Positions 1 through 62,661 of a stretch of 62,661 bases of DNA are shown piece after piece (the stretch's first letter is position 1; every line of letters starts with the position of its first letter). The DNA is from Lachnospiraceae bacterium (GTDB taxonomy: Bacteria; Bacillota; Clostridia; Lachnospirales; Lachnospiraceae), in contig JAFWWB010000007.1 in assembly GCA_017518185.1 (NCBI GenBank), positions 1 through 62,661 of the forward strand. Direction: 5' to 3'. The translations under genes and the position numbers were made by a program. The notes beneath the pieces were generated by a model. That model worked only from the letters and a program-made list of their open reading frames with translations. It did not search any database and had not been told where the DNA came from.

Positions 1-320
1 ATGGTATCCATCATGCCGGGCATGGAAGCGCGTGCGCCGGAACGTACGGAAACCAGCAGCGGATTATCCTTATCGCCGAACTTCTTGCCGGTGATCTCCT
101 GCAGCTTCGCAACATATTCATTGATCTGCGTCATGATCTCATCATTGATCTGACGTCCGTCCTCGTAATACTGTGTGCAGGCTTCCGTCGTGATCGTAAA
201 GCCCTGCGGTACAGGCAGTCCCAGATTCGTCATCTCTGCGAGATTGGCCCCCTTACCCCCGAGGAGCTCGCGCATGTCTGCCTTGCCTTCACTGAAAAGA
301 TACACCCATTTCTTTGCCAT
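1..320 (-). CDS. ppdK: Pyruvate, phosphate dikinase (N-terminal part, cut by window edge)
   Basis: The first 106 codons are visible. The protein begins [20 protein letters not shown], followed by [25 protein letters not shown] and [17 protein letters not shown]. These are hallmarks of the ATP-grasp nucleotide-binding domain of pyruvate phosphate dikinase, which interconverts pyruvate + ATP + Pi and PEP + AMP + PPi in the cytoplasm of anaerobes that use PPi-linked glycolysis. The start is the ATG at 320, preceded by an AGAAGGAGA ribosome binding site. The gene continues past position 1, so the histidine-swivel and PEP-binding domains cannot be seen. It is distinguished from PEP synthase by the [10 protein letters not shown] start and the [11 protein letters not shown] spacing typical of PPDK. 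Confidence 0.95.
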
Positions 321-374
321 AAGTCTTCTCCTTCTCTCACTTGTATTGATGAAACGTCCGAAAACGCTCATAAC

Positions 375-403
375 ATTTTACCACAGATGCAGCTTAATTG
401 CAC
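375..403 (-). promoter_or_regulatory. Putative extended -10 promoter of ppdK
   Basis: Read on the minus strand, TGGTAAAAT (TAAAAT at 380-375 with the TGn extension) lies about 55 bases upstream of the ppdK ATG. The -35 region is weak (GTGCAA, 17 bases upstream). This is inferred from sequence only. Confidence 0.45.
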
Positions 404-440
404 CTGCAAATATCTAAAAATTCCAAAATTTTACACGCAT

Positions 441-1574
441 CTAAGGCAGCAGGGATATCATCCTTGCCGGACTCCTGTAGTACATGCTGGAGATCTTGAT
501 ACCCGTAGTGGGGCTTGACGCATGCAGCACCTGCCCGTTTCCTATATAAATCCCAACATGGTTGATGGCTCCGCCCTTTGAATAGAATATAAGGTCTCCG
601 GGCCTTATGGTGGCAGCCGTCACCTTGGTTCCGTAATTGGCCTGGGAAGCCGCATGATGGGGAAGGCTGATTCCGTATTTTGAATAGATCTTCATGGTAA
701 AGTCGGAGCAGTCCACTCCGTTCTTCAGCGAGGTTCCGCCCCATACATAACGGTTGCCCACGAACTGCTTCGCATATTCCACAAGTGATACCCTGGTATC
801 GGAAACGCCGCCGCCGTAGAGCAGCTCGGACATGGTCACCGCCACCTCCAGCTTGTCCTCTACCTTTACGAATTCCCTGGATACGTAGGCATCCTCGCCG
901 TCAAGATCTATCTTTACCCAGCCGTCATCCGTAGTGCCGGTCACCAGCAGCTCCTCCCCCTGGGGGACCAGGGTGATCACGGGACAGTCCGTGTTGGGCT
1001 GTTCGCGCACCTTAAGGGATACGGCGTTCACCGTAGCCACGGGCTCGATGATCTGCTTTGCCAGCATGAGAGCTTTGGGGCCCGTCAGCAGGTACTCCGT
1101 GCTGACGTATCCCTCCACCTTGCCAGACTTGATATGTGCCCAGCCGTCTTCGATATCGATGACCTCACAGGCCGCATGTCTGGGGAGCTTTCCCACCAGC
1201 TTGCCGTCCACGGGTTCCTTGCGGATGTTTAAGTGATTATCCACATTGGCGATACCCAGCTTGTCGTAGCCGAAATAGGTAATGGGTTCCTCAGGTACGT
1301 CCACATCCTTGAGAGCCTGCTCGAAATCGAACTCGGCACCGGCATTTGCCAGCACCGTATCAGCCCTGAATTCCAGGACCTCCGTTTCCGCGCTTCCGTC
1401 GGAAAGTCCCGGCATTCCGGTAAGCTCAACCACCTCCACGGGCCTGTTTTCGGAAACGGCAGTACCGTCATCCGATACCGCCTCATTCTCCGAAGCTCTG
1501 GCCTGCAGGGCATTTATCACGATACAAAGGGACAGAAAGCCCCCTAAAAGCTGCTTAATAGTTCTGTTTTTCAA
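441..1574 (-). CDS. Secreted SH3-domain NlpC/P60 peptidoglycan endopeptidase
   Basis: This 377-residue protein has an N-terminal signal/anchor (KQLLGGFLSLCIVINALQARA) and an acidic linker. Two bacterial SH3-like segments follow: about 115-165 (LNIRKEPVDGKLVGKLP) and about 185-235 (LKVREQPNTDCPVITLVPQG). The C-terminal NlpC/P60 domain starts near residue 265. The papain-like catalytic Cys is in GVDCSDF, and the His residues are in INHVGIYIG and VLHASS. Family members cut D-Glu-diamino acid bonds in cell-wall stem peptides, and the SH3 repeats bind the wall. The start is a TTG whose TTGA overlaps the stop of the upstream transporter gene, with AGAGGGA as a probable ribosome binding site, so translation is probably coupled. 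The lysin or remodelling role is inferred from the family. Confidence 0.9.
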   Translation of the reverse strand: MKNRTIKQLLGGFLSLCIVINALQARASENEAVSDDGTAVSENRPVEVVELTGMPGLSDGSAETEVLEFRADTVLANAGAEFDFEQALKDVDVPEEPITYFGYDKLGIANVDNHLNIRKEPVDGKLVGKLPRHAACEVIDIEDGWAHIKSGKVEGYVSTEYLLTGPKALMLAKQIIEPVATVNAVSLKVREQPNTDCPVITLVPQGEELLVTGTTDDGWVKIDLDGEDAYVSREFVKVEDKLEVAVTMSELLYGGGVSDTRVSLVEYAKQFVGNRYVWGGTSLKNGVDCSDFTMKIYSKYGISLPHHAASQANYGTKVTAATIRPGDLIFYSKGGAINHVGIYIGNGQVLHASSPTTGIKISSMYYRSPARMISLLP

Positions 1575-3211
1575 ACCAATGCATCCCTCTTGGTTATATA
1601 CGACGCGATGTTAAGCGCATGATCCGCTACTCTCTCCAGCGCAGCACAGACATCCGAGAATATCATCCCGGCCTCGGGCGTACACTCGCCTTTTGTCAGT
1701 CTGTCGATATGGTTCTGCTGGAGCTGTCTTTCCTTCTCGTCCACCTCATTCTCCATCTGATAGAGCTCTTTCATGACCTCCAGATTGCCGCTCCCCAGTA
1801 TGACCTTAAGGGAACGTTCCAGCATACGGTTGACCATTTCCAGCATCTCCGCCAGCTCCTTCTGCGCCTGGGGAGAGAAGTCTGCCCCGCTCTCCTTGCG
1901 GCGTACCGCCAGATCTGCGATGTTCTCCGCATGATCACCGATACGCTCTATGTCGTTGGCAACATGGAAAAGGTCACCCAGACCCTGCAGGTCTTCGATA
2001 GGCAGGGTGGACTGGTTGATCTTTATGAGATATGAGGTGATGGAGTGATTAAGGAAATCGATATTCTTCTCCATCTCATAAACTTCTTTTATATCTTCTT
2101 CATCCAGGGTTATGAGCACGTTCATGGCCCTGTTGAGATTATCGTTTGCAAGGGAAGCCATACGCTCCAGCTCCTTGAGGCCGTCCACCACTGCGGTGGA
2201 AGGATTGAAGAGCACCTTTTCTCCGATGTACTTGAGCTGGAAGGTATCCCTGTAGCCTACCTTCTGATCCTTTCCGGGGATCACCAGGTAGGTAAGCTTT
2301 ACTATGTAGTTCGAGAAGGGCAGGAGCACTATGACCTGCATGATCTTAATTATCGTGTGGGCGTTTGCAACGAAACGTCCGTCATCGCCCGAAATGGAAT
2401 GGAGCCAGGCGGATACGGGATCCATGGCCACCATAAAGAGTATGAACATCAGCACCGTTCCTATCACATTGAAGAGCAGGTGGATCATTGCCGCGCGCTT
2501 TGCATCCTTCTTTCCTGCAAGACTGGCCAGCAGTGCCGTAGTACAGGCACCGATGTTGCAGCCCAGTATTATGAAGAGGCAGATATTGACGTCCCTGAAA
2601 AGCCCCTGCTGCGCCATGAGCAGGGTGAGTGATACGGTGACCGAAGAGCTCTGCACCACAGCCGTGATGATCAGTCCCATAAATACCGCGAAGAACGGAT
2701 TTGTAAGGCCTGCCAGAGTGTTCACCACTGCCTCGGATTCCCGAAGTGAGCTCATGCCCGAAGACATGGTGGAGATACCAAGGAAGAGCACACCGAAGCC
2801 CGCCACAACGTCCGCCACCTTCTCAACGGTCTGGTTCTTGCTGACCATGGCGGCGATAACGCCACCCAGCAGTATGAGGGGCGCATATTCCGACAGATTA
2901 AAGGATACCAGCTGGCTGGTGATGGTGGTACCGATATTGGCACCGAAGATGACTCCTGCCGCCTGATAAAGATTCATCAGGCCGGAGTTGACGAAACTGA
3001 CGACCAGGGTGGTACAGGCCGAGGAGGACTGCATCACCGCTGTGAAGAGTATACCCACCAGCATGCCCTTGACGCGGTTGGTGGTGAACATTTCAAGTAT
3101 TCCCCTGAGCTTTGCGCCGGCTGCTTTTTCAATGCCTTCGCTCATCAATGTCATACCCAGCAGGAAAAGGCCCAGACCTCCCGCCAGGGAAAGAATCTCT
3201 TTTAATCCCAT
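1571..3211 (-). CDS. Na/Pi cotransporter family protein with C-terminal PhoU-like domain
   Basis: This 546-residue protein has two inverted Na/Pi-cotransporter II repeats, each with a QSSSA/QSSSV signature (AVMQSSSACTTLVVSF near residue 60 and AVVQSSSVTVSLTLL near 185). Further membrane segments follow to about residue 305. A cytoplasmic helical PhoU-like region covers about 345-540, with the paired motifs DLFHVANDIERIGDHAENI and DVCAALERVADHALNI. Members import phosphate with sodium or export it, and the PhoU part may sense or regulate phosphate. The ATG start at 3211 begins GLKEILSLAGGLGLFLLGM, typical of the family. The gene overlaps the downstream NlpC/P60 gene by four bases. No pho box was identified. 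Confidence 0.93.
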   Translation of the reverse strand: MGLKEILSLAGGLGLFLLGMTLMSEGIEKAAGAKLRGILEMFTTNRVKGMLVGILFTAVMQSSSACTTLVVSFVNSGLMNLYQAAGVIFGANIGTTITSQLVSFNLSEYAPLILLGGVIAAMVSKNQTVEKVADVVAGFGVLFLGISTMSSGMSSLRESEAVVNTLAGLTNPFFAVFMGLIITAVVQSSSVTVSLTLLMAQQGLFRDVNICLFIILGCNIGACTTALLASLAGKKDAKRAAMIHLLFNVIGTVLMFILFMVAMDPVSAWLHSISGDDGRFVANAHTIIKIMQVIVLLPFSNYIVKLTYLVIPGKDQKVGYRDTFQLKYIGEKVLFNPSTAVVDGLKELERMASLANDNLNRAMNVLITLDEEDIKEVYEMEKNIDFLNHSITSYLIKINQSTLPIEDLQGLGDLFHVANDIERIGDHAENIADLAVRRKESGADFSPQAQKELAEMLEMVNRMLERSLKVILGSGNLEVMKELYQMENEVDEKERQLQQNHIDRLTKGECTPEAGMIFSDVCAALERVADHALNIASYITKRDALV

Positions 3212-3287
3212 GATCGACCTCGCATTGGAGTCGTATTTTCTGTTACCATTATTTCACGCATCACTATATATTGTATCAAAAGAACTC

Positions 3288-4718
3288 TCATAACGCAAGT
3301 ACAAGGTTTACCCATATCATCACGGTGCTGAAAAAGAAGGCAGCCAGGGCCCTGAGCCACAGGAGCATATTTATGCTCTTATCCGTGCCGTGTGTCCAGA
3401 AAGCGTTATCTTCCTGAACGGGAGCCGCTGCCCTCTCCGCTCCCGGCCGGTTTCTGTACATGGAATATACAAGCCATACTGCGAAGGCCGCAAAGGACAG
3501 GGTCCAGAAGTAAAAATACTTCTCATCGCTTATCCATGCCGTAAAAAGCCCGGGATCCACGAACTCCTTCTTTATCAGCATATCCGGAAGCATGCCTTCC
3601 ATGCAGTCAAAGGGTCCCCATAAGACTATGAAATAGGTCACCATCACGGAAAAGGTCCCTGCCATCTCCATCACTATCCTTATGAAGAGCCTGTCCCCGT
3701 CCATGAGCATGAGCAGCAGATAAAACGGAGTGATATACACTGCCCAGTAAGGCGCAGTCCTGGTAAAGAGCAGCACCGCCGTCATTGATAAGAGTTCCAT
3801 GAAAAAGATGTCACGGACACTCTCCTTCTCTTTCAACCTGAAATAAGCCCAGAAGACTATAGCTCCAAGGGCTATGAAGAGCAGCGGCACCTCGAAGCCC
3901 TCCCCGAGGGTGATGCGGCTCCTTGTGAGAAAGTCCATCTGTATCCAGGTCCTGGGCCTCCTGCTGGCCACGCCCACAGGGTCGGCAAGCTTAAATGGAA
4001 GGCTCACGATGAAGTTCAGCACAAAGGGTGAGACCAGCATGGCCCCGCTCTTAACAAGGTTTTTCTCCTTTGCCAGAATGACCGGCAGGAAGATGAGCCA
4101 GGCGAATTCCTTGAACTGCACCGCGAGTATAAAGAAAACGATGAACTTCCCCCATTCCTCCTTCAATATGAACAGAGTCGCCAGAAGTATAAGGTTAAGG
4201 CCGATTATATCCACCTGGGAAGCATTAAGCGCCACGCAGATGGTGAATATGGAGGAAAGGAACATGAACTTAAGCTGCCTGTTTTTCTCCTCATCAAGCC
4301 CGGCGATACTTCCGATCTTAGAAAGTATCCCGGCTGCCGTATACATTGCGATAAAGTGTATGGACTTGCCGTAGAGCCTGGCCGCAAAGTGATCCAGTAT
4401 ATTGCCGCCCGTGATCTTTTCTATGATGAAGAGAGGCAGCTGCCAGATGCCGTAAGCGATGTTCAGCAACATATCGTAATTTGCCACATGTATCATCTGC
4501 CCCGCATCCCGGGACTCCACGTTAAGGCCGTAATACTCAAAGAAGCGGCCCTGGATAAGAGCCTCCCACACGTTCATTCCCTGACGTATATTGGAATTAA
4601 GATCCGAATAATAGAAGGATAAAAAAGGTATAAGCAGGAGCAGAAAGAGTATCACATCCTCCTTCCGCGGCCTGAAGCCGGATAGCTTTACTGCATTGTC
4701 GGATCTTTGCCTGTCCAT
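3288..4718 (-). CDS. Polytopic membrane protein, GT-C-like, function unknown
   Basis: This 476-residue protein has about ten hydrophobic helices, starting with DVILFLLLLIPFLSFYYSDL and ending with ALAAFFFSTVMIWVNLVLAL. The large loop between the first two helices (about 45-75) and the scattered charged residues resemble integral-membrane GT-C glycosyltransferases or polymer flippases, but no diagnostic motif is visible. It is transcribed divergently from an acyltransferase and a DUF6311 protein. This fits a role in envelope glycan or lipid decoration, which is inference from neighbours. The start at 4718 is preceded by AAGGATGCGCG as ribosome binding site and by a good promoter at 4747-4775. 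I do not recognise the family. Confidence 0.7.
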   Translation of the reverse strand: MDRQRSDNAVKLSGFRPRKEDVILFLLLLIPFLSFYYSDLNSNIRQGMNVWEALIQGRFFEYYGLNVESRDAGQMIHVANYDMLLNIAYGIWQLPLFIIEKITGGNILDHFAARLYGKSIHFIAMYTAAGILSKIGSIAGLDEEKNRQLKFMFLSSIFTICVALNASQVDIIGLNLILLATLFILKEEWGKFIVFFILAVQFKEFAWLIFLPVILAKEKNLVKSGAMLVSPFVLNFIVSLPFKLADPVGVASRRPRTWIQMDFLTRSRITLGEGFEVPLLFIALGAIVFWAYFRLKEKESVRDIFFMELLSMTAVLLFTRTAPYWAVYITPFYLLLMLMDGDRLFIRIVMEMAGTFSVMVTYFIVLWGPFDCMEGMLPDMLIKKEFVDPGLFTAWISDEKYFYFWTLSFAAFAVWLVYSMYRNRPGAERAAAPVQEDNAFWTHGTDKSINMLLWLRALAAFFFSTVMIWVNLVLAL

Positions 4719-4746
4719 CGCGCATCCTTTTTTTCAGAATAGGGAT

Positions 4747-4775
4747 ATGATAACGCAGTTTGAACTTTTTAGCAA
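4747..4775 (-). promoter_or_regulatory. Promoter of the 3288-4718 membrane protein gene
   Basis: The minus strand reads TTGCTA (4775-4770), a 17-base spacer, then TATCAT (4752-4747), about 30 bases upstream of the ATG at 4718. Spacing and position are ideal for a sigma-A promoter. Confidence 0.6.
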
Positions 4776-4785
4776 CCTGCTTTCC

Positions 4786-4815
4786 TTGAATTGCCCGCTT
4801 TTTTATGTTAACATA
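4786..4815 (+). promoter_or_regulatory. Putative promoter and 12-bp palindrome before the acyltransferase
   Basis: TTGAAT (4786-4791), 17 bases, TAACAT (4809-4814) would start transcription at or beside the ATG at 4822. The perfect palindrome TATGTTAACATA (4804-4815) overlaps this -10 and could be an operator. No ribosome binding site is visible before the ATG, so the transcript may be leaderless. Confidence 0.4.
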
Positions 4816-4821
4816 GCCCTT

Positions 4822-5856
4822 ATGAATGAGCGTAAGGATAATCTGAACGGCCTCCGCATACTTGCGATGCTGCTGATATATATCTACCACGTCTACAGCT
4901 GGCGCTATGGCAGCAACCACGTACTCAACTATATGAAGATCTACGGCGGATACATGGGAAACTCCGTATTCTTCTGTCTGAGCGGATACCTGATCTCCTC
5001 CTCCTGCAGGACGATGATCGCAGACAGGAGCCTCTCTTTCCGTTCCTATATAGTAAGACGTTTCCTCAGGCTTTATCCCATGTTCCTGATAACTAACCTT
5101 ATAAACCTCTGCGGCACGCTTGCCCTCCACGGTACGGAAGCCTTCGACCTTAAGCGCACCGTTTTCAGCATCCTTATGCTTAACGGCGGCGTCATAGACG
5201 CGGGAGCTCCATGGAGCGTATCCGGCTGGTTTGCCTGTGTGCTTTTTTTCTGCTACGTGGTTTATTTTCTCCTGGCCCGCCTGGCTAAAAACGAAAAGCT
5301 CTTCATCGCCCTCTGCGGTATCATATTTATTGAAGGACTGGATATAATGCTTCTGGATACGGGCCTCCCCCTCCTCCACGAGGGTCTTTACGAAGGAGTG
5401 GCTCCTTTCTTTGCCGGCTGTTTCATAGCCTCTGCCGAAGGGAAGAAAAAGCTCTGCGCCATTACAGCCCTGATCCTTGGCACAGCTGCCGTTCTGCTTA
5501 CCTTCCTCTTCTTCAGGTCCAACAGGGAATGGATATATATGCAGCTTATGAATGTGGGCTGCGCAGGACCGCTGATACTTATGGCTGCACTTTGGATAAA
5601 GCCCCTGTCGGCCTTTTTATCCCTGCCTCCGCTGGCCGGTGCCGGGACCTTATCCGGCATGCTCTTCTTCTGGCAGGGCATTTATTTCGGCTTTTGGAAC
5701 GAACTCGTGCTGAAGCGCATGGACCTTAAGAACAGGGGGATCATATTTATCCTGTTCTTTGCACTCTGCCTTGGCGCTGCCGCAGTTACCGGCTTCCTCT
5801 GGAAAAAGTTCACGGCTCCTATGGCCGCCCGCCTGAAGAAAGGTAATGATAAATGA
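4822..5856 (+). CDS. Acyltransferase 3 family membrane protein
   Basis: This 344-residue polytopic protein starts MNERKDNLNGLRILAMLLIY and continues IYHVYSWR. This is the characteristic first helix of the acyltransferase-3 (OafA/NodX) family with its catalytic-type His. Further family features are GNSVFFCLSGYLISSSC and FRSYIVRRFLRLYPMF. These enzymes transfer acyl groups such as acetyl to surface sugars or lipids, working in the cytoplasmic membrane. The ATG at 4822 was chosen because the family signature begins there, whereas a longer frame from 4696 would run into the divergent gene. No Shine-Dalgarno is seen. The stop overlaps the next start (ATGA at 5853), so the gene is probably coupled to the DUF6311 protein. 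The substrate is unknown. Confidence 0.88.
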   Translation: MNERKDNLNGLRILAMLLIYIYHVYSWRYGSNHVLNYMKIYGGYMGNSVFFCLSGYLISSSCRTMIADRSLSFRSYIVRRFLRLYPMFLITNLINLCGTLALHGTEAFDLKRTVFSILMLNGGVIDAGAPWSVSGWFACVLFFCYVVYFLLARLAKNEKLFIALCGIIFIEGLDIMLLDTGLPLLHEGLYEGVAPFFAGCFIASAEGKKKLCAITALILGTAAVLLTFLFFRSNREWIYMQLMNVGCAGPLILMAALWIKPLSAFLSLPPLAGAGTLSGMLFFWQGIYFGFWNELVLKRMDLKNRGIIFILFFALCLGAAAVTGFLWKKFTAPMAARLKKGNDK

Positions 5857-7532
5857 AGCTCCTCCCGCTTTTGAAAAACGATGAAAAAGGATATCTGACC
5901 TACACCCTTGCAGGCCTTTTATCCTTCATATGTTTTCTCGCCATATACGGCGCAAAGATCCTGAACCCGGCCTATACCGACTGGCTGCAGTATGATGCGG
6001 AAAGCGTGGATACGCTGCTGCGCACTTCGGGCGACCTCACCCAGCATTACCAGGGCTTCGTGGCCTACAGAGCCGGCAGCTGGCAGTTCCCCATAGGTCT
6101 TACGGACATGCTGGCCAATCCAGGCAGGAGCTCCGTCATCTTTACGGATTCCATCCCCCTCCTCGCGGTGATCTTCAAGCTGCTATCTCCCGTGCTGCCG
6201 GAAACCTTCCAGTACATGGGGCTCTGGGGCGCCTTCTGCTTCATCATGCACGGCATGATCAGCGCCCTCATTTTCCGCAGGCATTCAAAAGATGTTATAA
6301 GCGTATGCTCCGCTTCGCTCCTTATGCTCATATCCCCGGTGCTCCTCTTCCGCCTATACGGCCACGAGGCACTGGGCGCACAGTGGATACTTCTGTATTT
6401 TCTGGAGATACTGTATTCCCACGATAAATATGAAGAGGGAAAACGCCTCTACGGCCGTATTGCCGTCGGCGCTGTTCTTGCTTCATCCGTTCATATGTAT
6501 TTTCTGCTGATGGCCGGTATGATAGTCTGCGGCATATCGCTGGATACCCTTCTCCGCTCAAAAAAGCTGAAGCGGGCGATACTGCTCCCCGCGGAGTATA
6601 TCGCTGTATCCGTGACGGTGCTGCTCCTTCTCGGCGCCTTTTCAGGAAGTGGCAGCCATTACAGCTTCACTGGTCTTGGCTACCACAGCCTTAATCTGAA
6701 CGGCCTCTTCAATTCCCAGGGCTGGTCCCTTATACTGCCCCCGCTTTCCTTTGCCCGGGACGGACAGTACGAGGGCTTCGGCTATATGGGCCTGGGAGCC
6801 GGTCTGTGTTTCCTGTATGCATTTGCTGTCTTCATCTTCACAAAGATCCGCGATAAGGAGAAAAAGCTCCCGGGGCTTTTCTTCCCCCTGCTCTTTGTCT
6901 TTGCCGTAAGCTTTTTCTTTGCCCTCTCTCCCCTGGTCACACTTGGGGACAGAGTGCTCTTCGAGCTTAAGCTTCCGGGCATAGTCTTTTCCGCCTGGAG
7001 CGTCTTCCGCTCCACAGGCCGTATAGTGATGCTCTCGGTCTACGTGCTGGAACTCTCGGCCCTGATCTTTATGCTTAAGACTGCAAAACGCCCCGTCCTT
7101 AACATTATGCTCCCGGTCTGTGTGGTGCTCCAGTTTACCGACATAAGCGGGATCTTAAGGGAAAAGCACGAAATATATACAGCAGAGACGATATACCGCA
7201 ATCCTCTGGATGATGACATCTGGAAAGAGATCGGTGAAGACGTGAGGATAAAGCACGTGGTCTTCGGCTTCAATCCCGACCACGATGCCTATCATTTCGC
7301 GCAGTGGGCTCTCAGCTATGATATGAGCTTAAGCGACTATTCCCTGGCCCACCATTCAGGCATGGATTATGAAGAAAGGCTGAAAAAATCCCTGTCCGGA
7401 GACAGGGGGGAAAATGTATATATCATCGAAAACGGACAGTCCTCATTATTTGATCCCGCGTTCTACAGCATAGAAGAGGCAGACGGCTTCATCATCGCTC
7501 TGCCGCTATATCCCGGGCAAGCTGCGCCTTAA
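5853..7532 (+). CDS. DUF6311-type polytopic membrane protein
   Basis: This 559-residue protein has about ten transmembrane segments and a C-terminal soluble domain (about 430-559). The first external loop holds the conserved-looking stretch DLTQHYQGFVAYRAGSW followed by FPIGLTD. This is typical of DUF6311 proteins, which resemble GT-C mannosyl/arabinosyl transferases in layout. The start ATG lies in the stop of the acyltransferase gene (ATGA), so the two are probably co-translated and may decorate the same glycan. The 3' end overlaps the convergent ribF gene by 41 bases. Catalytic activity is not demonstrated for the family as far as I know, so the glycan role is inference. Confidence 0.75.
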   Translation: MKLLPLLKNDEKGYLTYTLAGLLSFICFLAIYGAKILNPAYTDWLQYDAESVDTLLRTSGDLTQHYQGFVAYRAGSWQFPIGLTDMLANPGRSSVIFTDSIPLLAVIFKLLSPVLPETFQYMGLWGAFCFIMHGMISALIFRRHSKDVISVCSASLLMLISPVLLFRLYGHEALGAQWILLYFLEILYSHDKYEEGKRLYGRIAVGAVLASSVHMYFLLMAGMIVCGISLDTLLRSKKLKRAILLPAEYIAVSVTVLLLLGAFSGSGSHYSFTGLGYHSLNLNGLFNSQGWSLILPPLSFARDGQYEGFGYMGLGAGLCFLYAFAVFIFTKIRDKEKKLPGLFFPLLFVFAVSFFFALSPLVTLGDRVLFELKLPGIVFSAWSVFRSTGRIVMLSVYVLELSALIFMLKTAKRPVLNIMLPVCVVLQFTDISGILREKHEIYTAETIYRNPLDDDIWKEIGEDVRIKHVVFGFNPDHDAYHFAQWALSYDMSLSDYSLAHHSGMDYEERLKKSLSGDRGENVYIIENGQSSLFDPAFYSIEEADGFIIALPLYPGQAAP

Positions 7533-8394
7533 GCTCTTCCACGCTCCCGAAGCGCTTCTCGGGACGTCTGAAGGCAGTAAGCCCTATCAGGGCTTCCTCC
7601 CCGTATACATCCTCATCAAAATCAAAGATAAAGGTTTCCGCCGACACAGTGTCCGAACCGGATACCGTGGGCTTGGTACCGATATTGGTAAGCCCTTTAT
7701 AGCTTTTACCCCTGATGCAGACTATGCTCCTGTACACCCCGTTGGGCGGCAGGAGTTTATCCTCCTCGGGCATAAGATTTATGGTAGGAAAGCCGATGCT
7801 GCGTCCCAGTGCCGCGCCTTTCACCACTGTTCCTCTTATCGTATAGGGGTGCCCGAGAAGCAGGGCCGCCTCCTCCATCCGTCCGCCTGAGACCCCGTCC
7901 CTTATGCGGCTGGAGCTTACTGCCGTGCCCCCTATCACCAGCTTATCCACGAACACTGTCTCATAGCCGAGAGTCCTCTTCATGGAATTCAGGAGTGCCA
8001 TGTCCCCCTTACCGCCGGCGCCGTAAGAGATATCGGGGCCTGCCGCGATGAGGGCCGCCTTTAGCCTGCCGCAGAGGTATTCTTCGATAAAAACCGCAGG
8101 ATCCACTGACGCGCTCTGCGCATCCAGCGGATACTCCACTAAAAGCTCCACACCCAGAGCCTCCAGCTCCCTCCTTCTCTCCTCCCTTGTGGAAAGCTGC
8201 TTTGTCTCGTTTTTGAAAAGCCGCTCCGGCGAGGGTTCGAAAGTAAATACACAACTTAAGAGCCCGTCCTCACGGGCCCCTGTTATAACCTTAAGAAGCT
8301 TCTTATGTCCCAGATGCACACCGTCGAACTTGCCTATGGCCAGCGCGGTGGACGAACTGCTCTTTATATCTTCAAGTCTGCTCTGTACTTCCAT
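7492..8394 (-). CDS. ribF: Bifunctional riboflavin kinase / FAD synthetase
   Basis: This 300-residue protein phosphorylates riboflavin to FMN and adenylylates FMN to FAD. The N-terminal FAD-synthetase nucleotidyltransferase domain shows AIGKFDGVHLGHKKLL (HxGH near residues 25-30) and SSSRIRDGVSGG. The C-terminal riboflavin kinase domain shows GRSIGFPTINL and PPNGVYRSIV near residues 200-225. The length matches the usual about 300-315 residues. It is the last gene of the nusA-infB operon. Its start overlaps the end of truB by 23 bases, and its 3' end overlaps the convergent DUF6311 gene. No FMN riboswitch was seen upstream, consistent with expression from the operon. Confidence 0.96.
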   Translation of the reverse strand: MEVQSRLEDIKSSSSTALAIGKFDGVHLGHKKLLKVITGAREDGLLSCVFTFEPSPERLFKNETKQLSTREERRRELEALGVELLVEYPLDAQSASVDPAVFIEEYLCGRLKAALIAAGPDISYGAGGKGDMALLNSMKRTLGYETVFVDKLVIGGTAVSSSRIRDGVSGGRMEEAALLLGHPYTIRGTVVKGAALGRSIGFPTINLMPEEDKLLPPNGVYRSIVCIRGKSYKGLTNIGTKPTVSGSDTVSAETFIFDFDEDVYGEEALIGLTAFRRPEKRFGSVEELKAQLARDIAAER

Positions 8395-9277
8395 ACATTG
8401 TCACCGGCATGAAATGTCCCTTACCTGCATCCCATGCATATACCGCCCTGAAGGCGCCGTTTTCATCGTATATCCTGCATTCCCCTGAAGTCTCAGGCTC
8501 TTCTTCAAACGCAAACGTCCCCAGGGGATTCCCGTTATCCAACAACTTCCCGTATCCGGCTCTTACGGTATAGGCCGGCAGTTCCTCATAAAAATGCTCT
8601 ATCCCGATAATGGCTGAGTCGGCCTCACCCTTTCCTGCCAGCTCCTCCACTTCGGAAAGTCTTCTCGCTGTATCAAGGGTAAACTCACCGCTCTTAGAGC
8701 GCAGCAGCTTTTCCATGGCTGCACCGCAGCCCAGCTTTTCCCCTATATCCCTGCAAAGTGAGCGTATGTAGGTCCCGCGGCTGCAGGATACCGAAAATAC
8801 AGCCAGCGGAAGCGTGACCGAGCTTATGTCCACCGAAAATATCTCAACCCTTCTTGGGGGACGTTCCACGCTGACGCCTTCTCTTGCCAGCTCGTAGAGA
8901 CGCTTTCCTCCCTGTTTGAGAGCAGAATACATGGGCGGTACCTGCAAATATTCACCGACAAAGCTCTCTATGGCAGCACGTACTTCCTCTTCGCTCACAT
9001 CCACCGGGCTTTCCCTGAGTACCTGCCCCGTCATGTCCTCGGTATCCGTCTCAACGCCGAGGCGCATTGTGCAGACATACTCCTTGCGCTTGTCCGTAAG
9101 ACGCTCCACCAGCTTTGTTGCATTACCCAAACATACCGGAAGCACTCCCTCCGCCTCGGGATCCAGTGTTCCGGTATGACCGATCTTCTTCTGATGAAGG
9201 ATACCCCTGAGCTTTGCGACCACATCAGCCGAGGTATATCCTCTTTCCTTATATATGTTTATTACTCCGTTATACAT
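8372..9277 (-). CDS. truB: tRNA pseudouridine(55) synthase
   Basis: This 301-residue enzyme isomerises U55 in the T-loop of tRNAs. The catalytic motif KKIGHTGTLDPEAEGVLP, with the nucleophilic Asp in TLD, is near residues 30-47. The family motifs KEYVCTMRLGVETDTED and SCSRGTYIRSLCRDIGE follow. A short PUA-like C-terminal segment (about 230-301) completes the protein. The start ATG overlaps the end of the DHH phosphoesterase gene by 8 bases, and the 3' end overlaps ribF. Position and order are those expected in the Firmicutes infB operon. Confidence 0.97.
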   Translation of the reverse strand: MYNGVINIYKERGYTSADVVAKLRGILHQKKIGHTGTLDPEAEGVLPVCLGNATKLVERLTDKRKEYVCTMRLGVETDTEDMTGQVLRESPVDVSEEEVRAAIESFVGEYLQVPPMYSALKQGGKRLYELAREGVSVERPPRRVEIFSVDISSVTLPLAVFSVSCSRGTYIRSLCRDIGEKLGCGAAMEKLLRSKSGEFTLDTARRLSEVEELAGKGEADSAIIGIEHFYEELPAYTVRAGYGKLLDNGNPLGTFAFEEEPETSGECRIYDENGAFRAVYAWDAGKGHFMPVTMYGSTEQT

Positions 9278-10235
9278 TACCTTCTATCTGTTTTCCTGCT
9301 TCCTCCACAAGAAGCCTCTCGAAATCCTCCAGGCTTCCCCTGTATTCACATCCTGCCGCCCTGTTATGGCCGCCGCCGCCAAAGACTTCTCCAACCTTTG
9401 CAACGTTCACGAGGTCGGAGGATGCGCGCATGCTGGCCTTCCATTCTCCCGGCTTCTTCTCATACACGAACATGGCGCACTGCACGCCTTCGGTGATCCT
9501 CAGCCTCTCGACAGTTCCACCGGTATCATCCCTGGTGGCTCCCGCAGTCTTAAGCTGTTTCCTGTCGGCAGATCCGAAGATAAGCTTTCCGTCATAATAT
9601 AGCCTGCATTCGCTGAGTACCCTTCCCAGCATCCTGTTATGCGGCAGGGTCTTTGAAAAGAAAGTCTCGTCCAGCATGGTAGAGAAGTCAAAGCCGTAAG
9701 TTATGAGCTCCGCGCATATCCTGAGAGTCTCGGGCCTGGTGTTGGAAAAATGGAATACTCCCGTATCATGGGCTATGCCCATATAGAGCAGCTCCGCTAT
9801 ATCCTTATCCAGATATTCTCCGGGGATGAGCTTATATATGATCTCGGCACAGGCAGGAGCCTCCGGCTCCACCAGGCAGACATCCCCGGTACCCTGAGGG
9901 CTGCTCTCATGATGATCTATGTTCAGCCTTTTCTTTGCGGCATCAAAGTATTTTTTTGCTTCACCGGTACGCTCATAATTCGTGTCGCAGATCACGAACA
10001 CATCCAGGGGCTCCCTTTCGGGAAAGTCGGAATTGATGAGTTCCCTGTAAGGTATATGGTCGAATGCCCGCTCGGGCTTTTCCAGAAAAAGCTCTGCCTT
10101 TATCTCCGGAAAACGCTTCTGTATATAACGCAGCAAAGCCAGACAGGAACCGATACAGTCTCCGTCCGGCTTTATATGTCCGGTAATGCCCACGCTCTTT
10201 GCATCCTTTAATTCGGTAAAGATATCAAGACTCAT
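9270..10235 (-). CDS. nrnA: DHH/DHHA1 phosphoesterase, NrnA-like nanoRNase / pAp phosphatase
   Basis: This protein of about 321 residues degrades 2-5 nt RNA oligomers and in many Firmicutes also dephosphorylates pAp. The DHH domain shows GHIKPDGDCIGS and NIDHHES, the metal-binding motifs. The DHHA1 domain ends with FGGGGHNRAAGCE near residue 295. I chose the second ATG (10235) because GAGGAG lies six bases before it but directly abuts the first ATG at 10241. The gene sits between rbfA and truB, its usual place in Firmicutes. It overlaps both neighbours slightly, so it is probably translationally coupled. Confidence 0.94.
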   Translation of the reverse strand: MSLDIFTELKDAKSVGITGHIKPDGDCIGSCLALLRYIQKRFPEIKAELFLEKPERAFDHIPYRELINSDFPEREPLDVFVICDTNYERTGEAKKYFDAAKKRLNIDHHESSPQGTGDVCLVEPEAPACAEIIYKLIPGEYLDKDIAELLYMGIAHDTGVFHFSNTRPETLRICAELITYGFDFSTMLDETFFSKTLPHNRMLGRVLSECRLYYDGKLIFGSADRKQLKTAGATRDDTGGTVERLRITEGVQCAMFVYEKKPGEWKASMRASSDLVNVAKVGEVFGGGGHNRAAGCEYRGSLEDFERLLVEEAGKQIEGNV

Positions 10236-10620
10236 CCTCATCTCCTCGTTGTCTGCGGGACTCGTTGTCAGCCTCGCTGACCCGGTCTATGAGAACGCTC
10301 ATCCTGTTGCCGTAGGCTATGGAATTATCCGGAAGAAAGATAAGCTCGGGAGTGTTCCTTAAGTTCATCTCCCTTGCCAGCTCTCTCCGCAGAAACCCTT
10401 CGGCGCTGCGAAGTCCCTCCAGTCCTGCCTCAATGGCGCTCTCGTCACCAAGCATGCTGACCCACACCCTGCAGCTCTTAAGGTCCGGGGCAACCTGGGC
10501 TTCCGTCACTGAAGTAAACTCAGGCACCCTGGGATCCTTTATCTCGCTGCGTATGAGCTCGGCCAGAGTCCTGGCCACCTCTGAATTTATCCTTGTATTC
10601 TTAATGCTTCCCTTGCGCAT
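10225..10620 (-). CDS. rbfA: Ribosome-binding factor A
   Basis: This 131-residue KH-fold protein is needed for 30S maturation and 16S 5'-end processing. It has the family pattern NSEVARTLAELIRSEIKDPR and the downstream SVTEAQVAPDLKSCRVWVS. The C-terminal tail is hydrophilic and acidic/basic (NESRRQRGDEDES). The ATG at 10620 directly follows the stop of infB with no intergenic space, typical of this operon. The length fits the usual 115-135 residues. Confidence 0.95.
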   Translation of the reverse strand: MRKGSIKNTRINSEVARTLAELIRSEIKDPRVPEFTSVTEAQVAPDLKSCRVWVSMLGDESAIEAGLEGLRSAEGFLRRELAREMNLRNTPELIFLPDNSIAYGNRMSVLIDRVSEADNESRRQRGDEDES

Positions 10621-10621
10621 A

Positions 10622-13600
10622 TTACGCTCTCGGAACCTCCACCATAATGTATGCCTCTACAAGATCCAGCTCCTGCATCTGGTCGAAGCCGTCGAAGACC
10701 AGACCGCATTCGTAGCCGGCCTTGACCTCCTTCACATCGTCCTTGAAACGCTTCAGGGATGAAAGCGAGCCTTCGTAGATCTGCTCTCCTTCCCTGCTTA
10801 TGCGGATCTTGCAATCCCTCTTGAACTCGCCGTCCAGCACGAAGGCACCGGCGATATTTCCCACTGCGGAAGCCTTGAATATCTGGCGCACCTCCGCATG
10901 TCCGATGATCTTCTCCTCGAACACGGGATCCAGCATGCCCTTCATGGCTGCCTCTATATCCTCTATAGCCTGATATATGACCTTGTAGAGATGGACATCC
11001 ACGCCCTCTCTCTCGGCAGTCTGCTTTGCGACCGCATCAGGCCGTACATTGAAGCCTATGATGATAGCGTTTGAAGCACTGGCCAGGACCACGTCGGATT
11101 CGTTGATGGCACCGACGCCGCCGTGGATAACCTTTACCACGACTTCCTCGTTGGAGAGCTTTAAGAGCGACTGCTTCACGGCCTCCACACTGCCCTGTAC
11201 GTCTGCCTTGATGATCAGGTTCAGTTCCTTCAGGTTGCCCTCCTGGATCTTGCTGAACACATCCTCCAGGCTCATCTTCACCTTGGTATCTTCCAGGAGC
11301 TTCTCCTTGTTCTGTGCGATGAAGGTATCGGCGTAGCTCTTTGCCTCCTTCTCGTTCGGATGGCAGATGAAGATCTCGCCTGCATTGGGCACGTCGTCCA
11401 GACCCAGTATCTCAACGGGAGTGGAAGGTCCTGCTTCCTTGACTCTTCTGCCCTTGTCATCCACCATGGCACGTACCTTGCCGTGGGATGCCCCTGCGGA
11501 AACAAAATCTCCCACATGGAGGGTACCCTTCTGTACCAGTACGGTGGCTACGGGGCCGCGTCCCTTGTCCAGCTCTGCCTCTATGACGAGACCTCTTGCC
11601 TGGCGCTTGGGATTGGCCTTAAGCTCCAGCACATCTGCGGTGAGCAGTATCATCTCAAGGAGCTCGTCGATGCCCTGTCCGGTCTTGGCGGAAACAGGTG
11701 CGAATATGGTGGAACCGCCCCAGTCCTCAGCTACCAGATCGAACTCGGTAAGCTCCTGCTTCACCCTGTCCACATTTGCGCCGGGCTTGTCTATCTTGTT
11801 CACGGCAACGATTATCTCGATGCCGGCTGCCTTGGCATGGTTTATTGCCTCTATAGTCTGGGGCATAACGCCGTCGTCCGCAGCCACCACCAGTATGGCG
11901 ATATCCGTGGAATTGGCACCACGCATACGCATGGAGGTGAATGCCTCATGACCCGGTGTATCCAGGAAGGTGATGGAACGTCCGTCGATGGCAACGGTGT
12001 AAGCACCTATATGCTGGGTTATGCCGCCGGCTTCCTTGTCGGTGACATGGGTCTTCCTGATGGCATCCAGGAGTGAGGTCTTACCGTGGTCAACATGACC
12101 CATGACGCAGATGACGGGAGGTCTGGGAACCAGCCTGCTCTCATCTTCTTCCTCCTCCTTGAGGAGCTCGGCGATAACGTCCACCTTCTCTTCTCTCTCG
12201 CACATGATCTCATAATCAAGAGCGATCTCTTCAGCCTTCTCGAAGCTGATCTCCTGGTTTAAGGTGACCATCTCTCCCTGAAGGAAGAGCTTCTTGATTA
12301 TCTCAGAGGGATTGACCTTCATCTTATCCGCGAAATCCTTAACGGTAAGGGAATCGGGAATGGTGATGAGCTTGATATCGTCCTCAGCGGCCTCTTCCTG
12401 CTTCTTGGCCACAGGCTTCTGGAAGGCGCCGGCCTTGTTGTTGCGGCCCTTTCCTATCTTATCGTCGTAGATTGAGGAATTACGCTTGTTCTCCCTCTCC
12501 TTATCCTTATCGTTATGACGTCCTCTTCTGTTGTCATTCTGGGGTGCGGGCATAGCCGCTCCGCCTCTGCCGGGACCTGCCGAAGGTCTTCCGCCCTGTG
12601 CTCCGGGACGTCCCTGGCCACCCTGTCCGGGTCTCTGGCCGTAACCGCCCTGCCCCTGTCCGGGTCTCTGTCCGTAGCCACCCTGGCCGACCTGGCCGGG
12701 TCTCTGGCCATAGCCCCCCTGACCCTGGGGCCTCTGGCCATAGCCTCCCTGACCCTGGGGTCTCTGGCCGTAGCTGCCCTGACCCTGGGGTCTCTGCCCC
12801 TGCTGGGCGGGACGGCTGCCCTGTGTATAGCCGCCTCTCTGCTCGGGTCTTGCAGGCCTCTGCTCCTGGGGCGCGGGTCTGCTTACTGTCTCGGGTCTTC
12901 TTTCCTCGACGGGCTTTGTATCGGCTGCAGGCGCAGGAGCCTCGGCCTTTGCAGCCTCATTCCTTAAGCGCTCTTCTTCGGCAGCCCTTGCAGCAGCCTC
13001 CTGTCTTTCCTTAGCTGCGATCTGCTCTTCCCTTGCCCTTTCCTCGGCCTCTCTCCTGCTGGAGATAGCTCCGGCACGGTCCAGCATATTCTCTCTGGGA
13101 CGGATGGGTCCTCTGGGTGCCTGGGATGAGTGGCCCATACGGCCTGTACCGCCCTGACTCTGTCCGGGTCTCTGTCCTCCGCCGCCGGCACCTATGATAA
13201 TTATGTTCTTTTTCTTATGAGGCTGTCCCACCCCCTGCTGGGGAGGTCTCTGTCCTCCTGCCTGCGCGGGCTTCTGTCCTCCCTGGGGAGCCTGTCCCTG
13301 GGGACGGCCGGCATTCGCTGCCTTATGCTGCTCTGCTTTAGGCTGCTCTGTCCTGGGAGCTGCCGGTGCCGCGGGCTTTACTGCCTCTGTCTTTGCTGCA
13401 GCGGGCTGTTCCTGCTTTGCCTCTTCTTTCTTTTCTTCCTTCACGGGCTCTTTAGCCTTTTCTTCCTTAGCTTCGGAAGAAGCTGCTCCGCCTCTTGTGT
13501 ACCCCATATTTTTCAGGTCAGAAACAATGGCCGCCTCCAGCTCTGCGGGAAATGTGGATGAAGCCGTCTTTCCGGCGGCACCGTGCTTTTCCAGCAGCTC

Positions 13601-13675
13601 GATGATCAGGGTATTCTTGGGTGAAGAACCGTCCGCCCCCGTAAATTCCTTTGAAAAATTACTGATCCTTGCCAT
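10622..13675 (-). CDS. infB: Translation initiation factor IF-2
   Basis: This 1017-residue GTPase brings fMet-tRNA to the 30S subunit. The long N-terminus has an IF2_N-type segment (residues 1-60), a Lys/Glu/Ala region, and a Gly/Gln/Arg low-complexity block at about 270-370 built on [18 protein letters not shown] repeats. A second IF2_N-like segment sits near 445. The G domain begins near residue 525 with G1 GHVDHGKT, then G3 DTPGHEAF and G4 NKID. Domains II-IV follow, ending [17 protein letters not shown] precedes the ATG at 13675. The protein is longer than the B. subtilis form because of the repeat-rich N-terminus. Confidence 0.98.
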
Positions 13676-13699
13676 TGTTACCTCCCTTGTTTCTCTTTA

Positions 13700-13999
13700 T
13701 TACTTCATAAGTTCCAAAAGCTTCCCGGCGAAGCCCTCGTCTTCCACCGAGAGCACGCTTCTCATCTCCGAACCCGTGAAATGACCAAGCGCCTCCTTGT
13801 CGGAGTATTCCGCCACCGGTATCCCCCGGTAGGAGCACATATCGTTATAGTGCTTCTTTGAAGCATCCGATGTATCCCTGCTGATGATCACGAGCCTGGA
13901 TCTGCCGCATTTTATGCTCTGCTCCGCGGCATAGCCTCCGGACGCGAGCTTTCCTGCTCTCTTAGCCAGTCCCAGCAGCGAAAGTACTTTATCCTGCAT
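13700..13999 (-). CDS. ylxQ: L7Ae/L30e-family RNA-binding protein (YlxQ-like)
   Basis: This 99-residue protein starts QDKVLSLLGLAKRAGKLASG, the hallmark of bacterial YlxQ proteins of the L7Ae/L30e/Gadd45 fold that bind kink-turn RNA. It sits between rnpM and infB, its standard position. The start overlaps the end of rnpM by 11 bases, so it is probably co-translated. The precise cellular role is not established, and the RNA-binding call is from the family. Confidence 0.93.
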   Translation of the reverse strand: MQDKVLSLLGLAKRAGKLASGGYAAEQSIKCGRSRLVIISRDTSDASKKHYNDMCSYRGIPVAEYSDKEALGHFTGSEMRSVLSVEDEGFAGKLLELMK

Positions 14000-14252
14000 T
14001 TTCCACTATCTCCGAGAGCTTCTCCAGAAACTCAGGCGTCATCTGCGCCTTCAGGCTCTTTGAAAGACTCCCCTTCTTCAACGCTTTCCCGATGCAGTTC
14101 TTATCCCTGCAGAGATAGGCGCTTCGGCCGTTATGGCCTGACGCTGCAAAAACCACACAGCCGGCTTCAACCGTAAAACAGAAGAGTTCTTCCTTTATCC
14201 TGCGCTTTCCGCAGGCCGTACACATCCTGTGGGGGATGCGCGCCTCTTCCAT
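13989..14252 (-). CDS. rnpM: YlxR family RNA-binding protein (RnpM)
   Basis: This 87-residue protein carries PHRMCTACGKRRIKEEL near its start and GRSAYLCRDKNCIGKALKK in the middle, the DUF448/YlxR signature. The B. subtilis homologue is described as a modulator of RNase P. The gene lies directly after nusA with two bases between stop and start, and its end overlaps ylxQ. The length fits the family (about 90 residues). Confidence 0.94.
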   Translation of the reverse strand: MEEARIPHRMCTACGKRRIKEELFCFTVEAGCVVFAASGHNGRSAYLCRDKNCIGKALKKGSLSKSLKAQMTPEFLEKLSEIVENAG

Positions 14253-14254
14253 AC

Positions 14255-15460
14255 TCAGGCGTTCTCCCCTTCTCCGCTGCCTTCGGGATGCTCTTCGTAG
14301 CCTTCTCCGGCGTAGCCCTCTTCATAGCCCTCGCCTTCATAGCCCTCAGCGTACTCTCCGTCGTACTCCTCATCGAATTCCTCGCCCATGTAGTCCTCGA
14401 TACGGAAACCGACCGCATCCACTGCCTGGGACTCGGACTTGATGTCTATCTTGAAGTTGGTGAGCTTTGCCGCAAGCCTTGCATTCTGGCCGGACTTTCC
14501 CATAGCCAGGGAGAGCTGGCTGTCAGGCACCACCACGTTTGCTGTGCGCGCCTCGGGATCCGCAAAGACATTGACTATCTTTGCAGGTGAAAGGGCATTC
14601 TGGATAAGCTCGCCCGGGTTATCGCTCCAGTTGATTATATCTATCTTCTCGCCGTAAAGCTCGTTGACTATTGCATTGACACGGGAACCGTTTACACCTA
14701 CGCAGGCACCCACGGGATCCACGTTGGGATTGTGGCTCATGACCGCCATCTTGGTCCTGCTTCCGGCCTCTCTTGCGATGTTCATTATCTCAACGGTGCC
14801 GTCCTTGATCTCGGTGACTTCCTCCTCAAAGAGGCGCTTCACCAGCTCCGGATGGGATCTGGACACGGTGATCCTTGCTCCCTTTGGAGTTGAGATGACA
14901 TCCAGCACGAAGACCTTGATCCTTCCGCCCTGCTTAAGCCTCTCACCGGGCACACACTCAGTATCGGGAAGCAGCGCATCGGTCTTGCCCAGATTTATGG
15001 AATAGCCCTTGCTCACACGTCTCTGGACTATACCGGTGATGATATCCCTTTTCTTCTCAAAGAACTGGTTGAAGATAACATTTCTCTCTTCTTCCCTGAT
15101 CTTCTGGGTGATAACGTTCTTTGCGTTCTGGGTGGCGATGCGCCCGAACTCGCGGGAGTTTATCTCGACCTCCACAAAACCGCCCACCTGCGCCTCGGGA
15201 TCCACCTTTCTTGCATCTTCAAGGCTGATCTCGATGGCGGGATCCATAACGTCCTCCTCCAGCTCGATGACCTCCTTGGTAGCGATCACATGATACTCAC
15301 AGGTGTTCTTGTCGATGTCGATACGGATATTGTCTGCAGACTTAAAGTGATTCCGGCATGCAGTGATAAGCGAGTTGCTGATGGCCTCAAAAAGGGCCTC
15401 CTTGCTGATCTCCTTCTCACGCTCCAGGGTCTCCAAAGCATCCATCAATTCCGAATTCAT
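14255..15460 (-). CDS. nusA: Transcription termination/antitermination factor NusA
   Basis: This 401-residue protein has an N-terminal RNA-polymerase-binding domain (1-130), an S1 domain (about 135-200, ITGIVQRRVSKGYSINLG) and KH domains (about 230-345, with DPVGACVGVNGSRVNAIV and AMGKSGQNARLAAKLT). It controls pausing, termination and antitermination. The last 45 residues form an acidic Tyr/Gly tail with YEGEGYEEGYAGEGYEE, unlike the AR repeats of Gram-negative NusA. GAGGTTGAA precedes the ATG at 15460. It follows rimP in the usual order. Confidence 0.97.
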   Translation of the reverse strand: MNSELMDALETLEREKEISKEALFEAISNSLITACRNHFKSADNIRIDIDKNTCEYHVIATKEVIELEEDVMDPAIEISLEDARKVDPEAQVGGFVEVEINSREFGRIATQNAKNVITQKIREEERNVIFNQFFEKKRDIITGIVQRRVSKGYSINLGKTDALLPDTECVPGERLKQGGRIKVFVLDVISTPKGARITVSRSHPELVKRLFEEEVTEIKDGTVEIMNIAREAGSRTKMAVMSHNPNVDPVGACVGVNGSRVNAIVNELYGEKIDIINWSDNPGELIQNALSPAKIVNVFADPEARTANVVVPDSQLSLAMGKSGQNARLAAKLTNFKIDIKSESQAVDAVGFRIEDYMGEEFDEEYDGEYAEGYEGEGYEEGYAGEGYEEHPEGSGEGENA

Positions 15461-15495
15461 TTCAACCTCCTCATTTTGCGGGTCTTAACCCGAAG

Positions 15496-15960
15496 TTAAA
15501 AATTTACGCTAAGGCGTATCACCGCCACTTTTGCTCTCTCAAATACCTTTTCGGTTCCGTCTGTTTCTATGGTAAGACTGTCCTTGTCGTAAGCCTTCAG
15601 CACTCCGCTGAATTCCTTTTCACCGTCCACGGCTTCAAAGAGCTTAAGTTCCACCTCTTCTCCCAGGGAATTCTCAAAATGCCTGTCCTTTTTGAGCTGC
15701 CTCCCCAGTCCCGGGCTGGAGACCTCCAGTATATAGGCCTCGGATATGAAATCCTCCCTGTCCAGCTCATCGGAAAACCTGCGGCTTACGGCCTCACAGT
15801 CCTCAATGGTCACTCCGCCGTCCTTATCTATATATGCCCGGAGGTACTTATCGCTTCCCTCCTTGACATACTCCAGATCATAGATGCGGACTCCCAGTTC
15901 TTCCGTTATGGGCTTAAGCAGAGCCTCGGAACGGTCCTCTATCTCTTTCTTACCAGCCAT
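15496..15960 (-). CDS. rimP: Ribosome maturation factor RimP
   Basis: This 154-residue factor for 30S assembly contains the family blocks GVRIYDLEYVKEGSDKYLR, IDKDGGVTIEDCEAVSR and AYILEVSSPGLGRQLKK. I chose the ATG at 15960 because GGCAGGAGT lies 6-7 bases before it and the family starts with this segment. An upstream in-frame start at 15996 has no such site. It is the first gene of the nusA-infB operon. The start of the operon transcript is unclear, because the GIY-YIG gene ends only about 60 bases upstream on the same strand. Confidence 0.95.
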   Translation of the reverse strand: MAGKKEIEDRSEALLKPITEELGVRIYDLEYVKEGSDKYLRAYIDKDGGVTIEDCEAVSRRFSDELDREDFISEAYILEVSSPGLGRQLKKDRHFENSLGEEVELKLFEAVDGEKEFSGVLKAYDKDSLTIETDGTEKVFERAKVAVIRLSVNF

Positions 15961-16018
15961 AACTACTCCTGCCAAACGTACAAAGGAGCAGGCCAAAACC
16001 TGCTCTTACCATAAAACA

Positions 16019-16318
16019 CTACTGAAGTTTACCACCATTATGCGAGGATTGCAAGCTTTTTATCAGCATTTCCTTCTCATCTTTGGTAAAACGGTGCTTG
16101 ATCTCCCATTCCCTGGCCTGGGCCAGCCTTTTGGCTTCCCTGCCGTCTTCACTCTCAAAGCACTCGGTATAGACCAGGCTCACGGGCTGCCGGGAGCGTG
16201 TATACTTCGCTCCCCGCCCCTTTGTATTATGCTCCGAAAGCCTGCGCTCCGGATCCGTGGTATAGCCTGTATAGAGACTGCCGTCGGCGCAGCGCACTAT
16301 ATAGACGTAGGCCTTCAA
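16019..16318 (-). CDS. GIY-YIG nuclease family protein (YhbQ-like)
   Basis: This 99-residue protein is one small GIY-YIG domain: [20 protein letters not shown], then the conserved Arg in [10 protein letters not shown] and GRGAKYTR, and the Glu in REWEIKHR. Stand-alone members of this type (YhbQ/UPF0213) are proposed DNA endonucleases of uncertain role. The start overlaps the end of the TPR-DUF4037-DUF4125 gene by four bases (ATGA), indicating translational coupling. Confidence 0.92.
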
Positions 16319-18708
16319 AGCCTCTCCTCGGCGTCCTTAAGGCTCTTATAGCCCAGGAGCAGGGCCGTGTTGTTCATGGTCTCCTCCGCCAGGTTCCTTC
16401 CGGCCCGGGCCAGGGAGGCGATGAAACGGCCATATAATATGAGGGTCGAGGGTGAATAGGTACCGATCTCTCCCCTGAGGTAGGTCTCATAGGAGGTATC
16501 CCATTCGGTATCCTCATAAGTATGTATCTTTCTGGCGTTCCCGGCCATCTTGGGATACTCCTCCGCCAGCTCCTCCATCCATTTTGTCTGGATGGCCACT
16601 ATCTCTTCCTGTATCTGCTTTCTCTCCTCATCAGGCTCCGTGAAATATTTCTTTATCTCCGCATAGCGCTCCGGCGCCGTGGATTCCATCATACGGCCGT
16701 ACTTTTCGCTTATGAGGTTCCTGCCCTGCTCCTTAGCCTCTGTGAGATCCGTATAGAAGGACACCAGAAGCTCCTCAGGCCAGGTGAGGTACTGGCTCTT
16801 TCTCATAATGGAGAAGGTCTGCCAGTTATCCTGACAGTCGGCCCTGCCGCCTTCGTTTATGGTCCTGTCAAACTGCTCCCATTCCAGGGCGATGATGGCG
16901 TCTATAAGCTTTGCCCTGCTGTCGCCATCCTGAGCAGGCTCCTCCTGTTCCTCAAGGCCGGCGATCACTGCCGCATAGCGGTCCGCAAAAGGTCTGGTCT
17001 TTTCATAGCTCTTTACCAGTCCCTGCTCCCTGCAGCACTCAAGGAGCAGAAGCGCCACAACGTCAAAGCTCAGCGACTTATTGTCCACGCCGTTCTCCAG
17101 CTTTACCTCCCTGCCCGAAGGCATGTCAGCTATGGCCTCGGCTATATCTCCCAGCTCTGGCAGACGTTCCAGCTCCGCTGCCCCTCTCCTCAGCAGCTTT
17201 ATATAAGGAGGATATTTCCTGTTCAGATAGAAGGCAGCCTGAAGCATTGCCTGCACTGCTCTCGCCTCGTAGAGCAGGGCCGTCACGTAATCCCCGCGCT
17301 TTATCGATCGGAGGTAATTATACTGCCCGGCCTGGGAGAAGAGGTGTATCAGCGTTCCAAGCTTTCTCCTTCTGAAATCCTCGGGCATGTCTTCTATGAA
17401 ATACTTTCTCAGCCGGGTCATGCTGCCCTCTCCGTCGCAGAAGAGCTCACCGTTCACAGCCGCAGCTATGCCCGCCAGCTGTTCGTCATCCATGCGGTAG
17501 AGCTGGGCATCCAGATCCTTTGCAAAATAGCGCATCGTTATCTTACTGATGCCTGTGAGGCGTTCGAAATAATCATCTATCTCCAGAACCCCCTGCCGCT
17601 TTGCCTTAAGGTCCGGCTCCGCGCCGAAAGCATTTATGTATGCTTCGTTATAGAGTGCCCTGAGCTTTTCCCCGTATACGCCGGTGTGCACCTCGCCTAT
17701 CCAGATGCAGCAGCCCCTGGCATAGTCATGATCCCTGGAATACTCGTCGTCGAAGCCGAAGTGCTCGCTGCCCTCTCCAGAAAAGCCTGCGGCTATCACC
17801 TTCATGGCGTCCGGTATCCTTTCCTCAATGAGGGGCCTGAGCACCTCCTCAAAAAAGCGCCGGCTCTCCTCAAGGGCGCTGATCTCATCGGGTGCTTTCT
17901 CTTTCGACTCCCCGGCACAGCTCATGGCCAGCTCATAGTTTTCCTTAAGCCGCATATAGCCTTCCGAGGCTCCGGTACCGGCATAGAGCAGGTCCATTGC
18001 CTTCTTGAAGAGGGCCGCCGAACCGTAATAATCCTTCCTGTTGAAATACAGTGTCCCGAGGGCGGCAAGTGCCGCAGTATAATGGAAATCCTTTCCGCCG
18101 TCCTTTTCGAATATGTCTATGGCCTCCTGGAGTCTGGCTTCCGCCTCTCCGAGAAAGTCCGGCCCTGCTTCCATAAGCGCCGCTGCCAGGTTTGCGCGGC
18201 TGGTGGCCTGCTCTATCTCATGCTCCGGATATCTGTCCGCTATCGCTATGGCGGTCCTGAAATCCTCCGCTGCATCCTCCCAGCGCTTCATCTCCTGGAA
18301 GAGGAGCCCGCGGTTGTTATAAAGTCCCGCGAAGAGGAAATCCCCCTCCGGGAGCATCTTTTCATACATCTCGGAGCACACGCTGTAGTGCTTCTCCGAT
18401 TCCTCAAACATCCCAAAGCCCCTGTAGGCATTAGCGATGTTCAGCATGGTGGTGGCGTATTCTATGCGCCCCGAGAAATCCAGCTCATTCATCAGCTGCT
18501 CAAGAGCCCTGCAGCAGCGCACCCCCTCCTCCTTAAATCCCGCATCCCGGCAGAAGCCTATTATCTCGTTCAGCAGTATTATCTCGGAGGCCACATCCTT
18601 CTCTTCCTTCGCCCGGTCCAGGTTCTGTCCCAGAAAGAACAGTATCTCACGGGGCTCCCTGGCTCCGAACATGGCGTCATATTCCGCTATTATCTTATTG
18701 ATATCCAT
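16315..18708 (-). CDS. TPR-DUF4037-DUF4125 fusion protein
   Basis: This 797-residue soluble protein has three parts. Residues about 30-265 are TPR-like helical repeats (e.g. [20 protein letters not shown] and [20 protein letters not shown]). A DUF4037-type nucleotidyltransferase-like region at about 285-560 starts at [19 protein letters not shown] and continues RDHDY, where a Gly-Ser and paired Asp pattern suggests the metal site. A C-terminal DUF4125 domain at about 610-797 contains [18 protein letters not shown] and [13 protein letters not shown]. The biochemical role is unknown, and nucleotidyl transfer is inferred only from the motif. AAGGAGG precedes the ATG at 18708. It is the first gene before GIY-YIG and rimP on the same strand. 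Confidence 0.82.
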
Positions 18709-18822
18709 AGGCTTCCTCCTTTTATTATTTACATCTGCCTTCAGTTATAATTTGGCGTATACTTCCCGGCCTTAGTGATCAGCCGCTGTTCATAAAACTT
18801 CAGGGTGAAAGCTTCCTATAGG

Positions 18823-21333
18823 TCATCTGTACGCCGCCAGCCTGTTCAGTATCTCGTCATAACCGACACACTCATTTTCCAGACTTCTGGCCGTGCCCAG
18901 AGAGGACACAAAACTGTTATATTCAGCCTTTGTGATCTCCGTTTCGCCGCGGTTCCATCTGTCATATTCTATCCATGCCAAACTGTCTGCTGTCATGTTT
19001 TCATAATCCCAATATTTGTAATGTCCTCCCTTGTAAACCGGAGCATCTGTTCTGAATATGGGATAATAAGAATCTATATCCGATTCATCAGTAGGTCCTT
19101 CACTGGCATAGGAAAAACGGATATAATCCTTCTTTTCATAATATGCTTCGGCATAAGTGGAGCCATAGAATGAATCGGACGTAACCCTGACAGCTTTTCC
19201 GTCCCTGTATGTGTATACGATGCATGATCTGCTGCACAGCTGATTCATATTTTCTATATACACGGCGAGTTCCGGAATATCATCATCATTAAGATATATC
19301 AGACCATAGTCTATCGAGATGATAGAATCATTACGCAGGCCGTCCGGATCCTTCTTTATCACATCGGTATAAGCCTGCACAAATCCTTTTTCGCTGCTAT
19401 TGCTGACGTTTGCCGCAGCAGGGGTCAGATATGCCATCAACTCATCATAGCTGTATCCCTTCTCCTGTTCGAAAGAATGAATATCCCCGCTGAAGACCTC
19501 TGAAAGCTTCCTGTTAAACTCTGCTTCAGAGACCGGATCATCGTTCCATCTGTATTCATAAGTATCGCCGCTGAAGGAATGGTCCGTTCCGTCATACCAG
19601 CCCGGCTGATCAAAGTAACCGGCGCCGATCTCACCTCCATCCGGAAAATAACTGAAATAGATCTGTCCCATAGGCATATGCATCCCATGGTCTATCCTCA
19701 CTTTTCCGCTGTAAGGGATATAGGACATATGATCACACCAGCTCATACCGTATTCAGAAACCTTTCCGTCCTTTATATAAAGCACGCAGGCCCCGGTTCC
19801 CATAGCTCCCCAGGCATATGGACCTATAAATATCTCGGGAATGCTGTCATTATCAATATAGCCGATATTAAAAGACGATCCCCCGTAATACTCGGATTCA
19901 CTTACTGCGATATCCAATCCCGAAACGTATCCGCCATTCCAGTACTCCCTCATCTTCTCCTCTACCGCAGCCTTCATAAGCGGTTTCCAGGACTCATCCC
20001 CCGACTGCCCGTCCTCAGCTGAAGCTCCCGCCACCGCGTCCTTCTCCTCAAAGCTTATCCAGGCGTAGGCCTCGGAGGTAGTGTCATAGATATAATCGTT
20101 CTGATCGTAGACCTTCCCTGCGTAGCAGTAGCAGGGGCACCAGAGAGGCGCTGATTCTCCTGCTCCGGCACGGCTGTAATAGATCAGGCCGCTTTTGTCG
20201 TATACAGCTACAGTCACCCCCTCTGATTCCATAAGGGAGCTTTCTCCCTTTCTGGCTTTCTTCACATCGGTAACATAGATGGTCCTTGTGACCTCGGCGC
20301 TGAGGTTATGGATATAGATGGTCTCAAAGGGAAGATCCGCTCCGTGATCCGCATAGAGGAACACGTTTCCCTCGCTGTCCATGGGATGTCCTATGTTCAC
20401 ATACTCCTTCATAGCCGTATTAAAGGCACAGAGATCCAGATCCCTGTCTCCTTCCCAGCAGAGCAGCACCACCGCATCATCTCCGTTAACCTGCGGTGCC
20501 AGAGCCACCACCCTGTTTACCTCCGGGCCTGACACTTCCACATCCAGCTCACGGCTGTTAAAGCCTCCCGCATTTACACTAAGCCTGTAGGTCCCATCCG
20601 CAAGCCCCTCGAAGACCACCTTCCCGGAGCCGTCGCTTACAGCGGTAAGCTCCTCAGCATCCCCGGAAAGCCTTACCTCAGCACCTGCAATGGCTTCCGT
20701 CTCACCGGCTCCCGCTATCGACAGAGTGAGGCGGCTTCCCGCCGGCGTTACCGCTTCGGCAGGCTCTTTCTTCTCAGCTGTTTTCTTCTCCGTCTCCGGC
20801 TTGGATATTTTCCCCTCCATCTTTGCCTGCATTTCCGAAGCTGCGCCGGAATCCGATCTTTTGCTGAGTTTCTGATAGTATTCCGCCGCTTCACCGTATA
20901 TCATATCTGCCGAAGCCGGATCAGCATCAGCCCAGAGCTCATAAGCCTCATTTAATGCTTCCAGAGCGTCTTCATTGTTTGGATCGATCTCCAGTATGGT
21001 CTGATAGGCCGCTATGGCCCGCTCGTAATCCAGCTCATCCAGATAGTGCTCTGCCAGATCCATCTGCCGCCTTATCTCCCGCCTGTCACCGGCCTCCTTC
21101 GAGAATACTGTGAAATACAGGATAAGACATGTCGCAAGAAGCAGCATGATCATTACGGGTGCGGTTATGAACAGCGGGTTCCGCTTTCTGCCCACAGCTT
21201 TCTTAGACTCAGGGCTTCCTTTTGCCGGAGCATTGCCTGCATTCTTAGCTTCCGTATATACTTTTTCGCCGCAGCTCCAGCAGAATACCTCTCCGTCTTC
21301 AAGCTCGGCCCCGCACTTTTCGCAAAAAAACAT
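18823..21333 (-). CDS. Zinc-ribbon, single-TM, TPR protein with Ig-like, YfaP-like and D-x-D-IPEL modules
   Basis: This 836-residue protein starts with a zinc ribbon (FFCEKCGAELEDGEVFCWSC, CxxC...CxxC). A membrane helix at about 52-75 (ITAPVMIMLLLATCLILYF) and a TPR-like helical region at about 85-160 follow. Then come a carboxypeptidase-regulatory/Ig-like domain at about 200-275 (AGAEVRLSGDAEELTAVSDG), a DUF2135/YfaP-like beta domain at about 285-420 (VVLLCWEGDRDLDLCAFN), and two repeats built round acidic D/N-x-DxIPE motifs (IDNDSIPEIFIGPY near 500, LNDDDIPELAVYIE near 695). The N-terminal about 160 residues closely match the protein at 22793-24418. It is probably membrane-anchored with the large part outside. 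Function is unknown. GGAGGAAAGG precedes the ATG. Confidence 0.75.
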   Translation of the reverse strand: MFFCEKCGAELEDGEVFCWSCGEKVYTEAKNAGNAPAKGSPESKKAVGRKRNPLFITAPVMIMLLLATCLILYFTVFSKEAGDRREIRRQMDLAEHYLDELDYERAIAAYQTILEIDPNNEDALEALNEAYELWADADPASADMIYGEAAEYYQKLSKRSDSGAASEMQAKMEGKISKPETEKKTAEKKEPAEAVTPAGSRLTLSIAGAGETEAIAGAEVRLSGDAEELTAVSDGSGKVVFEGLADGTYRLSVNAGGFNSRELDVEVSGPEVNRVVALAPQVNGDDAVVLLCWEGDRDLDLCAFNTAMKEYVNIGHPMDSEGNVFLYADHGADLPFETIYIHNLSAEVTRTIYVTDVKKARKGESSLMESEGVTVAVYDKSGLIYYSRAGAGESAPLWCPCYCYAGKVYDQNDYIYDTTSEAYAWISFEEKDAVAGASAEDGQSGDESWKPLMKAAVEEKMREYWNGGYVSGLDIAVSESEYYGGSSFNIGYIDNDSIPEIFIGPYAWGAMGTGACVLYIKDGKVSEYGMSWCDHMSYIPYSGKVRIDHGMHMPMGQIYFSYFPDGGEIGAGYFDQPGWYDGTDHSFSGDTYEYRWNDDPVSEAEFNRKLSEVFSGDIHSFEQEKGYSYDELMAYLTPAAANVSNSSEKGFVQAYTDVIKKDPDGLRNDSIISIDYGLIYLNDDDIPELAVYIENMNQLCSRSCIVYTYRDGKAVRVTSDSFYGSTYAEAYYEKKDYIRFSYASEGPTDESDIDSYYPIFRTDAPVYKGGHYKYWDYENMTADSLAWIEYDRWNRGETEITKAEYNSFVSSLGTARSLENECVGYDEILNRLAAYR

Positions 21334-21391
21334 AATACCTTTCCTCCTGCCTTGATCTATAAAACTTAAGTCCCTGTCCCTCTATCTTTCC

Positions 21392-22783
21392 TCAGGCAGC
21401 ATCGGAAAGCTCATATTCTTCGATGATATCGTCAAAGGCATCGAGGGCCTTTTCAAAACGCTCCAGCACCTCATCAGCGTCATAGGTCCCGTATTCATCA
21501 GCCGTAAGGCCCTTAAGCCTGAGACTGTACACGGCAGGAGGGTTTGTTACATCAAGAAGGTCCAGCCCCTTAAGCTGTTCCGTAGTCTGGTATACCAGGT
21601 CCAGACTGATCCTCTCATCTCCATCAGGCCCTGTCCATCTGCATATCACCAGCTTACAGCCGATGGGGGTCTTTTTCTCGATAGCATAAGGAAGGCTGTA
21701 ATCCTCTGCCTCAAGCGCCGCCAGCACGCTGCCCACATTGGAATCGTGCCCGCAGAGGAAGCAGAAGAGCCTGTCCTCATCCCAGAGCTCGTCACGCATC
21801 TCTTCAAGAAGGGGATGCGCCACATTGACGGCGATCAGCGGCGAGGTGAACAGCACATCGCCGTATAAGTCCTTTATCTCCGCGATGGACTCCCAGTCTT
21901 TTTCGGAAAGCTCGTGTCCGAAGGCTGCCTCCTTCGCATCCGGATTTTCATAATACTGGAGCACCAGTGCATCACTGACCTGGCAGGCAGTCTTGAGGGA
22001 GCCGCTCACACCGGGCTCCTTCCCCTCCTCATGAGTGAAGACGGAATCATCGGTAAAAAATCCCGTGACATCCCCGTTCTTAAAGCTTTCAGAATCCTTA
22101 AGGTCTATAACCTCTGCCAGCAGTTCATAATTATCAGCCATCTCCTTTAAGGAAGAGTCAAAAAGCTCGTGCTGCTCAGCATCTGCATCTGCTGCGTAAC
22201 TCTCGCTCGCATAAGTAAGCTGGGGCGTGAACACCGGATCCATCTCGTCAAATTCCTCGTGGTACTCGATCTCCACATCCCCAACCGGTAAAAGACCAGA
22301 GGCAAAGTACCTGGCAGTTGCTATGGTCCTCTGCTTGGAATTGGCATAGATGCGGATCTCATCCCCGTCAGGCCTGAAGTTTTCTTCAAACAGACCTTCA
22401 GCCTCCAGCCATCTCCTAAAATATCCGCCCATCTCGGCTTCCAGGGCTCCGCCCCTCAGTGAAAGCTCACTAGGCCCCGAAGTCCAGTCAAACCACTCGT
22501 GGGGAGTGATGGTGGCAAGGGGCGATCCCGGCGCCTTAAGTGGCGACCTGATATTATGCCTGCTTAGACATACCACCTGTTCAAGGGTATAGCCATCCCT
22601 TGAAAGGGACGCACCAGCTGCGCCCGAAGCGTTCGCCGCAGCCCCTAAGCTTTCCTTCACTCCGCCGGCACCGTTCTTTGCCTTCCGGCTGAGCTCTATG
22701 CCGTAAAGTACGCTCACTATCAGCAGAAGACAAATGGCCGCGATGGCCGTCACTTTCCATATCAGATCCTTTTTTTCTTTCAT
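21392..22783 (-). CDS. Histidine acid phosphatase (MINPP/phytase-like), membrane-anchored
   Basis: This 463-residue protein has an N-terminal membrane anchor or signal (VTAIAAICLLLIVSVLYGI, residues 11-29). The histidine acid phosphatase domain has the active-site motif CLSRHNIRSPL near residue 73, which corresponds to the family RHGxRxP. The distal catalytic CGHDSNVGSVLAAL near 345 supplies the second His and the proton-donor Asp. Members hydrolyse phosphomonoesters, including inositol phosphates, outside the membrane. The Asn in place of Gly in RHGxR is unusual but both catalytic His residues are present. It lies between two zinc-ribbon/TPR genes, nine bases after the first, with AAGGTGG as ribosome binding site, so it is probably in their operon. 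Confidence 0.85.
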   Translation of the reverse strand: MKEKKDLIWKVTAIAAICLLLIVSVLYGIELSRKAKNGAGGVKESLGAAANASGAAGASLSRDGYTLEQVVCLSRHNIRSPLKAPGSPLATITPHEWFDWTSGPSELSLRGGALEAEMGGYFRRWLEAEGLFEENFRPDGDEIRIYANSKQRTIATARYFASGLLPVGDVEIEYHEEFDEMDPVFTPQLTYASESYAADADAEQHELFDSSLKEMADNYELLAEVIDLKDSESFKNGDVTGFFTDDSVFTHEEGKEPGVSGSLKTACQVSDALVLQYYENPDAKEAAFGHELSEKDWESIAEIKDLYGDVLFTSPLIAVNVAHPLLEEMRDELWDEDRLFCFLCGHDSNVGSVLAALEAEDYSLPYAIEKKTPIGCKLVICRWTGPDGDERISLDLVYQTTEQLKGLDLLDVTNPPAVYSLRLKGLTADEYGTYDADEVLERFEKALDAFDDIIEEYELSDAA

Positions 22784-22792
22784 ATATCCACC

Positions 22793-24418
22793 TTATCTTA
22801 ATTTCGCCACTGCTTCTTCATAGGTCAGTGCTTCTCCAGACTCAACAAACCACAACAGTTCTTCAGGATCCACGTATCCATCGTACTTCACAAAGCCGTT
22901 AGCTGTGATCATATGGCTCTCGTCTACAAATACATTATGTGCCCCGGGAGAACACTCCGAAAACACTCCAGCCTTAGGAAGATACATCAGGTATACCCCT
23001 CCGGAAAAACCGATACTCGTATCATAAACCATTCCGTTCTGATAGCTAACGACAATATGTTCATCATGGCCTCCACCCGGAACACCTTCCGGGGATGCAG
23101 CCTTCTGTGCCTCATCAACCCAGGGCTCAACGTACATATCCGGAATGCCGTCATCATCAAGCATGATAAAATATACGTCCAGATGAGCATCATATATTCC
23201 AAAAGCAGACCAGGTCTTCCTGTACTCCTCCAGCTTTTCGATATAAGCCTGTCTCCAGCCGTCATCTCCCGCAGTTGATGATATACCGGCAGAAAGTTCC
23301 GCGATCATATCATCCCTGTACTTTCCGATCATCACGTTCCCGCTGCTCACATTGGCCTGCGGATCCACTACATGGACCGCAGGCACCTGCCATGATGCCG
23401 CATTTCTCAACGTATTGAACTCATCCGGGGTAAGGTCTTTCAATCCATCCAATCTGCCTTCGTATGAATTCCCGGCCACTCTCAGATAATCCCACTCAAG
23501 ATCCCGGTGTCCGCCGGCGATGTAAGTGGAGCTTCCGTTCTCCAAACGGTATACACTGAAAAAGACCAGGATATCCATTCCGTCGGAGGGCATCCAATCG
23601 ATTATCAGCCCTTTACCTGTACAGTAATCCATCGAGTAATCGCCGCTGATCACCGGTACTGCTTTGCCTCCGACATAGGTATAGAGTTCTTCCCTGTCCT
23701 CATAATTGACTGACAGTTCCGGTATATCGTCTGCGTCCACATAAACCAGTCCGTAAAAGTCTGCTTCCCTTCCGGATGTGATAAGATCAATATATGCCTG
23801 TTGCCATGAAGCGGCACTGTCACTGTCAGATGTTTCCCCGTCTTCATCCACAGCCGTATCATCATCTTCCTTTCCGGCATCCGTCTGTGAGATCTTTCCT
23901 TCCATCCTTTCCAGCATATCCGAAGCAGTATCGGAATCCGATCTTCTATCCAGCTTACGGTAATACTCTGCCGCTTCCGCATATATCTTATCAGCATATG
24001 AAGGATCAGCTTCAGCCCACAGCTCATATGCTTCATCCAGGGCTTCCAATGCTTCCTCATTGTTCGGATCCAGATCCAGTATGGCCTGATAAGCCGCGAC
24101 GGCCCGGTCATAGTCCAGCTTGTCCATATAATGCTCTGCCCGATCCATCTGCCGCCTTATCTCCCGACGGTTTCCGGCTTTTTCGGAAAACACGAGCAGA
24201 TACAGGATAAGCCCCGCTGCCAGTAACAGCACTATCATAACGGGAACGATAACAAACAGAGGATTCGTCTTTTTTCTCACCGCGTTCCCGCGATCCCCGC
24301 TCCCGTCAGGCACTCTGTTTCCTGTATCAGTTTCTCCAGTGTTTACCTTCCCGCCGCAGCTCCAGCAGAATTTTGCTCCCGCTTCAAGCTCAGCCCCGCA
24401 TTTCTCACAAAAGGCCAT
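22793..24418 (-). CDS. Zinc-ribbon, single-TM, TPR protein with D-x-D-IPEL domain
   Basis: This 541-residue protein starts with a zinc ribbon (FCEKCGAELEAGAKFCWSC). A membrane helix follows at about 52-77 (FVIVPVMIVLLLAAGLILYL), then a TPR-like helical pair at about 90-165 (RAVAAYQAILDLDPNNEEAL). Two extracytoplasmic modules come next, with DADDIPELSVNYE (about 235) and LDDDGIPDMYVEPW (about 430). The last residues, WFVESGEALTYEEAVAKLR, recur as scars at 31668-31742 and, more weakly, at 25995-26048. The N-terminal third is closely similar to the protein at 18823-21333. The start overlaps the end of the upstream ATPase gene by 14 bases, with AAGGAG in front. Function is unknown; a membrane sensor or surface assembly role is speculative. 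Confidence 0.75.
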   Translation of the reverse strand: MAFCEKCGAELEAGAKFCWSCGGKVNTGETDTGNRVPDGSGDRGNAVRKKTNPLFVIVPVMIVLLLAAGLILYLLVFSEKAGNRREIRRQMDRAEHYMDKLDYDRAVAAYQAILDLDPNNEEALEALDEAYELWAEADPSYADKIYAEAAEYYRKLDRRSDSDTASDMLERMEGKISQTDAGKEDDDTAVDEDGETSDSDSAASWQQAYIDLITSGREADFYGLVYVDADDIPELSVNYEDREELYTYVGGKAVPVISGDYSMDYCTGKGLIIDWMPSDGMDILVFFSVYRLENGSSTYIAGGHRDLEWDYLRVAGNSYEGRLDGLKDLTPDEFNTLRNAASWQVPAVHVVDPQANVSSGNVMIGKYRDDMIAELSAGISSTAGDDGWRQAYIEKLEEYRKTWSAFGIYDAHLDVYFIMLDDDGIPDMYVEPWVDEAQKAASPEGVPGGGHDEHIVVSYQNGMVYDTSIGFSGGVYLMYLPKAGVFSECSPGAHNVFVDESHMITANGFVKYDGYVDPEELLWFVESGEALTYEEAVAKLR

Positions 24419-25406
24419 GGTACGTTACTCCTTCTGTCCTCAGCCGTATCCCTTTGCATTTATCCATTATCTTAGCAGCGGTATCTTCCTGGGTATAAAA
24501 CGGTTTCAGTTTTTCCTTTTTATAGCTCTTAAAGCGGCTTTCCTTCGTGATCTCTGTCAGCAATTTAGTAAAATATTGCTCCCAGCTCTCATATTTTGTA
24601 CTGTCTGCATAGTTTTCCGGCATAAGAAGCCTCTCGTCATCTTCTCTTAAATCTGCCACCCCTGATGAAAGGATCAGCCATTCAAATGATTCCGGAAGAA
24701 ATATCCCCAGCTTACGCGGTCTGAGCCTCTGCTTCTTAACTATCTCACTGATCTCAGCACCGAAGGCTGCCCCATCCGCGATTACCAGTACATTTTCCTT
24801 TTCATATTCCTTTAAGAAATCATAGATCCGGGATTTACCACCTGCAGAAACACAATTAATACCTTCCGTTTGTGACACTGTCCGGAAAAAATGATATCCT
24901 GATCTTTCATCTTCAGTAATGATCACATCCGGTCTGAACGGGATATATTTTTCCTGAGGCCGGTCATACATCTTTTCTATATCATGAAAGATCCTGACAA
25001 AATGTTTATTCTTTCTTCCTTCGACAGAATAGATCTCATCAACACTGTACGGCAGCTGTGGAAGGTATTCCCGTGTTATAAGGAGAAAATAATTTTCGCC
25101 TTTCTTAACGTATCCTGCAAAATCCTTTGAGTGAATGAACCTGCTGTCCTCATCAACCACAATGATCGATGAACTGATCCGTGAGAGTTTTTCTTCCCAA
25201 TCAGCCCCATCAAGTGCGATCAATGGTCTGTCGCAGGATACGGACACGCCGCTGCTCATTCCGAAACGTCCATATTCAGCTATCATCTCATAAAGAGTAG
25301 TTTTTCCTTTGCCGCTATCACCACACAGGATCGTTATATTCCTGTTTATCATAAACGAATATGAGTTACGGCTGTTTTTGACGGATACCCGGTAACTTCC
25401 GACCAT
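24405..25406 (-). CDS. P-loop ATPase paired with DUF4869
   Basis: This 333-residue protein has a Walker A motif CGDSGKGKTTL (G29-T36) and a Walker-B-like stretch SSIIVVDEDSR near residues 78-88, followed by FLLITREYLPQLPYS. The C-terminal half (about 160-333) contains VLVIADGAAFGAEI and a Lys-rich end and is not recognisable. The ATG immediately follows the DUF4869 stop (TAAATG), so the two are coupled. Together with the small DUF4869 protein it looks like a two-gene unit of unknown function. It could be an ATP-driven regulator or a defence or toxin-type pair, but no effector domain is visible. Base composition appears lower in G+C than the core operons. Confidence 0.7.
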   Translation of the reverse strand: MVGSYRVSVKNSRNSYSFMINRNITILCGDSGKGKTTLYEMIAEYGRFGMSSGVSVSCDRPLIALDGADWEEKLSRISSSIIVVDEDSRFIHSKDFAGYVKKGENYFLLITREYLPQLPYSVDEIYSVEGRKNKHFVRIFHDIEKMYDRPQEKYIPFRPDVIITEDERSGYHFFRTVSQTEGINCVSAGGKSRIYDFLKEYEKENVLVIADGAAFGAEISEIVKKQRLRPRKLGIFLPESFEWLILSSGVADLREDDERLLMPENYADSTKYESWEQYFTKLLTEITKESRFKSYKKEKLKPFYTQEDTAAKIMDKCKGIRLRTEGVTYHGLL

Positions 25407-25865
25407 TTACACACCTGCCGCCTTTCTCAGATACTTAACCCCTGCATCAAGAAATCCCTGCATATCATGGACAATAAGAGAACGCGAGTTCATTATCCTT
25501 ATATCGAAGATCCCATCTCCGAAATCCATAACATGTAAGAGATTTATCGTATAATCCCTTTCTTCTCCCAGCTTCAGGATCCATTTGGCGCAGTTATCTC
25601 CGCATCTCGATGCGTTAAAGATCTTCCCAGGGCAGTTTTTCATAAGTATAAGTGCTTTTACACCCCCCGAGAGCTGAAGCGGCGTGATATTGCCAAGCAC
25701 AGGGCTGGCTATGGTATTGGCATCCAACACTTCCGAACCATCTACGTCTTTGATAACTTCCCTGGCAAAATCATCCGTGATCCATCGGTCCAGATATCTG
25801 TTTTTAAAATACACGGATGTGTTATATATTGAATTGTTTCTTTCGCCAAAATACACCCTCAGCAT
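25407..25865 (-). CDS. DUF4869 family protein
   Basis: This 152-residue protein starts MLRVYFGERNNSIYNTSVYF. Later blocks are SPVLGNITPLQLSGGVKALI and FNASRCGDNCAKWILKL. I recognise this as the DUF4869 pattern, recalled from related Clostridia proteins and not searched here. No signal peptide or membrane helix is present, so it is probably cytoplasmic. I chose the ATG at 25865, where the family begins and which has GGAGG about 11 bases upstream. An earlier in-frame ATG at 25883 has no ribosome binding site. The start overlaps the end of a relic surface-protein reading frame. The next gene, a P-loop ATPase, begins at the stop codon. Function is unknown. Confidence 0.72.
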   Translation of the reverse strand: MLRVYFGERNNSIYNTSVYFKNRYLDRWITDDFAREVIKDVDGSEVLDANTIASPVLGNITPLQLSGGVKALILMKNCPGKIFNASRCGDNCAKWILKLGEERDYTINLLHVMDFGDGIFDIRIMNSRSLIVHDMQGFLDAGVKYLRKAAGV

Positions 25866-25981
25866 AAAAAACTCATCCTCCATGTAAGTACAGGTTGCTT
25901 GAAGGCTCCGTTCACGTTCACGTCGCCGTTCAATACCACATTGGAGGACAGGCTTTCCACTGTCCCTCTGTTCTTTCTCAT
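25859..25981 (-). pseudogene. Relic of a BspA-type surface protein (start fused to beta-helix fragment)
   Basis: A 40-codon frame begins MRKNRG with a good AGGAGTGA site, exactly like the start of the 27646-31653 gene. It then jumps directly into VESLSSNVVLNGDVNVNGAF, which matches the C-terminal beta-helix module of that gene near residue 1275. After AFK the homology ends, and the frame runs to a stop overlapping the DUF4869 start. This is the footprint of a deletion that removed more than 1200 codons of a third paralogue. Its ribosome binding site, and perhaps its promoter, may now serve the DUF4869 operon. Confidence 0.8.
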
Positions 25982-25994
25982 TTTCCCTTCACTC

Positions 25995-26048
25995 CTATAA
26001 TATTTTAACAACTGCTTCTTCATAGTTCAGTGGATCAATATCCTTTAC
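25995..26048 (-). pseudogene. Possible 3'-end remnant of a zinc-ribbon/TPR gene
   Basis: Between the stop of the wHTH-ATPase gene and the relic surface-protein start, the minus strand reads VKDIDPLNYEEAVVKIL and a stop. The last part resembles the C-terminus LTYEEAVAKLR of the 22793-24418 protein at both DNA and protein level. The same kind of tail occurs at 31668-31742. The match is short, so this is moderate-confidence homology. Confidence 0.45.
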
Positions 26049-26053
26049 CGGGA

Positions 26054-27487
26054 TCACAGCTTCTCAAACAGATCATCCAGGCATACTTCTTTTCCCACGT
26101 AATTACTGTACATGTTCTTTTTGACCCCGTATGTTGTGATCATGGTTATCAGCAGCGTCTTTGTCGTTTTTGTCGACTCACGGAAGACCTCAAGTTTTCT
26201 CTTAAGCGCGGCATCATAATCCTTATCTATCTCATACTGTCCTGTCGAAAACTTTATCTCACATAAATTGATCACCCGGTCACGGCGGTCTATGAGCATA
26301 TCGATCTGGGCGCCTGCCTCATCTTTATCCCCCTTTTTATCCCAGGAATAAATTTCCGTCATCACACCGGATATTCCAAGCTTCTTTTTTATCTGCTCCG
26401 AGTGATCCTTACAAACCTGCTCATAAGTCAATCCGGCCCAGACCCTTCTTGCCGGATCATCAACGGTATCCTCCCAGTACCTGCTGTCCTTTCCGTAATG
26501 ATCCTTTATGAATCTGAAATAGAATATAGTAAAATAATCGGATAGCTGATATGTCTTTTCTCTTTTTTTATATCCAAACATATCGTTTATCCTGATAAAC
26601 CCTGACTTCTCCAGGTCGGAGAGCATTTTGGTCAGTACACCGTTGGCCGGCAGTCCGGTCTCTTTTATTATCTCCTCACGTTTCAGGCCTTTTCTTTTTT
26701 TGCTCAACGCCTCTACTATAGCGATGTACTTATCACTGTTTGAAAACAGTGTCCTGTATAAATGTTGGAATTCATTCCACAATTCGGCCCCTTTTCTGAA
26801 AAAGATATTGTCTATGTTTTGATTAAGGGTAAGTTCACCGTCAAGAAGGCGCAGATAGAACGGGATACCTCCCATGATCATATAGCACTGGACGTAATCA
26901 TATCTGGACCAGAATATATTCCTGGATCTCAGATAGGTCTCCGTTGTTCTCAGATCGAATGGAGCTATATACAGGCGGCAGGTCTGCCGGTTAAAAAGGC
27001 CACCCTTGTTCTCATCCAGCTTTTCCACCATCCAGGAGGTTGCGGAACCGCAAACTATGAACACCAGATTCTTTTTTGCGGCTCCCCAGGAATTCCAGAA
27101 CCATTCAAATGCAGCCATAAAGCCTGAGTTCTGCTTATCCATCCACGGCAGCTCATCAAAGAATACCACCTGCTTCTTGTCCGGATCCCCTGTCTCAAGG
27201 TATGCCCGCAGCCCAAAGAAAGCTTCTGTCCAGTCCCTGAAGGGAGGGTATTCCGATGACGCCGCCAGCCCCAGTTCAATTTCAAAATTTTTCAATTGCT
27301 CACGGTTGGACTGGTTCTCGGATCCGGTAAACCTGAATGCAAATGAACCCCCGAAATACTCATTTATCAGGAATGTCTTACCGACTCTGCGCCTGCCATA
27401 CACGATTATCAACTGAGACTCTTTCTCAGCCATAGCACGATCCAGTCGTTTTATTTCGTTTTCTCGGCCTATCAGCTTATTCATCAA
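26054..27487 (-). CDS. AAA ATPase with wHTH and DUF234-type nuclease-like C-terminus
   Basis: This 477-residue protein belongs to the archaeal-type STAND/AAA ATPase group. Walker A is VYGRRRVGKTFLI (about 30-42), Walker B is VVFFDELPW (about 105), and the sensor stretch is LVFIVCGSATSWMV. A winged-helix region at about 255-320 (LKREEIIKETGLPANGVLTK) is followed by a DUF234/PD-(D/E)xK-like end with INLCEIKFSTGQYEID. Members are common in Archaea and gut bacteria and have been regarded as selfish or regulatory ATPases. Their function is unclear. The gene has a strong promoter overlapped by a four-copy inverted operator array (27503-27596), so autoregulation through the wHTH is plausible. It starts MMNK; either ATG is possible. 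Confidence 0.85.
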   Translation of the reverse strand: MMNKLIGRENEIKRLDRAMAEKESQLIIVYGRRRVGKTFLINEYFGGSFAFRFTGSENQSNREQLKNFEIELGLAASSEYPPFRDWTEAFFGLRAYLETGDPDKKQVVFFDELPWMDKQNSGFMAAFEWFWNSWGAAKKNLVFIVCGSATSWMVEKLDENKGGLFNRQTCRLYIAPFDLRTTETYLRSRNIFWSRYDYVQCYMIMGGIPFYLRLLDGELTLNQNIDNIFFRKGAELWNEFQHLYRTLFSNSDKYIAIVEALSKKRKGLKREEIIKETGLPANGVLTKMLSDLEKSGFIRINDMFGYKKREKTYQLSDYFTIFYFRFIKDHYGKDSRYWEDTVDDPARRVWAGLTYEQVCKDHSEQIKKKLGISGVMTEIYSWDKKGDKDEAGAQIDMLIDRRDRVINLCEIKFSTGQYEIDKDYDAALKRKLEVFRESTKTTKTLLITMITTYGVKKNMYSNYVGKEVCLDDLFEKL

Positions 27488-27502
27488 GGTATCCTTTAAG
27501 CG

Positions 27503-27596
27503 TTTTTATCTTTAAGCGATATAATACACGAGTTAAAGATAAAAATCAACTTTGTTTTTATCTTTAACTCCATTTCATTCCCACTTAAAGATAAAA
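27503..27596 (-). promoter_or_regulatory. Promoter with four alternating operator copies before the wHTH ATPase
   Basis: Minus-strand -35 TTGATT (27549-27544), 17 bases, -10 TATTAT (27526-27521). The 13-mer TTTTTATCTTTAA or its complement occurs at 27503-27515 (forward), 27533-27545 (inverted), 27555-27567 (forward) and, one base shorter, 27585-27596 (inverted). Copies flank +1, fill the spacer and sit upstream of -35. This is the geometry of a cooperative repressor site. Confidence 0.7.
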
Positions 27597-27645
27597 CCAG
27601 AATCTTTGTTTTGCCTTCCCCCTTAGGGGGGCGGATGAGGGGGGC

Positions 27646-28790
27646 TTAGAAAGTCTTCACCCCTTTATAGTCATACTTTCCGGGCTTTACGCTTCCCTTC
27701 TGGGGATTGCCTTTCTTATCCACCTTCTTAAGCACAAGATCATCAAATACCGTATTGCCTGTAAGCTTTACGTCGCCGGTGAAGATCATGCTGTGGCCGT
27801 TTCCTTCGATAGTGAGGCTTCCGTAGCCCTTTGAAGGAAGCTTGAAGGCTCCGTTCACGTTCACGTCGCCGTTCAATACCACATTGAAGGACAGGCTTTC
27901 CACAGCGGCCTTGCCGCCTTTGCTCTTCGCAGTCTTTATATCCGCATTCATCGCGTCGACGGCATCCTTCCAGACGCCGTAGTCTTTTCCGTTATAGCTT
28001 ATCTTCTCCCCGAAGATACAGGCCTTACCGCCTGAGACATAATACAGATGGGTATCAACGCCGTTTTCGGTGATGGCGTCCACATCAAAGGTTGACAAGA
28101 GCGTATTAGCATCGATCTTCTTTGCGGAAGCTTTGAGCAGCTGTGTTCCATCCGCCTGCACATCACCGGTAAAGTGTACTGTGCCGCTGACAGTACCGTT
28201 TAAGTATATGGGTTTGAAGCCGCTGAACAGCTCTATCTCGCCGCCCTCGCCCTTCAGAGCTTTCTTCACGGTGATCTTGTTAGCGGCAGATGCCACGAGC
28301 ACAGCCCCATCTTCGAGCACAAGCTCCGAGCAGTTCAGCACATTGGCGGAAATGGTGTCATCGGCCTTCAAGGTCTCTGCCTTAAGAGTATACTTCTTAG
28401 CGCTGACTTCGGTACCGCCCGTTATGGTAAGCTCCTTCTTTGCGTTTATTGTGAAGTTTGCAGGGACGTTCTTCTTTGTCACTGCCTTAAAATGCACGTC
28501 ATCGAGAGTCAAGGACGCATTGGCCGTAAGCTTCGTACCCACGACCTCCACCGTATGGCCGTTACCGATGATCGTCACGCTCTTTGCCTTCTTCGGTATG
28601 GTAAGGTTCTTTTCGCCCTTTACATCACGGCCCAGCACGATCTTATAATCCTTGGTGGCGTCAGTCATCTGCTTAAAGGCAGCTGTCAGTGAATCAACCT
28701 CCTTACCGTCCAGAAGGATCTTCCCGTTCTCGGCCTCATTGCCGCTGGTGCTGCCGTTTTCGCTGGTGCTTCCGCCTTCCTTATCACCGC
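27646..28790 (-). repeat. 1.1-kb direct repeat, copy A (beta-helix module)
   Basis: The 3' kilobase of this surface-protein gene is nearly identical in DNA and protein to 33429-34530, in the same orientation and about 5.7 kb away. A 70-base piece of the same module is also found at 25894-25963. These copies are substrates for homologous deletion or gene conversion. Confidence 0.85.
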
Positions 28791-31653
28791 TTATGTTCAC
28801 AACACCGTCGCCGTCCTTATCATCGATCACTACAGTTTCGGTCTTCTCATCAATGATGTCCTCTGCCGTAACAGTGATGCCGCTTATATCATCTCCGGAG
28901 ACCGTGATACCGCCGTCCTCTTTGAGTGACACGCTGAAATCACCCTTGTTATTGCCTGAGACAGTATAGGTGCAGAAGCAGTCTTTAGGCTGGGTATTTG
29001 ATGTAAGGCTTATCACAAAAGCCCCATCGTTATCCGATACAGTATAGGAACCGTCCTCGGCAACGGTCATACCGCCTGCCTTTTCTGCCGCCACATTCAG
29101 ATAGTAGTCGCCTACCAGAAGCTGCATAAACATCTCTGACGAATCGCCCTCAGCAGGCGTAATGGTAGTCTCGCGTGACGGAACATCCGGGAGATAGACA
29201 TTCAAAGGAAGGGTGTTTTCGACACCTTCACAGTAAGCATCATCGTAGTAAGATATGCCGCGGCCGTCAGAGCTCGTCATTCCCTTCCGGCTGATCACTG
29301 CACTCCAATCACCATATGAAATACTCAGGTTATTATTGTTCCCTACAGTCAGGATATCAGGCATGACCGCAGCTTTATATTCATCTGAATCTGTCGCTTT
29401 GTCTACACCGGTTCCGTCCGGGCTGACATCATTTCCGTAATGAATCGGATATAGTACATTCGGATCAGTAGTCACGCATTTCAGGTAAGCATTAGAAAGC
29501 TTTGTATCTACTGAAGAACTTATCAACCAATATTGGGGAATTGTCCATTCATTCGTAGTTCTGTTTATAAACATATTGCAACTAACACCGTCGTATTCAC
29601 CGGTCTCGCTCATTGCGTTACTATCATATATTTCAATGACATAATCATAGGTATGGTCGGGAAAGAACCAACCACTCGTCAATTCATCAAGAGTAATCCC
29701 CCTTGCCCCCGTGATAACAACAGCATGGCCGCCCCAATTGTCCTGTCCATAAGATAATAATGCAGGTCCGTTCACACTTACATTCTTGGCGGCATCAATA
29801 ACTGCTTCGATCTGTTCCCGCTCCTTTGCCTTAGTCTCCTCGGATTTATTCTTTGCATTTCTCTCTACATCAGGGATCATAAAATTCTTTCTGCAATTCT
29901 GGTATGCCTCAGCCCATTGCATAAGCATAAAACAGGAAATCGTAGATTCTCCATCAAATGCTTTCTTTTTCCCGTGAAGATCTTCAGCTATGAATTTGTA
30001 GTCCTTACTCCCCTCATTTGCCATTTTATTGGATATAGCTGAAGCAGCAAATCCCCAACAATAACCATTACATCTGGCAGGGTCAGTGATCTTTCTCTCT
30101 TTCCAAAACAAATCACCTACGAAGTATTCTTCACCGTTGCCGTCATACTCATCCCAGATTGCTTTATACTCGTTATATCCAGCGGCTCCGCTTTCCGTGT
30201 CTTCCCCATCAACACGCTTCTCATATCTTTTTTCCAAGGCTGTAAAAAATTCTCTATCCCTATCGTTTATAGGCATAGGTGGAACATAATCCGGATTATA
30301 TATGTTAGATTCATCCCTCTCTTCTGACCAATTACCAAATCCCCACGCATCCTTCTCCATATCCCACACAATCCCGGAATCCGGCTCGGGAGCCACTTCT
30401 CCCCTGGTCAGGGTAATGCTCTTTTTGCTGGCATCACCGGTGGGGATGGTAAGGTAAGAATTCCCGTTGCTATCATAGAACACCGCCTGCCCCGGTTCAT
30501 ATATATTTCTCGTTTCGCCATTGATCTCAACAGAATCTATGTATATGATGGGCTCCTTAGGTACATTGACCGGGGTTTTGATAAGCTTTAAGTTTTCGCA
30601 ATCATTGAATATACCCGAATTATCAATCAGGGACAGATTTGACATATCAAAGCTGCTAAGATCAATTTCCCTTAAATCGGTGCTGTGGGCAAAAAGACTC
30701 CCCATCTTCGTCACATTGCTTGTATTGAATTGTCCAAAGTTGATCTTCTCAAGTCCGGTATATCTGAACATACCTGAAATATTAGTTAGTGAATCGGTTC
30801 TCATACTACTCACATCAATGTCCTTCAGTGCGGTACAATGAGCAAACATATCCTGCATGGTGGTCACATTCCTCGTATCGATCTTGCTCAGATCTATACT
30901 CTCGAGCTTATCACACCAGTTGAACATAAGATACATATCTGTCACATTCTCCGTAGTAAACAAACCGCCAAGTTCAATACTCTTCAGATTTCGGCAAAGG
31001 CTAAACAGCATAGATGCCGAGGTCATTTCCTTTGTATCAAATCCGGTGAGATCCACTTCTTCCAAATTGGGGAAATCCATAAACGAAGTGCCTATTCCCT
31101 TTGACAACACACCCGTACCGACGACATCCGGATAGTATTTCAATACCGCATCAAAACTGATCTTTTTTGCCTTTTTATATGCTTCAGTAGTTGCCTGCTC
31201 TTCTAAAGTATCTGATGAGTTAATGTGTTCTATTATACCTTCACCGGTAAATATCATAAGCCCATTGCTATCCAGTATCCAATCCAGATAACCGTCTTTA
31301 TGAACACTTTGTGCAACTATCTCAGCTTCCCCGTCAGCGTGAATATACCCGATGCTATCATCTTCAACCAAGTCGTCTTCTGTACCACCAACAGCCGGCT
31401 CTTTTACGGAACCTTCTGCCTCCTCTGCCGTCTCATCTTCTGCCTCTTCAGCTTCCTCTATAGCAAACTCTTCAGCTTCAGCCGCTTCTATCTCATCTTC
31501 CGATTCCACCGCTTCCTCTTCCGTCTCCTCCGAGACAAGCTCGTACTCCGGCTCCTCAGCGTGCGCCATCATCGGCATAGCCAGCGGCTGCAGCTCTGCC
31601 GTCAGCATCGCCAGCGTCATGATGAATGTAAGCGCTCCTCTGTTCTTTCTCAT
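27646..31653 (-). CDS. Large secreted BspA-like LRR / papain-like / beta-helix surface protein
   Basis: This 1335-residue protein has a signal peptide (MRKNRGALTFIMTLAMLTAE, cleavage near MAHA) and an acidic Glu/Ala-rich stretch (35-110). DUF285 BspA-type repeats cover about 180-350 (FNTSNVTKMGSLFAHSTDLR, DIDVSSMRTDSLTNISGMFR). A papain-like domain at about 510-720 has Cys in CNGYCWGFAAS, His in WGGHAVVITG and Asn in IEIYDSNAM. Beta-sandwich and right-handed beta-helix modules run from about 960 to 1335 (KSVTIIGNGHTVEVVGTK, GSLTIEGNGHSMIF). There is no LPxTG motif. A cell-surface or secreted protease/adhesin role is inferred. AAGGAGTGA precedes the ATG at 31653. Its last 1.1 kb is nearly identical to the paralogue at 33429. 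Confidence 0.85.
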   Translation of the reverse strand: MRKNRGALTFIMTLAMLTAELQPLAMPMMAHAEEPEYELVSEETEEEAVESEDEIEAAEAEEFAIEEAEEAEDETAEEAEGSVKEPAVGGTEDDLVEDDSIGYIHADGEAEIVAQSVHKDGYLDWILDSNGLMIFTGEGIIEHINSSDTLEEQATTEAYKKAKKISFDAVLKYYPDVVGTGVLSKGIGTSFMDFPNLEEVDLTGFDTKEMTSASMLFSLCRNLKSIELGGLFTTENVTDMYLMFNWCDKLESIDLSKIDTRNVTTMQDMFAHCTALKDIDVSSMRTDSLTNISGMFRYTGLEKINFGQFNTSNVTKMGSLFAHSTDLREIDLSSFDMSNLSLIDNSGIFNDCENLKLIKTPVNVPKEPIIYIDSVEINGETRNIYEPGQAVFYDSNGNSYLTIPTGDASKKSITLTRGEVAPEPDSGIVWDMEKDAWGFGNWSEERDESNIYNPDYVPPMPINDRDREFFTALEKRYEKRVDGEDTESGAAGYNEYKAIWDEYDGNGEEYFVGDLFWKERKITDPARCNGYCWGFAASAISNKMANEGSKDYKFIAEDLHGKKKAFDGESTISCFMLMQWAEAYQNCRKNFMIPDVERNAKNKSEETKAKEREQIEAVIDAAKNVSVNGPALLSYGQDNWGGHAVVITGARGITLDELTSGWFFPDHTYDYVIEIYDSNAMSETGEYDGVSCNMFINRTTNEWTIPQYWLISSSVDTKLSNAYLKCVTTDPNVLYPIHYGNDVSPDGTGVDKATDSDEYKAAVMPDILTVGNNNNLSISYGDWSAVISRKGMTSSDGRGISYYDDAYCEGVENTLPLNVYLPDVPSRETTITPAEGDSSEMFMQLLVGDYYLNVAAEKAGGMTVAEDGSYTVSDNDGAFVISLTSNTQPKDCFCTYTVSGNNKGDFSVSLKEDGGITVSGDDISGITVTAEDIIDEKTETVVIDDKDGDGVVNISGDKEGGSTSENGSTSGNEAENGKILLDGKEVDSLTAAFKQMTDATKDYKIVLGRDVKGEKNLTIPKKAKSVTIIGNGHTVEVVGTKLTANASLTLDDVHFKAVTKKNVPANFTINAKKELTITGGTEVSAKKYTLKAETLKADDTISANVLNCSELVLEDGAVLVASAANKITVKKALKGEGGEIELFSGFKPIYLNGTVSGTVHFTGDVQADGTQLLKASAKKIDANTLLSTFDVDAITENGVDTHLYYVSGGKACIFGEKISYNGKDYGVWKDAVDAMNADIKTAKSKGGKAAVESLSFNVVLNGDVNVNGAFKLPSKGYGSLTIEGNGHSMIFTGDVKLTGNTVFDDLVLKKVDKKGNPQKGSVKPGKYDYKGVKTF

Positions 31654-31667
31654 TTTTTCTTCACTCC

Positions 31668-31742
31668 TTAAATATTTTTGAATTTCGCCACTGCCTCTTG
31701 AAAGCTCAGTGCTTCTCCGGACTCAACAAACCACAACAATTC
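31668..31742 (-). pseudogene. 3'-end remnant of a zinc-ribbon/TPR gene
   Basis: The minus strand encodes ELLWFVESGEALSFQEAVAK, then FKNI and a TAA stop. This almost duplicates the last 20 residues of the protein at 22793-24418; 31681-31742 aligns with 22800-22861 at roughly 85% by eye. It begins within six bases of the stop of the ATPase-nuclease gene (31748) and ends at the ribosome binding site of the surface protein gene (31653). No upstream part of the gene remains here. Confidence 0.8.
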
Positions 31743-31747
31743 CGTCC

Positions 31748-33316
31748 CTATACTACTGCCTCAACGATGGTCTTTCCGTTCATATCAATAGTATGTACAC
31801 CTATCGTCTTGTTCTTATTGAAATTAAAGCTCAGCATATAGCCTTTATCGCAATGGTAGAAGTCCAGATAATCAGATAACTGCTCTTCGCCCCGTTCATT
31901 GTAGGCATTGCCGTGCCAGATCTTCATCTCTATGATGTATTGCTTCCCGAGGTAATCTATTATCATATCCGTCCGGGTCCTGTCCCTGGTCTCGGACTCT
32001 ATATAGTAATTACCGGTGCCGTTGATGATGGGCTTTATATAGAGCATGAAATGCTTCCTGCCCTCTTCTTCGTGGAAGGCCTCATCACGGTCCCCGTAGA
32101 TGTCAGTGTAATGCACCACAAAGCGTTCAAGTATGAGGTCCATGTCAAGAGCTCCATCCTTAATGAACCGCAGCTTTTCAGTGGAAGAAACTGCGAATAG
32201 TCGGTCATTGGTTTCTTCTTCGCTCAGAAAAGCATTATATAGACGCATCTCCATAATACGGTTGCTTATCACTACTTTCCTGTCTTTTTCGCAGATATAC
32301 CCAAACATATAAGCCAGTTCCATAACCTTGTTATCCGTATTCCAGGTAAACTCGCTGCCATTATACAGTATCGCCTTAAGCATAGCCCGGAGATCAGAAA
32401 AATCATCCAATTTCTTAGCCATATCGTCAAAGAGCGTGTTCCGCTCGTTCAGCAGTTCCTTCACCGCCGAAAGCACGCCCTCACGGTTCCAACCAAGAGG
32501 AGTTTCATCTATGGTCTTGCACAGCTTTGAGACAAGGAACGGATAGCCCGAGGTGTAATCACTTATAAGCTGCGCCACAGCCGCAACATCCATGCCGCTT
32601 GCATGATCAGCCTCGTAATCCGAAAGCATCCCTTCTATATCTTTTGCAGAAAAAGCCATATCATCCGTAAATGGAAGCGCTATATTCCAGGGACTGTTAT
32701 ACTGATGCTCCTCCTCGGGACGTATCTTAAGCTTCAGGTTCTTTATGTCGTAGACTCCTGCGAGTATAACTGAGCGGAATGTAGGGATATTTCTTCTTTT
32801 CAGATACTTATCCCTGAGCATAGCAAGAAAACGGATAAAAGAATTATGATTTCCTGCCTGGTCAACCTCGTCTATCAGGACAACCACTCTATTGTTCAGA
32901 AGAGTACAAAGCTTCGCTATATCTCTTCCCAGCGTAATATTGTCAGGCAGTTCTTCCCTGTACAATAACATAGAATTCCTTATGTGATCGTATGCCTCCT
33001 GACTTACATTCTGGGCAAGTCCGTATTCTGCTGCTTCATCAAGTAGAGACCAGAAAGCCGCAAAAAGCTTGGGGGCGCTCTCATACTGTTCGTCGGTCAG
33101 GGATTCAAAGCTTATTGAAAAAACAGGATACCCTTTTTCGCCCAGATAATCCTTAAGCAGAGACAGCGTGGTAGTCTTTCCATACTGCCTGCCGCGGTTG
33201 ATCGTGATATACTCCCCGTCATCCACCATCTTTGATATACGCTCAAGTCTTGCGCTTATATCTACCATATAATGTTCATCGGGATAACATGTCCCTGTGA
33301 TGTTGAATCGCCGCAT
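31748..33316 (-). CDS. AAA-ATPase-like protein with PD-(D/E)xK nuclease C-terminus
   Basis: This 522-residue protein starts MRRFNITGTCYPDEHYMVDI, the AAA-ATPase-like (pfam09820-type) signature. Walker A is INRGRQYGKTTTL (about 38-50) and Walker B is VVLIDEVDQAG (about 140). The C-terminal PDDEXK_9-type region has RTDMIIDYLGKQYIIEMKIW (D...E-x-K), then GEEQLSDYLDFY. Such genes are multi-copy in gut Firmicutes and Bacteroidetes. Function is unknown, and a selfish or defence role is speculative. I chose the ATG at 33316 because AGAGGAGGA lies seven bases upstream; a longer frame to 33457 lacks this and overlaps a terminator. It is unrelated in sequence to the ATPase at 26054 but occupies an equivalent junction. 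Confidence 0.85.
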   Translation of the reverse strand: MRRFNITGTCYPDEHYMVDISARLERISKMVDDGEYITINRGRQYGKTTTLSLLKDYLGEKGYPVFSISFESLTDEQYESAPKLFAAFWSLLDEAAEYGLAQNVSQEAYDHIRNSMLLYREELPDNITLGRDIAKLCTLLNNRVVVLIDEVDQAGNHNSFIRFLAMLRDKYLKRRNIPTFRSVILAGVYDIKNLKLKIRPEEEHQYNSPWNIALPFTDDMAFSAKDIEGMLSDYEADHASGMDVAAVAQLISDYTSGYPFLVSKLCKTIDETPLGWNREGVLSAVKELLNERNTLFDDMAKKLDDFSDLRAMLKAILYNGSEFTWNTDNKVMELAYMFGYICEKDRKVVISNRIMEMRLYNAFLSEEETNDRLFAVSSTEKLRFIKDGALDMDLILERFVVHYTDIYGDRDEAFHEEEGRKHFMLYIKPIINGTGNYYIESETRDRTRTDMIIDYLGKQYIIEMKIWHGNAYNERGEEQLSDYLDFYHCDKGYMLSFNFNKNKTIGVHTIDMNGKTIVEAVV

Positions 33317-33347
33317 ACTCCGTCCTCCTCTAAGGCAATCATAGTTT

Positions 33348-33384
33348 AATATACAACAAAAGCGGCGCCCTTTCAAGCCGCCGC
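33348..33384 (-). promoter_or_regulatory. Terminator hairpin carrying the promoter of the ATPase-nuclease gene
   Basis: A GC stem (33362-33367 / 33379-33384) followed on the minus strand by TTTTGTTG looks like the intrinsic terminator of the upstream surface gene. The loop contains TTGAAA (33376-33371), which is 17 bases from TATATT (33353-33348). The same hairpin therefore carries a near-ideal promoter for the gene starting at 33316. Confidence 0.65.
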
Positions 33385-33428
33385 CATTGTTGGTCAGATC
33401 CCCTTTTGCCTCCCCCCGGGGGGCGCGC

Positions 33429-34540
33429 TTAAAACTCCTTCGCCCCTGTATAGTCATACTTTCCGGGCTTTACGCTTCCTTTCTGGGGATTGCCTTTCTT
33501 ATCTACCTTCTTCAGCACAAGATCATCAAATACAGTGTTGCCGGTAAGCTTTACATCGCCGGTGAAGGTCATGCTGTGGCCGTTTCCTTCGATGGTGAGG
33601 CTGCCGTAGCCCTTGGAAGGCAGCTTGAAGGCTCCGTTCACGTTCACGTCGCCGTTCAATACCACATTGAAGGACAGGCTTTCCACAGCGGCCTTGCCGC
33701 CTTTGCTCTTCGCAGTCTTTATATCCGCATTCATTGCGTCGACGGCTTCCTTCCAGACGCCGTAGTCTTTGCCGTTGTAGCTTATCTTCTCACCAAAGAT
33801 GCAGGCCTTGCCGCCGGAGACATAATACAGATGGGTATCAACGCCGTTTTCGGTGATGGCGTCCACATCAAAGGCCGTTGAAAGTGTCTTGGCGTCAATC
33901 TTCTTTGCGGAAGCTTTGAGCAGCTGCGTTCCGTCTGCCTGCACATCACCGGTAAAGCGTACGGTGCCGCTGACAGTGCCGTTTAAGTAAATGGGCTTGA
34001 AGCCGGTGAACAGCTCTATCACACCGCCCTCACCCTTCAGTGCTTTCTTTACGGTGATCTTGTTAGCGGCAGCTGCCACAAGCACAGCCCCGTCTTCGAG
34101 CACAAGCTCCGAGCAGTTCAGCACATTTGCGGATATGCTGTCATCTGCCTTCAGGGTCAAAGCCTTCAGAGTATACTTCTTTGCGCTGACTTCGGTTCCA
34201 CCCGTTATGGTAAGCTCCTTCTTCGCATTTATGGTGAAGTTTGCAGGGACATTCTTCCTTGTCACTGCCTTGAAATGCACGTTATCAAGGGTCAGCGGCG
34301 CGTTGGCCGTAAGCTTCGTACCCACGACCTCCACCGTGTGGCCGTTACCGATGATCGTCACGCTCTTTGCCTTCTTCGGTATGGTCAGGTTCTTCTCGCC
34401 CTTAACATCACAGCCCAGTTCGATCTTATAATCCTTATTGCCGTCAGTCATCTGCTTGAATGCAGCTGTCAGAGAAGCGACCTCCTTACCGTCCAGAAGG
34501 ATCTTCCCGTTCTCGGCCTCATTGCCGCTGGTGCTGCCGT
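33429..34540 (-). repeat. 1.1-kb direct repeat, copy B (beta-helix module)
   Basis: This is nearly identical to 27646-28790, in the same orientation. Differences are mostly silent or conservative. Divergence rises sharply upstream of the Ser/Asn-rich tandem repeat. Confidence 0.85.
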
Positions 34541-35327
34541 TCTCGCTTGCAGAGTTGTTTCCGCTGGTGGAACCGTTCTCACTTGTGCTACCGTTTTCGC
34601 TAGTCGAGCCATTCTCGCTTGTGCTGCCGTTCTCGCTTGTCGAGCTGTTACCGCTGGTGCTGCCATTTTCGCTGGTGCTGCCGCCTTCCTTCTCGCCGCT
34701 GACAACAAAGCTTCCGTCACTATCTTTATCATTTACCACCACGATATCGGAGTTTCCTTCCAGATCCTCGGCAATGACCGTGATGCCGTCAATGTTATCG
34801 CCGCTTATAGTCACTCCGCCATCCTTATTCAGGGACACAGAGATGTCGCCGCTGTTATCGCCGGAGACAACGTAGGTCGGAAAATACCCCTCGGGCTGTG
34901 TATCGGAAGTAAGGCTGAGCTCGAAGCTTCCTTCATTGCCTTTAAGCGCCAAAGTACCATCTTCACTTATCTCAGTCCCTCCTGCTCTGTCCGCTTCGAT
35001 ACTGTAAAAACTTGAGACTCCATGGTGCGAAAAATCGAGACAGCCTTTCCCATTCACGGCCTTTATGCTGATAATATCGCCTGTCCCCTCAGGGATACAT
35101 ACAGTGACCGGCGAAAGTGCTCCCGCATCCCCAAATGCATCAAAGGAATAGCTGAGCGGCCCGGTCACTGTTTGGACCCTTCCCCTGCTGAAGGTACCCT
35201 CGGCCAAGCCGCAGGTGACTGTCAGATCGTCACGACCACATATGCATAGATAAACATTTTTCCTGTTTGCAAAATCAACGATCTCTTTACCATTTGGTAT
35301 AAGAAGGGCCGGATTCGAGCTGACCAT
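33429..35327 (-). CDS. C-terminal half of a frameshifted surface protein (beta-sandwich and beta-helix)
   Basis: This open frame of 632 codons has no signal peptide, and no ribosome binding site was identified at its first ATG. In fact the same frame continues upstream to about 35598 and encodes RILVYDSNCGKGGNSFNEEQ, the papain-like Asn region that follows the His of the 35510-37540 frame. The rest parallels residues about 830-1335 of the 27646-31653 protein: beta-sandwich domains, a Ser/Asn hexapeptide repeat, and the beta-helix module ending KYDYTGAKEF. It is therefore the 3' part of one gene spanning 33429-37540, broken by a one-base shift. It may be untranslated or a pseudogene fragment. 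Confidence 0.75.
   Translation of the reverse strand: MVSSNPALLIPNGKEIVDFANRKNVYLCICGRDDLTVTCGLAEGTFSRGRVQTVTGPLSYSFDAFGDAGALSPVTVCIPEGTGDIISIKAVNGKGCLDFSHHGVSSFYSIEADRAGGTEISEDGTLALKGNEGSFELSLTSDTQPEGYFPTYVVSGDNSGDISVSLNKDGGVTISGDNIDGITVIAEDLEGNSDIVVVNDKDSDGSFVVSGEKEGGSTSENGSTSGNSSTSENGSTSENGSTSENGSTSENGSTSGNNSASENGSTSGNEAENGKILLDGKEVASLTAAFKQMTDGNKDYKIELGCDVKGEKNLTIPKKAKSVTIIGNGHTVEVVGTKLTANAPLTLDNVHFKAVTRKNVPANFTINAKKELTITGGTEVSAKKYTLKALTLKADDSISANVLNCSELVLEDGAVLVAAAANKITVKKALKGEGGVIELFTGFKPIYLNGTVSGTVRFTGDVQADGTQLLKASAKKIDAKTLSTAFDVDAITENGVDTHLYYVSGGKACIFGEKISYNGKDYGVWKEAVDAMNADIKTAKSKGGKAAVESLSFNVVLNGDVNVNGAFKLPSKGYGSLTIEGNGHSMTFTGDVKLTGNTVFDDLVLKKVDKKGNPQKGSVKPGKYDYTGAKEF
34521..34682 (-). 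repeat. Nine-unit 18-bp tandem repeat (GSTSEN/GSTSGN)
   Basis: Nine 18-base units encode the hexapeptides GSTSEN, GSTSGN, SSTSEN and NSASEN between the beta-sandwich and beta-helix modules. The paralogue at 27646-31653 has only two units at the same place (about 28742-28780). This is a length-variable linker, probably changing by slippage or unequal recombination. Confidence 0.9.
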
Positions 35328-35509
35328 GGTTATCCGACCAAAATTATTATCAACATTACAGGATGAGTTATCAGATACTATTTTACAGTATCCCGTTCCA
35401 AATCTGCTGTCATCAGATGAATCGGGGCGGCCGACTCCCCATTCCCAGCTTTCAGTATTGATGAAAATATCGGCCGATCTGCTTCCGCCATAGAATCCGT
35501 CTGCATCTA

Positions 35510-37540
35510 TCAGTGTCTTATACTGCTCCTCGTTGAAACTGTTCCCTCCCTTTCCGCAATTACTGTCATATACCAGTATCCTTGTATCATAGCCGGGTTA
35601 CGGCTGCTGTTCTCCTCGATTCCTACTATGGCAACAACATGTTGAAATCCATTTTCTTTTCCGTCCCAATATCTGAGATATCCTATCCTTCCGTAGTCTC
35701 CCGCTTCCTTAGCCGCTTCTATAACCTTTTCCAGCATTACCTTATTAGCCCGGTTGTAGCTGGCGGTATATGCCGGATCTATAACGTTATAATACTCATC
35801 TAACATCGATCTGTTGTTTTGCATAGCCTGTCCGATAATCAATTCTGACAGAATATGCTCGTCAAAGGTGTAATCATGCAGATCTTTATTCAGCTTTATC
35901 CATCCGTTATGTGCTGCAACCACAGACAGCGTAAAACCGGAGCACAGACCGTTATTTCCGTTCTTTTTCAGGTCTTTCAGTTTATTTTTTACTGCATTTA
36001 CGTCGGCGTCCAGGCCAAGATAACGCTGGATATTATCTCCCGAATGCCAATCCTTTGATGGATGCATATAGTCCAATGCAAGTTTCCAGTCCTCGTCTCT
36101 ATATACCGCGCCGTTACTGACCGATCCCATTCCGTAAAAATCCTTGCTTTCGCCAACCACTATCCCGTTGCTGAAAGCCCATATCTCTTTTCTGAAATCT
36201 ATGGCACATCTTATATTTGTTCTTACCAGTAAAATGCTCTCTTTGCTGTCCTCTCCCTTGGGAAGATGCGTATATACTTTTCCGGTGTTTGTCCTGAATT
36301 CCGGTGCTTTATTATTGATACTTGTATCTTCTATGCTTATACCGCACCAGTACGGTACGTTCTTCGGGGTCCTGATACGTTCTATGTATGTAGCTGAAAA
36401 GAAACCACTCCTGACCATACTTGTACTCACACTTGAAAGATCAAAGCCACTCATATCTATCTCTTTCAGTGCTTTACAATCCCGGAAGACATACCCCATA
36501 AAAGCCACCTTTGATGTGTCAAAATAATCTCCAAATTCTATAGACTCCAGACTTTCATCACCGCTGAACATAGATGGCATCTCGGTCAGGGAATCTGTGT
36601 GAAAACTACTAAGATCCAGGGATTTAAGGGATTTGCAATCAGCGAACATACTCCCCATATTCTCAACCTCAGCGGTCTTAAAAGAACTAAGATCTATTGT
36701 TTCCAGAGCCTTGCAGCCCTTGAACATAGCCGACATATTGGTAACGTTTTCGGTAGAAAACTTTCCGCCAAATACGATTTCATTTAATGATGCACAACCG
36801 TTGAACATAGAACTTGCATCGGTAATGGCAGACGAATCAAATTCGCTGAGATCGATGCTTTTCAGATTCTTGCATGAACGTATAAAAGTCGGCTTAGTCA
36901 TAGCGTTCACGCTGGGATCCCAAACTCCGTTTATTTTGATTTTTGTTACTTCTGATTTATAATCACTTAACTTGTTGCCGTCTATTACTCCGCTTCCGGT
37001 GAATTCGAGAAATCCGTCATCATAAAACACCCAATCCATATAACCATCTACATGATCACTCTCTGCTACTACCTCATGATTTCCATCAGACGCAACTTCT
37101 TCTTCATTCTCATCTTCCGGCTCATCGGAGTCGACCGTGTCCTCTGAAAGATCTTCTGGTTCTTCGTCAGCGGCTTCGAAGGCTTCTTCGGGTTCGTCCT
37201 CATCCGGTTCTTCAGGTTCTTCATATGATTCGTCGGAAGATTCCTCGACTTCGCTACGCGACCCTCGGAATGACAAAGAAGAGGCTTCGTCCTCGTCGGA
37301 TGACAAAGAAGGAGCTTCGTCCTCGTCGGATGACAAAGAGGATACCTCCTCCTCGCCGAAAGACAAAGAAGTCTCTTCTTCCCCGTCGACCGGTATGGAA
37401 GAGTCTTCTTCCTCTTCACTGACGACCGCATACTCCGGCTCCTCGGCGCGGGCCTCTATCGGCATGGCAAGCGGCTGCAGCTCTGCCGTCAGCATCGCCA
37501 GCGTTGCAATAAATGTAAGCGCTCCCCTGTTCTTTTTCAT
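35510..37540 (-). CDS. N-terminal half of a frameshifted BspA-LRR / papain-like surface protein
   Basis: This 676-residue frame has a signal peptide (MKKNRGALTFIATLAMLTAE) and a long acidic Asp/Glu/Ser region (33-165) containing an interspersed repeat insertion. DUF285 BspA-type LRRs cover about 200-385 (FKTAEVENMGSMFADCKSLK). A papain-like domain at about 510-655 has Cys in NNGLCSGFTLSV and His in FQHVVAIVGIEE. After SSRNP the frame goes out of register, and the last about 25 residues (from AMIQGYWYM) are out-of-frame readthrough. The expected Asn motif YDSN is in the next frame at about 35559-35570. RBS AAGGAG precedes the ATG. The whole gene would have coded for about 1370 residues, like its 1335-residue paralogue. 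Confidence 0.8.
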   Translation of the reverse strand: MKKNRGALTFIATLAMLTAELQPLAMPIEARAEEPEYAVVSEEEEDSSIPVDGEEETSLSFGEEEVSSLSSDEDEAPSLSSDEDEASSLSFRGSRSEVEESSDESYEEPEEPDEDEPEEAFEAADEEPEDLSEDTVDSDEPEDENEEEVASDGNHEVVAESDHVDGYMDWVFYDDGFLEFTGSGVIDGNKLSDYKSEVTKIKINGVWDPSVNAMTKPTFIRSCKNLKSIDLSEFDSSAITDASSMFNGCASLNEIVFGGKFSTENVTNMSAMFKGCKALETIDLSSFKTAEVENMGSMFADCKSLKSLDLSSFHTDSLTEMPSMFSGDESLESIEFGDYFDTSKVAFMGYVFRDCKALKEIDMSGFDLSSVSTSMVRSGFFSATYIERIRTPKNVPYWCGISIEDTSINNKAPEFRTNTGKVYTHLPKGEDSKESILLVRTNIRCAIDFRKEIWAFSNGIVVGESKDFYGMGSVSNGAVYRDEDWKLALDYMHPSKDWHSGDNIQRYLGLDADVNAVKNKLKDLKKNGNNGLCSGFTLSVVAAHNGWIKLNKDLHDYTFDEHILSELIIGQAMQNNRSMLDEYYNVIDPAYTASYNRANKVMLEKVIEAAKEAGDYGRIGYLRYWDGKENGFQHVVAIVGIEENSSRNPAMIQGYWYMTVIAEREGTVSTRSSIRH
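35590..35600 (-). other. Frameshift site splitting the surface-protein gene
   Basis: The minus strand reads AACCCGGCTATGAT here. Inserting one G (AACCCGGGCTATGAT) would join SSRNP to GYDTRILVYDSN in a single frame that continues through the 33429-35327 frame. An in-frame TAA immediately upstream in the downstream frame limits the shift to this short C/G run. A mutation or a sequencing/assembly error in the run is more likely than programmed frameshifting. Confidence 0.8.
37239..37277 (-). repeat. Interspersed palindromic-type repeat inserted in coding sequence
   Basis: The minus strand carries the sequence type GTCATTCCGAG...CGAAGTCGAGGAATC, a repeat family widespread in bacterial chromosomes. 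Here it encodes FRGSRSEVEESS inside the acidic region of the surface protein. A related copy is in dxr at 39486-39531. Adjacent 30-base units around 37280-37340 (SSDEDEAPSL/SSDEDEASSL) look like local duplications. Confidence 0.7.
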
Positions 37541-37561
37541 CTCGTTTCTCCTTTTTTACTT

Positions 37562-37604
37562 ACAAAAAGGACATGCTCTGCGTCACGCCCTTCCTTTTTC
37601 ATGG
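37562..37604 (-). terminator. Putative intrinsic terminator after the toxin gene
   Basis: Read on minus, AAAAAGGA ... TCCTTTTT forms an 8-bp stem with a loop of about 18 bases that has a small GCGTGACGC self-pairing core, ending in a T-run. It overlaps the last codons of the PIN toxin gene and lies before the surface protein start. Symmetry is modest. Confidence 0.4.
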
Positions 37605-37976
37605 TCTGAAAATTTCCATCTTCAATTCTTTGATTACCCTATAATGTTTGTCATTGGCTGTCACAAGTGTCTCTTTTCTTTCAACACAGCTGCTCGCTAT
37701 CAACGCATCCGCCAACTCCATTGAATTACTTAACGCGTATTTTTCAACGTAATCCGATGCTCTGAAAGAAATCCCTTCATTCAGCGGAATGACATTAACA
37801 TCCATCGCTCTGAATGCTTTTTTCATTAACGCCAATTCCTTTTTATCCCGCATTCCCTGGACAAGCTCCATGTATGTTACGATTGAAATTGAAAAAGGCA
37901 TGGCATCCATAACAAGTTTAACCGCATTATGGTTTCCTCTCAGGAACCAGATCAGTACGTCAGTATCAAGAATCAA
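37599..37976 (-). CDS. vapC: PIN-domain toxin, VapC-type ribonuclease
   Basis: This 125-residue PIN protein has the acidic active-site set: D4/D6 in MILDTDVLIWFLRGN, E37 in TYMELVQG, D90 in ELADALIASS and D107 in VTANDKHY. VapC toxins cleave initiator tRNA or other structured RNAs and are neutralised by the upstream antitoxin. The start is a TTG within an 11-base overlap with the antitoxin gene, preceded by AAAGGGGCGG. This is the usual coupled antitoxin-toxin order. The pair lies between rseP and the surface-protein region, a typical accessory location. Confidence 0.92.
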   Translation of the reverse strand: MILDTDVLIWFLRGNHNAVKLVMDAMPFSISIVTYMELVQGMRDKKELALMKKAFRAMDVNVIPLNEGISFRASDYVEKYALSNSMELADALIASSCVERKETLVTANDKHYRVIKELKMEIFRP

Positions 37977-38229
37977 AGCGCCGCCCCTTTCTTAAATTCC
38001 GCACCTGTTCCTCTACGGACATGCCATTTTCGTGGTTCTTCCACAATCCTGACAGTTTCAATGCTGCTGATTTTCTAGCCTCTTCGCGTCTTATATCGTC
38101 TTGAACAGATTCATTGCTCCATACCGTATTCAAAACCGTTACCACAACGGTTCTTCCCTGCAGATCAGCAATATCCTCATCAACCACGATCCTGTTATCA
38201 TTTATATACCCCGTAAAAGCAGTAAGCAT
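37966..38229 (-). CDS. Antitoxin partner of the PIN toxin
   Basis: This 87-residue protein has an N-terminal segment INDNRIVVDEDIADLQGRTV, similar to small beta-strand/AbrB- or DUF2281-like antitoxin starts. Its C-terminal tail GMSVEEQVRNLRKGRRFDS is typical of toxin-binding ends of VapB-type antitoxins. It is cotranscribed with the VapC-type gene and overlaps it by 11 bases. AAGGGAG precedes the ATG at 38229. The exact antitoxin family is uncertain. It probably binds its own promoter at 38297-38325. Confidence 0.78.
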   Translation of the reverse strand: MLTAFTGYINDNRIVVDEDIADLQGRTVVVTVLNTVWSNESVQDDIRREEARKSAALKLSGLWKNHENGMSVEEQVRNLRKGRRFDS

Positions 38230-38296
38230 AAGCAGCTCCCTTCTTCTTTCAAATCTTCAAGCTTATTATAATTTTGCCATAAATCCTATCATTCAC

Positions 38297-38325
38297 AGTA
38301 TAACAAAACGTGCTATTCATTTCAA
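38297..38325 (-). promoter_or_regulatory. Promoter of the toxin-antitoxin pair
   Basis: TTGAAA (38325-38320), 17 bases, TATACT (38302-38297) on the minus strand, about 70 bases before the antitoxin ATG and just after the rseP stop. Consensus quality is high. Confidence 0.65.
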
Positions 38326-38340
38326 CGAAAGCAACGTTCC

Positions 38341-39417
38341 TTACCTGAAAAACTTTGTTATATCGTTGAACAGTACCACCACCATAAAGATCATCAGCAG
38401 CACGAAGCCGATGAGGTGGATTATTCCTTCCTTATCCGGTGGCACCTTTTTGCCGCTGACGGCTTCAAAGAAAAGGAAGAGAAGCCTTCCACCGTCCAGC
38501 GCCGGGATCGGGAGCAGGTTCAGCACTCCCAGGTTCACGGAGAGCAGCACTGCGATGTTCAGCATGTTCACCAGCACTATCAGCGCTCCGTGGGGTTTTG
38601 TCTCCTCTATGGTGTCGTCTATGATGTTTGCGACTCCTACGGGGCCCGAGATATCGTCCAGCTTTGCATGGCCCGTCACCATATAGATCAGGCTGTCCCA
38701 GGTGCCCACCAGCCAGTATCTCACCTCGTAGGCGCTGTATTTGAACACCTTCAGGTTGTTACAGGCCAGATACTCCGCGCCGCCGGTAAAGCCTATGTAA
38801 TACCTGGCGTCCTCTTCCGAATACATGGGGATAAGGGTGGTGCTCTTTTTCTCACCGCCCCTCTCATAGACTATCTCCATGGGCTTGCCGCTGCTCATCA
38901 TGGACTTCACCATGACATCACGCCAGAGCTTTGTGGAGTGGCCGTCTATCTTCACTATGGTATCTCCGGCCTGTATCCCTGCCGCCTCCGCGGGATAACC
39001 CTCCATAACGCTGTGCACCACCGGCAGGTCTGCTCCGCAGAACCAAACGATGATCAGCGCCATCAGATAGGCCAGTATGATATTAAAAAGGGGACCTGCA
39101 AACACTGCAGCGATGCGGGCCCAGACAGGTGCGTCATTAAAGCTCTTCTGGGAGAGGTCATCAGCTTTATCCTCTCCTTCCGAGTATTTTCCGTCCTCTC
39201 CTTCGAAGATACAGGCTCCGCCGAAGGGCAGCAGACGTATTACGAAATCCGTGACCTTTCCCTTTTTTTTGAAAATGGCCGGTCCAAAGCCTATGGAAAA
39301 CTCATTGACCTTTATGCCGTTGATCCTGGCTATAAGGTAGTGGCCGAATTCGTGGCTCACCACCACCAGGGTTATTATCAGAAGGAAAAAAACGATAGTA
39401 AGTATGGGTGAATTCAA
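38341..39417 (-). CDS. rseP: Site-2 intramembrane metalloprotease RseP family
   Basis: This 358-residue M50 protease has the zinc motif HEFGHYLIAR (H24-H28) in the first membrane helix. A PDZ domain at about 140-190 has GYPAEAAGIQAGDTIVKIDG, and the distal NLLPIPALDGGRLLF near residue 305 contributes the metal-binding Asp. It cleaves anti-sigma factors or signal-peptide remnants within the membrane. The start is a TTG whose TTGA overlaps the dxr stop, with GAGGGA upstream. It is the last gene of the pyrH-frr-uppS-cdsA-dxr-rseP series. The length is slightly short of E. coli RseP because only one PDZ domain is present, as in Firmicutes. Confidence 0.96.
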   Translation of the reverse strand: MNSPILTIVFFLLIITLVVVSHEFGHYLIARINGIKVNEFSIGFGPAIFKKKGKVTDFVIRLLPFGGACIFEGEDGKYSEGEDKADDLSQKSFNDAPVWARIAAVFAGPLFNIILAYLMALIIVWFCGADLPVVHSVMEGYPAEAAGIQAGDTIVKIDGHSTKLWRDVMVKSMMSSGKPMEIVYERGGEKKSTTLIPMYSEEDARYYIGFTGGAEYLACNNLKVFKYSAYEVRYWLVGTWDSLIYMVTGHAKLDDISGPVGVANIIDDTIEETKPHGALIVLVNMLNIAVLLSVNLGVLNLLPIPALDGGRLLFLFFEAVSGKKVPPDKEGIIHLIGFVLLMIFMVVVLFNDITKFFR

Positions 39418-40652
39418 AGCTTATCCCTCACAAATCCTCTTGTTTTCTTTTCACAGTCAAGTATCGAATCCAAATCCGGGGAGAAGATCCCTCGACTGCG
39501 TTCGCTACGCTCACTCCGCTCGGGATGACAGTATAAAGCATCCGCTTCGCTCTCAGACTCTCCTGCAACGTTATTGCACAACGCTGCTTCCATGGCTTCT
39601 TCGATAAGCTCGGTTATGCGAGTGAAGCCTATCTCTCCTTTAAGGAAATGCGCCACTGCCTCCTCATTTGCTGCATTGAACACCGTGGGCATAAGGCCTC
39701 CTGCCTTTCCCGCCTTCACCGCCAGGTCTATGGCAGGGAAGTTCGACCTATCCGGCTTTTCAAAGGTAAGGGATGCGTATTCCGCCAGGTCAAGACGCTT
39801 TCTGGGCAGGCGCAGTGCCTCCCTTTCCGGATAGAACAGGGCATACTGTATGGGCAGCCGCATATCCGGCACGCCGAGCTGGGCTATCACCGCCCCGTCC
39901 TTATATTCGACCAGAGAATGCACCACCGACTGGGGATGCACCAGAACCTTTATATTCTCATAGGGCATGTCAAAGAGCCATCTGGCTTCCATGATCTCAA
40001 GCCCCTTGTTCACCATGGTCGCGGAATCGATGGTGATCTTGCTGCCCATGTTCCAGTTGGGATGCTTTAAGGCATCCGCCGGAGTCATATCCTTAAGCTC
40101 TTCCTTCTTCCGTCCCCTGAAGGGGCCGCCGGAACAGGTGAGATAAATGTTTTCCACGCTGCCGTGGTCTTCCCCGTTCATGGACTGGAACACCGCGGAA
40201 TGCTCGGAATCCACAGGAAGTATCTTTACCCCGTGTTCCTTCGCCAGGGGCATGATGATATGCCCGGCGCATACCAGGGTCTCTTTATTAGCCAGGGCTA
40301 TGGTCTTCCCGGCCTTTATCGCCGCTATGGTGGGACGTATGCCTATCATGCCCACCATGGCCGCCAGCAGTATGTCGTAATCTTCACGCTCAGCCGCCGC
40401 TATTAGCCCCTCCATGCCGGAGAGGACCGTGACGTCCGTATCCTTTACAGCCTCTTTCAGCTTCTCTGCCGCCTCTTCATCTCCCATGACGGCGGCTTTC
40501 GGCTTAAACTCCCTTATCTGCTGCTCCATAAGGGAGACATTTGTCCCTGCCGCAAGCACGCTCACAGACAAAAGCTCCGGGAATTCCCGGACTATATCAA
40601 GGGTCTGCGTGCCTATGGAGCCTGTGCTCCCCAGTACCGCAAGTCTTTTCAT
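39414..40652 (-). CDS. dxr: 1-deoxy-D-xylulose 5-phosphate reductoisomerase, with repeat-derived C-terminal insert
   Basis: This 412-residue MEP-pathway enzyme converts DXP to MEP using NADPH. Visible are the nucleotide-binding LGSTGSIGTQTLDIV (8-22), NKETLVCAG, the catalytic/metal region LPVDSEHSAVFQSM (about 145-158), and KITIDSATMVNKGLEIMEA. The ATG at 40652 gives MKRLAVLGS and forms TGATG with the cdsA stop; a GTG one codon upstream is less likely. The C-terminus is odd. After ITELIEEAMEAA comes an insert with the sequence type CHPERSERSERSRGIFS, encoded by an interspersed repeat (39486-39531), before the last residues LDSILDCEKKTRGF. The catalytic core looks intact. Confidence 0.95.
   Translation of the reverse strand: MKRLAVLGSTGSIGTQTLDIVREFPELLSVSVLAAGTNVSLMEQQIREFKPKAAVMGDEEAAEKLKEAVKDTDVTVLSGMEGLIAAAEREDYDILLAAMVGMIGIRPTIAAIKAGKTIALANKETLVCAGHIIMPLAKEHGVKILPVDSEHSAVFQSMNGEDHGSVENIYLTCSGGPFRGRKKEELKDMTPADALKHPNWNMGSKITIDSATMVNKGLEIMEARWLFDMPYENIKVLVHPQSVVHSLVEYKDGAVIAQLGVPDMRLPIQYALFYPEREALRLPRKRLDLAEYASLTFEKPDRSNFPAIDLAVKAGKAGGLMPTVFNAANEEAVAHFLKGEIGFTRITELIEEAMEAALCNNVAGESESEADALYCHPERSERSERSRGIFSPDLDSILDCEKKTRGFVRDKL
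39486..39531 (-). repeat. Interspersed repeat inserted in the 3' end of dxr
   Basis: The minus strand reads TGTCATCCCGAGCG ... GCAGTCGAGGGATC, the common repeat whose translation gives HPERSERSERSRG. It adds an in-frame insert of roughly 25-30 residues near the Dxr C-terminus without a stop. Confidence 0.8.
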
Positions 40653-41542
40653 CACTGGCCTCCGAGTACCGTCACGGTGAGAAGGTAGATCAGAGGGCCG
40701 GTAAATATCACGCTGTCAAAACGATCCATTATCCCGCCGTGTCCGGGTATTATCTTTCCGTAATCCTTTATGCCGAATTCCCGCTTTATGCCCGAGGCCG
40801 CAAGATCGCCTATCTGGCCGGCGATGCTTCCGGCGGCTCCCAGCACGCCGTAGGCCCAGACACGTTCATTTACGATATAGCCGGTCTTCATGAGCACGAA
40901 GCCGTAGATCAGGCCGAAGATCGTAGCTCCGGCCACTCCTCCCAGACAGCCTTCCACGGACTTCTTGGGGGAGAGCTTCGGGGTTATCTTATGCTTTCCG
41001 AAGAGCACGCCCACGAAATAAGCGCAGGTGTCCGAGCCCCAGGCAGAGATGAATATCATCCACACCGCATAGAAGCCCACGTTGTATATGGCGTCATCCC
41101 TCTGGGCCGAGAGCATCCTGGTGAGAAGGGCAAAGCTTATCATCACCGGAGCATATACGAAGCTGAAATAGCTGCGCATGACCTCGCTGGCCCGGTAGGT
41201 GGGATAGGTGAACACGAATATGAGCATGAGAAGCGTCATATAGAGCACCACGCACAGCATCAGATAGGTGGCAGGTGCTCCGAAAAAGATGAGACCGTAA
41301 TAAAAGATGATCACCAGTGTGCCGATCACCTCAAAGATACAGGGCTTATGCCCCTCGTGCTTTCTTACCCCCGTAGCGCTCAGCACCTCGGAATAGGCTA
41401 TGCAGCTGACTACACAGAGCCCCACAGTGGTAACGATGCCGCCGAACCACACTATGGCCATCATTATGAGTGCAACGCTCACACCGCTTATTATGCGCAC
41501 CCACATATTCCGGCTGAACGCGGTCTTCTCGTCCTTACTCAT
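40652..41542 (-). CDS. cdsA: Phosphatidate cytidylyltransferase
   Basis: This 296-residue polytopic membrane enzyme makes CDP-diacylglycerol from phosphatidate and CTP. The C-terminal signature is present as ASGIKREFGIKDYGKIIPGHGGIMDRFDS, where the Lys-Asp-x-Gly-x-x-x-Pro-Gly-His-Gly-Gly-x-x-Asp-Arg pattern holds the metal-binding Asp residues. About eight membrane segments precede it. The start ATG overlaps the uppS stop (ATGA). The gene lies in the standard Firmicutes order between uppS and dxr. Confidence 0.96.
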   Translation of the reverse strand: MSKDEKTAFSRNMWVRIISGVSVALIMMAIVWFGGIVTTVGLCVVSCIAYSEVLSATGVRKHEGHKPCIFEVIGTLVIIFYYGLIFFGAPATYLMLCVVLYMTLLMLIFVFTYPTYRASEVMRSYFSFVYAPVMISFALLTRMLSAQRDDAIYNVGFYAVWMIFISAWGSDTCAYFVGVLFGKHKITPKLSPKKSVEGCLGGVAGATIFGLIYGFVLMKTGYIVNERVWAYGVLGAAGSIAGQIGDLAASGIKREFGIKDYGKIIPGHGGIMDRFDSVIFTGPLIYLLTVTVLGGQ

Positions 41543-42243
41543 ATCTTACCGTATCTGCGCTCCCGGCCCGCATAGGCTTCGAGCGCAGCATCAAGCTCCT
41601 TTTCATCAAAATCGGGCCAGGGCGTATCGGTGAAATAGAACTCCGAATACGCACACTGCCACAGAAGGTAATTCGAAATACGCTGCTCCCCGCTGGTGCG
41701 GATGAGCAGATCAGGATCGGGATATCCCGCAGTATCAAGCTCTGCGGCTATATCCTCCTCACCAATCTCTCCGGGCTTAAGCTCACCGGCAGCCACTTTT
41801 TCCGCCACCCGGTTCACCGCCCGTCTTATCTCGTCACGGCTGCCGTAGTTAATGGCTATGGTAAAGCAGAGCCCGGTATTTCCTGAGGTATTCTCCTCAA
41901 GCTCAGCTATGCTCTTCCTTATATCTTCGTCAAGAGCACTCCGGTCGCCGATGACACGCACCCGCATGTTGTTATCATTAGCTCTTTTTGCGGCATTCTT
42001 CATGTAATCCCTGAGAAGCTTCATCAGAGCCTTCACTTCATCCGCGGGCCTGGACCAGTTCTCGGTGGAAAAGGCATAGACCGTCAGATAATCGATGCCT
42101 CTTTTTCCCGCGGCCTCACAGATCTTCTCCACGGTCTTTGCGCCCTGTATATGGCCCGCAGTCCTGGGAAGACCTCTCTTTTTGGCCCATCTGCCGTTTC
42201 CGTCCAGTATGATGGCGATATGCCTGGGCAGAGCCTCACTCAT
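41539..42243 (-). CDS. uppS: Isoprenyl (undecaprenyl) diphosphate synthase
   Basis: This 234-residue cis-prenyltransferase builds C55-PP, the lipid carrier for wall synthesis. The catalytic Asp is D14 in AIILDGNGRWAKKRG. Further motifs are YLTVYAFSTENWSRP and the C-terminal DLLIRTSGEQRISNYLLWQ, followed by EFYFTDTPWPDF. The ATG overlaps the frr stop (ATGA). The length is near the family norm (about 240). Confidence 0.97.
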   Translation of the reverse strand: MSEALPRHIAIILDGNGRWAKKRGLPRTAGHIQGAKTVEKICEAAGKRGIDYLTVYAFSTENWSRPADEVKALMKLLRDYMKNAAKRANDNNMRVRVIGDRSALDEDIRKSIAELEENTSGNTGLCFTIAINYGSRDEIRRAVNRVAEKVAAGELKPGEIGEEDIAAELDTAGYPDPDLLIRTSGEQRISNYLLWQCAYSEFYFTDTPWPDFDEKELDAALEAYAGRERRYGKI

Positions 42244-42791
42244 ACCTTCATGATCTCCTGGGACTTCTCCTCAACAGCCTTATCAACTTCCTTCATGAAC
42301 TTATCCGTAAGCTTCTGGAGCTCATCTTCAAGATCCTTGATCTCGTCCTCGGAGACTTCGGTCTTTGCCAGCTTCTTGAAGGCGTCATTTCCATCCCTGC
42401 GGATATTCCTGACAGCAACCTTGGCTTCCTCGCCCTTTTTCTTCACTTCCTTGGAGAGATCCTTTCTGCGCTCCTCCGTAAGCTCGGGGAACACAAGACG
42501 GATAACGCTGCCGTCGTTGGAAGGAGTGATGCCTACGTCCGAAGCCATTATGGCCTTCTCGATCTCCTTGATCATGTTCTTCTCCCAGGGAGCTATCTGG
42601 AGCACTCTGGGTTCGGGAACGGTAACATTACCCACCTGCTGGATGGGTGAAGGGGTGCCGTAATAGTCTACCCTTATACGGTCAAGTACGTGGGGATTTG
42701 CCCTGCCGGCCCTTATGGCAGAAAGCTCGGAAAGCAGGAAATCATATGCCTTCTGCATTTTTTCATCATACGTTTTGATCCTCTCGTCCAT
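42240..42791 (-). CDS. frr: Ribosome recycling factor
   Basis: This 183-residue protein splits post-termination ribosomes with EF-G. Family blocks are LSAIRAGRANPHVLDRIRV, YYGTPSPIQQVGNVTVPEPR and VFPELTEERRKDLSKEVKK. GAGGAGGATAAT precedes the ATG at 42791. It lies 15 bases downstream of pyrH, as expected, and overlaps uppS by four bases. Confidence 0.98.
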   Translation of the reverse strand: MDERIKTYDEKMQKAYDFLLSELSAIRAGRANPHVLDRIRVDYYGTPSPIQQVGNVTVPEPRVLQIAPWEKNMIKEIEKAIMASDVGITPSNDGSVIRLVFPELTEERRKDLSKEVKKKGEEAKVAVRNIRRDGNDAFKKLAKTEVSEDEIKDLEDELQKLTDKFMKEVDKAVEEKSQEIMKV

Positions 42792-42806
42792 ATTATTATC
42801 CTCCTC

Positions 42807-43499
42807 TTATACCGTCACTTTTGTTCCGGAAAACTCTCCGGACATAGCCTTTATGATACTGTTCTCTTCCGTCAGGTCAAAGACCCACATGGGCATCTTG
42901 TTGTCCCTGGCCATTATCGAAGCCGTCATATCTACCACCTGGAGGTTCTTTGCGATCACCTCATCGATGGACACCTCGTCGTACTTCTTTGCGAAGGGAT
43001 CCTTGTTGGGATCCGCGTCATAGACACCGTCTATGGATTTGGCCAGATAGATGCCGTCGGCCTCCACCTCTATGGCTCTCAGCACCACTCCGGTATCAGT
43101 GGAAAAATAGGGATGTCCCGTACCTCCCGCAAAGAATACAGCCTCCCTGTTCTCCAGGGCAGCTACGGCCGCATCCCTGCTGTAGAGCTCCGTAAATGCA
43201 GAGCACACAAAGGGGGTGAATATCCTGGTCTTTATGCCCACAGTGCGGAACACCTCGGAGACATAGATGCAGTTCATCACCGTAGCCAGCATGCCTATCT
43301 GGTCCGCCTTTGAGCGGTTTATGCCCACGCTGGAGCGTCCCCTCCAGTAGTTGCCGCCGCCTATGACTATGCCTGTCTCCACGCCTTTTTCAAGGATGGC
43401 GGAAACCTGCTTCGCGATACCGCTTATAACGGCATCATCATAGTGGCGTTCTTTATCTGAAAGAGCCTCTCCGCTTAACTTTAAGAGTATCCTGCTCAT
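42807..43499 (-). CDS. pyrH: UMP kinase
   Basis: This 230-residue amino-acid-kinase-fold enzyme phosphorylates UMP to UDP and is usually regulated by GTP/UTP. Visible are ILLKLSGEALS at the start, GIVIGGGNYWRG, the Asp-rich AKSIDGVYDADPNKDP and the end DLTEENSIIKAMSGEFSGT. The ATG overlaps the stop of the bactofilin gene (ATGA at 43496-43499). This is unusual, because pyrH normally follows tsf directly. Here it must be transcribed from the inserted envelope cassette or from an internal promoter I could not see. Confidence 0.97.
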   Translation of the reverse strand: MSRILLKLSGEALSDKERHYDDAVISGIAKQVSAILEKGVETGIVIGGGNYWRGRSSVGINRSKADQIGMLATVMNCIYVSEVFRTVGIKTRIFTPFVCSAFTELYSRDAAVAALENREAVFFAGGTGHPYFSTDTGVVLRAIEVEADGIYLAKSIDGVYDADPNKDPFAKKYDEVSIDEVIAKNLQVVDMTASIMARDNKMPMWVFDLTEENSIIKAMSGEFSGTKVTV

Positions 43500-45160
43500 A
43501 CTTCCTCCACCGTGACTGCTTTAGCTGCGCCTCTGGAATTCTTCTTGAAATCTTCAAAGAAGGAAGAAGGATTGACAGCGGCGTAAACCTGCGAGCACAT
43601 ACCCTCTACCACGGCTCCGTTGCTTATCTGCACGGACATGGACTTGATATTGCCCATGACTATTGCAGCGGAATCCAGGATAACGGGGCCGCGTACATCG
43701 ATATCGCCCTTGATGGCGCCTGCGATGACCGCGCTGGTAGCGGTGACATTACCGATGATAACGGTGCTCTGTCCCACCTTTACGCTGCCTGCGCTGGTGA
43801 TGTCGCCGTTGATCTCGGCTCCGTCAGCATAGACCTCGCTGGCGGTGGAATTACCGGTGATCACACCGGAAACGTTGAGCTTGCCGGCGATCTCGATGTT
43901 GCCCTCGATGGTGTCGCAGACGTCCATGTTCACGTCTGCCTCTATATCGCCCTTGATGACCATGCCCTGGGTGATGACTGCTGTTTCATCTGCTCTTTGC
44001 TGTTCCATGATCTTCCTCTCTTTTCTTTTTTCTCTTATGATCTTAACGCGTTCGGAAGTACTCATCCTGCCGTACTCGTCCGCGCCTATTATGGACTCTG
44101 CTTCCCTGAAGGCTGCCTCTGCCATGGCCTCGGCTATCACGGGAGTTGCATCCGGCGTCGGCATGACCTCTATGGCAGGGGGAGCAGGTTCATACTCCTC
44201 TTCACTTTCCCCTGCGGCAGTCTGTACTGCGTCAGCCTCACCGGCAGGCAGTTCTGCTGATACGCTCTCCGCCTCAACCATTACAGCTTCTGCACTTTCA
44301 GCAGCTGTGGTTTCTCCGGCTGCAGCTTCCGCTGCGACAAGCTCCGCCATATCCACGGGACCGGCCGGAGCATCTTCCTCCGGAGCTGCTGTGATCTCAG
44401 GAATATCGGTGTTCTCCGGCACATCAGTGATTTCATGCATATCAGCAGCTGCTGTATCCTCTCCTGGAATATCACTTATCTCAGGGATATCGGTCATTTC
44501 AGGGATATCGGCGCCTGATGTATCCGCTACGGACTCATCAGCTCCGGCTTCCTCCACAGGGATATCCGTGTTCGCAGATATAAAGGCATCCCCGTCGCCT
44601 GCTGCTTCCGTCAGGCCGGCCACGGCATCCGCAGTTTCAAAGCTGAGGGTGCTCTCTTCCGGAAACTCAGCTGCTACGGGATCGGGAAGCTTCTCTTCCT
44701 CCGTAACCGGAACGGGACTGCTCACGGTAAGCTGCTCCTCTGTTTCAGCCTCACTGCTCTCAGGCATGTCGGGGAAAAGCTCATCCGCATCCTCAAGCTG
44801 GTTCAGGAGATCCTCGATGGAAACCTGGTTCGGGATATCCGGGATATCCCCCGCATCACGCAGGCTCTTCCTGGTCCTGGGTTCCCCCCTGACAGCAAAT
44901 TCTTTTTTCCCTTCTTCAGCCTCAGGTTCTTCCTTTACGGTCTCCCCTGCCACTGATGACGCATGATCGCCCTCTATGGATGCCAGCATCGCGTCAAGAT
45001 CGATCTCACCGATCTCTTCTTCACCCGTGCCGGTATCTTCCCGGACATCCTCGTCGCCGAAGAGTTTTCCGTCCTCTTCGGAGAAGTCCTCTTCATCCTC
45101 TCCGATAAGGCCGTTCACAGCCTCGGACAGATCTTCTTTCAGACTCTGAAAAAATCCCAT
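43496..45160 (-). CDS. Bactofilin (polymer-forming cytoskeletal protein) with long acidic N-terminus
   Basis: This 554-residue protein ends with a bactofilin domain at about 395-525, a right-handed beta-helix with turns such as VIKGDIEADVNMD, INGDITSAGSVKVGQ and IKGDIDVRGPVILDS. Bactofilins polymerise on the inner membrane and position wall enzymes. The first about 370 residues are very acidic and of low complexity, with many DIPEI/DIPGED/DVPENTDIPE units and Ala/Glu stretches, and are probably disordered. A short Lys/Arg-rich helix (about 360-385, REKRKERKIMEQQ) precedes the domain. RBS AAGGAGGGGAGG. It is coupled to pyrH by an ATGA overlap and lies 11 bases after the polysaccharide deacetylase gene. 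Confidence 0.88.
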   Translation of the reverse strand: MGFFQSLKEDLSEAVNGLIGEDEEDFSEEDGKLFGDEDVREDTGTGEEEIGEIDLDAMLASIEGDHASSVAGETVKEEPEAEEGKKEFAVRGEPRTRKSLRDAGDIPDIPNQVSIEDLLNQLEDADELFPDMPESSEAETEEQLTVSSPVPVTEEEKLPDPVAAEFPEESTLSFETADAVAGLTEAAGDGDAFISANTDIPVEEAGADESVADTSGADIPEMTDIPEISDIPGEDTAAADMHEITDVPENTDIPEITAAPEEDAPAGPVDMAELVAAEAAAGETTAAESAEAVMVEAESVSAELPAGEADAVQTAAGESEEEYEPAPPAIEVMPTPDATPVIAEAMAEAAFREAESIIGADEYGRMSTSERVKIIREKRKERKIMEQQRADETAVITQGMVIKGDIEADVNMDVCDTIEGNIEIAGKLNVSGVITGNSTASEVYADGAEINGDITSAGSVKVGQSTVIIGNVTATSAVIAGAIKGDIDVRGPVILDSAAIVMGNIKSMSVQISNGAVVEGMCSQVYAAVNPSSFFEDFKKNSRGAAKAVTVEEV

Positions 45161-45171
45161 GCCTCCCCTCC

Positions 45172-46227
45172 TTACTCTCCGTACAATTCCATATGTACCT
45201 CCCGCGCATTTACATGCTGCACGGGTTCGGTGCTCTCCGTTATCGGCAGTATCTCAACGCCGTCCATTGCCTTAAGTCGTTCTATCATCGCAGGCAGCGC
45301 TTCCACGGTAGTCTCCTTAGCTGCCGTATCGTGAAGCAGCACCACTGCTTCGCTGCAATCCAGCGCCATTACCTGGCTCACCACATTGTTCACTATCTGC
45401 TCGGCAGATGCCTTATAGCCCAGGGCATCCCCTCCGGAAACATTCCAGTCGAAATAGACTATATCCTTGACCTCAAGGTAATCGATGCACTCCTTCATGT
45501 CCATGGCATGCACCGTATTGCTGCTGCCTCCCGGGAAGCGGTAAAACCGGCTCTCCACTCCCGTATGCTCCTCAAGGAAGCTCTGTATCTGGTAAAGATC
45601 CTCTGCAAAGCCGTCAAGGCTGGCATATATCTTTTTGTATTCGTGGCTGTAGGAATGCATGCCCAATGTATGCCCTTCCCTTACGATCCTGAGCAGCTGG
45701 GCATCATAGCCGTTATGGCCGTTGACAAAAAAAGTGGCCTTTACGTCATATTCCGCAAGTATATCCAGTATCCTGTCGGTATATACCGAAGGTCCGTCGT
45801 CAAAGGTGAGATAGACCTTTTTGATACCGGTCTTTGTATCTCCTTCGGAAATATCCCCGTCTGTCCTTTCCGTAAGCTCATCTTCAGTCAGCGCTTCCTC
45901 TCCGGCAGGCAGTGAAGTCTCCGGAAGCTCCTGGGCTACATACGCCCGCTCCCCGGTCTCTCCCGGCGCCGCAGCAAGATCCTTCGTATCCATCGAGGTG
46001 GGCTGGGGCGCCTCCACCACCGTCTGCACCAGCAGGCTCTCCAGCTGTGTAAGCCGCCGGTCCAGCTTTGACAGCCGGTCCAGCATAAGCAGTGAAAAAA
46101 CAGCCGGCAACACGCAGGCCAGAACTACCAGAGCCACTATGAGCTTCTTTATCCGCCCGACCCTCTGCGCACGCTTTGATCTGTCTGTATTTTCTGCCTT
46201 ATCTTCTTTTTCCGCCCTGTCTTCCAA
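45172..46227 (-). CDS. Membrane-anchored polysaccharide deacetylase (NodB domain)
   Basis: This 351-residue protein has one N-terminal membrane helix at about 30-50 (KLIVALVVLACVLPAVFSLL) and a linker. A CE4/NodB domain covers about 145-335. Motif 1 is VYLTFDDGPSVYTD (two Asp), motif 2 is GMHSYSHEY (HxxxH metal ligands), and motif 3 is RFYRFPGGSSN. Family enzymes remove N-acetyl groups from peptidoglycan or exopolysaccharide, outside the membrane. The start is a TTG at 46227 with GGAG upstream and no better in-frame ATG. It lies between the GH127 and bactofilin genes on the same strand. Confidence 0.9.
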   Translation of the reverse strand: MEDRAEKEDKAENTDRSKRAQRVGRIKKLIVALVVLACVLPAVFSLLMLDRLSKLDRRLTQLESLLVQTVVEAPQPTSMDTKDLAAAPGETGERAYVAQELPETSLPAGEEALTEDELTERTDGDISEGDTKTGIKKVYLTFDDGPSVYTDRILDILAEYDVKATFFVNGHNGYDAQLLRIVREGHTLGMHSYSHEYKKIYASLDGFAEDLYQIQSFLEEHTGVESRFYRFPGGSSNTVHAMDMKECIDYLEVKDIVYFDWNVSGGDALGYKASAEQIVNNVVSQVMALDCSEAVVLLHDTAAKETTVEALPAMIERLKAMDGVEILPITESTEPVQHVNAREVHMELYGE

Positions 46228-46248
46228 GGGAAGCTCCGTCCTTTCGGT

Positions 46249-48060
46249 CTATTCTGCACTGTCCGTCACGTTGTAGACGGTATAAGCCTCGTCCGTCATC
46301 TCGTAAAGAGGCCTGAATTCCTTTATCGTATCACCACTCTCCAGGCTGTAATGTGACTGCAGCCAGGGGTAGGTCTCGTAACTGTGCTCACATCTGCGCT
46401 TAAGCTCCGTAAGGAAGCCTTTCCTGAACCTTACGCCTTCTCCGGGGGCTGCCAGCACCACCGGCCCCTCCATAAGGGCCGCCAGGTTATCGGATCCCGC
46501 AAGCGGTTCTGTATAAGGCTCTGCCGTGAAGCTTATGCCAACCCTGCTCTCGGACCATTCCCTGTCTATCTTGAGGTAGCCGTCAGCGATGACATCGGAG
46601 GTGATGAAACGTCTCTCTCCGTCCACGGTCACGACGGGCATTCCCTTAAGCCAGGAAGGGATGCGCAGCATAAGCATGAAACGCTGGGGTTTTCCTGTCT
46701 TTATGCTGATATTGAAGGCCCAGCGTGAATCTTCCGCCACATCGCTCTCCGAGAAAAAGGTATCAGCCGCCGCATATTTCATTGCGGAACTGAGCTCTAT
46801 GACCACGGGAGTCCCGGAAACCTTGAACTCTGCCCGGCTGGGTATATACTGGTTTATTATCACCTTCGACTCGTCTTTGTAGTATATCAGAGACGAGACA
46901 AGGGTATGTGCCTGTATCATGGTCCCGTGGCAGCACCAGAAATCCTTGGTGGGAGTGCCCCACTTCTTTCTGCTGCCCGCAGCCAGTGGAAGAAAATAGG
47001 CAGGCATGCCGGTCCGGGGATCCTGCTGGGCAAGGAAACCGTTATACAGAGCCCGCTCTATGTAATCGCAATAGCTCTTTTCTCCGGTAAAACGGTAGAG
47101 ATAATCCGCCAGCCTCACCATGTTGTATACGGTACAGAATTCCTGCGTGCGTTCTCCCATCTGCTCGGCCAGCTTCCCGGGAGGTACGAAGAATTCGCCG
47201 GAATTGGCACCGCTTGTCGCGTAATAAGACCTGTCCTTGACCGCGCATTCCCAGAAGGCCTTAACAAGCTTAAGCCACTTTTCATTCCTGCTTATCTCAT
47301 ATATCCTGGCTGCCCCGTGTGCCCAGGGTATGGCCGCATTGGCGTGATTTCCGCTTAAGGTATCCTTTCCGTTCGCAAGGCCGTTCAGTATATCGGGGCT
47401 ATCGTATTTTTTCAGCAGCCTGCTGTACTTCTCTTCGCCGGTGAGACGCCAGAGCCTCGCCCAGATCTCCGTCATACCGCAGGATTCGCCCCCGTACTGG
47501 GCACGGGGATCAACACTCTCTATGCTTTCAAGCCACTCCGTGTACCAGTCGCTCAGATGCGAGAGAATGGTCATGGCCGGAGCATAGGAGGTATATTCAT
47601 AGGTATCCAGAAGCCCCATAAAGAGCTTGTGCATGGTATACTGGGGAGACCAGATATACCTGCCGGTAGTCATTATCCTGAAATACTTTTCTGGAATGGG
47701 TCCCACCCATTTCCCGCCGTTCTTAAGCTGGTATTCCCTCAGCTTATCGACTATATCAAAGAGCTTTGCCTTTAATACACGGTTCTTTTCGCTGTATACG
47801 GTAAGTGCTGCGGCACTCATCCAGTGCCCCAGAAAATGGCCTCTCAGCTGGCAGGTAGGGGCCTCCCAGCCCCAGTGAAGCACCGTGGACTCAGGATCGG
47901 AGATCACCTGGCAGCCCTTTATGATATCCCCGGCTTCAAGGGTATAGTTCTGCAGGAGCGCAGTGCTGTCCAGAGACAGCAGGTACTTTGTGTTAAGCTC
48001 CTGTCTCTCTCTGAAAAGCCCTTCCTTCAGCCTTACATGACTGCCGTCTATGCGTTCCAT
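46249..48060 (-). CDS. Glycoside hydrolase family 127-type protein (beta-L-arabinofuranosidase-like)
   Basis: This 603-residue cytoplasmic-type protein (no signal peptide) has the DUF1680/GH127 (alpha/alpha)6-barrel layout. The zinc/catalytic set appears as EFC in RTQEFCTVYNMVRLADYLY (about residue 305) and the Cys pair in DFWCCHGTMIQ (about 375), corresponding to the Glu-Cys and Cys-Cys positions of HypBA1. Characterised members remove beta-L-arabinofuranose from plant glycans, and related families have other specificities, so the substrate is unsure. It follows the VanW-like gene by three bases and precedes the deacetylase gene. Its presence between tsf and pyrH is atypical. Confidence 0.85.
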   Translation of the reverse strand: MERIDGSHVRLKEGLFRERQELNTKYLLSLDSTALLQNYTLEAGDIIKGCQVISDPESTVLHWGWEAPTCQLRGHFLGHWMSAAALTVYSEKNRVLKAKLFDIVDKLREYQLKNGGKWVGPIPEKYFRIMTTGRYIWSPQYTMHKLFMGLLDTYEYTSYAPAMTILSHLSDWYTEWLESIESVDPRAQYGGESCGMTEIWARLWRLTGEEKYSRLLKKYDSPDILNGLANGKDTLSGNHANAAIPWAHGAARIYEISRNEKWLKLVKAFWECAVKDRSYYATSGANSGEFFVPPGKLAEQMGERTQEFCTVYNMVRLADYLYRFTGEKSYCDYIERALYNGFLAQQDPRTGMPAYFLPLAAGSRKKWGTPTKDFWCCHGTMIQAHTLVSSLIYYKDESKVIINQYIPSRAEFKVSGTPVVIELSSAMKYAAADTFFSESDVAEDSRWAFNISIKTGKPQRFMLMLRIPSWLKGMPVVTVDGERRFITSDVIADGYLKIDREWSESRVGISFTAEPYTEPLAGSDNLAALMEGPVVLAAPGEGVRFRKGFLTELKRRCEHSYETYPWLQSHYSLESGDTIKEFRPLYEMTDEAYTVYNVTDSAE

Positions 48061-48063
48061 GCC

Positions 48064-48927
48064 TTACCCCAGCGCTATGAGCATAACGGTGATATAGCCG
48101 TTGGTGCAGAAGGATTCTATTGCCATGGGCCTGTCCAGCACATTGGCAAAACGGAGATCCAGCGCCAGGCCTGATATGGTGGCATCCCTGCCGGGCCCTA
48201 TATAGCTTACCGGAAGGGAATGTGCATGACGTTCCAGCACAGGGAGCCCCGCATCCAGCAGCGATGCATAGAGGGTGGATGATACCTGGCAGATGCCGCC
48301 GCCCACTCCGGTGACATATTCCTTATTTACGATCTGGGGTGCTTCCACATAACCGTTTTCCCTGGTCCTGGGAAGTATGGTCCGGCTGTAGGAGAACTCC
48401 TGGCCGGGCTGGAGTATCTGATTATTGATGCGTGAAGAGGCCGTCTGAACGTTGATGGCCCTGTTTATTTTCGTCTTGTAGGGTGTGGAGACATCGGAAA
48501 GATAGGTGAAAGCCACAGGAGCTTCCTGCTCTACCTTCTGCTCTCCCGTCACCAGGTTCACATAGGTGCGGGTGATGACACCGTTTGCGTTCACCACCTC
48601 GGTGCAGCCCATGGTGCCGTCCTCGGATACCACCTGGGCCCTTACATAAGGTGCATGATAAACCCTGCCCTCACGGCGGCCGTACTTGATGTAATGCTTG
48701 TAGAGCTCAAGTCTTGTGGTTCCCAGGGCAATGGCCACGTCCTGGTTATAAGTGGCATAGAATACCGGATCGAAGATGGTATTGTCCGGCAGATAAAGAG
48801 GCTCTGTATCCGCTCCCTGGGGCAGGACAAGCTCTCCTTCGGCTCTCACCGTAAAGCCCGTCGGCATCGAAAGTGCCAACACAAGCGCCAGTACTATGCA
48901 CAGTATGCTCCTTTTGATATTTTTCAT
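48064..48927 (-). CDS. VanW-like secreted protein
   Basis: This 287-residue protein has a signal peptide (CIVLALVLALSMPTGFTVRA). The VanW region begins near residue 145 and contains QILQPGQEFSYSRTILPRT, VTGVGGGICQVSSTLYASLL and RHAHSLPVSYIGPGRDA. VanW proteins are found with glycopeptide-resistance genes and more widely in Firmicutes as wall-associated proteins of unknown activity. The segment before the VanW part (about 40-75, PVFYATYNQDVAIALGTTR) resembles short repeats found in other secreted proteins. I chose the ATG at 48927 with AGGGAGGAA in front. A promoter lies at 48999-49027. First gene of the inserted cassette. Confidence 0.88.
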   Translation of the reverse strand: MKNIKRSILCIVLALVLALSMPTGFTVRAEGELVLPQGADTEPLYLPDNTIFDPVFYATYNQDVAIALGTTRLELYKHYIKYGRREGRVYHAPYVRAQVVSEDGTMGCTEVVNANGVITRTYVNLVTGEQKVEQEAPVAFTYLSDVSTPYKTKINRAINVQTASSRINNQILQPGQEFSYSRTILPRTRENGYVEAPQIVNKEYVTGVGGGICQVSSTLYASLLDAGLPVLERHAHSLPVSYIGPGRDATISGLALDLRFANVLDRPMAIESFCTNGYITVMLIALG

Positions 48928-48998
48928 AGTATTCCTCCCTTTAAGATCCGTCGGCTCCGGTCGGGATCTTTTTGAAATGAAATCCCACAATCTCCGAT

Positions 48999-49027
48999 AT
49001 TATATCACTTAGAATGATTTTCAACAA
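48999..49027 (-). promoter_or_regulatory. Promoter of the vanW-GH127-deacetylase-bactofilin-pyrH series
   Basis: TTGTTG (49027-49022), 17 bases, TATAAT (49004-48999) on the minus strand, with a 5' leader of about 65 bases before the ATG at 48927. Two terminators upstream (49030-49064, 49166-49195) suggest this promoter drives the series independently of rpsB-tsf. Confidence 0.65.
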
Positions 49028-49029
49028 GT

Positions 49030-49064
49030 AAAAAATGCCCGAAAGCCCGTAAAACAGGGCTTTC
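49030..49064 (-). terminator. Intrinsic terminator 2 downstream of tsf
   Basis: The minus strand has GAAAGCCC, an 8-base loop, GGGCTTTC, then GGGCATTTTTT. It directly abuts the -35 box of the vanW promoter. Confidence 0.7.
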
Positions 49065-49165
49065 CGTTGACATAAGTTAATTATGTCACCCCCCTGCCCG
49101 ATCGTCGGTTTGTCCATCAAATGTTTACCATGCAGGCATGGTACCTGATCACGGCATTATCGCTC

Positions 49166-49195
49166 AAAAAAAGGACCGTCCTTCCGGACGGTCCT
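49166..49195 (-). terminator. Intrinsic terminator 1 of rpsB-tsf
   Basis: The minus strand has AGGACCGTCC, loop GGAA, GGACGGTCCT, then a run of seven T. It is a perfect 10-bp stem 22 bases after the tsf stop codon. Confidence 0.9.
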
Positions 49196-49216
49196 CTGAA
49201 TTCATCAGCTGATCAA

Positions 49217-50320
49217 TTACTTCATCTGCTTTGCTACTTCCTCAGCGAAGTTCTCCTCACGCTTCTCGATACCCTCGCCGGTCTCGAAACGGATAACACT
49301 CTTCACAGTGAAGCCGCCGTTTGCCTTTGCAACCTGGTCCACATACTGTGCAACGGTCTGCTTTCCGTCCTCAGCCTTAACGTAAACCTGGTCGAAGAGG
49401 CTGATCTCCTTGACCTGCTTGGAAATACGGCCGTCTACAAGGCCGCTGAACACCTTGTCTGCAAGGTAATCAGCCTTGTTGCCCATTGCAAGCTGTGCAA
49501 GGGTTGCTGCTGCTTCCTTGGAAAGGAAGTTGAAGAGATACTTGTTGGTCTTGTTCTCCTCATAAGCCTTGATGTCTTCCTCACTCCAGAGCTTATCTGC
49601 AACAGCCTTGTCAAGGAGCTTCTGAAGGATGGGCTTGGGAAGAGTTGCGGGATCGTTAAGGGAAGAATCGATAACGATCTCCTTCATCTTTGCCATCTCG
49701 TCAGCGGAGATATCCTCTCTCTTGATGTACTGGGGAGCCATAGCTGCGGTCTGCATTGCTATGTTCTTCATAGCCTCGCGGATCTCTGCCTTGTCCTCGC
49801 CCTCTGCCTCAACGATTACAGCGATCTTTCCGCCGCCGTGGATGTAGCTCTCCACAAGGCCGCTTGCGCTGTCAACCTTCTTGAAACGTCTGATATCAAG
49901 CTTCTCGCCGATGGTAAGGATCATATCGTTAAGAGCTTCCTTAACGGTCTTGCTGCCATCGTCGATCCAGCTTTCAGCCATAAAGCCGTCCATGTCAGCT
50001 GCTCCGCTCTGAAGAGCCTGGGCTGCAACACGGCCAACAAATGCCTTGAACTTATCGTTCTTTGCAACGAAGTCAGTCTCGGAGTTAACCTCCACGACAG
50101 CTGCCTTCCTGCCGCTCTCATCAGCTGCCACTGCACAGAGGCCCTCAGCTGCGATACGGTCTGCCTTCTTTGCAGCCTTCATAGCGCCGGACTTCTTCAG
50201 CACCTCGATAGCCGCATCCAGATTACCGTCTGTCTCGGTGAGTGCCTTCTTGCACTCCATCATACCTGCGCCCGAGATCTCGCGCAGCTCTTTTACCATT
50301 GCCGCTGTTATAGCTGCCAT
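49217..50320 (-). CDS. tsf: Translation elongation factor Ts
   Basis: This protein of about 367 residues is the nucleotide exchange factor for EF-Tu. The start is MAAITAAMVKELREISGAGM, followed by MECKKALTETDG and SETDFVAKNDKF. The C-terminal half, with a long coiled-coil region, is full length compared with Firmicutes forms of about 295-310 residues plus an internal extension. I chose the ATG at 50320 because the family begins there; the frame extends upstream to 50389 inside rpsB. The gene lies one base after the rpsB stop, with AAGGGACGG as ribosome binding site, and is followed by a strong terminator. Confidence 0.97.
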   Translation of the reverse strand: MAAITAAMVKELREISGAGMMECKKALTETDGNLDAAIEVLKKSGAMKAAKKADRIAAEGLCAVAADESGRKAAVVEVNSETDFVAKNDKFKAFVGRVAAQALQSGAADMDGFMAESWIDDGSKTVKEALNDMILTIGEKLDIRRFKKVDSASGLVESYIHGGGKIAVIVEAEGEDKAEIREAMKNIAMQTAAMAPQYIKREDISADEMAKMKEIVIDSSLNDPATLPKPILQKLLDKAVADKLWSEEDIKAYEENKTNKYLFNFLSKEAAATLAQLAMGNKADYLADKVFSGLVDGRISKQVKEISLFDQVYVKAEDGKQTVAQYVDQVAKANGGFTVKSVIRFETGEGIEKREENFAEEVAKQMK

Positions 50321-50321
50321 A

Positions 50322-51083
50322 TCACACCGTCCCTTCTGCTGCCTGCTCCTCTTCGGCTGCAGCACTCTCTGCAGCGATGTCGGAAGCATCTACGTTCTCC
50401 TCACCCTGTCTTCCCTCGATGATGGCATCTGCCATACGGGAAACGATGAGCTTAACTGCCCTGATAGCGTCGTCGTTACCGGGGATCACATAATCCAGTT
50501 CCTCAGGATCGCAGTTGGTATCGCAGATACCGAAGAGTGTTATTCCCAGTGCATGAGCCTCCTGGATGCAGATGTGCTCCTTCTTGGGATCAACAACAAA
50601 GATGGCATCGGGGATGCGGGTCATCTCCTTGATACCGCCAAGGTTCTTCTCCAGACGCTCCCACTCTTTGCGGAGATTGATGACTTCCTTCTTGGGAAGC
50701 ACGTCAAAGGTCCCGTCCTGGGACATACGCTCGATGTCCTTGAGTCTCTTGATACGGGACTGGATGGTCTTGAAGTTGGTGAGCATACCGCCCAGCCATC
50801 TCTCATTTACATAGAACATACCGCAGCGCTCAGCCTCGCTTCTGATAGCTTCCTGAGCCTGCTTCTTGGTACCTACGAAGAGTACCGTACCGCCCTGTGC
50901 AGCGATGTCGGAAATTGCGTTGTACGCACTGTCCACCATGCCCACGGACTTCTGCAGGTCGATGATGTAGATCCCGTTGCGCTCCGTAAAGATGTAGGGA
51001 GCCATCTTAGGATTCCATCTCCTGGTCTGGTGGCCGAAATGTACGCCGGCCTCCAACAGCTGCTTCATTGAAATTACGCCCAT
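50322..51083 (-). CDS. rpsB: 30S ribosomal protein S2
   Basis: This 253-residue protein starts [20 protein letters not shown]. Family motifs are [32 protein letters not shown] and [21 protein letters not shown]-terminal acidic Ala/Glu tail follows residue 228. AACGGAGGTGTAAA precedes the ATG. The gene has its own promoter and a structured 5' leader of about 110 bases (51084-51197), consistent with S2 autoregulation as known for other bacteria. It is followed immediately by tsf. Confidence 0.98.
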
Positions 51084-51231
51084 TTTACACCTCCGTTATT
51101 GGGTTGTTCCTCCGCGCGCCAAAGCGGATATCCGCCACCGAAACGGCTCTGCGCGCGTGTTAAATTTCGCCCCGGCACTCACCGGGACAGACACAGTTGT
51201 GTATTTTAGCACAAGGGTGTCTGTTTGGCAA
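51084..51231 (-). promoter_or_regulatory. Promoter and structured leader of rpsB-tsf
   Basis: TTGCCA (51231-51226), 17 bases, TAAAAT (51208-51203) on the minus strand is a strong promoter. The about 110-base leader contains the palindrome ACACAACTGTGT at its start. A GC-rich stem pairs CGCGCGCAGAG with CTTTGGCGCGCG around an inner GCGGATATCCGC hairpin. This could be an S2-binding autoregulatory structure, which is inference from position and pairing. Confidence 0.6.
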
Positions 51232-51234
51232 GAA

Positions 51235-51501
51235 AAAAATAAAAACTCCCCGACAGTCATGTGTTCCGCGGCGCATCTCTATGGTTGGAACCGGACACAG
51301 ACAACCGGAAGCCCGGCCCTTGCGAAGGATCGGGGAGTTTGGTGTACCCGTTCCTAATTAACCGGGCCAAATGTTTGCATGGATTTCCGTCTGCTTCGTT
51401 GTCGTCAATCGCCGTACCGCCCGGTACGACTCATTCCTCCGCCTCGCAGAACGAAAACCCATTCTGCGCATTTGATCCAGTTATCAGGAAACGGGCACAC
51501 C
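51235..51501 (-). ncRNA. Structured RNA of unknown family upstream of rpsB
   Basis: This 267-base segment lacks a plausible gene. On the minus strand it starts at GGTGTGCCCG and folds as a long hairpin. The outer stem pairs 51501-51469 with 51373-51341 (33 bases each side, with G-U pairs and small bulges, ending CAAATG/CATTTG). An inner stem pairs GGGTTTTCGTTCTGC with GCAGACGGAAATCC, and the apical stem is CGTACC/GGTACG. A second domain is closed by an 11-bp stem (51330-51340 / 51243-51253) and followed by TTTTTATTTTTTT, an intrinsic terminator. A promoter at 51507-51535 would start transcription at the outer stem. The identity is unknown: 6S-like or an interspersed Lachnospiraceae RNA element are options. 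Confidence 0.65.
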
Positions 51502-51506
51502 AAAAC

Positions 51507-51543
51507 ATGATACAACAAAAGGGACGGTCTTTCAACCGTCCCC
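51507..51543 (-). terminator. Terminator hairpin of the zinc-ribbon gene that also carries a promoter
   Basis: The minus-strand stem GGGACGGT / ACCGTCCC (51542-51535 and 51528-51521) with loop TGAAAG is followed by TTTTGTTG, ending the gene at 51566. TTGAAA (51535-51530) in the loop and TATCAT (51512-51507), 17 bases apart, form a promoter for the downstream RNA. Confidence 0.7.
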
Positions 51544-51565
51544 TTCAAAAGTGTATTTTTTTAAT

Positions 51566-53941
51566 TTACTGCACTGTTACGTAATCCCCGTAGCCGTCAT
51601 CCACGCCCTGCAGGGTGACCTGTATCGAGTAGTCAGAAGGTGCATAAATTGTGATGCCGTAGCAGCCGTACTTATCCAGATCCGACAAGACCTCGATCCA
51701 GTCTTCCTTTCCCATGATCTCCAGGGCTGCTTCCAGGATAACGTTACTGTCGTAAGAGACCGCATCGCTGACAAAGACATAGTTCTGCAGCTGACTAAGG
51801 GAATCAAAATAACCGGGATCGTTTACCACCTCGGGATCCATCATGGCGGTGAGCACGGCTGTATGTATCGTATCGCAGTATTGTGTTGCTGCAGAGGTCT
51901 TTGACTTATTTATATACTTTCCCATGCCTCCGAAGCCGCTCACCATGTTCATAAGGCCCCTTATGGTGTCCGCATCGGGATCGTCCAGAGCATCCTCAAG
52001 GCCCTCTACGATCTCATCCGGGAAACCGGCCTTTTCAAAGTTAGCTATGAACTTGTCGGCATCGATATCCTCTGCATAGTCGTCCAGATCGTCATCATCC
52101 TCGATCTCCATGCACTTCTTCTCTGCGGGCTTTGCCACGTCTGCCTTGCCGTTCTTCATGGTAAGCTGCGCTGTGAGCACATCCTTCTTTCCGTCCAGTA
52201 CGTTGATATCGAATTCTGCGCTCTTTGTGGTTGTCTCGACGGTCAGCTCCAGTGTATAATCCTCAAAGCTGCCGAGCCTGGATCTTCCCGTGGATTTACT
52301 GAGCTGCTCCATCTCGATGATCACGGTACCCTTGATATTGCCCTTCTTCCAGGACTCCATATCGAAATCCTTCAGCTCGAGCTCCATCACTTCAGTGCCG
52401 CCCTGTTCAAAGGTGAGGGGGCCGCTGTACTTTCCACCGGAGATCTTTCCCTTTCCTCCGATCTTCATGTAATCATTGCCGTTACGCTCCATGGTCATGG
52501 TCATGCCGCGTTCCCCACCGCTCTCAGCATAACCGAAGAGCAGGCGCTGGTCATCGGTCTCGAGCTCCACAGCCTGGGCGATGCCTCCCTTGCCCACGTA
52601 AAGGCGCAGAGTACCGGCTGAACCCTTCTTTCCGAAATCAAGGTTATCGGCGTTCTTCTTGTATCTTTCAAGAGAAGCTTCGATGTCATCCCAGGCATCA
52701 TCGCCGTCCTGATCCATGGATTCCGCGATAGCTTCCACCATCTTCTGAAGATCCTTATCGTCAAGCATCTCATCGCAGAAGCCGTTCATGCATTCGGAGA
52801 GCATATCCTCGTCAAGCTCCATCTCCAGCGTAAGGAGATCCTGCTTCACGCCTTCAATCTTAAGAGTTTCCTTACTCTTGTCCACATCGGTGATGCCCTT
52901 AGCGCCTGCAGTCAGATACTTCATCCACATCTTGTTGAGCTTGTTGCCGTCGGGAAGGGCCTTGCCCAGTTCAGCCATCTTTTCCAGGCTTTCCTGCATC
53001 TGCTCCAGGGTATCCTTTCCGCCCAGTATCTCAGCGTCCTGCATCATAAAGGTCTCGTTGAGTTCCGGTATCCTCGAATAGATATAGCCTTCATCCGAAT
53101 CGATAACATTCTCTAAAGTGGCCAGCTTTGTCTTGCCGGAGCTTAAGGTCACCGTAACACCGGACAGATCCCCTTTGTGATCCATCTTCATCGAGAAGCT
53201 GAGATCCTTGAGAGCATCCAGGTCGTCCACTCCGGTCTGGTCCGCTATCTCATCGATCATATCATCGGAGAGCTTTACGCTGCCTTCCATGGTAAAGCCT
53301 GCGTTATCGATATTATTGATATTGTCATAGACCATGTCGTTATAAACGCCGGCCAGATCGTTGGCGTTAAGCGTATTCTTTATGACGGTCTGGGCGTATT
53401 TGGGCGGTGACTGGAAGGTTCTTGCAATGAGATCCCCCCACAGTCCCCTGGTAAGGAAGAGCACAACGGCAATGGCCGCAATGATGCCGAGCACGATAAA
53501 GATCCCTGCTCCGCCTTTTTTCTTCTTTTTCTGTTCCGCAGTCTGCTGGTAAACATTTCCGCTGCCGCCGTTGGGATCCATACGTCTCGGATTAAAATAG
53601 TTGGGATCCTGGCCGGGCCTGGAGATATTCTGCTCCGGTGCCGCTGCTCCCTGAGCGCCGTTATAAGCCCCCTGGTTGATGGCCGGCTGGGGTGTGACCG
53701 GTTCGGTGCCCAGCATGGGATTTGCCGTCTCAACATAGCTGCTGGGGCCTCCCACTGTCTCCTGTGTTCCGCCGTTCTCCTGTCCTGCCGGTGCCGGATT
53801 CGCAGGAGCCTCATTAGCCGGGCTGTCCTGTCCTGCAGCCGCGACCGGTTCTCCCGCAGCTGCCGCTGCCAGCGGATTTCCGCAGGTCTGGCAGAACTTG
53901 TCGCCGTCGTCATTGTTTGCGCCGCATTTTGCACAGATCAT
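51566..53941 (-). CDS. Zinc-ribbon, single-TM protein with large extracytoplasmic region
   Basis: This 791-residue protein has a zinc ribbon (MICAKCGANNDDGDKFCQTC) at 1-25 and a Pro/Gly/Gln/Asn-rich low-complexity linker (26-135). One membrane helix follows at about 145-167 (AGIFIVLGIIAAIAVVLFL). The region of about 600 residues after it is rich in Asp/Glu/Lys and resembles lipoprotein-like beta domains that often follow such ribbons, e.g. VDDLDALKDLSFSMKMDHKG and TLRLYVGKGGIAQAVELETD. Function is unknown. It has a strong promoter (53982-54010), RBS AAAGGGAGGGA and its own terminator, so it is probably a single-gene unit. The C-terminus, YSIQVTLQGVDDGYGDYVTV, shows no sorting signal. Confidence 0.78.
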   Translation of the reverse strand: MICAKCGANNDDGDKFCQTCGNPLAAAAAGEPVAAAGQDSPANEAPANPAPAGQENGGTQETVGGPSSYVETANPMLGTEPVTPQPAINQGAYNGAQGAAAPEQNISRPGQDPNYFNPRRMDPNGGSGNVYQQTAEQKKKKKGGAGIFIVLGIIAAIAVVLFLTRGLWGDLIARTFQSPPKYAQTVIKNTLNANDLAGVYNDMVYDNINNIDNAGFTMEGSVKLSDDMIDEIADQTGVDDLDALKDLSFSMKMDHKGDLSGVTVTLSSGKTKLATLENVIDSDEGYIYSRIPELNETFMMQDAEILGGKDTLEQMQESLEKMAELGKALPDGNKLNKMWMKYLTAGAKGITDVDKSKETLKIEGVKQDLLTLEMELDEDMLSECMNGFCDEMLDDKDLQKMVEAIAESMDQDGDDAWDDIEASLERYKKNADNLDFGKKGSAGTLRLYVGKGGIAQAVELETDDQRLLFGYAESGGERGMTMTMERNGNDYMKIGGKGKISGGKYSGPLTFEQGGTEVMELELKDFDMESWKKGNIKGTVIIEMEQLSKSTGRSRLGSFEDYTLELTVETTTKSAEFDINVLDGKKDVLTAQLTMKNGKADVAKPAEKKCMEIEDDDDLDDYAEDIDADKFIANFEKAGFPDEIVEGLEDALDDPDADTIRGLMNMVSGFGGMGKYINKSKTSAATQYCDTIHTAVLTAMMDPEVVNDPGYFDSLSQLQNYVFVSDAVSYDSNVILEAALEIMGKEDWIEVLSDLDKYGCYGITIYAPSDYSIQVTLQGVDDGYGDYVTVQ

Positions 53942-53981
53942 GATTCATCCCTCCCTTTTGATGACAAAAAACATTATCACT

Positions 53982-54010
53982 ATAATACCATATACTTAAT
54001 ATATATACAA
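53982..54010 (-). promoter_or_regulatory. Promoter of the 791-residue zinc-ribbon gene
   Basis: TTGTAT (54010-54005), 17 bases, TATTAT (53987-53982) with TGG directly before the -10 (extended -10), about 40 bases from the ATG at 53941. Confidence 0.7.
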
Positions 54011-54017
54011 CATCGGT

Positions 54018-54497
54018 TCAGCCTGCCAGCAGGTCGATACCGTTCAGGAGCAGTATATCCCTTACTACGAACCATACAAGGATAATGGCGATCAACAGAT
54101 AAAAATGCCATGCCCTCGGCCTTATCCTGTAAAGCCTGCCTCTGCCAAGCCGCTGAAATACCGGCGAAAAGACATAGGCAAATAAAAGAAAAGCAAAATA
54201 ATAAACCGAGGGATTGTCCTTAAGACATTCCGCAGGCCTGCCGCTTATAAGTGCCAGTACCGCCCTTGTTCCCCCGCAGCCCGGACAGTACAGTCCCGTG
54301 GTCTGCCTCAGGATGCATCCTCCGGGAAACTGCAGCAGATAAGCCGGGATACGGCCAAAAGGTATCAGTGCCGCCGGATACCGCCACAGATATACCAGCA
54401 CGGTGAACAGCAACAAATAAAGGGCGGCCGATAACAGCCGCCCCTTAAGTTCTTTTTTTCTTTCAGCCGTCAAAGGCTCTCGAAGAAATCCACCCAT
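54018..54497 (-). CDS. DUF2752 membrane protein
   Basis: This 159-residue protein has membrane helices near 20-40, 100-120 and 130-150. Between them is the conserved motif TTGLYCPGCGGTRAVLALIS (CPxCGxTRA) of DUF2752. Function is unknown. The motif is at the membrane surface and resembles a metal or heme ligand set. The start at 54497 overlaps the end of the DUF4190 gene by 28 bases. A terminator-like hairpin lies inside the first codons (54415-54446), which may restrict expression. A second DUF2752 gene is at 55986-56405. Confidence 0.85.
   Translation of the reverse strand: MGGFLREPLTAERKKELKGRLLSAALYLLLFTVLVYLWRYPAALIPFGRIPAYLLQFPGGCILRQTTGLYCPGCGGTRAVLALISGRPAECLKDNPSVYYFAFLLFAYVFSPVFQRLGRGRLYRIRPRAWHFYLLIAIILVWFVVRDILLLNGIDLLAG
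54415..54446 (-). terminator. Terminator-like hairpin inside the DUF2752 coding start
   Basis: The minus strand has AAGGGGCGGC, loop TGTTATCG, GCCGCCCTTT, then ATTTGTTG. This is a 10-bp stem with one G-U, 24 bases after the DUF4190 stop. It would terminate the upstream gene but lies within codons 18-27 of DUF2752. It is either an attenuator or a terminator partly overlapping the next gene. Confidence 0.6.
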
Positions 54498-55021
54498 TGA
54501 GATATTCCCCAGCTGCTGACAGCCACGCCAACCTGGTGCTTAGCCCATACAAACAGCAGATACATGCCGCAGAATATTAGCATTCCCACACTGCCGCAGA
54601 CTATACCGGCAATAGCGACTCCCTTGCCCTTAGGCTGTCTCAATCCGAATATACCGGTGATCACGGCAGCGATCCCCAGCACTATCGAGGTCCAACCACA
54701 GCAAAAGAGTACTATACTCAATATGCCCAGTACCAGGGATACTATCCCCAGTACATTGGTATCATCTTTCTGCTCCTTCTGCAGAGGAGGCGCGAACCCC
54801 CCGTTAGGACCATAGGGATTATAGCCTCCCTGATAATTGCTTGCCTGGGGTCTGGGAAGATTCTGTCCCTGCCCGTATGCATTGTAAGCTCCCTGGGGCG
54901 TATAACCCTGTCCGGCTGTTCCGTAAGCATTCCCGTTCACGGGAGGGACGTACCCTCCCGCGGGGATATTGTTCTGTTCATTTCCGTTTCCGCCCTGAGG
55001 CGTCATCTGTGAATTATCCAC
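54470..55021 (-). CDS. DUF4190-type small membrane protein
   Basis: This 183-residue protein has a Gly/Asn/Gln/Tyr-rich N-terminal tail (1-85, e.g. GYTPQGAYNAYGQGQN). Three hydrophobic segments follow, of the DUF4190 type: VLGIVSLVLGILSIVLFCCG, TSIVLGIAAVITGIFGLRQ and GVAIAGIVCGSVGMLIFCG. The role is unknown; such proteins are frequent in Firmicutes and Actinobacteria. The start codon is GTG at 55021 with GAGGCGG upstream. The 3' end overlaps the DUF2752 gene. Confidence 0.78.
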   Translation of the reverse strand: MDNSQMTPQGGNGNEQNNIPAGGYVPPVNGNAYGTAGQGYTPQGAYNAYGQGQNLPRPQASNYQGGYNPYGPNGGFAPPLQKEQKDDTNVLGIVSLVLGILSIVLFCCGWTSIVLGIAAVITGIFGLRQPKGKGVAIAGIVCGSVGMLIFCGMYLLFVWAKHQVGVAVSSWGISQWVDFFESL

Positions 55022-55039
55022 TTATATCCGCCTCACATA

Positions 55040-55927
55040 TCAGGTGTAAGGATTGTATACATTGCCCTGGCTTGCGATAAAGGAATGACGATAGGTCCAC
55101 TTGTTGATCTTGCAGATACCCCATGCGCCATAGATACCGCAGGTGATCGATATAAGAAGACCGATGACCGCATTCTCGCCCCAGTACTGTGATCCCGTAC
55201 CGTCGAAGCCGATCCTGTCACCGCAGACAACACTGTGCTCAAAGTCAAACTTCATAAGCTTCACCATCATCCAGGGTGATGCTATACCACAGGAAAGACC
55301 TATAAGGAGACGTGCAACAAGGCAGACACCAAAGTACTCGCCTGCAGTACCGTCGTAGAAGGAATTCATAAAGGTCTGGCCGTCAACCGGATTCATATCC
55401 GCATAACCGGTGTGGCTCAACTCCCATTCCTTCATCTTAACATGTACAAAGATGGAATAGATGCCGCAGGTAACGATAGAAAGCAGCCACCAGATGATGT
55501 AATTCTTAAAGAGCTCTCCGCTCGTGCCGGTAAAGCAGAGACGTCTGCCGTTGATAACGGTATGTGATTTTCTCCACTTGAGATTTCTGACGATTACCCA
55601 GGGAAGCGCGATACCGCAGGTGACCATTGTCACCAGCAGGTTTACAAGGTACATGACAAGATACTCTCCGCCCTCACCGTCAAAGTAGCTCAATCCGTTG
55701 TTCGTCTGAGGCCCTCCGAACCCGCCCTGGGGTGCTCCGTAACCCATCTGAGGCTGTCCATAGCCCATCTGAGGCTGTCCGTAGCCGCCCTGAGGCTGTC
55801 CGTAGCCGCCCTGAGGCGCTCCGTAATTCGGCTGAGCTGCTCCCTGAGGAGCTCCCAGCGGTGTGCCGCAGTTAGCGCATACCTGCGAACCGTCGGCATT
55901 GTTTGTTCCGCAATTAGGACAAAACAT
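55040..55927 (-). CDS. Zinc-ribbon protein with three DUF898-like membrane repeats
   Basis: This 295-residue protein has an N-terminal zinc ribbon (FCPNCGTNNADGSQVCANC) and a Gly/Gln/Pro/Tyr repeat (GYGQPQMGYGQPQMGYG type, about 37-75). Three copies of a membrane module of about 70 residues follow. Each copy starts with a glycine/aspartate-rich turn such as YFDGEGGEYLVMYLVNLL, FTGTSGELFKNYIIWWLLS or FDGTGSQYWGENAVIGLL and ends in a short charged segment before the next, as in DUF898/YjgN proteins. Function is unknown. GGAGGGAGTAAAAAG precedes the ATG at 55927. Confidence 0.78.
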   Translation of the reverse strand: MFCPNCGTNNADGSQVCANCGTPLGAPQGAAQPNYGAPQGGYGQPQGGYGQPQMGYGQPQMGYGAPQGGFGGPQTNNGLSYFDGEGGEYLVMYLVNLLVTMVTCGIALPWVIVRNLKWRKSHTVINGRRLCFTGTSGELFKNYIIWWLLSIVTCGIYSIFVHVKMKEWELSHTGYADMNPVDGQTFMNSFYDGTAGEYFGVCLVARLLIGLSCGIASPWMMVKLMKFDFEHSVVCGDRIGFDGTGSQYWGENAVIGLLISITCGIYGAWGICKINKWTYRHSFIASQGNVYNPYT

Positions 55928-55985
55928 CTTTTTACTCCCTCCATCTTGTTATTAGTTATGTATGAACGGCAAAAGCCGCTGATAC

Positions 55986-56405
55986 CTAGAGTATTCCCAG
56001 AGCCTTTCCCCAGCTTGCAAGCAGCGGCAGGTTTCTGTAAACTGCGAAGATAAGAGTTACCGGCAGCATGACAGCAAGTGCAGCTGTCTCCACCTTATTG
56101 AAATATCTTTTTCCTTTTTTTATATATCTGATCTCCCTGACCAGAAGTATGAGGGCAAGCAGAGGCACAACGGTCAGTGACAGCGGATTATATTCAAAAG
56201 CGGACTTAAAGTCCAGCCGCAGTATGGACACACAGGCTCTGGTTATGCCGCAGCCGGGACACTGAAGGTGGGTCAGGAGCCTGAACACACAGGGAATGCC
56301 GATGTTCGTTATCCTGAACCACAGGGCATAGATAAGCCCTGCGCAAAGAAATTTAGCGGCAAGCTTCAGCTCCGCAGTTAACCTTTTCTTTACTTCACTG
56401 TCCAT
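55986..56405 (-). CDS. Second DUF2752 membrane protein
   Basis: This 139-residue protein has about three membrane segments and the DUF2752 motif LQCPGCGITRACVSILRLDF. I chose the ATG at 56405 because the perfect promoter (56418-56447) ends only 12 bases upstream. A longer frame to 56447 would start inside the promoter. The 5' leader would then be only about six bases, with no ribosome binding site, so translation may be leaderless. It lies divergent from the Gln-rich membrane protein gene. Function is unknown. Confidence 0.75.
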   Translation of the reverse strand: MDSEVKKRLTAELKLAAKFLCAGLIYALWFRITNIGIPCVFRLLTHLQCPGCGITRACVSILRLDFKSAFEYNPLSLTVVPLLALILLVREIRYIKKGKRYFNKVETAALAVMLPVTLIFAVYRNLPLLASWGKALGIL

Positions 56406-56417
56406 ACTAACGTTCCG

Positions 56418-56447
56418 ATTATACCAATACGGGGGGGATAACGTCAA
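56418..56447 (-). promoter_or_regulatory. Promoter of the second DUF2752 gene
   Basis: TTGACG (56447-56442), 18 bases, TATAAT (56423-56418) on the minus strand. The consensus is strong and sits only 12 bases before the chosen ATG. Confidence 0.65.
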
Positions 56448-56464
56448 GAAAAATAAAGCTCATA

Positions 56465-56494
56465 TTGCCAAATCGGGTAACATAATGTTATAAT
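56465..56494 (+). promoter_or_regulatory. Promoter of the Gln-rich membrane protein gene
   Basis: TTGCCA (56465-56470), 18 bases, TATAAT (56489-56494) on plus. A leader of about 45 bases with CCGGAGGAAA before the ATG at 56548 follows. It is divergent from the promoter at 56418-56447, 17 bases away. Confidence 0.7.
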
Positions 56495-56547
56495 TCTCCG
56501 TGGGCATGAAAAGCCTGTTTTTTCAATCTTGATCCGGAGGAAATAAA

Positions 56548-57003
56548 ATGGATAATAACAATATGAACAACGATCCTTTTGCGTCCGATCCCTTCGGGCC
56601 GGCGCCTTCAGCCCCCACTCCCCCTTCCTACCAGGATATGAGCGCCTACCAGCAGAGCGCTTATTCACAGGGGCAGCAGCCTGCTTACCAGCAGCAGGCA
56701 TACCAACAGCAGGGATATCAGCAGTATCCGAACTACTCCCAGCAGAATTATGGAAATAATAACTATTTTTCCAATACCGAACTCGAACAGCCCCTGTCAC
56801 TGGGAGACTGGCTGCTGACCATATTCCTTACCTGCATCCCCTGCGTGAACATCGTCATGCTCTTCATCTGGGCTTTCGGCAATGAGAATAAGTCAAAGTC
56901 CAACTGGGCCAAGGCCAACCTTATCATAATCGGTATAGGCGTGGCCCTTTATGTACTGATGTGGGTGATCTTCGGCGCAGCCATAATCGCCGCCATTCAT
57001 TAG
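56548..57003 (+). CDS. Gln/Tyr-rich small membrane protein
   Basis: This 151-residue protein has a low-complexity N-terminal half (1-75, Pro/Ser/Gln/Tyr with QQPAYQQQAYQQQGYQQY) and two membrane helices at about 88-107 and 125-145 (LIIIGIGVALYVLMWVIFG). The loop between them, WAFGNENKSKSNWAKANL, recurs in many small Firmicutes and Bacteroidetes membrane proteins of unknown function. It is the only plus-strand gene in this part. RBS CCGGAGGAAATAAA is strong. Confidence 0.75.
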   Translation: MDNNNMNNDPFASDPFGPAPSAPTPPSYQDMSAYQQSAYSQGQQPAYQQQAYQQQGYQQYPNYSQQNYGNNNYFSNTELEQPLSLGDWLLTIFLTCIPCVNIVMLFIWAFGNENKSKSNWAKANLIIIGIGVALYVLMWVIFGAAIIAAIH

Positions 57004-57023
57004 AAACTGTAAAACAGGGATCC

Positions 57024-57878
57024 TTAAATCTCCAGCCCGTCCAGCGTATCAGTGCTGCCGGCGGCTTTAATAAAAAGAGAACGCATGAGTGAAAGATGAT
57101 CCGGGATCTTCTTAAGCATCCCGGCCGCCTCCTCACCGCTTACACAGGCTGTATCCAGATACAGCCTGATCTTTTTTTCTTCATCCGGATAGCGCTCCGT
57201 AAGCAGCAGGAACGCATCCTTCTTTCCCCTTCCCCTCAGGAAGCTTTCTATCCCCCGGCCGGTCCCGGGTAAGAGATGCGCCGGGTGCATCAGCCTCAGG
57301 AAACAGCGGTCCGCCTTTTCCCTGCGCCGGCCGCTCTCATAGGCGCCCACATCCGAGCTTCCGTAATCCTCTTCGCCGCAGGGCACCTGTCCCGAATAGC
57401 CGTCGCTGTCACTCTGTTCCAGGAAGCGCATAAGCCAGGAATCCCACAGGCCGTACCATTCCTCATCCTCCGGTCCGGCAGGCTTCATAAGATAGTTAAC
57501 ATCTTCAGCTGCTGCACATGCCAGCAGGGCAGCCATATCACCGCCGCAGTCCGAAAGCGTCAGTTCCCTAAGCTTCGGGCAGCCTTTGAACACTCCCGTT
57601 CCGTGATCACAGGCAGGAATGCATACCCGCTCCAGCTCCCTGCAATGTGCAAAGGCCCAGTCACCCACGGACTTAAGCTTATCCGGCAGGATCACCTCCT
57701 TAAGCACCGGTGCTCCCAGAGCTGCCTTAGGCGCTATCACCAGGCTTTCCGCTCCCCCCGGCAGTTCATCCGGAAGCACAAGTTCCCTTACGCGCCCGTT
57801 AAGTGAAAGCAGCACTGCTTCGCCGTCTTTTATCTCAAAGCAGGCGGATCCGCCTGCCTGTTCCAGCTCACATCTCAA
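57024..57878 (-). CDS. Leucine-rich-repeat (BspA-like) protein
   Basis: This 284-residue protein contains BspA/LRR_5-type repeats in its first half (LKEVILPDKLKSVGDWAFAH, LERVCIPAC and LRELTLSDCGGDM, about 55-120). The second half is unrecognised and contains CGEEDYGSSDVGAYE. No signal peptide is seen, so it is probably cytoplasmic. The start is a TTG inside the end of the MoxR-type ATPase gene (11-base overlap), with GGAGGAG upstream, so it is coupled to it. It may be an interaction partner of the ATPase-VWA pair, inferred from operon position. Confidence 0.65.
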   Translation of the reverse strand: MRCELEQAGGSACFEIKDGEAVLLSLNGRVRELVLPDELPGGAESLVIAPKAALGAPVLKEVILPDKLKSVGDWAFAHCRELERVCIPACDHGTGVFKGCPKLRELTLSDCGGDMAALLACAAAEDVNYLMKPAGPEDEEWYGLWDSWLMRFLEQSDSDGYSGQVPCGEEDYGSSDVGAYESGRRREKADRCFLRLMHPAHLLPGTGRGIESFLRGRGKKDAFLLLTERYPDEEKKIRLYLDTACVSGEEAAGMLKKIPDHLSLMRSLFIKAAGSTDTLDGLEI

Positions 57879-59331
57879 GGCTGCCTATCTCCTCCCTTAG
57901 AGCTTCCCGCTTTCTCTCCGTCAGAAGCTTTGACGAAGTACGGTTATAATCCTCATTTGAAAAACTTGCCAGAAAGCGTGATGCGGTCTCGCTGACGGTA
58001 AGCCTTGTAAGCATGATCGTAAGCTCGTTTCCCTCTCCGAAGGCGCTCTCGCCGAAATGTATGTAAGAGCTGAGTCTCTCTCCCGTTACAGTCGAACCTG
58101 TTTTAAGCTTCCCAAGCTCTTCGCGGTACAGAGCTTTCGCTCCCTCCGGCCCGTCCGCTACCGAGGCTGCTTTAAGCTTCTCCATAAAGGCCTTCTGTCT
58201 CCGGTAAAGCCTTCTCTCCCTTTCATCGGCATTCCCTGCGGCTTCCCGCCGCTTACTCTGTTCATTCAGGGCTTCGATCCCCCTTTCCAGGATCTCGGGA
58301 GTCCCCTCCGCTGCCACTAGGGGCTTGGCGCGCTTAAGTATATCCATAGCCGACAGGACTTCATCCATATCCTTTTCCAAACGGTCTCCCAGCATGGAAA
58401 TAAGGGATATACGCTCGTCAAAGCGTGCTCCCGCGGCACGGCTTACGGTATCCTCTGCCCACTTTCCTTCCAGGATATCGGCTATGCGGTAATCCCTTTT
58501 ATACTTGTTGAACAGCTCATAATAGGCTGCGAATTCCTTGGCAGCCTTCTCGCTCCTTAAGTACTGTCCCATCAGGGCTTCGTCTGCTTCCAGCCCTTCT
58601 TTTTCATACATGCGGAGCACATAGGAAAGATCCTCCCAGCCTCTGGCTGTCACGTAGCTCTTCCCCGCCGCAGTCTGCTCATAGATAAAGAAGTGCTCAG
58701 GCCTTACCTCAAGATAGGCGCTTATGGCAGGATGCACACCTGCCTCCCCGGCATATCTGAGCCAGGCCTTAAGATCTGGCTCCACCTCTATCACCTTAAG
58801 CCTGTCCATGGTCACCACATCGAATTCCCTGACCATGCGGTTATACTCCGGAGGGTTGCCTGCGGTTACGATCACCCAGCCCTCCGGCACCTTATGCCTG
58901 CCGAAGACCTTATACTGGAGGAACTGGAGCATGGAAGGATACAGTGTCTCGGAGACACAGTTGATCTCGTCCAGAAAGAGTATGCCCTCGCTGATGCCGC
59001 TCTGCTCCATGGTGTCATGGATACTGCCTATGATCTCACTCATGGTATATTCGGAAACGGAATATTCCCTTCCCCCGTACTCCTTCTTCACTATAAAGGG
59101 AAGGCCCAGGGCCGACTGACGGCTGTGATGGGTCATGGAATAGCTGACCAGTGCCAGACCCAGTTCTGCCGCTACCTGCTCCATGATAGCGGTCTTTCCG
59201 ATCCCCGGAGCGCCTATGAGAAATATGGGTCGCTGCTTATGCACCGGTATCTCATAGGTTCCCCATTCATCCTTCTTAAGATACAGGCTCACCGTCTTTT
59301 TAACGGTATCCTTGGCTCTGCTTATGTTCAT
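57868..59331 (-). CDS. MoxR-type AAA+ ATPase
   Basis: This 487-residue protein starts MNISRAKDTVKKTVSLYLKK. It shows Walker A FLIGAPGIGKTAIM (about 38-50), Walker B GILFLDEINCVSETLYPS (about 115-132) and the sensor region GWVIVTAGNPPEYN. The C-terminal 200 residues are a helical lid/extension. MoxR ATPases work with VWA proteins as chaperone-like complexes. I chose the ATG at 59331 because GGAGG lies four bases upstream and it forms ATGA with the stop of the VWA gene. The LRR gene starts within its last codons, so the three genes are translationally coupled. Confidence 0.9.
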   Translation of the reverse strand: MNISRAKDTVKKTVSLYLKKDEWGTYEIPVHKQRPIFLIGAPGIGKTAIMEQVAAELGLALVSYSMTHHSRQSALGLPFIVKKEYGGREYSVSEYTMSEIIGSIHDTMEQSGISEGILFLDEINCVSETLYPSMLQFLQYKVFGRHKVPEGWVIVTAGNPPEYNRMVREFDVVTMDRLKVIEVEPDLKAWLRYAGEAGVHPAISAYLEVRPEHFFIYEQTAAGKSYVTARGWEDLSYVLRMYEKEGLEADEALMGQYLRSEKAAKEFAAYYELFNKYKRDYRIADILEGKWAEDTVSRAAGARFDERISLISMLGDRLEKDMDEVLSAMDILKRAKPLVAAEGTPEILERGIEALNEQSKRREAAGNADERERRLYRRQKAFMEKLKAASVADGPEGAKALYREELGKLKTGSTVTGERLSSYIHFGESAFGEGNELTIMLTRLTVSETASRFLASFSNEDYNRTSSKLLTERKREALREEIGSLEM

Positions 59332-60587
59332 AATTCCTCCGTTTCCAATACCGCTTTTATACTCCACGCGGGAACAGGCGGTGCATTGTCATCATCCCTC
59401 AGAAATGCAAACACTACCTCATAGGGCGGCCTCTGCCGGGGATAGATCCCGTAGCCGTCCGTAAAGTATATGAGTCCTTTAAGGTTCTCAAACTCCCCCT
59501 CCGCTATGAGGCCTGAAACGTATTCAAATACAGGATTGAAGTCCGTGCCTCCCATGCCCTTCAGCGTGAAACCCTCCAGAAAGGCGTCCAGCTCGTCTGC
59601 GGAATTTATCACATCATCGCTGCGCACACCGCTGTCACACTGCAGTATATGCACCTTCATGCTCTCTGCGAAATGCTCCCGGCTCCCGAGTATCTCAAAG
59701 CTTCTCCTTACAAAGTTCTTCACCTTTTCCCCGCTGCAGGAGGCCGAGGTATCAAGGGCTATCACAAACTCCCTGATAAGCTTATCCTCCCTGTACTCCA
59801 GCGGTTCTATCAGAGGCAGATTGCCGTACAGCTCCATGCCTCTGGTGTAGAGTGCAAGATCGAATTCGTCGTCACTGAGCCCCCTGTTCTCGGAGTTTAT
59901 CATGAAGCGTTCCAGTATGGCCCTGTAATCATACTTTTCCTTAAGACCGGCATCCAGATTATCCTTAAGGGTATCTCCGAAACCCTTAAGCTCCGAAAAT
60001 GCCTTTATCTCGGTACGTATCCTTCTGGAGATACGCTCCCACTCCTCTGAGCTTATCTCTCTTAGGCCCGTTTTACGCCAGAGTGCGTGACTGTCCCTGT
60101 AAAAGAGCTCCTTCCAGGCCATGAAGCTTTTTTCGGAAACATCCCCTCGCTTAAGATAACGGTAAAGTCTGTCCGCGGTAAGGCCCCCTGCTTCTTTCTT
60201 CAGATACTTAAGTGCCGGGGACATATCCCTTGAAGTCTCAAAGGCCCTGATATCCAGTTCTTCTATCACGGCCTCGGCCGCAATATCGCAGGACATATCC
60301 CAGAGCTCCGTATCCATGCCCTCTGCCATCACCCCGTGTGCAAAGATGCAGTGCATAAGGCTGTGCAGACAGGCTCTTGCCGCTTCTTTAGGCTCATCTT
60401 TATATAGCGTGAGCAGATACGCCGGGTCGTAATACCAGCCGTCCATGTCCGTGGCAAAACAGCCCGTCCGGGGTCTGGCCTCACTTTTAAGGGCCAGCAC
60501 CGCCGTATCCAGGAAACGGAGGTTCACAAGTATCTCGTTGCGGATAAGCCCGGCGCATTCTGCCGCAAGCTTAGTTATATCATCCAT
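59328..60587 (-). CDS. VWA-like protein with DUF2201 N-terminal metallopeptidase-like domain
   Basis: This 419-residue protein has an N-terminal region with CLHSLMHCIFAHGV (HxxxH-like, near residues 80-93) of the DUF2201_N type. A C-terminal VWA-like domain at about 275-415 has the MIDAS-type DTSASCSG, and GGTDFNP, FTDGYGIYP and AFLRDD follow. Such proteins are encoded with MoxR ATPases. The pair probably acts on metal insertion or protein complexes, which is inference from the family. The start at 60587 lacks an obvious strong ribosome binding site. Its stop overlaps the MoxR start by four bases. Confidence 0.86.
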   Translation of the reverse strand: MDDITKLAAECAGLIRNEILVNLRFLDTAVLALKSEARPRTGCFATDMDGWYYDPAYLLTLYKDEPKEAARACLHSLMHCIFAHGVMAEGMDTELWDMSCDIAAEAVIEELDIRAFETSRDMSPALKYLKKEAGGLTADRLYRYLKRGDVSEKSFMAWKELFYRDSHALWRKTGLREISSEEWERISRRIRTEIKAFSELKGFGDTLKDNLDAGLKEKYDYRAILERFMINSENRGLSDDEFDLALYTRGMELYGNLPLIEPLEYREDKLIREFVIALDTSASCSGEKVKNFVRRSFEILGSREHFAESMKVHILQCDSGVRSDDVINSADELDAFLEGFTLKGMGGTDFNPVFEYVSGLIAEGEFENLKGLIYFTDGYGIYPRQRPPYEVVFAFLRDDDNAPPVPAWSIKAVLETEEL

Positions 60588-60591
60588 GCTT

Positions 60592-60636
60592 TAAAAGAAA
60601 CAGCCCCTCCCGCCGGCACTGCCGGCAGGAAGAGCC
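60592..60636 (-). terminator. Intrinsic terminator of the DUF349 gene
   Basis: On minus, GGCTCTTCCTGCCGGC, loop AGT, GCCGGCGGGAGGGGCT, then TTTCTTTT. The stem is 16 bp with G-U pairs and one mismatch. It lies about 40 bases after the stop at 60677. Confidence 0.75.
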
Positions 60637-60676
60637 GCATAAGAAAAATTCACGTATTAAATCCTATCTGATGTGA

Positions 60677-62230
60677 TCAGGCTTCTGCCGGAGTCTCTTC
60701 AGCTTCATGAGCTTCTGCTGTTGTCTCTGCAGCGGCGGGAGCTTCCGCAGGTGCTTCGGCTGCAGGCTCTGCTCCTGCGGGTGTTGCTTCAGGAACCGGT
60801 GCGGTTTCAGCCTGGGCTGCCTTGGCGGCAGCTGCTTCCGCATCCTTCTCGGCTGAACGCTTAAGCTCCTTCTCCATGCGATCCACTTCCGCAGTAAGAC
60901 CGCTTATCTGCTCCTCGTTCTCTGCGATCCAGCCCTCGATCTGGGCCTTCTTCTCCTCGTTCATGGTGGTAGCCAGACGCTCCTTCAGCTTATCCACGTT
61001 CTGGCTGATATTTGCGATCCTTGCCCTGCGGCGTTCCACGGCTTCGGTGGTGCTCTTTATCCACTGCTCGTGACGGCCTGCATCTCCGGAGCGTTTGTTC
61101 TGCCAGAAGCTGTCCATAGCCTCACGGAGAGACTTCCACAGCACCTCCTCATCCCTGCGGCCCGCGGAGCCTATCTTCTTCCATTCTTCGTTGATGGCCT
61201 TCATGCGGTCTGCAGCCGCACGCCCGTAATCACCGGCCTTTGCGAAGGACTGTGCTTCCTTGATGAGTTCCTTCTTGGCTTCCCTTCTGGCCTTATACTC
61301 TACATCTCTTTCCTTTCTGGCCTCGGAACGCTTGGCATAAAATGCGTTGCGGACCTCCTGGAAGGCTGTCCAGAGCTTCTCATCCTCCTGCCTTCCGGCG
61401 GAACCCACCTTCTTCCACTTTGCGAGCAGCTCTTCAAGCTTAGCATGGACGGTCTCGAAATCGGCCTCTGCCGCCACCGCGGTCTTTGCCTCTTCTATGA
61501 TGGTATTCTTCTCGGATGCCCTTTCGGTAAACATCTTTTCCATATAGGCATGCTTATCATCATAATAAGCCTTCTGAATACCGTTGAACTCCTCCCAGAG
61601 GGCATCATTCTCTTCGCCGGCATTGCCCAGCTTCTTCCACTCCTCCATAAGGGCCTTCATACCGTCAGCGGGCTTATCAAATTCAGCAGCTTCCTTAACG
61701 CTCTTTGCCTTTTCGATAAGTGCCTTCTTCTTATCGGCATTCTCGGCAGTGGATCTGGAACGCTCCTCTGTCTTCTTTATCTTATCCCTGAGTCCGTAAA
61801 GCTGTGTGCTGAGCTCCTTCTCCCTGGGCGTTCCCATATCAGGTCCCTCGGGGAATTTCGCCAGTATATCCTCCACAGCCTTAGCATCAAATTCACCGGC
61901 TCCCATGGCCTCTCTGGCCTCCTCCAGCACGGCGCTCTTCTGCCGCAGTGAGCTTTCAAGCTCCTGAAGGGTATGCTCTCCCTGCTCAAGCTTTCCGCCT
62001 TCTGCGGTGGAATGCTGCCAGAGCAGCAGACGGTACTCGCCGTCTATCTCGAGGGCCGTAAAACTGCCGTGTCCGTCATCCGCATCGCTGCCCGGTGCCA
62101 CGCTGTTGCCCTCGCTGTCCTTTGCTCCGTAGAGCACCTCGATCACCCTTGCTCCCGAAGGGTAGTGGACACGTTCTCTCTTCTTTGCCAGTGGATCGTT
62201 GAATTCAGGTAATTCCATGTACGCGCTCAT
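60677..62230 (-). CDS. DUF349 repeat protein
   Basis: This 517-residue helical protein has at least three DUF349 repeats: FDKPADGMKALMEEWKKLGN (about 190), WKKVGSAGRQEDEKLWTAF (about 270) and AINEEWKKIGSAGRRDEEVL (about 345). A long Glu/Lys coiled-coil part follows (about 395-470), with an Ala/Glu/Pro tail from 475 on. DUF349 proteins are of unknown function, and some are nucleoid- or stress-linked. The first 85 residues (LDGEYRLLLWQHS-type) are separate. The promoter at 62316-62344 and the terminator at 60592-60636 make it a monocistronic unit. RBS AAAGGAAA before ATG 62230. Confidence 0.88.
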   Translation of the reverse strand: MSAYMELPEFNDPLAKKRERVHYPSGARVIEVLYGAKDSEGNSVAPGSDADDGHGSFTALEIDGEYRLLLWQHSTAEGGKLEQGEHTLQELESSLRQKSAVLEEAREAMGAGEFDAKAVEDILAKFPEGPDMGTPREKELSTQLYGLRDKIKKTEERSRSTAENADKKKALIEKAKSVKEAAEFDKPADGMKALMEEWKKLGNAGEENDALWEEFNGIQKAYYDDKHAYMEKMFTERASEKNTIIEEAKTAVAAEADFETVHAKLEELLAKWKKVGSAGRQEDEKLWTAFQEVRNAFYAKRSEARKERDVEYKARREAKKELIKEAQSFAKAGDYGRAAADRMKAINEEWKKIGSAGRRDEEVLWKSLREAMDSFWQNKRSGDAGRHEQWIKSTTEAVERRRARIANISQNVDKLKERLATTMNEEKKAQIEGWIAENEEQISGLTAEVDRMEKELKRSAEKDAEAAAAKAAQAETAPVPEATPAGAEPAAEAPAEAPAAAETTAEAHEAEETPAEA

Positions 62231-62315
62231 CTCAGTTTCCTTTCAGTTTGTTGTGTAATGTGTTGGTTTATGTTTGTCCGGTCCATGTCCCCGTCCGGGT
62301 ACACGCACCGGATTG

Positions 62316-62344
62316 ATTATACATCTATTCCGCGATTTCTTCAA
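62316..62344 (-). promoter_or_regulatory. Promoter of the DUF349 gene
   Basis: TTGAAG (62344-62339), 17 bases, TATAAT (62321-62316) on the minus strand. The leader of about 80 bases contains a CCCGGACGGGG-type small hairpin. Confidence 0.75.
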
Positions 62345-62373
62345 TAGACCTTGCCATGCTTTTCGCGGGATTA

Positions 62374-62661
62374 TTACGGGTTACAGGTCTTGCAGGGAGT
62401 GTAACCTGCTCTGATCACGGAATCACGGCTTACATCATGGACATCCTGCCTGTTGTATGAGCGGATCTCATTTACATGTCTGCAATCGGGGCGGTGAAAC
62501 TTCATTGTATTTGTATTCAGTACATAGTTTCCGCCTGTCTGCGTATGGTTTTCCGTTATCTCTGTCTGCTGAGTCTGCCTGGTCTGCTGTGTATCCTGGG
62601 TCTGCTGTGTCTGCTGTGTAGCAACGGTGCTGCCGGCCGAAGCTTTTCTTCCCTCTGCCCG
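62374..62661 (-). CDS. C-terminal part of a protein with an Ada-like Cys domain (cut by window edge)
   Basis: A 95-residue frame open to the window end, closed by TAA at 62374. It starts within a Thr/Gln repeat (TQQTQQTQDTQQTRQTQQT). It ends with a compact Cys/His domain: YVLNTNTMKFHRPDCRHVN, then a helical stretch, then GYTPCKTCNP. This is the zinc-ribbon-like, Ada-metal-binding-type module often found at the C-terminus of secreted nucleases, ComEC-like MBL proteins and phage-related proteins of Firmicutes. The parent protein cannot be named from this part. The Thr/Gln linker suggests an extracellular or surface protein. Confidence 0.75.
   Translation of the reverse strand, partial: RAEGRKASAGSTVATQQTQQTQDTQQTRQTQQTEITENHTQTGGNYVLNTNTMKFHRPDCRHVNEIRSYNRQDVHDVSRDSVIRAGYTPCKTCNP

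Follow-up and report, generated by a model that had tools for sequence, protein, structure and literature searches.

The minus-strand stretch between positions 51235 and 51501 of the window, by which we mean the whole 62,661 nucleotides of Lachnospiraceae DNA analyzed here, probably consists of two unrelated units: an RNA gene of ~100 nt (domain 2) and a MITE-like hairpin located at its start (domain 1). In the initial annotation, the stretch was proposed to be one RNA of ~265 nt. The comparisons do not support this, since each domain has homologues of its own. A DNA search with the whole stretch gave a match in 13 of 60 relatives (own genome included), and the matches split by domain: query bases 11-172 (window 51500-51339) found copies with 96-97% identity in the own genome, on contigs C19, C58, and C8, and the 3' part was found once in each of ten further genomes of the genus, where the surroundings differ. 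The annotation had also spoken of an unassigned structured RNA with its own promoter and terminator, and of a possible repeated RNA element; both descriptions stand, but not as descriptions of a single unit. It had further expected the stem pairs to be preserved in homologues, and pairing is indeed maintained in domain 1 and in domain 2.

The coordinates, the strand and the two domains that were originally reported all match the sequence. The outer stem (GGUGUGCCCG/CGGGUACACC) with the inner stem and apical hairpin can be seen in the sequence and in the minimum free energy (MFE) structure, and the same holds for the 11-bp stem (AAACUCCCCGA/UCGGGGAGUUU) followed by a T-run. The latter had been read as a terminator; the stem and the T-run are present, but the stem is also P1, the helix that closes the second RNA as a whole. 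The fold of the minus strand of 51235-51501 has a predicted energy of -125 kcal/mol, against a mean of -87.5 for shuffled sequences (z -6.96; 0/200 shuffles as stable). The features are located as follows:

51507..51535, minus strand: sigma-70-type promoter, TTGAAA-17-TATCAT (consensus scan, 10/12; TATAAT at the equivalent place in 29/38 homologues)
51501..51502, minus strand: left border dinucleotide TG, which is TA in C19, C58, and C8 (comparison of own-genome copies)
51342..51500, minus strand: domain 1, MITE-like hairpin copy, GTGTGCCC...GGGTACAC (96-97% identical copies on C19, C58, and C8, plus fragments)
51460..51469, minus strand: second conserved internal loop, 5' side, GCGCAGAATG (alignments; found in Firmicutes elements)
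51397..51443, minus strand: conserved core with GGCGGAGGAATGAG, apical hairpin, GATTGACGACAACG, and tandem G.A pairs (alignments, 106 distinct elements, model matches)
51373..51384, minus strand: second internal loop, 3' side, decayed, CATGCAAAC versus CAGGCAAGC in the other own copies (copy comparison)
51340..51341, minus strand: right border dinucleotide CA, which is TA in C19 and C58, C8 being without that end (comparison of own-genome copies)
51238..51340, minus strand: domain 2, predicted structured RNA gene of ~100 nt (match to models R1 and R3; covariation)
51330..51340, minus strand: 5' strand of the closing helix P1, AAACTCCCCGA (fold and alignments)
51321..51324, minus strand: P2 loop CGCA, complementary to the P4 loop (loop comparison)
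51272..51275, minus strand: P4 loop TGCG, complementary to the P2 loop (loop comparison)
51243..51253, minus strand: 3' strand of P1, also the terminator stem (fold and alignments)
51233..51245, minus strand: T-rich tail after P1 (sequence; at least five T in eight in 28/38 homologues)

The site that had been proposed as a promoter is present at 51535-51507 and ends ~5 nt ahead of the outer stem; the consensus scan gave two such sites in 601 bases, where 0.4 are expected. The -35 box (51535-51530) sits in the loop of a hairpin that resembles the terminator of the upstream gene (window 51521-51543), and therefore promoter and terminator overlap. The neighbors are as annotated: the downstream gene encodes ribosomal protein S2 (PF00318, 2.3e-103), and the protein encoded upstream carries a zinc ribbon at its N-terminus. 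A Pfam scan of two of the short ORFs overlapping 51235-51501 found no match. Between the RNA and rpsB, a further promoter-like site is found at window 51203-51231 (TTGCCA-17-TAAAAT, with TG before the -10). Elsewhere on the minus strand of the window, similar repeats rich in serine, asparagine, and glycine surfaced as chance matches in coding stretches (34565-34685 and 28776).

The alignments show the region 51500-51342 as one of several copies of a hairpin element. The own genome holds three full copies, one nearly full copy and three fragments (on C27, C8, and C38). Relatives in the Firmicutes have two internal loops in common, GGCGGAGGAAKGAG...CTGACGACAACG and GCGCAGNATG...CAGNCAAGC; their stems differ yet pair. 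In 64 element sequences, changes on both sides occur at 36 of 37 pairs, with 570 such cells against 154 in shuffled controls in an alignment fitted to the model. The element model R2 matched 10/35 genomes of the genus and 25/295 of the order, with up to 12 matches in G018, the most in the genus. In the latter genome, the copies on C58, C14, C46, C122, and C130 are located at contig ends, like assembly-breaking repeats. Genome G318 has two places (C77:86275-86501 and C14:59662-59888) at which two copies stand back to back, one on each strand and separated by two bases.

A strict element pattern identified at least 119 stretches in named genomes. Among the matches listed are Lachnospiraceae, with Blautia, Roseburia, and Butyrivibrio, Peptococcaceae and relatives of Selenomonas, as well as actinobacterial hosts, namely two Sciscionella and one Streptomyces. 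A BLASTN search with a composite query found nine Streptomyces plasmid records with 77-81% identity (E 3e-5 to 5e-3). When R2 was applied to seven actinobacterial loci (L151, L174, L212, and L234-L237), E values of 1e-13 to 2e-10 were obtained; six of the seven match the core and inner stem only (approximately positions 22-106 of 127). No match to the element was found in the phage records searched, and a 16-base pattern gave six stretches in viral contigs. An Rfam search over 16 element loci gave one match, a TPP riboswitch, more than 1 kb off. It lies in Roseburia inulinivorans (L136), with the riboswitch and the element copy more than 1 kb apart (3264-3389 and 4716-4762).

Domain 1 has most of the MITE features that were tested. 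The elements are short and non-coding, with a median palindrome of 163 bp in 61 elements (a rough figure, below the 500 bp that bounds MITEs), they carry terminal inverted repeats (GTGTGCCC/GGGTACAC in the window) and there are several copies per genome, as in the own genome and, with up to 12, in G018. TA is present near both ends in 42/61 elements and CTAG in 17/61; these counts rely on rough end-finding, in which some rows overshoot or stop short, including the one derived from the window (L001). A target-site duplication was found at one site, in Streptomyces atratus, and the window copy is without one. The filled site in S. atratus (CP109382) reads GAATTA[ GACCGACC...GGTCGGTC ]TTAGGC, and the element is absent from the empty sites in CP108277 (GAATTAGGC) and CP109328 (GAATTAGCAC). 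The filled and empty sites show TTA to be duplicated if the ends are perfect, or TTAG if they are imperfect, and thereby the insertion of a Streptomyces relative of domain 1 with a short target duplication. Short target duplications of the TTA type are a product of DDE transposases. The borders of domain 1 presumably resemble the targets of the IS5 family (TNA or YTAR/CTAG). A DDE-type transposase acting in trans would have moved domain 1. Searches with the element end in G043 and in the own genome identified no mobilizing transposase: in G043, 30 of 40 matches can be grouped into 15 pairs with a spacing of 137-145 bases, and within the own genome the only perfect matches to the end are those at the known copies, next to two unpaired sites with one mismatch (control hits 29 and 31).

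Which constraint keeps the arms paired can be addressed through their mismatches. A G.T on one strand reads A.C on the other, and a role of the duplex only therefore predicts equal counts. In 61 dissimilar elements, isolated mismatches in the inner arm are G.T in 45 cases and A.C in 5 (p 4e-9), though the inner excess is partly one common wobble; in the outer arm the numbers are 58 and 30 (p 0.004), with 29 elements leaning to G.T and 12 to A.C. Earlier forms of the count gave 126 versus 45 and 112 versus 40. The statistics ignore relatedness, and the arm limits were set after an earlier count. The elements come from a set of 106 distinct ones, kept if they had at least 22 arm pairs in the RNA fold, which leans slightly to G-U, and near-duplicate or short rows were removed from it (44 in the second of the earlier counts, 45 in the final one). 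As G.T exceeds A.C in the arms, the fold of one strand seems to be selected, and we lean toward such selection acting most simply on RNA; single-stranded DNA may serve as well.

A less probable, though still serious, alternative is that the arms are kept paired by palindrome correction at the DNA level, or by a role of the duplex in transposition. This would fit arms that are wholly different between element families yet paired, and the sole resolved insertion is a DNA-level event. Similarly, the orientation of the elements is unbiased with respect to flanking genes: 27 are co-directional, 26 opposite, and 18 and 13 mixed, in a count from 105 elements that left out 13 at the edges of contigs and 8 within long ORFs. 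Palindrome correction, however, should wipe out the conserved mismatched core, and the excess of G.T over A.C in inner and outer arms is not predicted by a role of the duplex. Selection on the fold of one strand is the reading that we prefer.

For domain 2, the comparisons show a predicted compact RNA of ~100 nt, in which P1 doubles as terminator stem and encloses three inner helices. Among the first eight sequences, changes on both sides were found at 11/34 predicted pairs. A MAFFT alignment of 11 sequences, not fitted to a model although the structure was predicted from that same alignment, has 97.2% of cells pairing and both-side changes at 14/33 pairs. With 39 members, in an alignment that was fitted to the model, 95.0% of cells pair and both partners have changed at 25/33 pairs; cells with two-sided change number 251, where shuffled controls average 75.8, and the covariation score is 0.560, compared to at most 0.112 when the partners are slid. 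These 39 are the window, nine members of the genus, G137, and 28 others.

A loop-loop contact between P2 and P4 is likely on the basis of these sequences. The P2 loop has at least three bases complementary to the end of the P4 loop in 35/39 members and four in 26/39, with sets such as GGGA with UCCC, CGC(A) with (U)GCG and, in G137, AAG with CUU. The observed mean complementarity was reached by 0/1000 shuffles, which ignore relatedness. In this count the P2 loop of L302 was taken too long, and some bases on the P4 side fall in columns modeled as paired inside P4. The complementarity is limited to two bases in L282, L293, L295, and L301.

The model R1 found one copy of domain 2 in 13/35 genomes of the genus and matched 2/196 genomes of the order. 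R3, built from the R1 set plus G137, a member of another genus, gave exactly one match in each of 45/397 genomes of the family Lachnospiraceae (15 of these matches are absent from the 39-member alignment) and, in a class-wide sample, in 2/341 genomes, both from the same family. The counts for domain 2 are lower bounds, because the family searches scored few (approximately 10-20) first-look candidates per genome. An exact pattern occurs in 17/397 genomes, all among those found with R3. The searches and alignments together show domain 2, as a candidate RNA, to be carried as a single copy by some members of the family, with pairs kept while the sequence changes.

By sequence, domain 2 has the own promoter and own terminator that would be expected of an independent non-coding RNA gene. 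Immediately 5' of the RNA, TATAAT is present in 29 of the 38 homologues outside the window, compared to 1.2% of shuffled flanks, and at least five of its six bases are present in 36/38, compared to 17.8%. A T-run follows P1 in 28/38 and a -35 box with at least four matches is found in 20/38, both counted without a control. In three of the 13 R1 carriers (G020, G026, and G031; loci L006, L007, and L008) the 3' half is replaced by a common other sequence with further hairpins, and the RNA is therefore dispensable in them. These losses and the low class-wide count weigh against the reading proposed here.

We still favor a trans-acting or housekeeping RNA. On balance, we expect domain 2 to be a free, stable RNA made from its own promoter that acts in trans, and not as a leader for the gene that follows; it would bind a protein or another RNA via the invariant P4 region. 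That domain 2 is instead a leader or attenuator acting in cis on the following gene is unlikely, although members of the genus do tend to precede one common gene, which fits a cis role there. The gene, which we take to be serine-acetyltransferase-like, lies downstream in at least six of nine intact genus members other than the window (L041, L043, L045, L046, L047, and L048) and directly downstream of the broken RNAs of L006-L008, and P1 is a terminator, as attenuators have. In the window, however, rpsB is next, with the second promoter-like site in between. Moreover, the nearest flanking genes of the 39 loci form small clusters only (4, 4, 3, 3, and 2 members), and the downstream neighbor is on the opposite strand in 19/37 loci, a rough count given the small ORFs. 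The trans role of domain 2 is the reading that we retain.

In contrast to the suggestion of a 6S-like RNA in the initial annotation, neither domain looks like 6S: RF00013 gave no row in the region 51050-51620 at E up to 10, and a weak full-length candidate is located elsewhere in the own genome (C15:64530-64712, 28.9 bits against a cut-off of 46.4). 6S RNA is a rod of ~190 nt with a central bubble. Similar to domain 2, it is a stand-alone structured RNA with promoter and terminator; domain 2 is half as long, with a different, branched fold and no Rfam match. That domain 2 replaces 6S RNA, or is a much-changed 6S, is very improbable, even though carriers have fewer 6S matches (3/13 R1 carriers versus 14/22 other genomes of the genus with RF00013 at E<=0.001, the RF00013 cut-off being reached by five of the 35); we read this difference as shared ancestry. 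The whole window gave nothing at the Rfam gathering scores, and with the Rfam 15 covariance models no row overlaps the domain 2 RNA in the window and in sets of five and seven relatives. Rows for sroB, rpsB-sRNA, mir-703, and SNORA5 in the region are weak and far under their cut-offs. The domain 2 RNA belongs to no Rfam 15 family.

There is equally little room for a single structured RNA of ~265 nt with two domains: in the window, the stretch does lie between one promoter and one terminator, and its predicted fold is very stable, but in every other genome found the homologues of the two domains stand apart, the own genome has domain 1 copies elsewhere without domain 2, and the hairpin ahead of domain 2 is absent in all other 38 aligned members. 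With two units, 51235-51501 can be described as a fusion. In the window copy, 51501 has changed from A to G and 51341 from T to C; these are partner positions and the pair is therefore kept. A TA target would place the insertion of domain 1 at about +1 of the RNA gene. The copy itself seems to be a relic, as is suggested by its decayed second loop. Domain 1 lies between the -10 box and the domain 2 RNA, so the transcript should start with a hairpin of ~160 nt, followed by the RNA, and the product would be either a fusion of ~265 nt or a cleaved RNA of ~100 nt.

Small repeats with comparable properties have been described in other bacteria. ERIC, RUP, Correia/NEMIS, and BOX are presented as elements of 100-200 bp with inverted ends, several with TA borders, whose transcripts form long stem-loops and influence the transcripts that they join (PMC2229807, PMC3049150, PMC10969869). 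On these descriptions, domain 1 is likewise a small MITE-type repeat with inverted ends. In contrast to the named repeats, each of which is there tied to one genus or group, the core of domain 1 is found in Firmicutes and Actinobacteria, and this non-Watson-Crick core is fixed while arms and ends are unrelated or exchangeable. Fusions of repeat elements to RNA genes are mentioned in PMC2229807; the fusion in the window concerns a different element, which sits at the start of an RNA gene outside Rfam. Among the candidate structured RNAs of human microbiomes, 250 of 3161 are given as palindromic (PMC8040213). These candidates are likewise orphan structured RNAs of gut bacteria and may overlap with domain 1 or domain 2. 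Among the publications listed by the literature searches, we recognized none as describing domain 1 or domain 2.

Taken jointly, we tentatively propose, at somewhat less than even confidence, that a Lachnospiraceae RNA, present once per genome, fixed in shape by contact between two loops and with a core job in trans, exists alongside mobile hairpins that cross phyla, keep a tandem G.A core on one strand and have arms and ends freely replaced, and that both are undescribed. If true, the structure of RNA or single-stranded DNA, and not a gene, is what mobile hairpins keep. Domain 2, with its promoter, covarying fold, and putative loop contact, makes a strong case for a new Rfam family, and its hosts belong to a dominant family of the gut. 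Domain 1 suggests that some mobile hairpins retain a structured core across phyla while swapping arms and ends, and it allows a test of whether gene-less elements spread by virtue of RNA or single-strand structure. The fusion in the window is a natural experiment on the effect of a 160-nt hairpin on the start of a small RNA.
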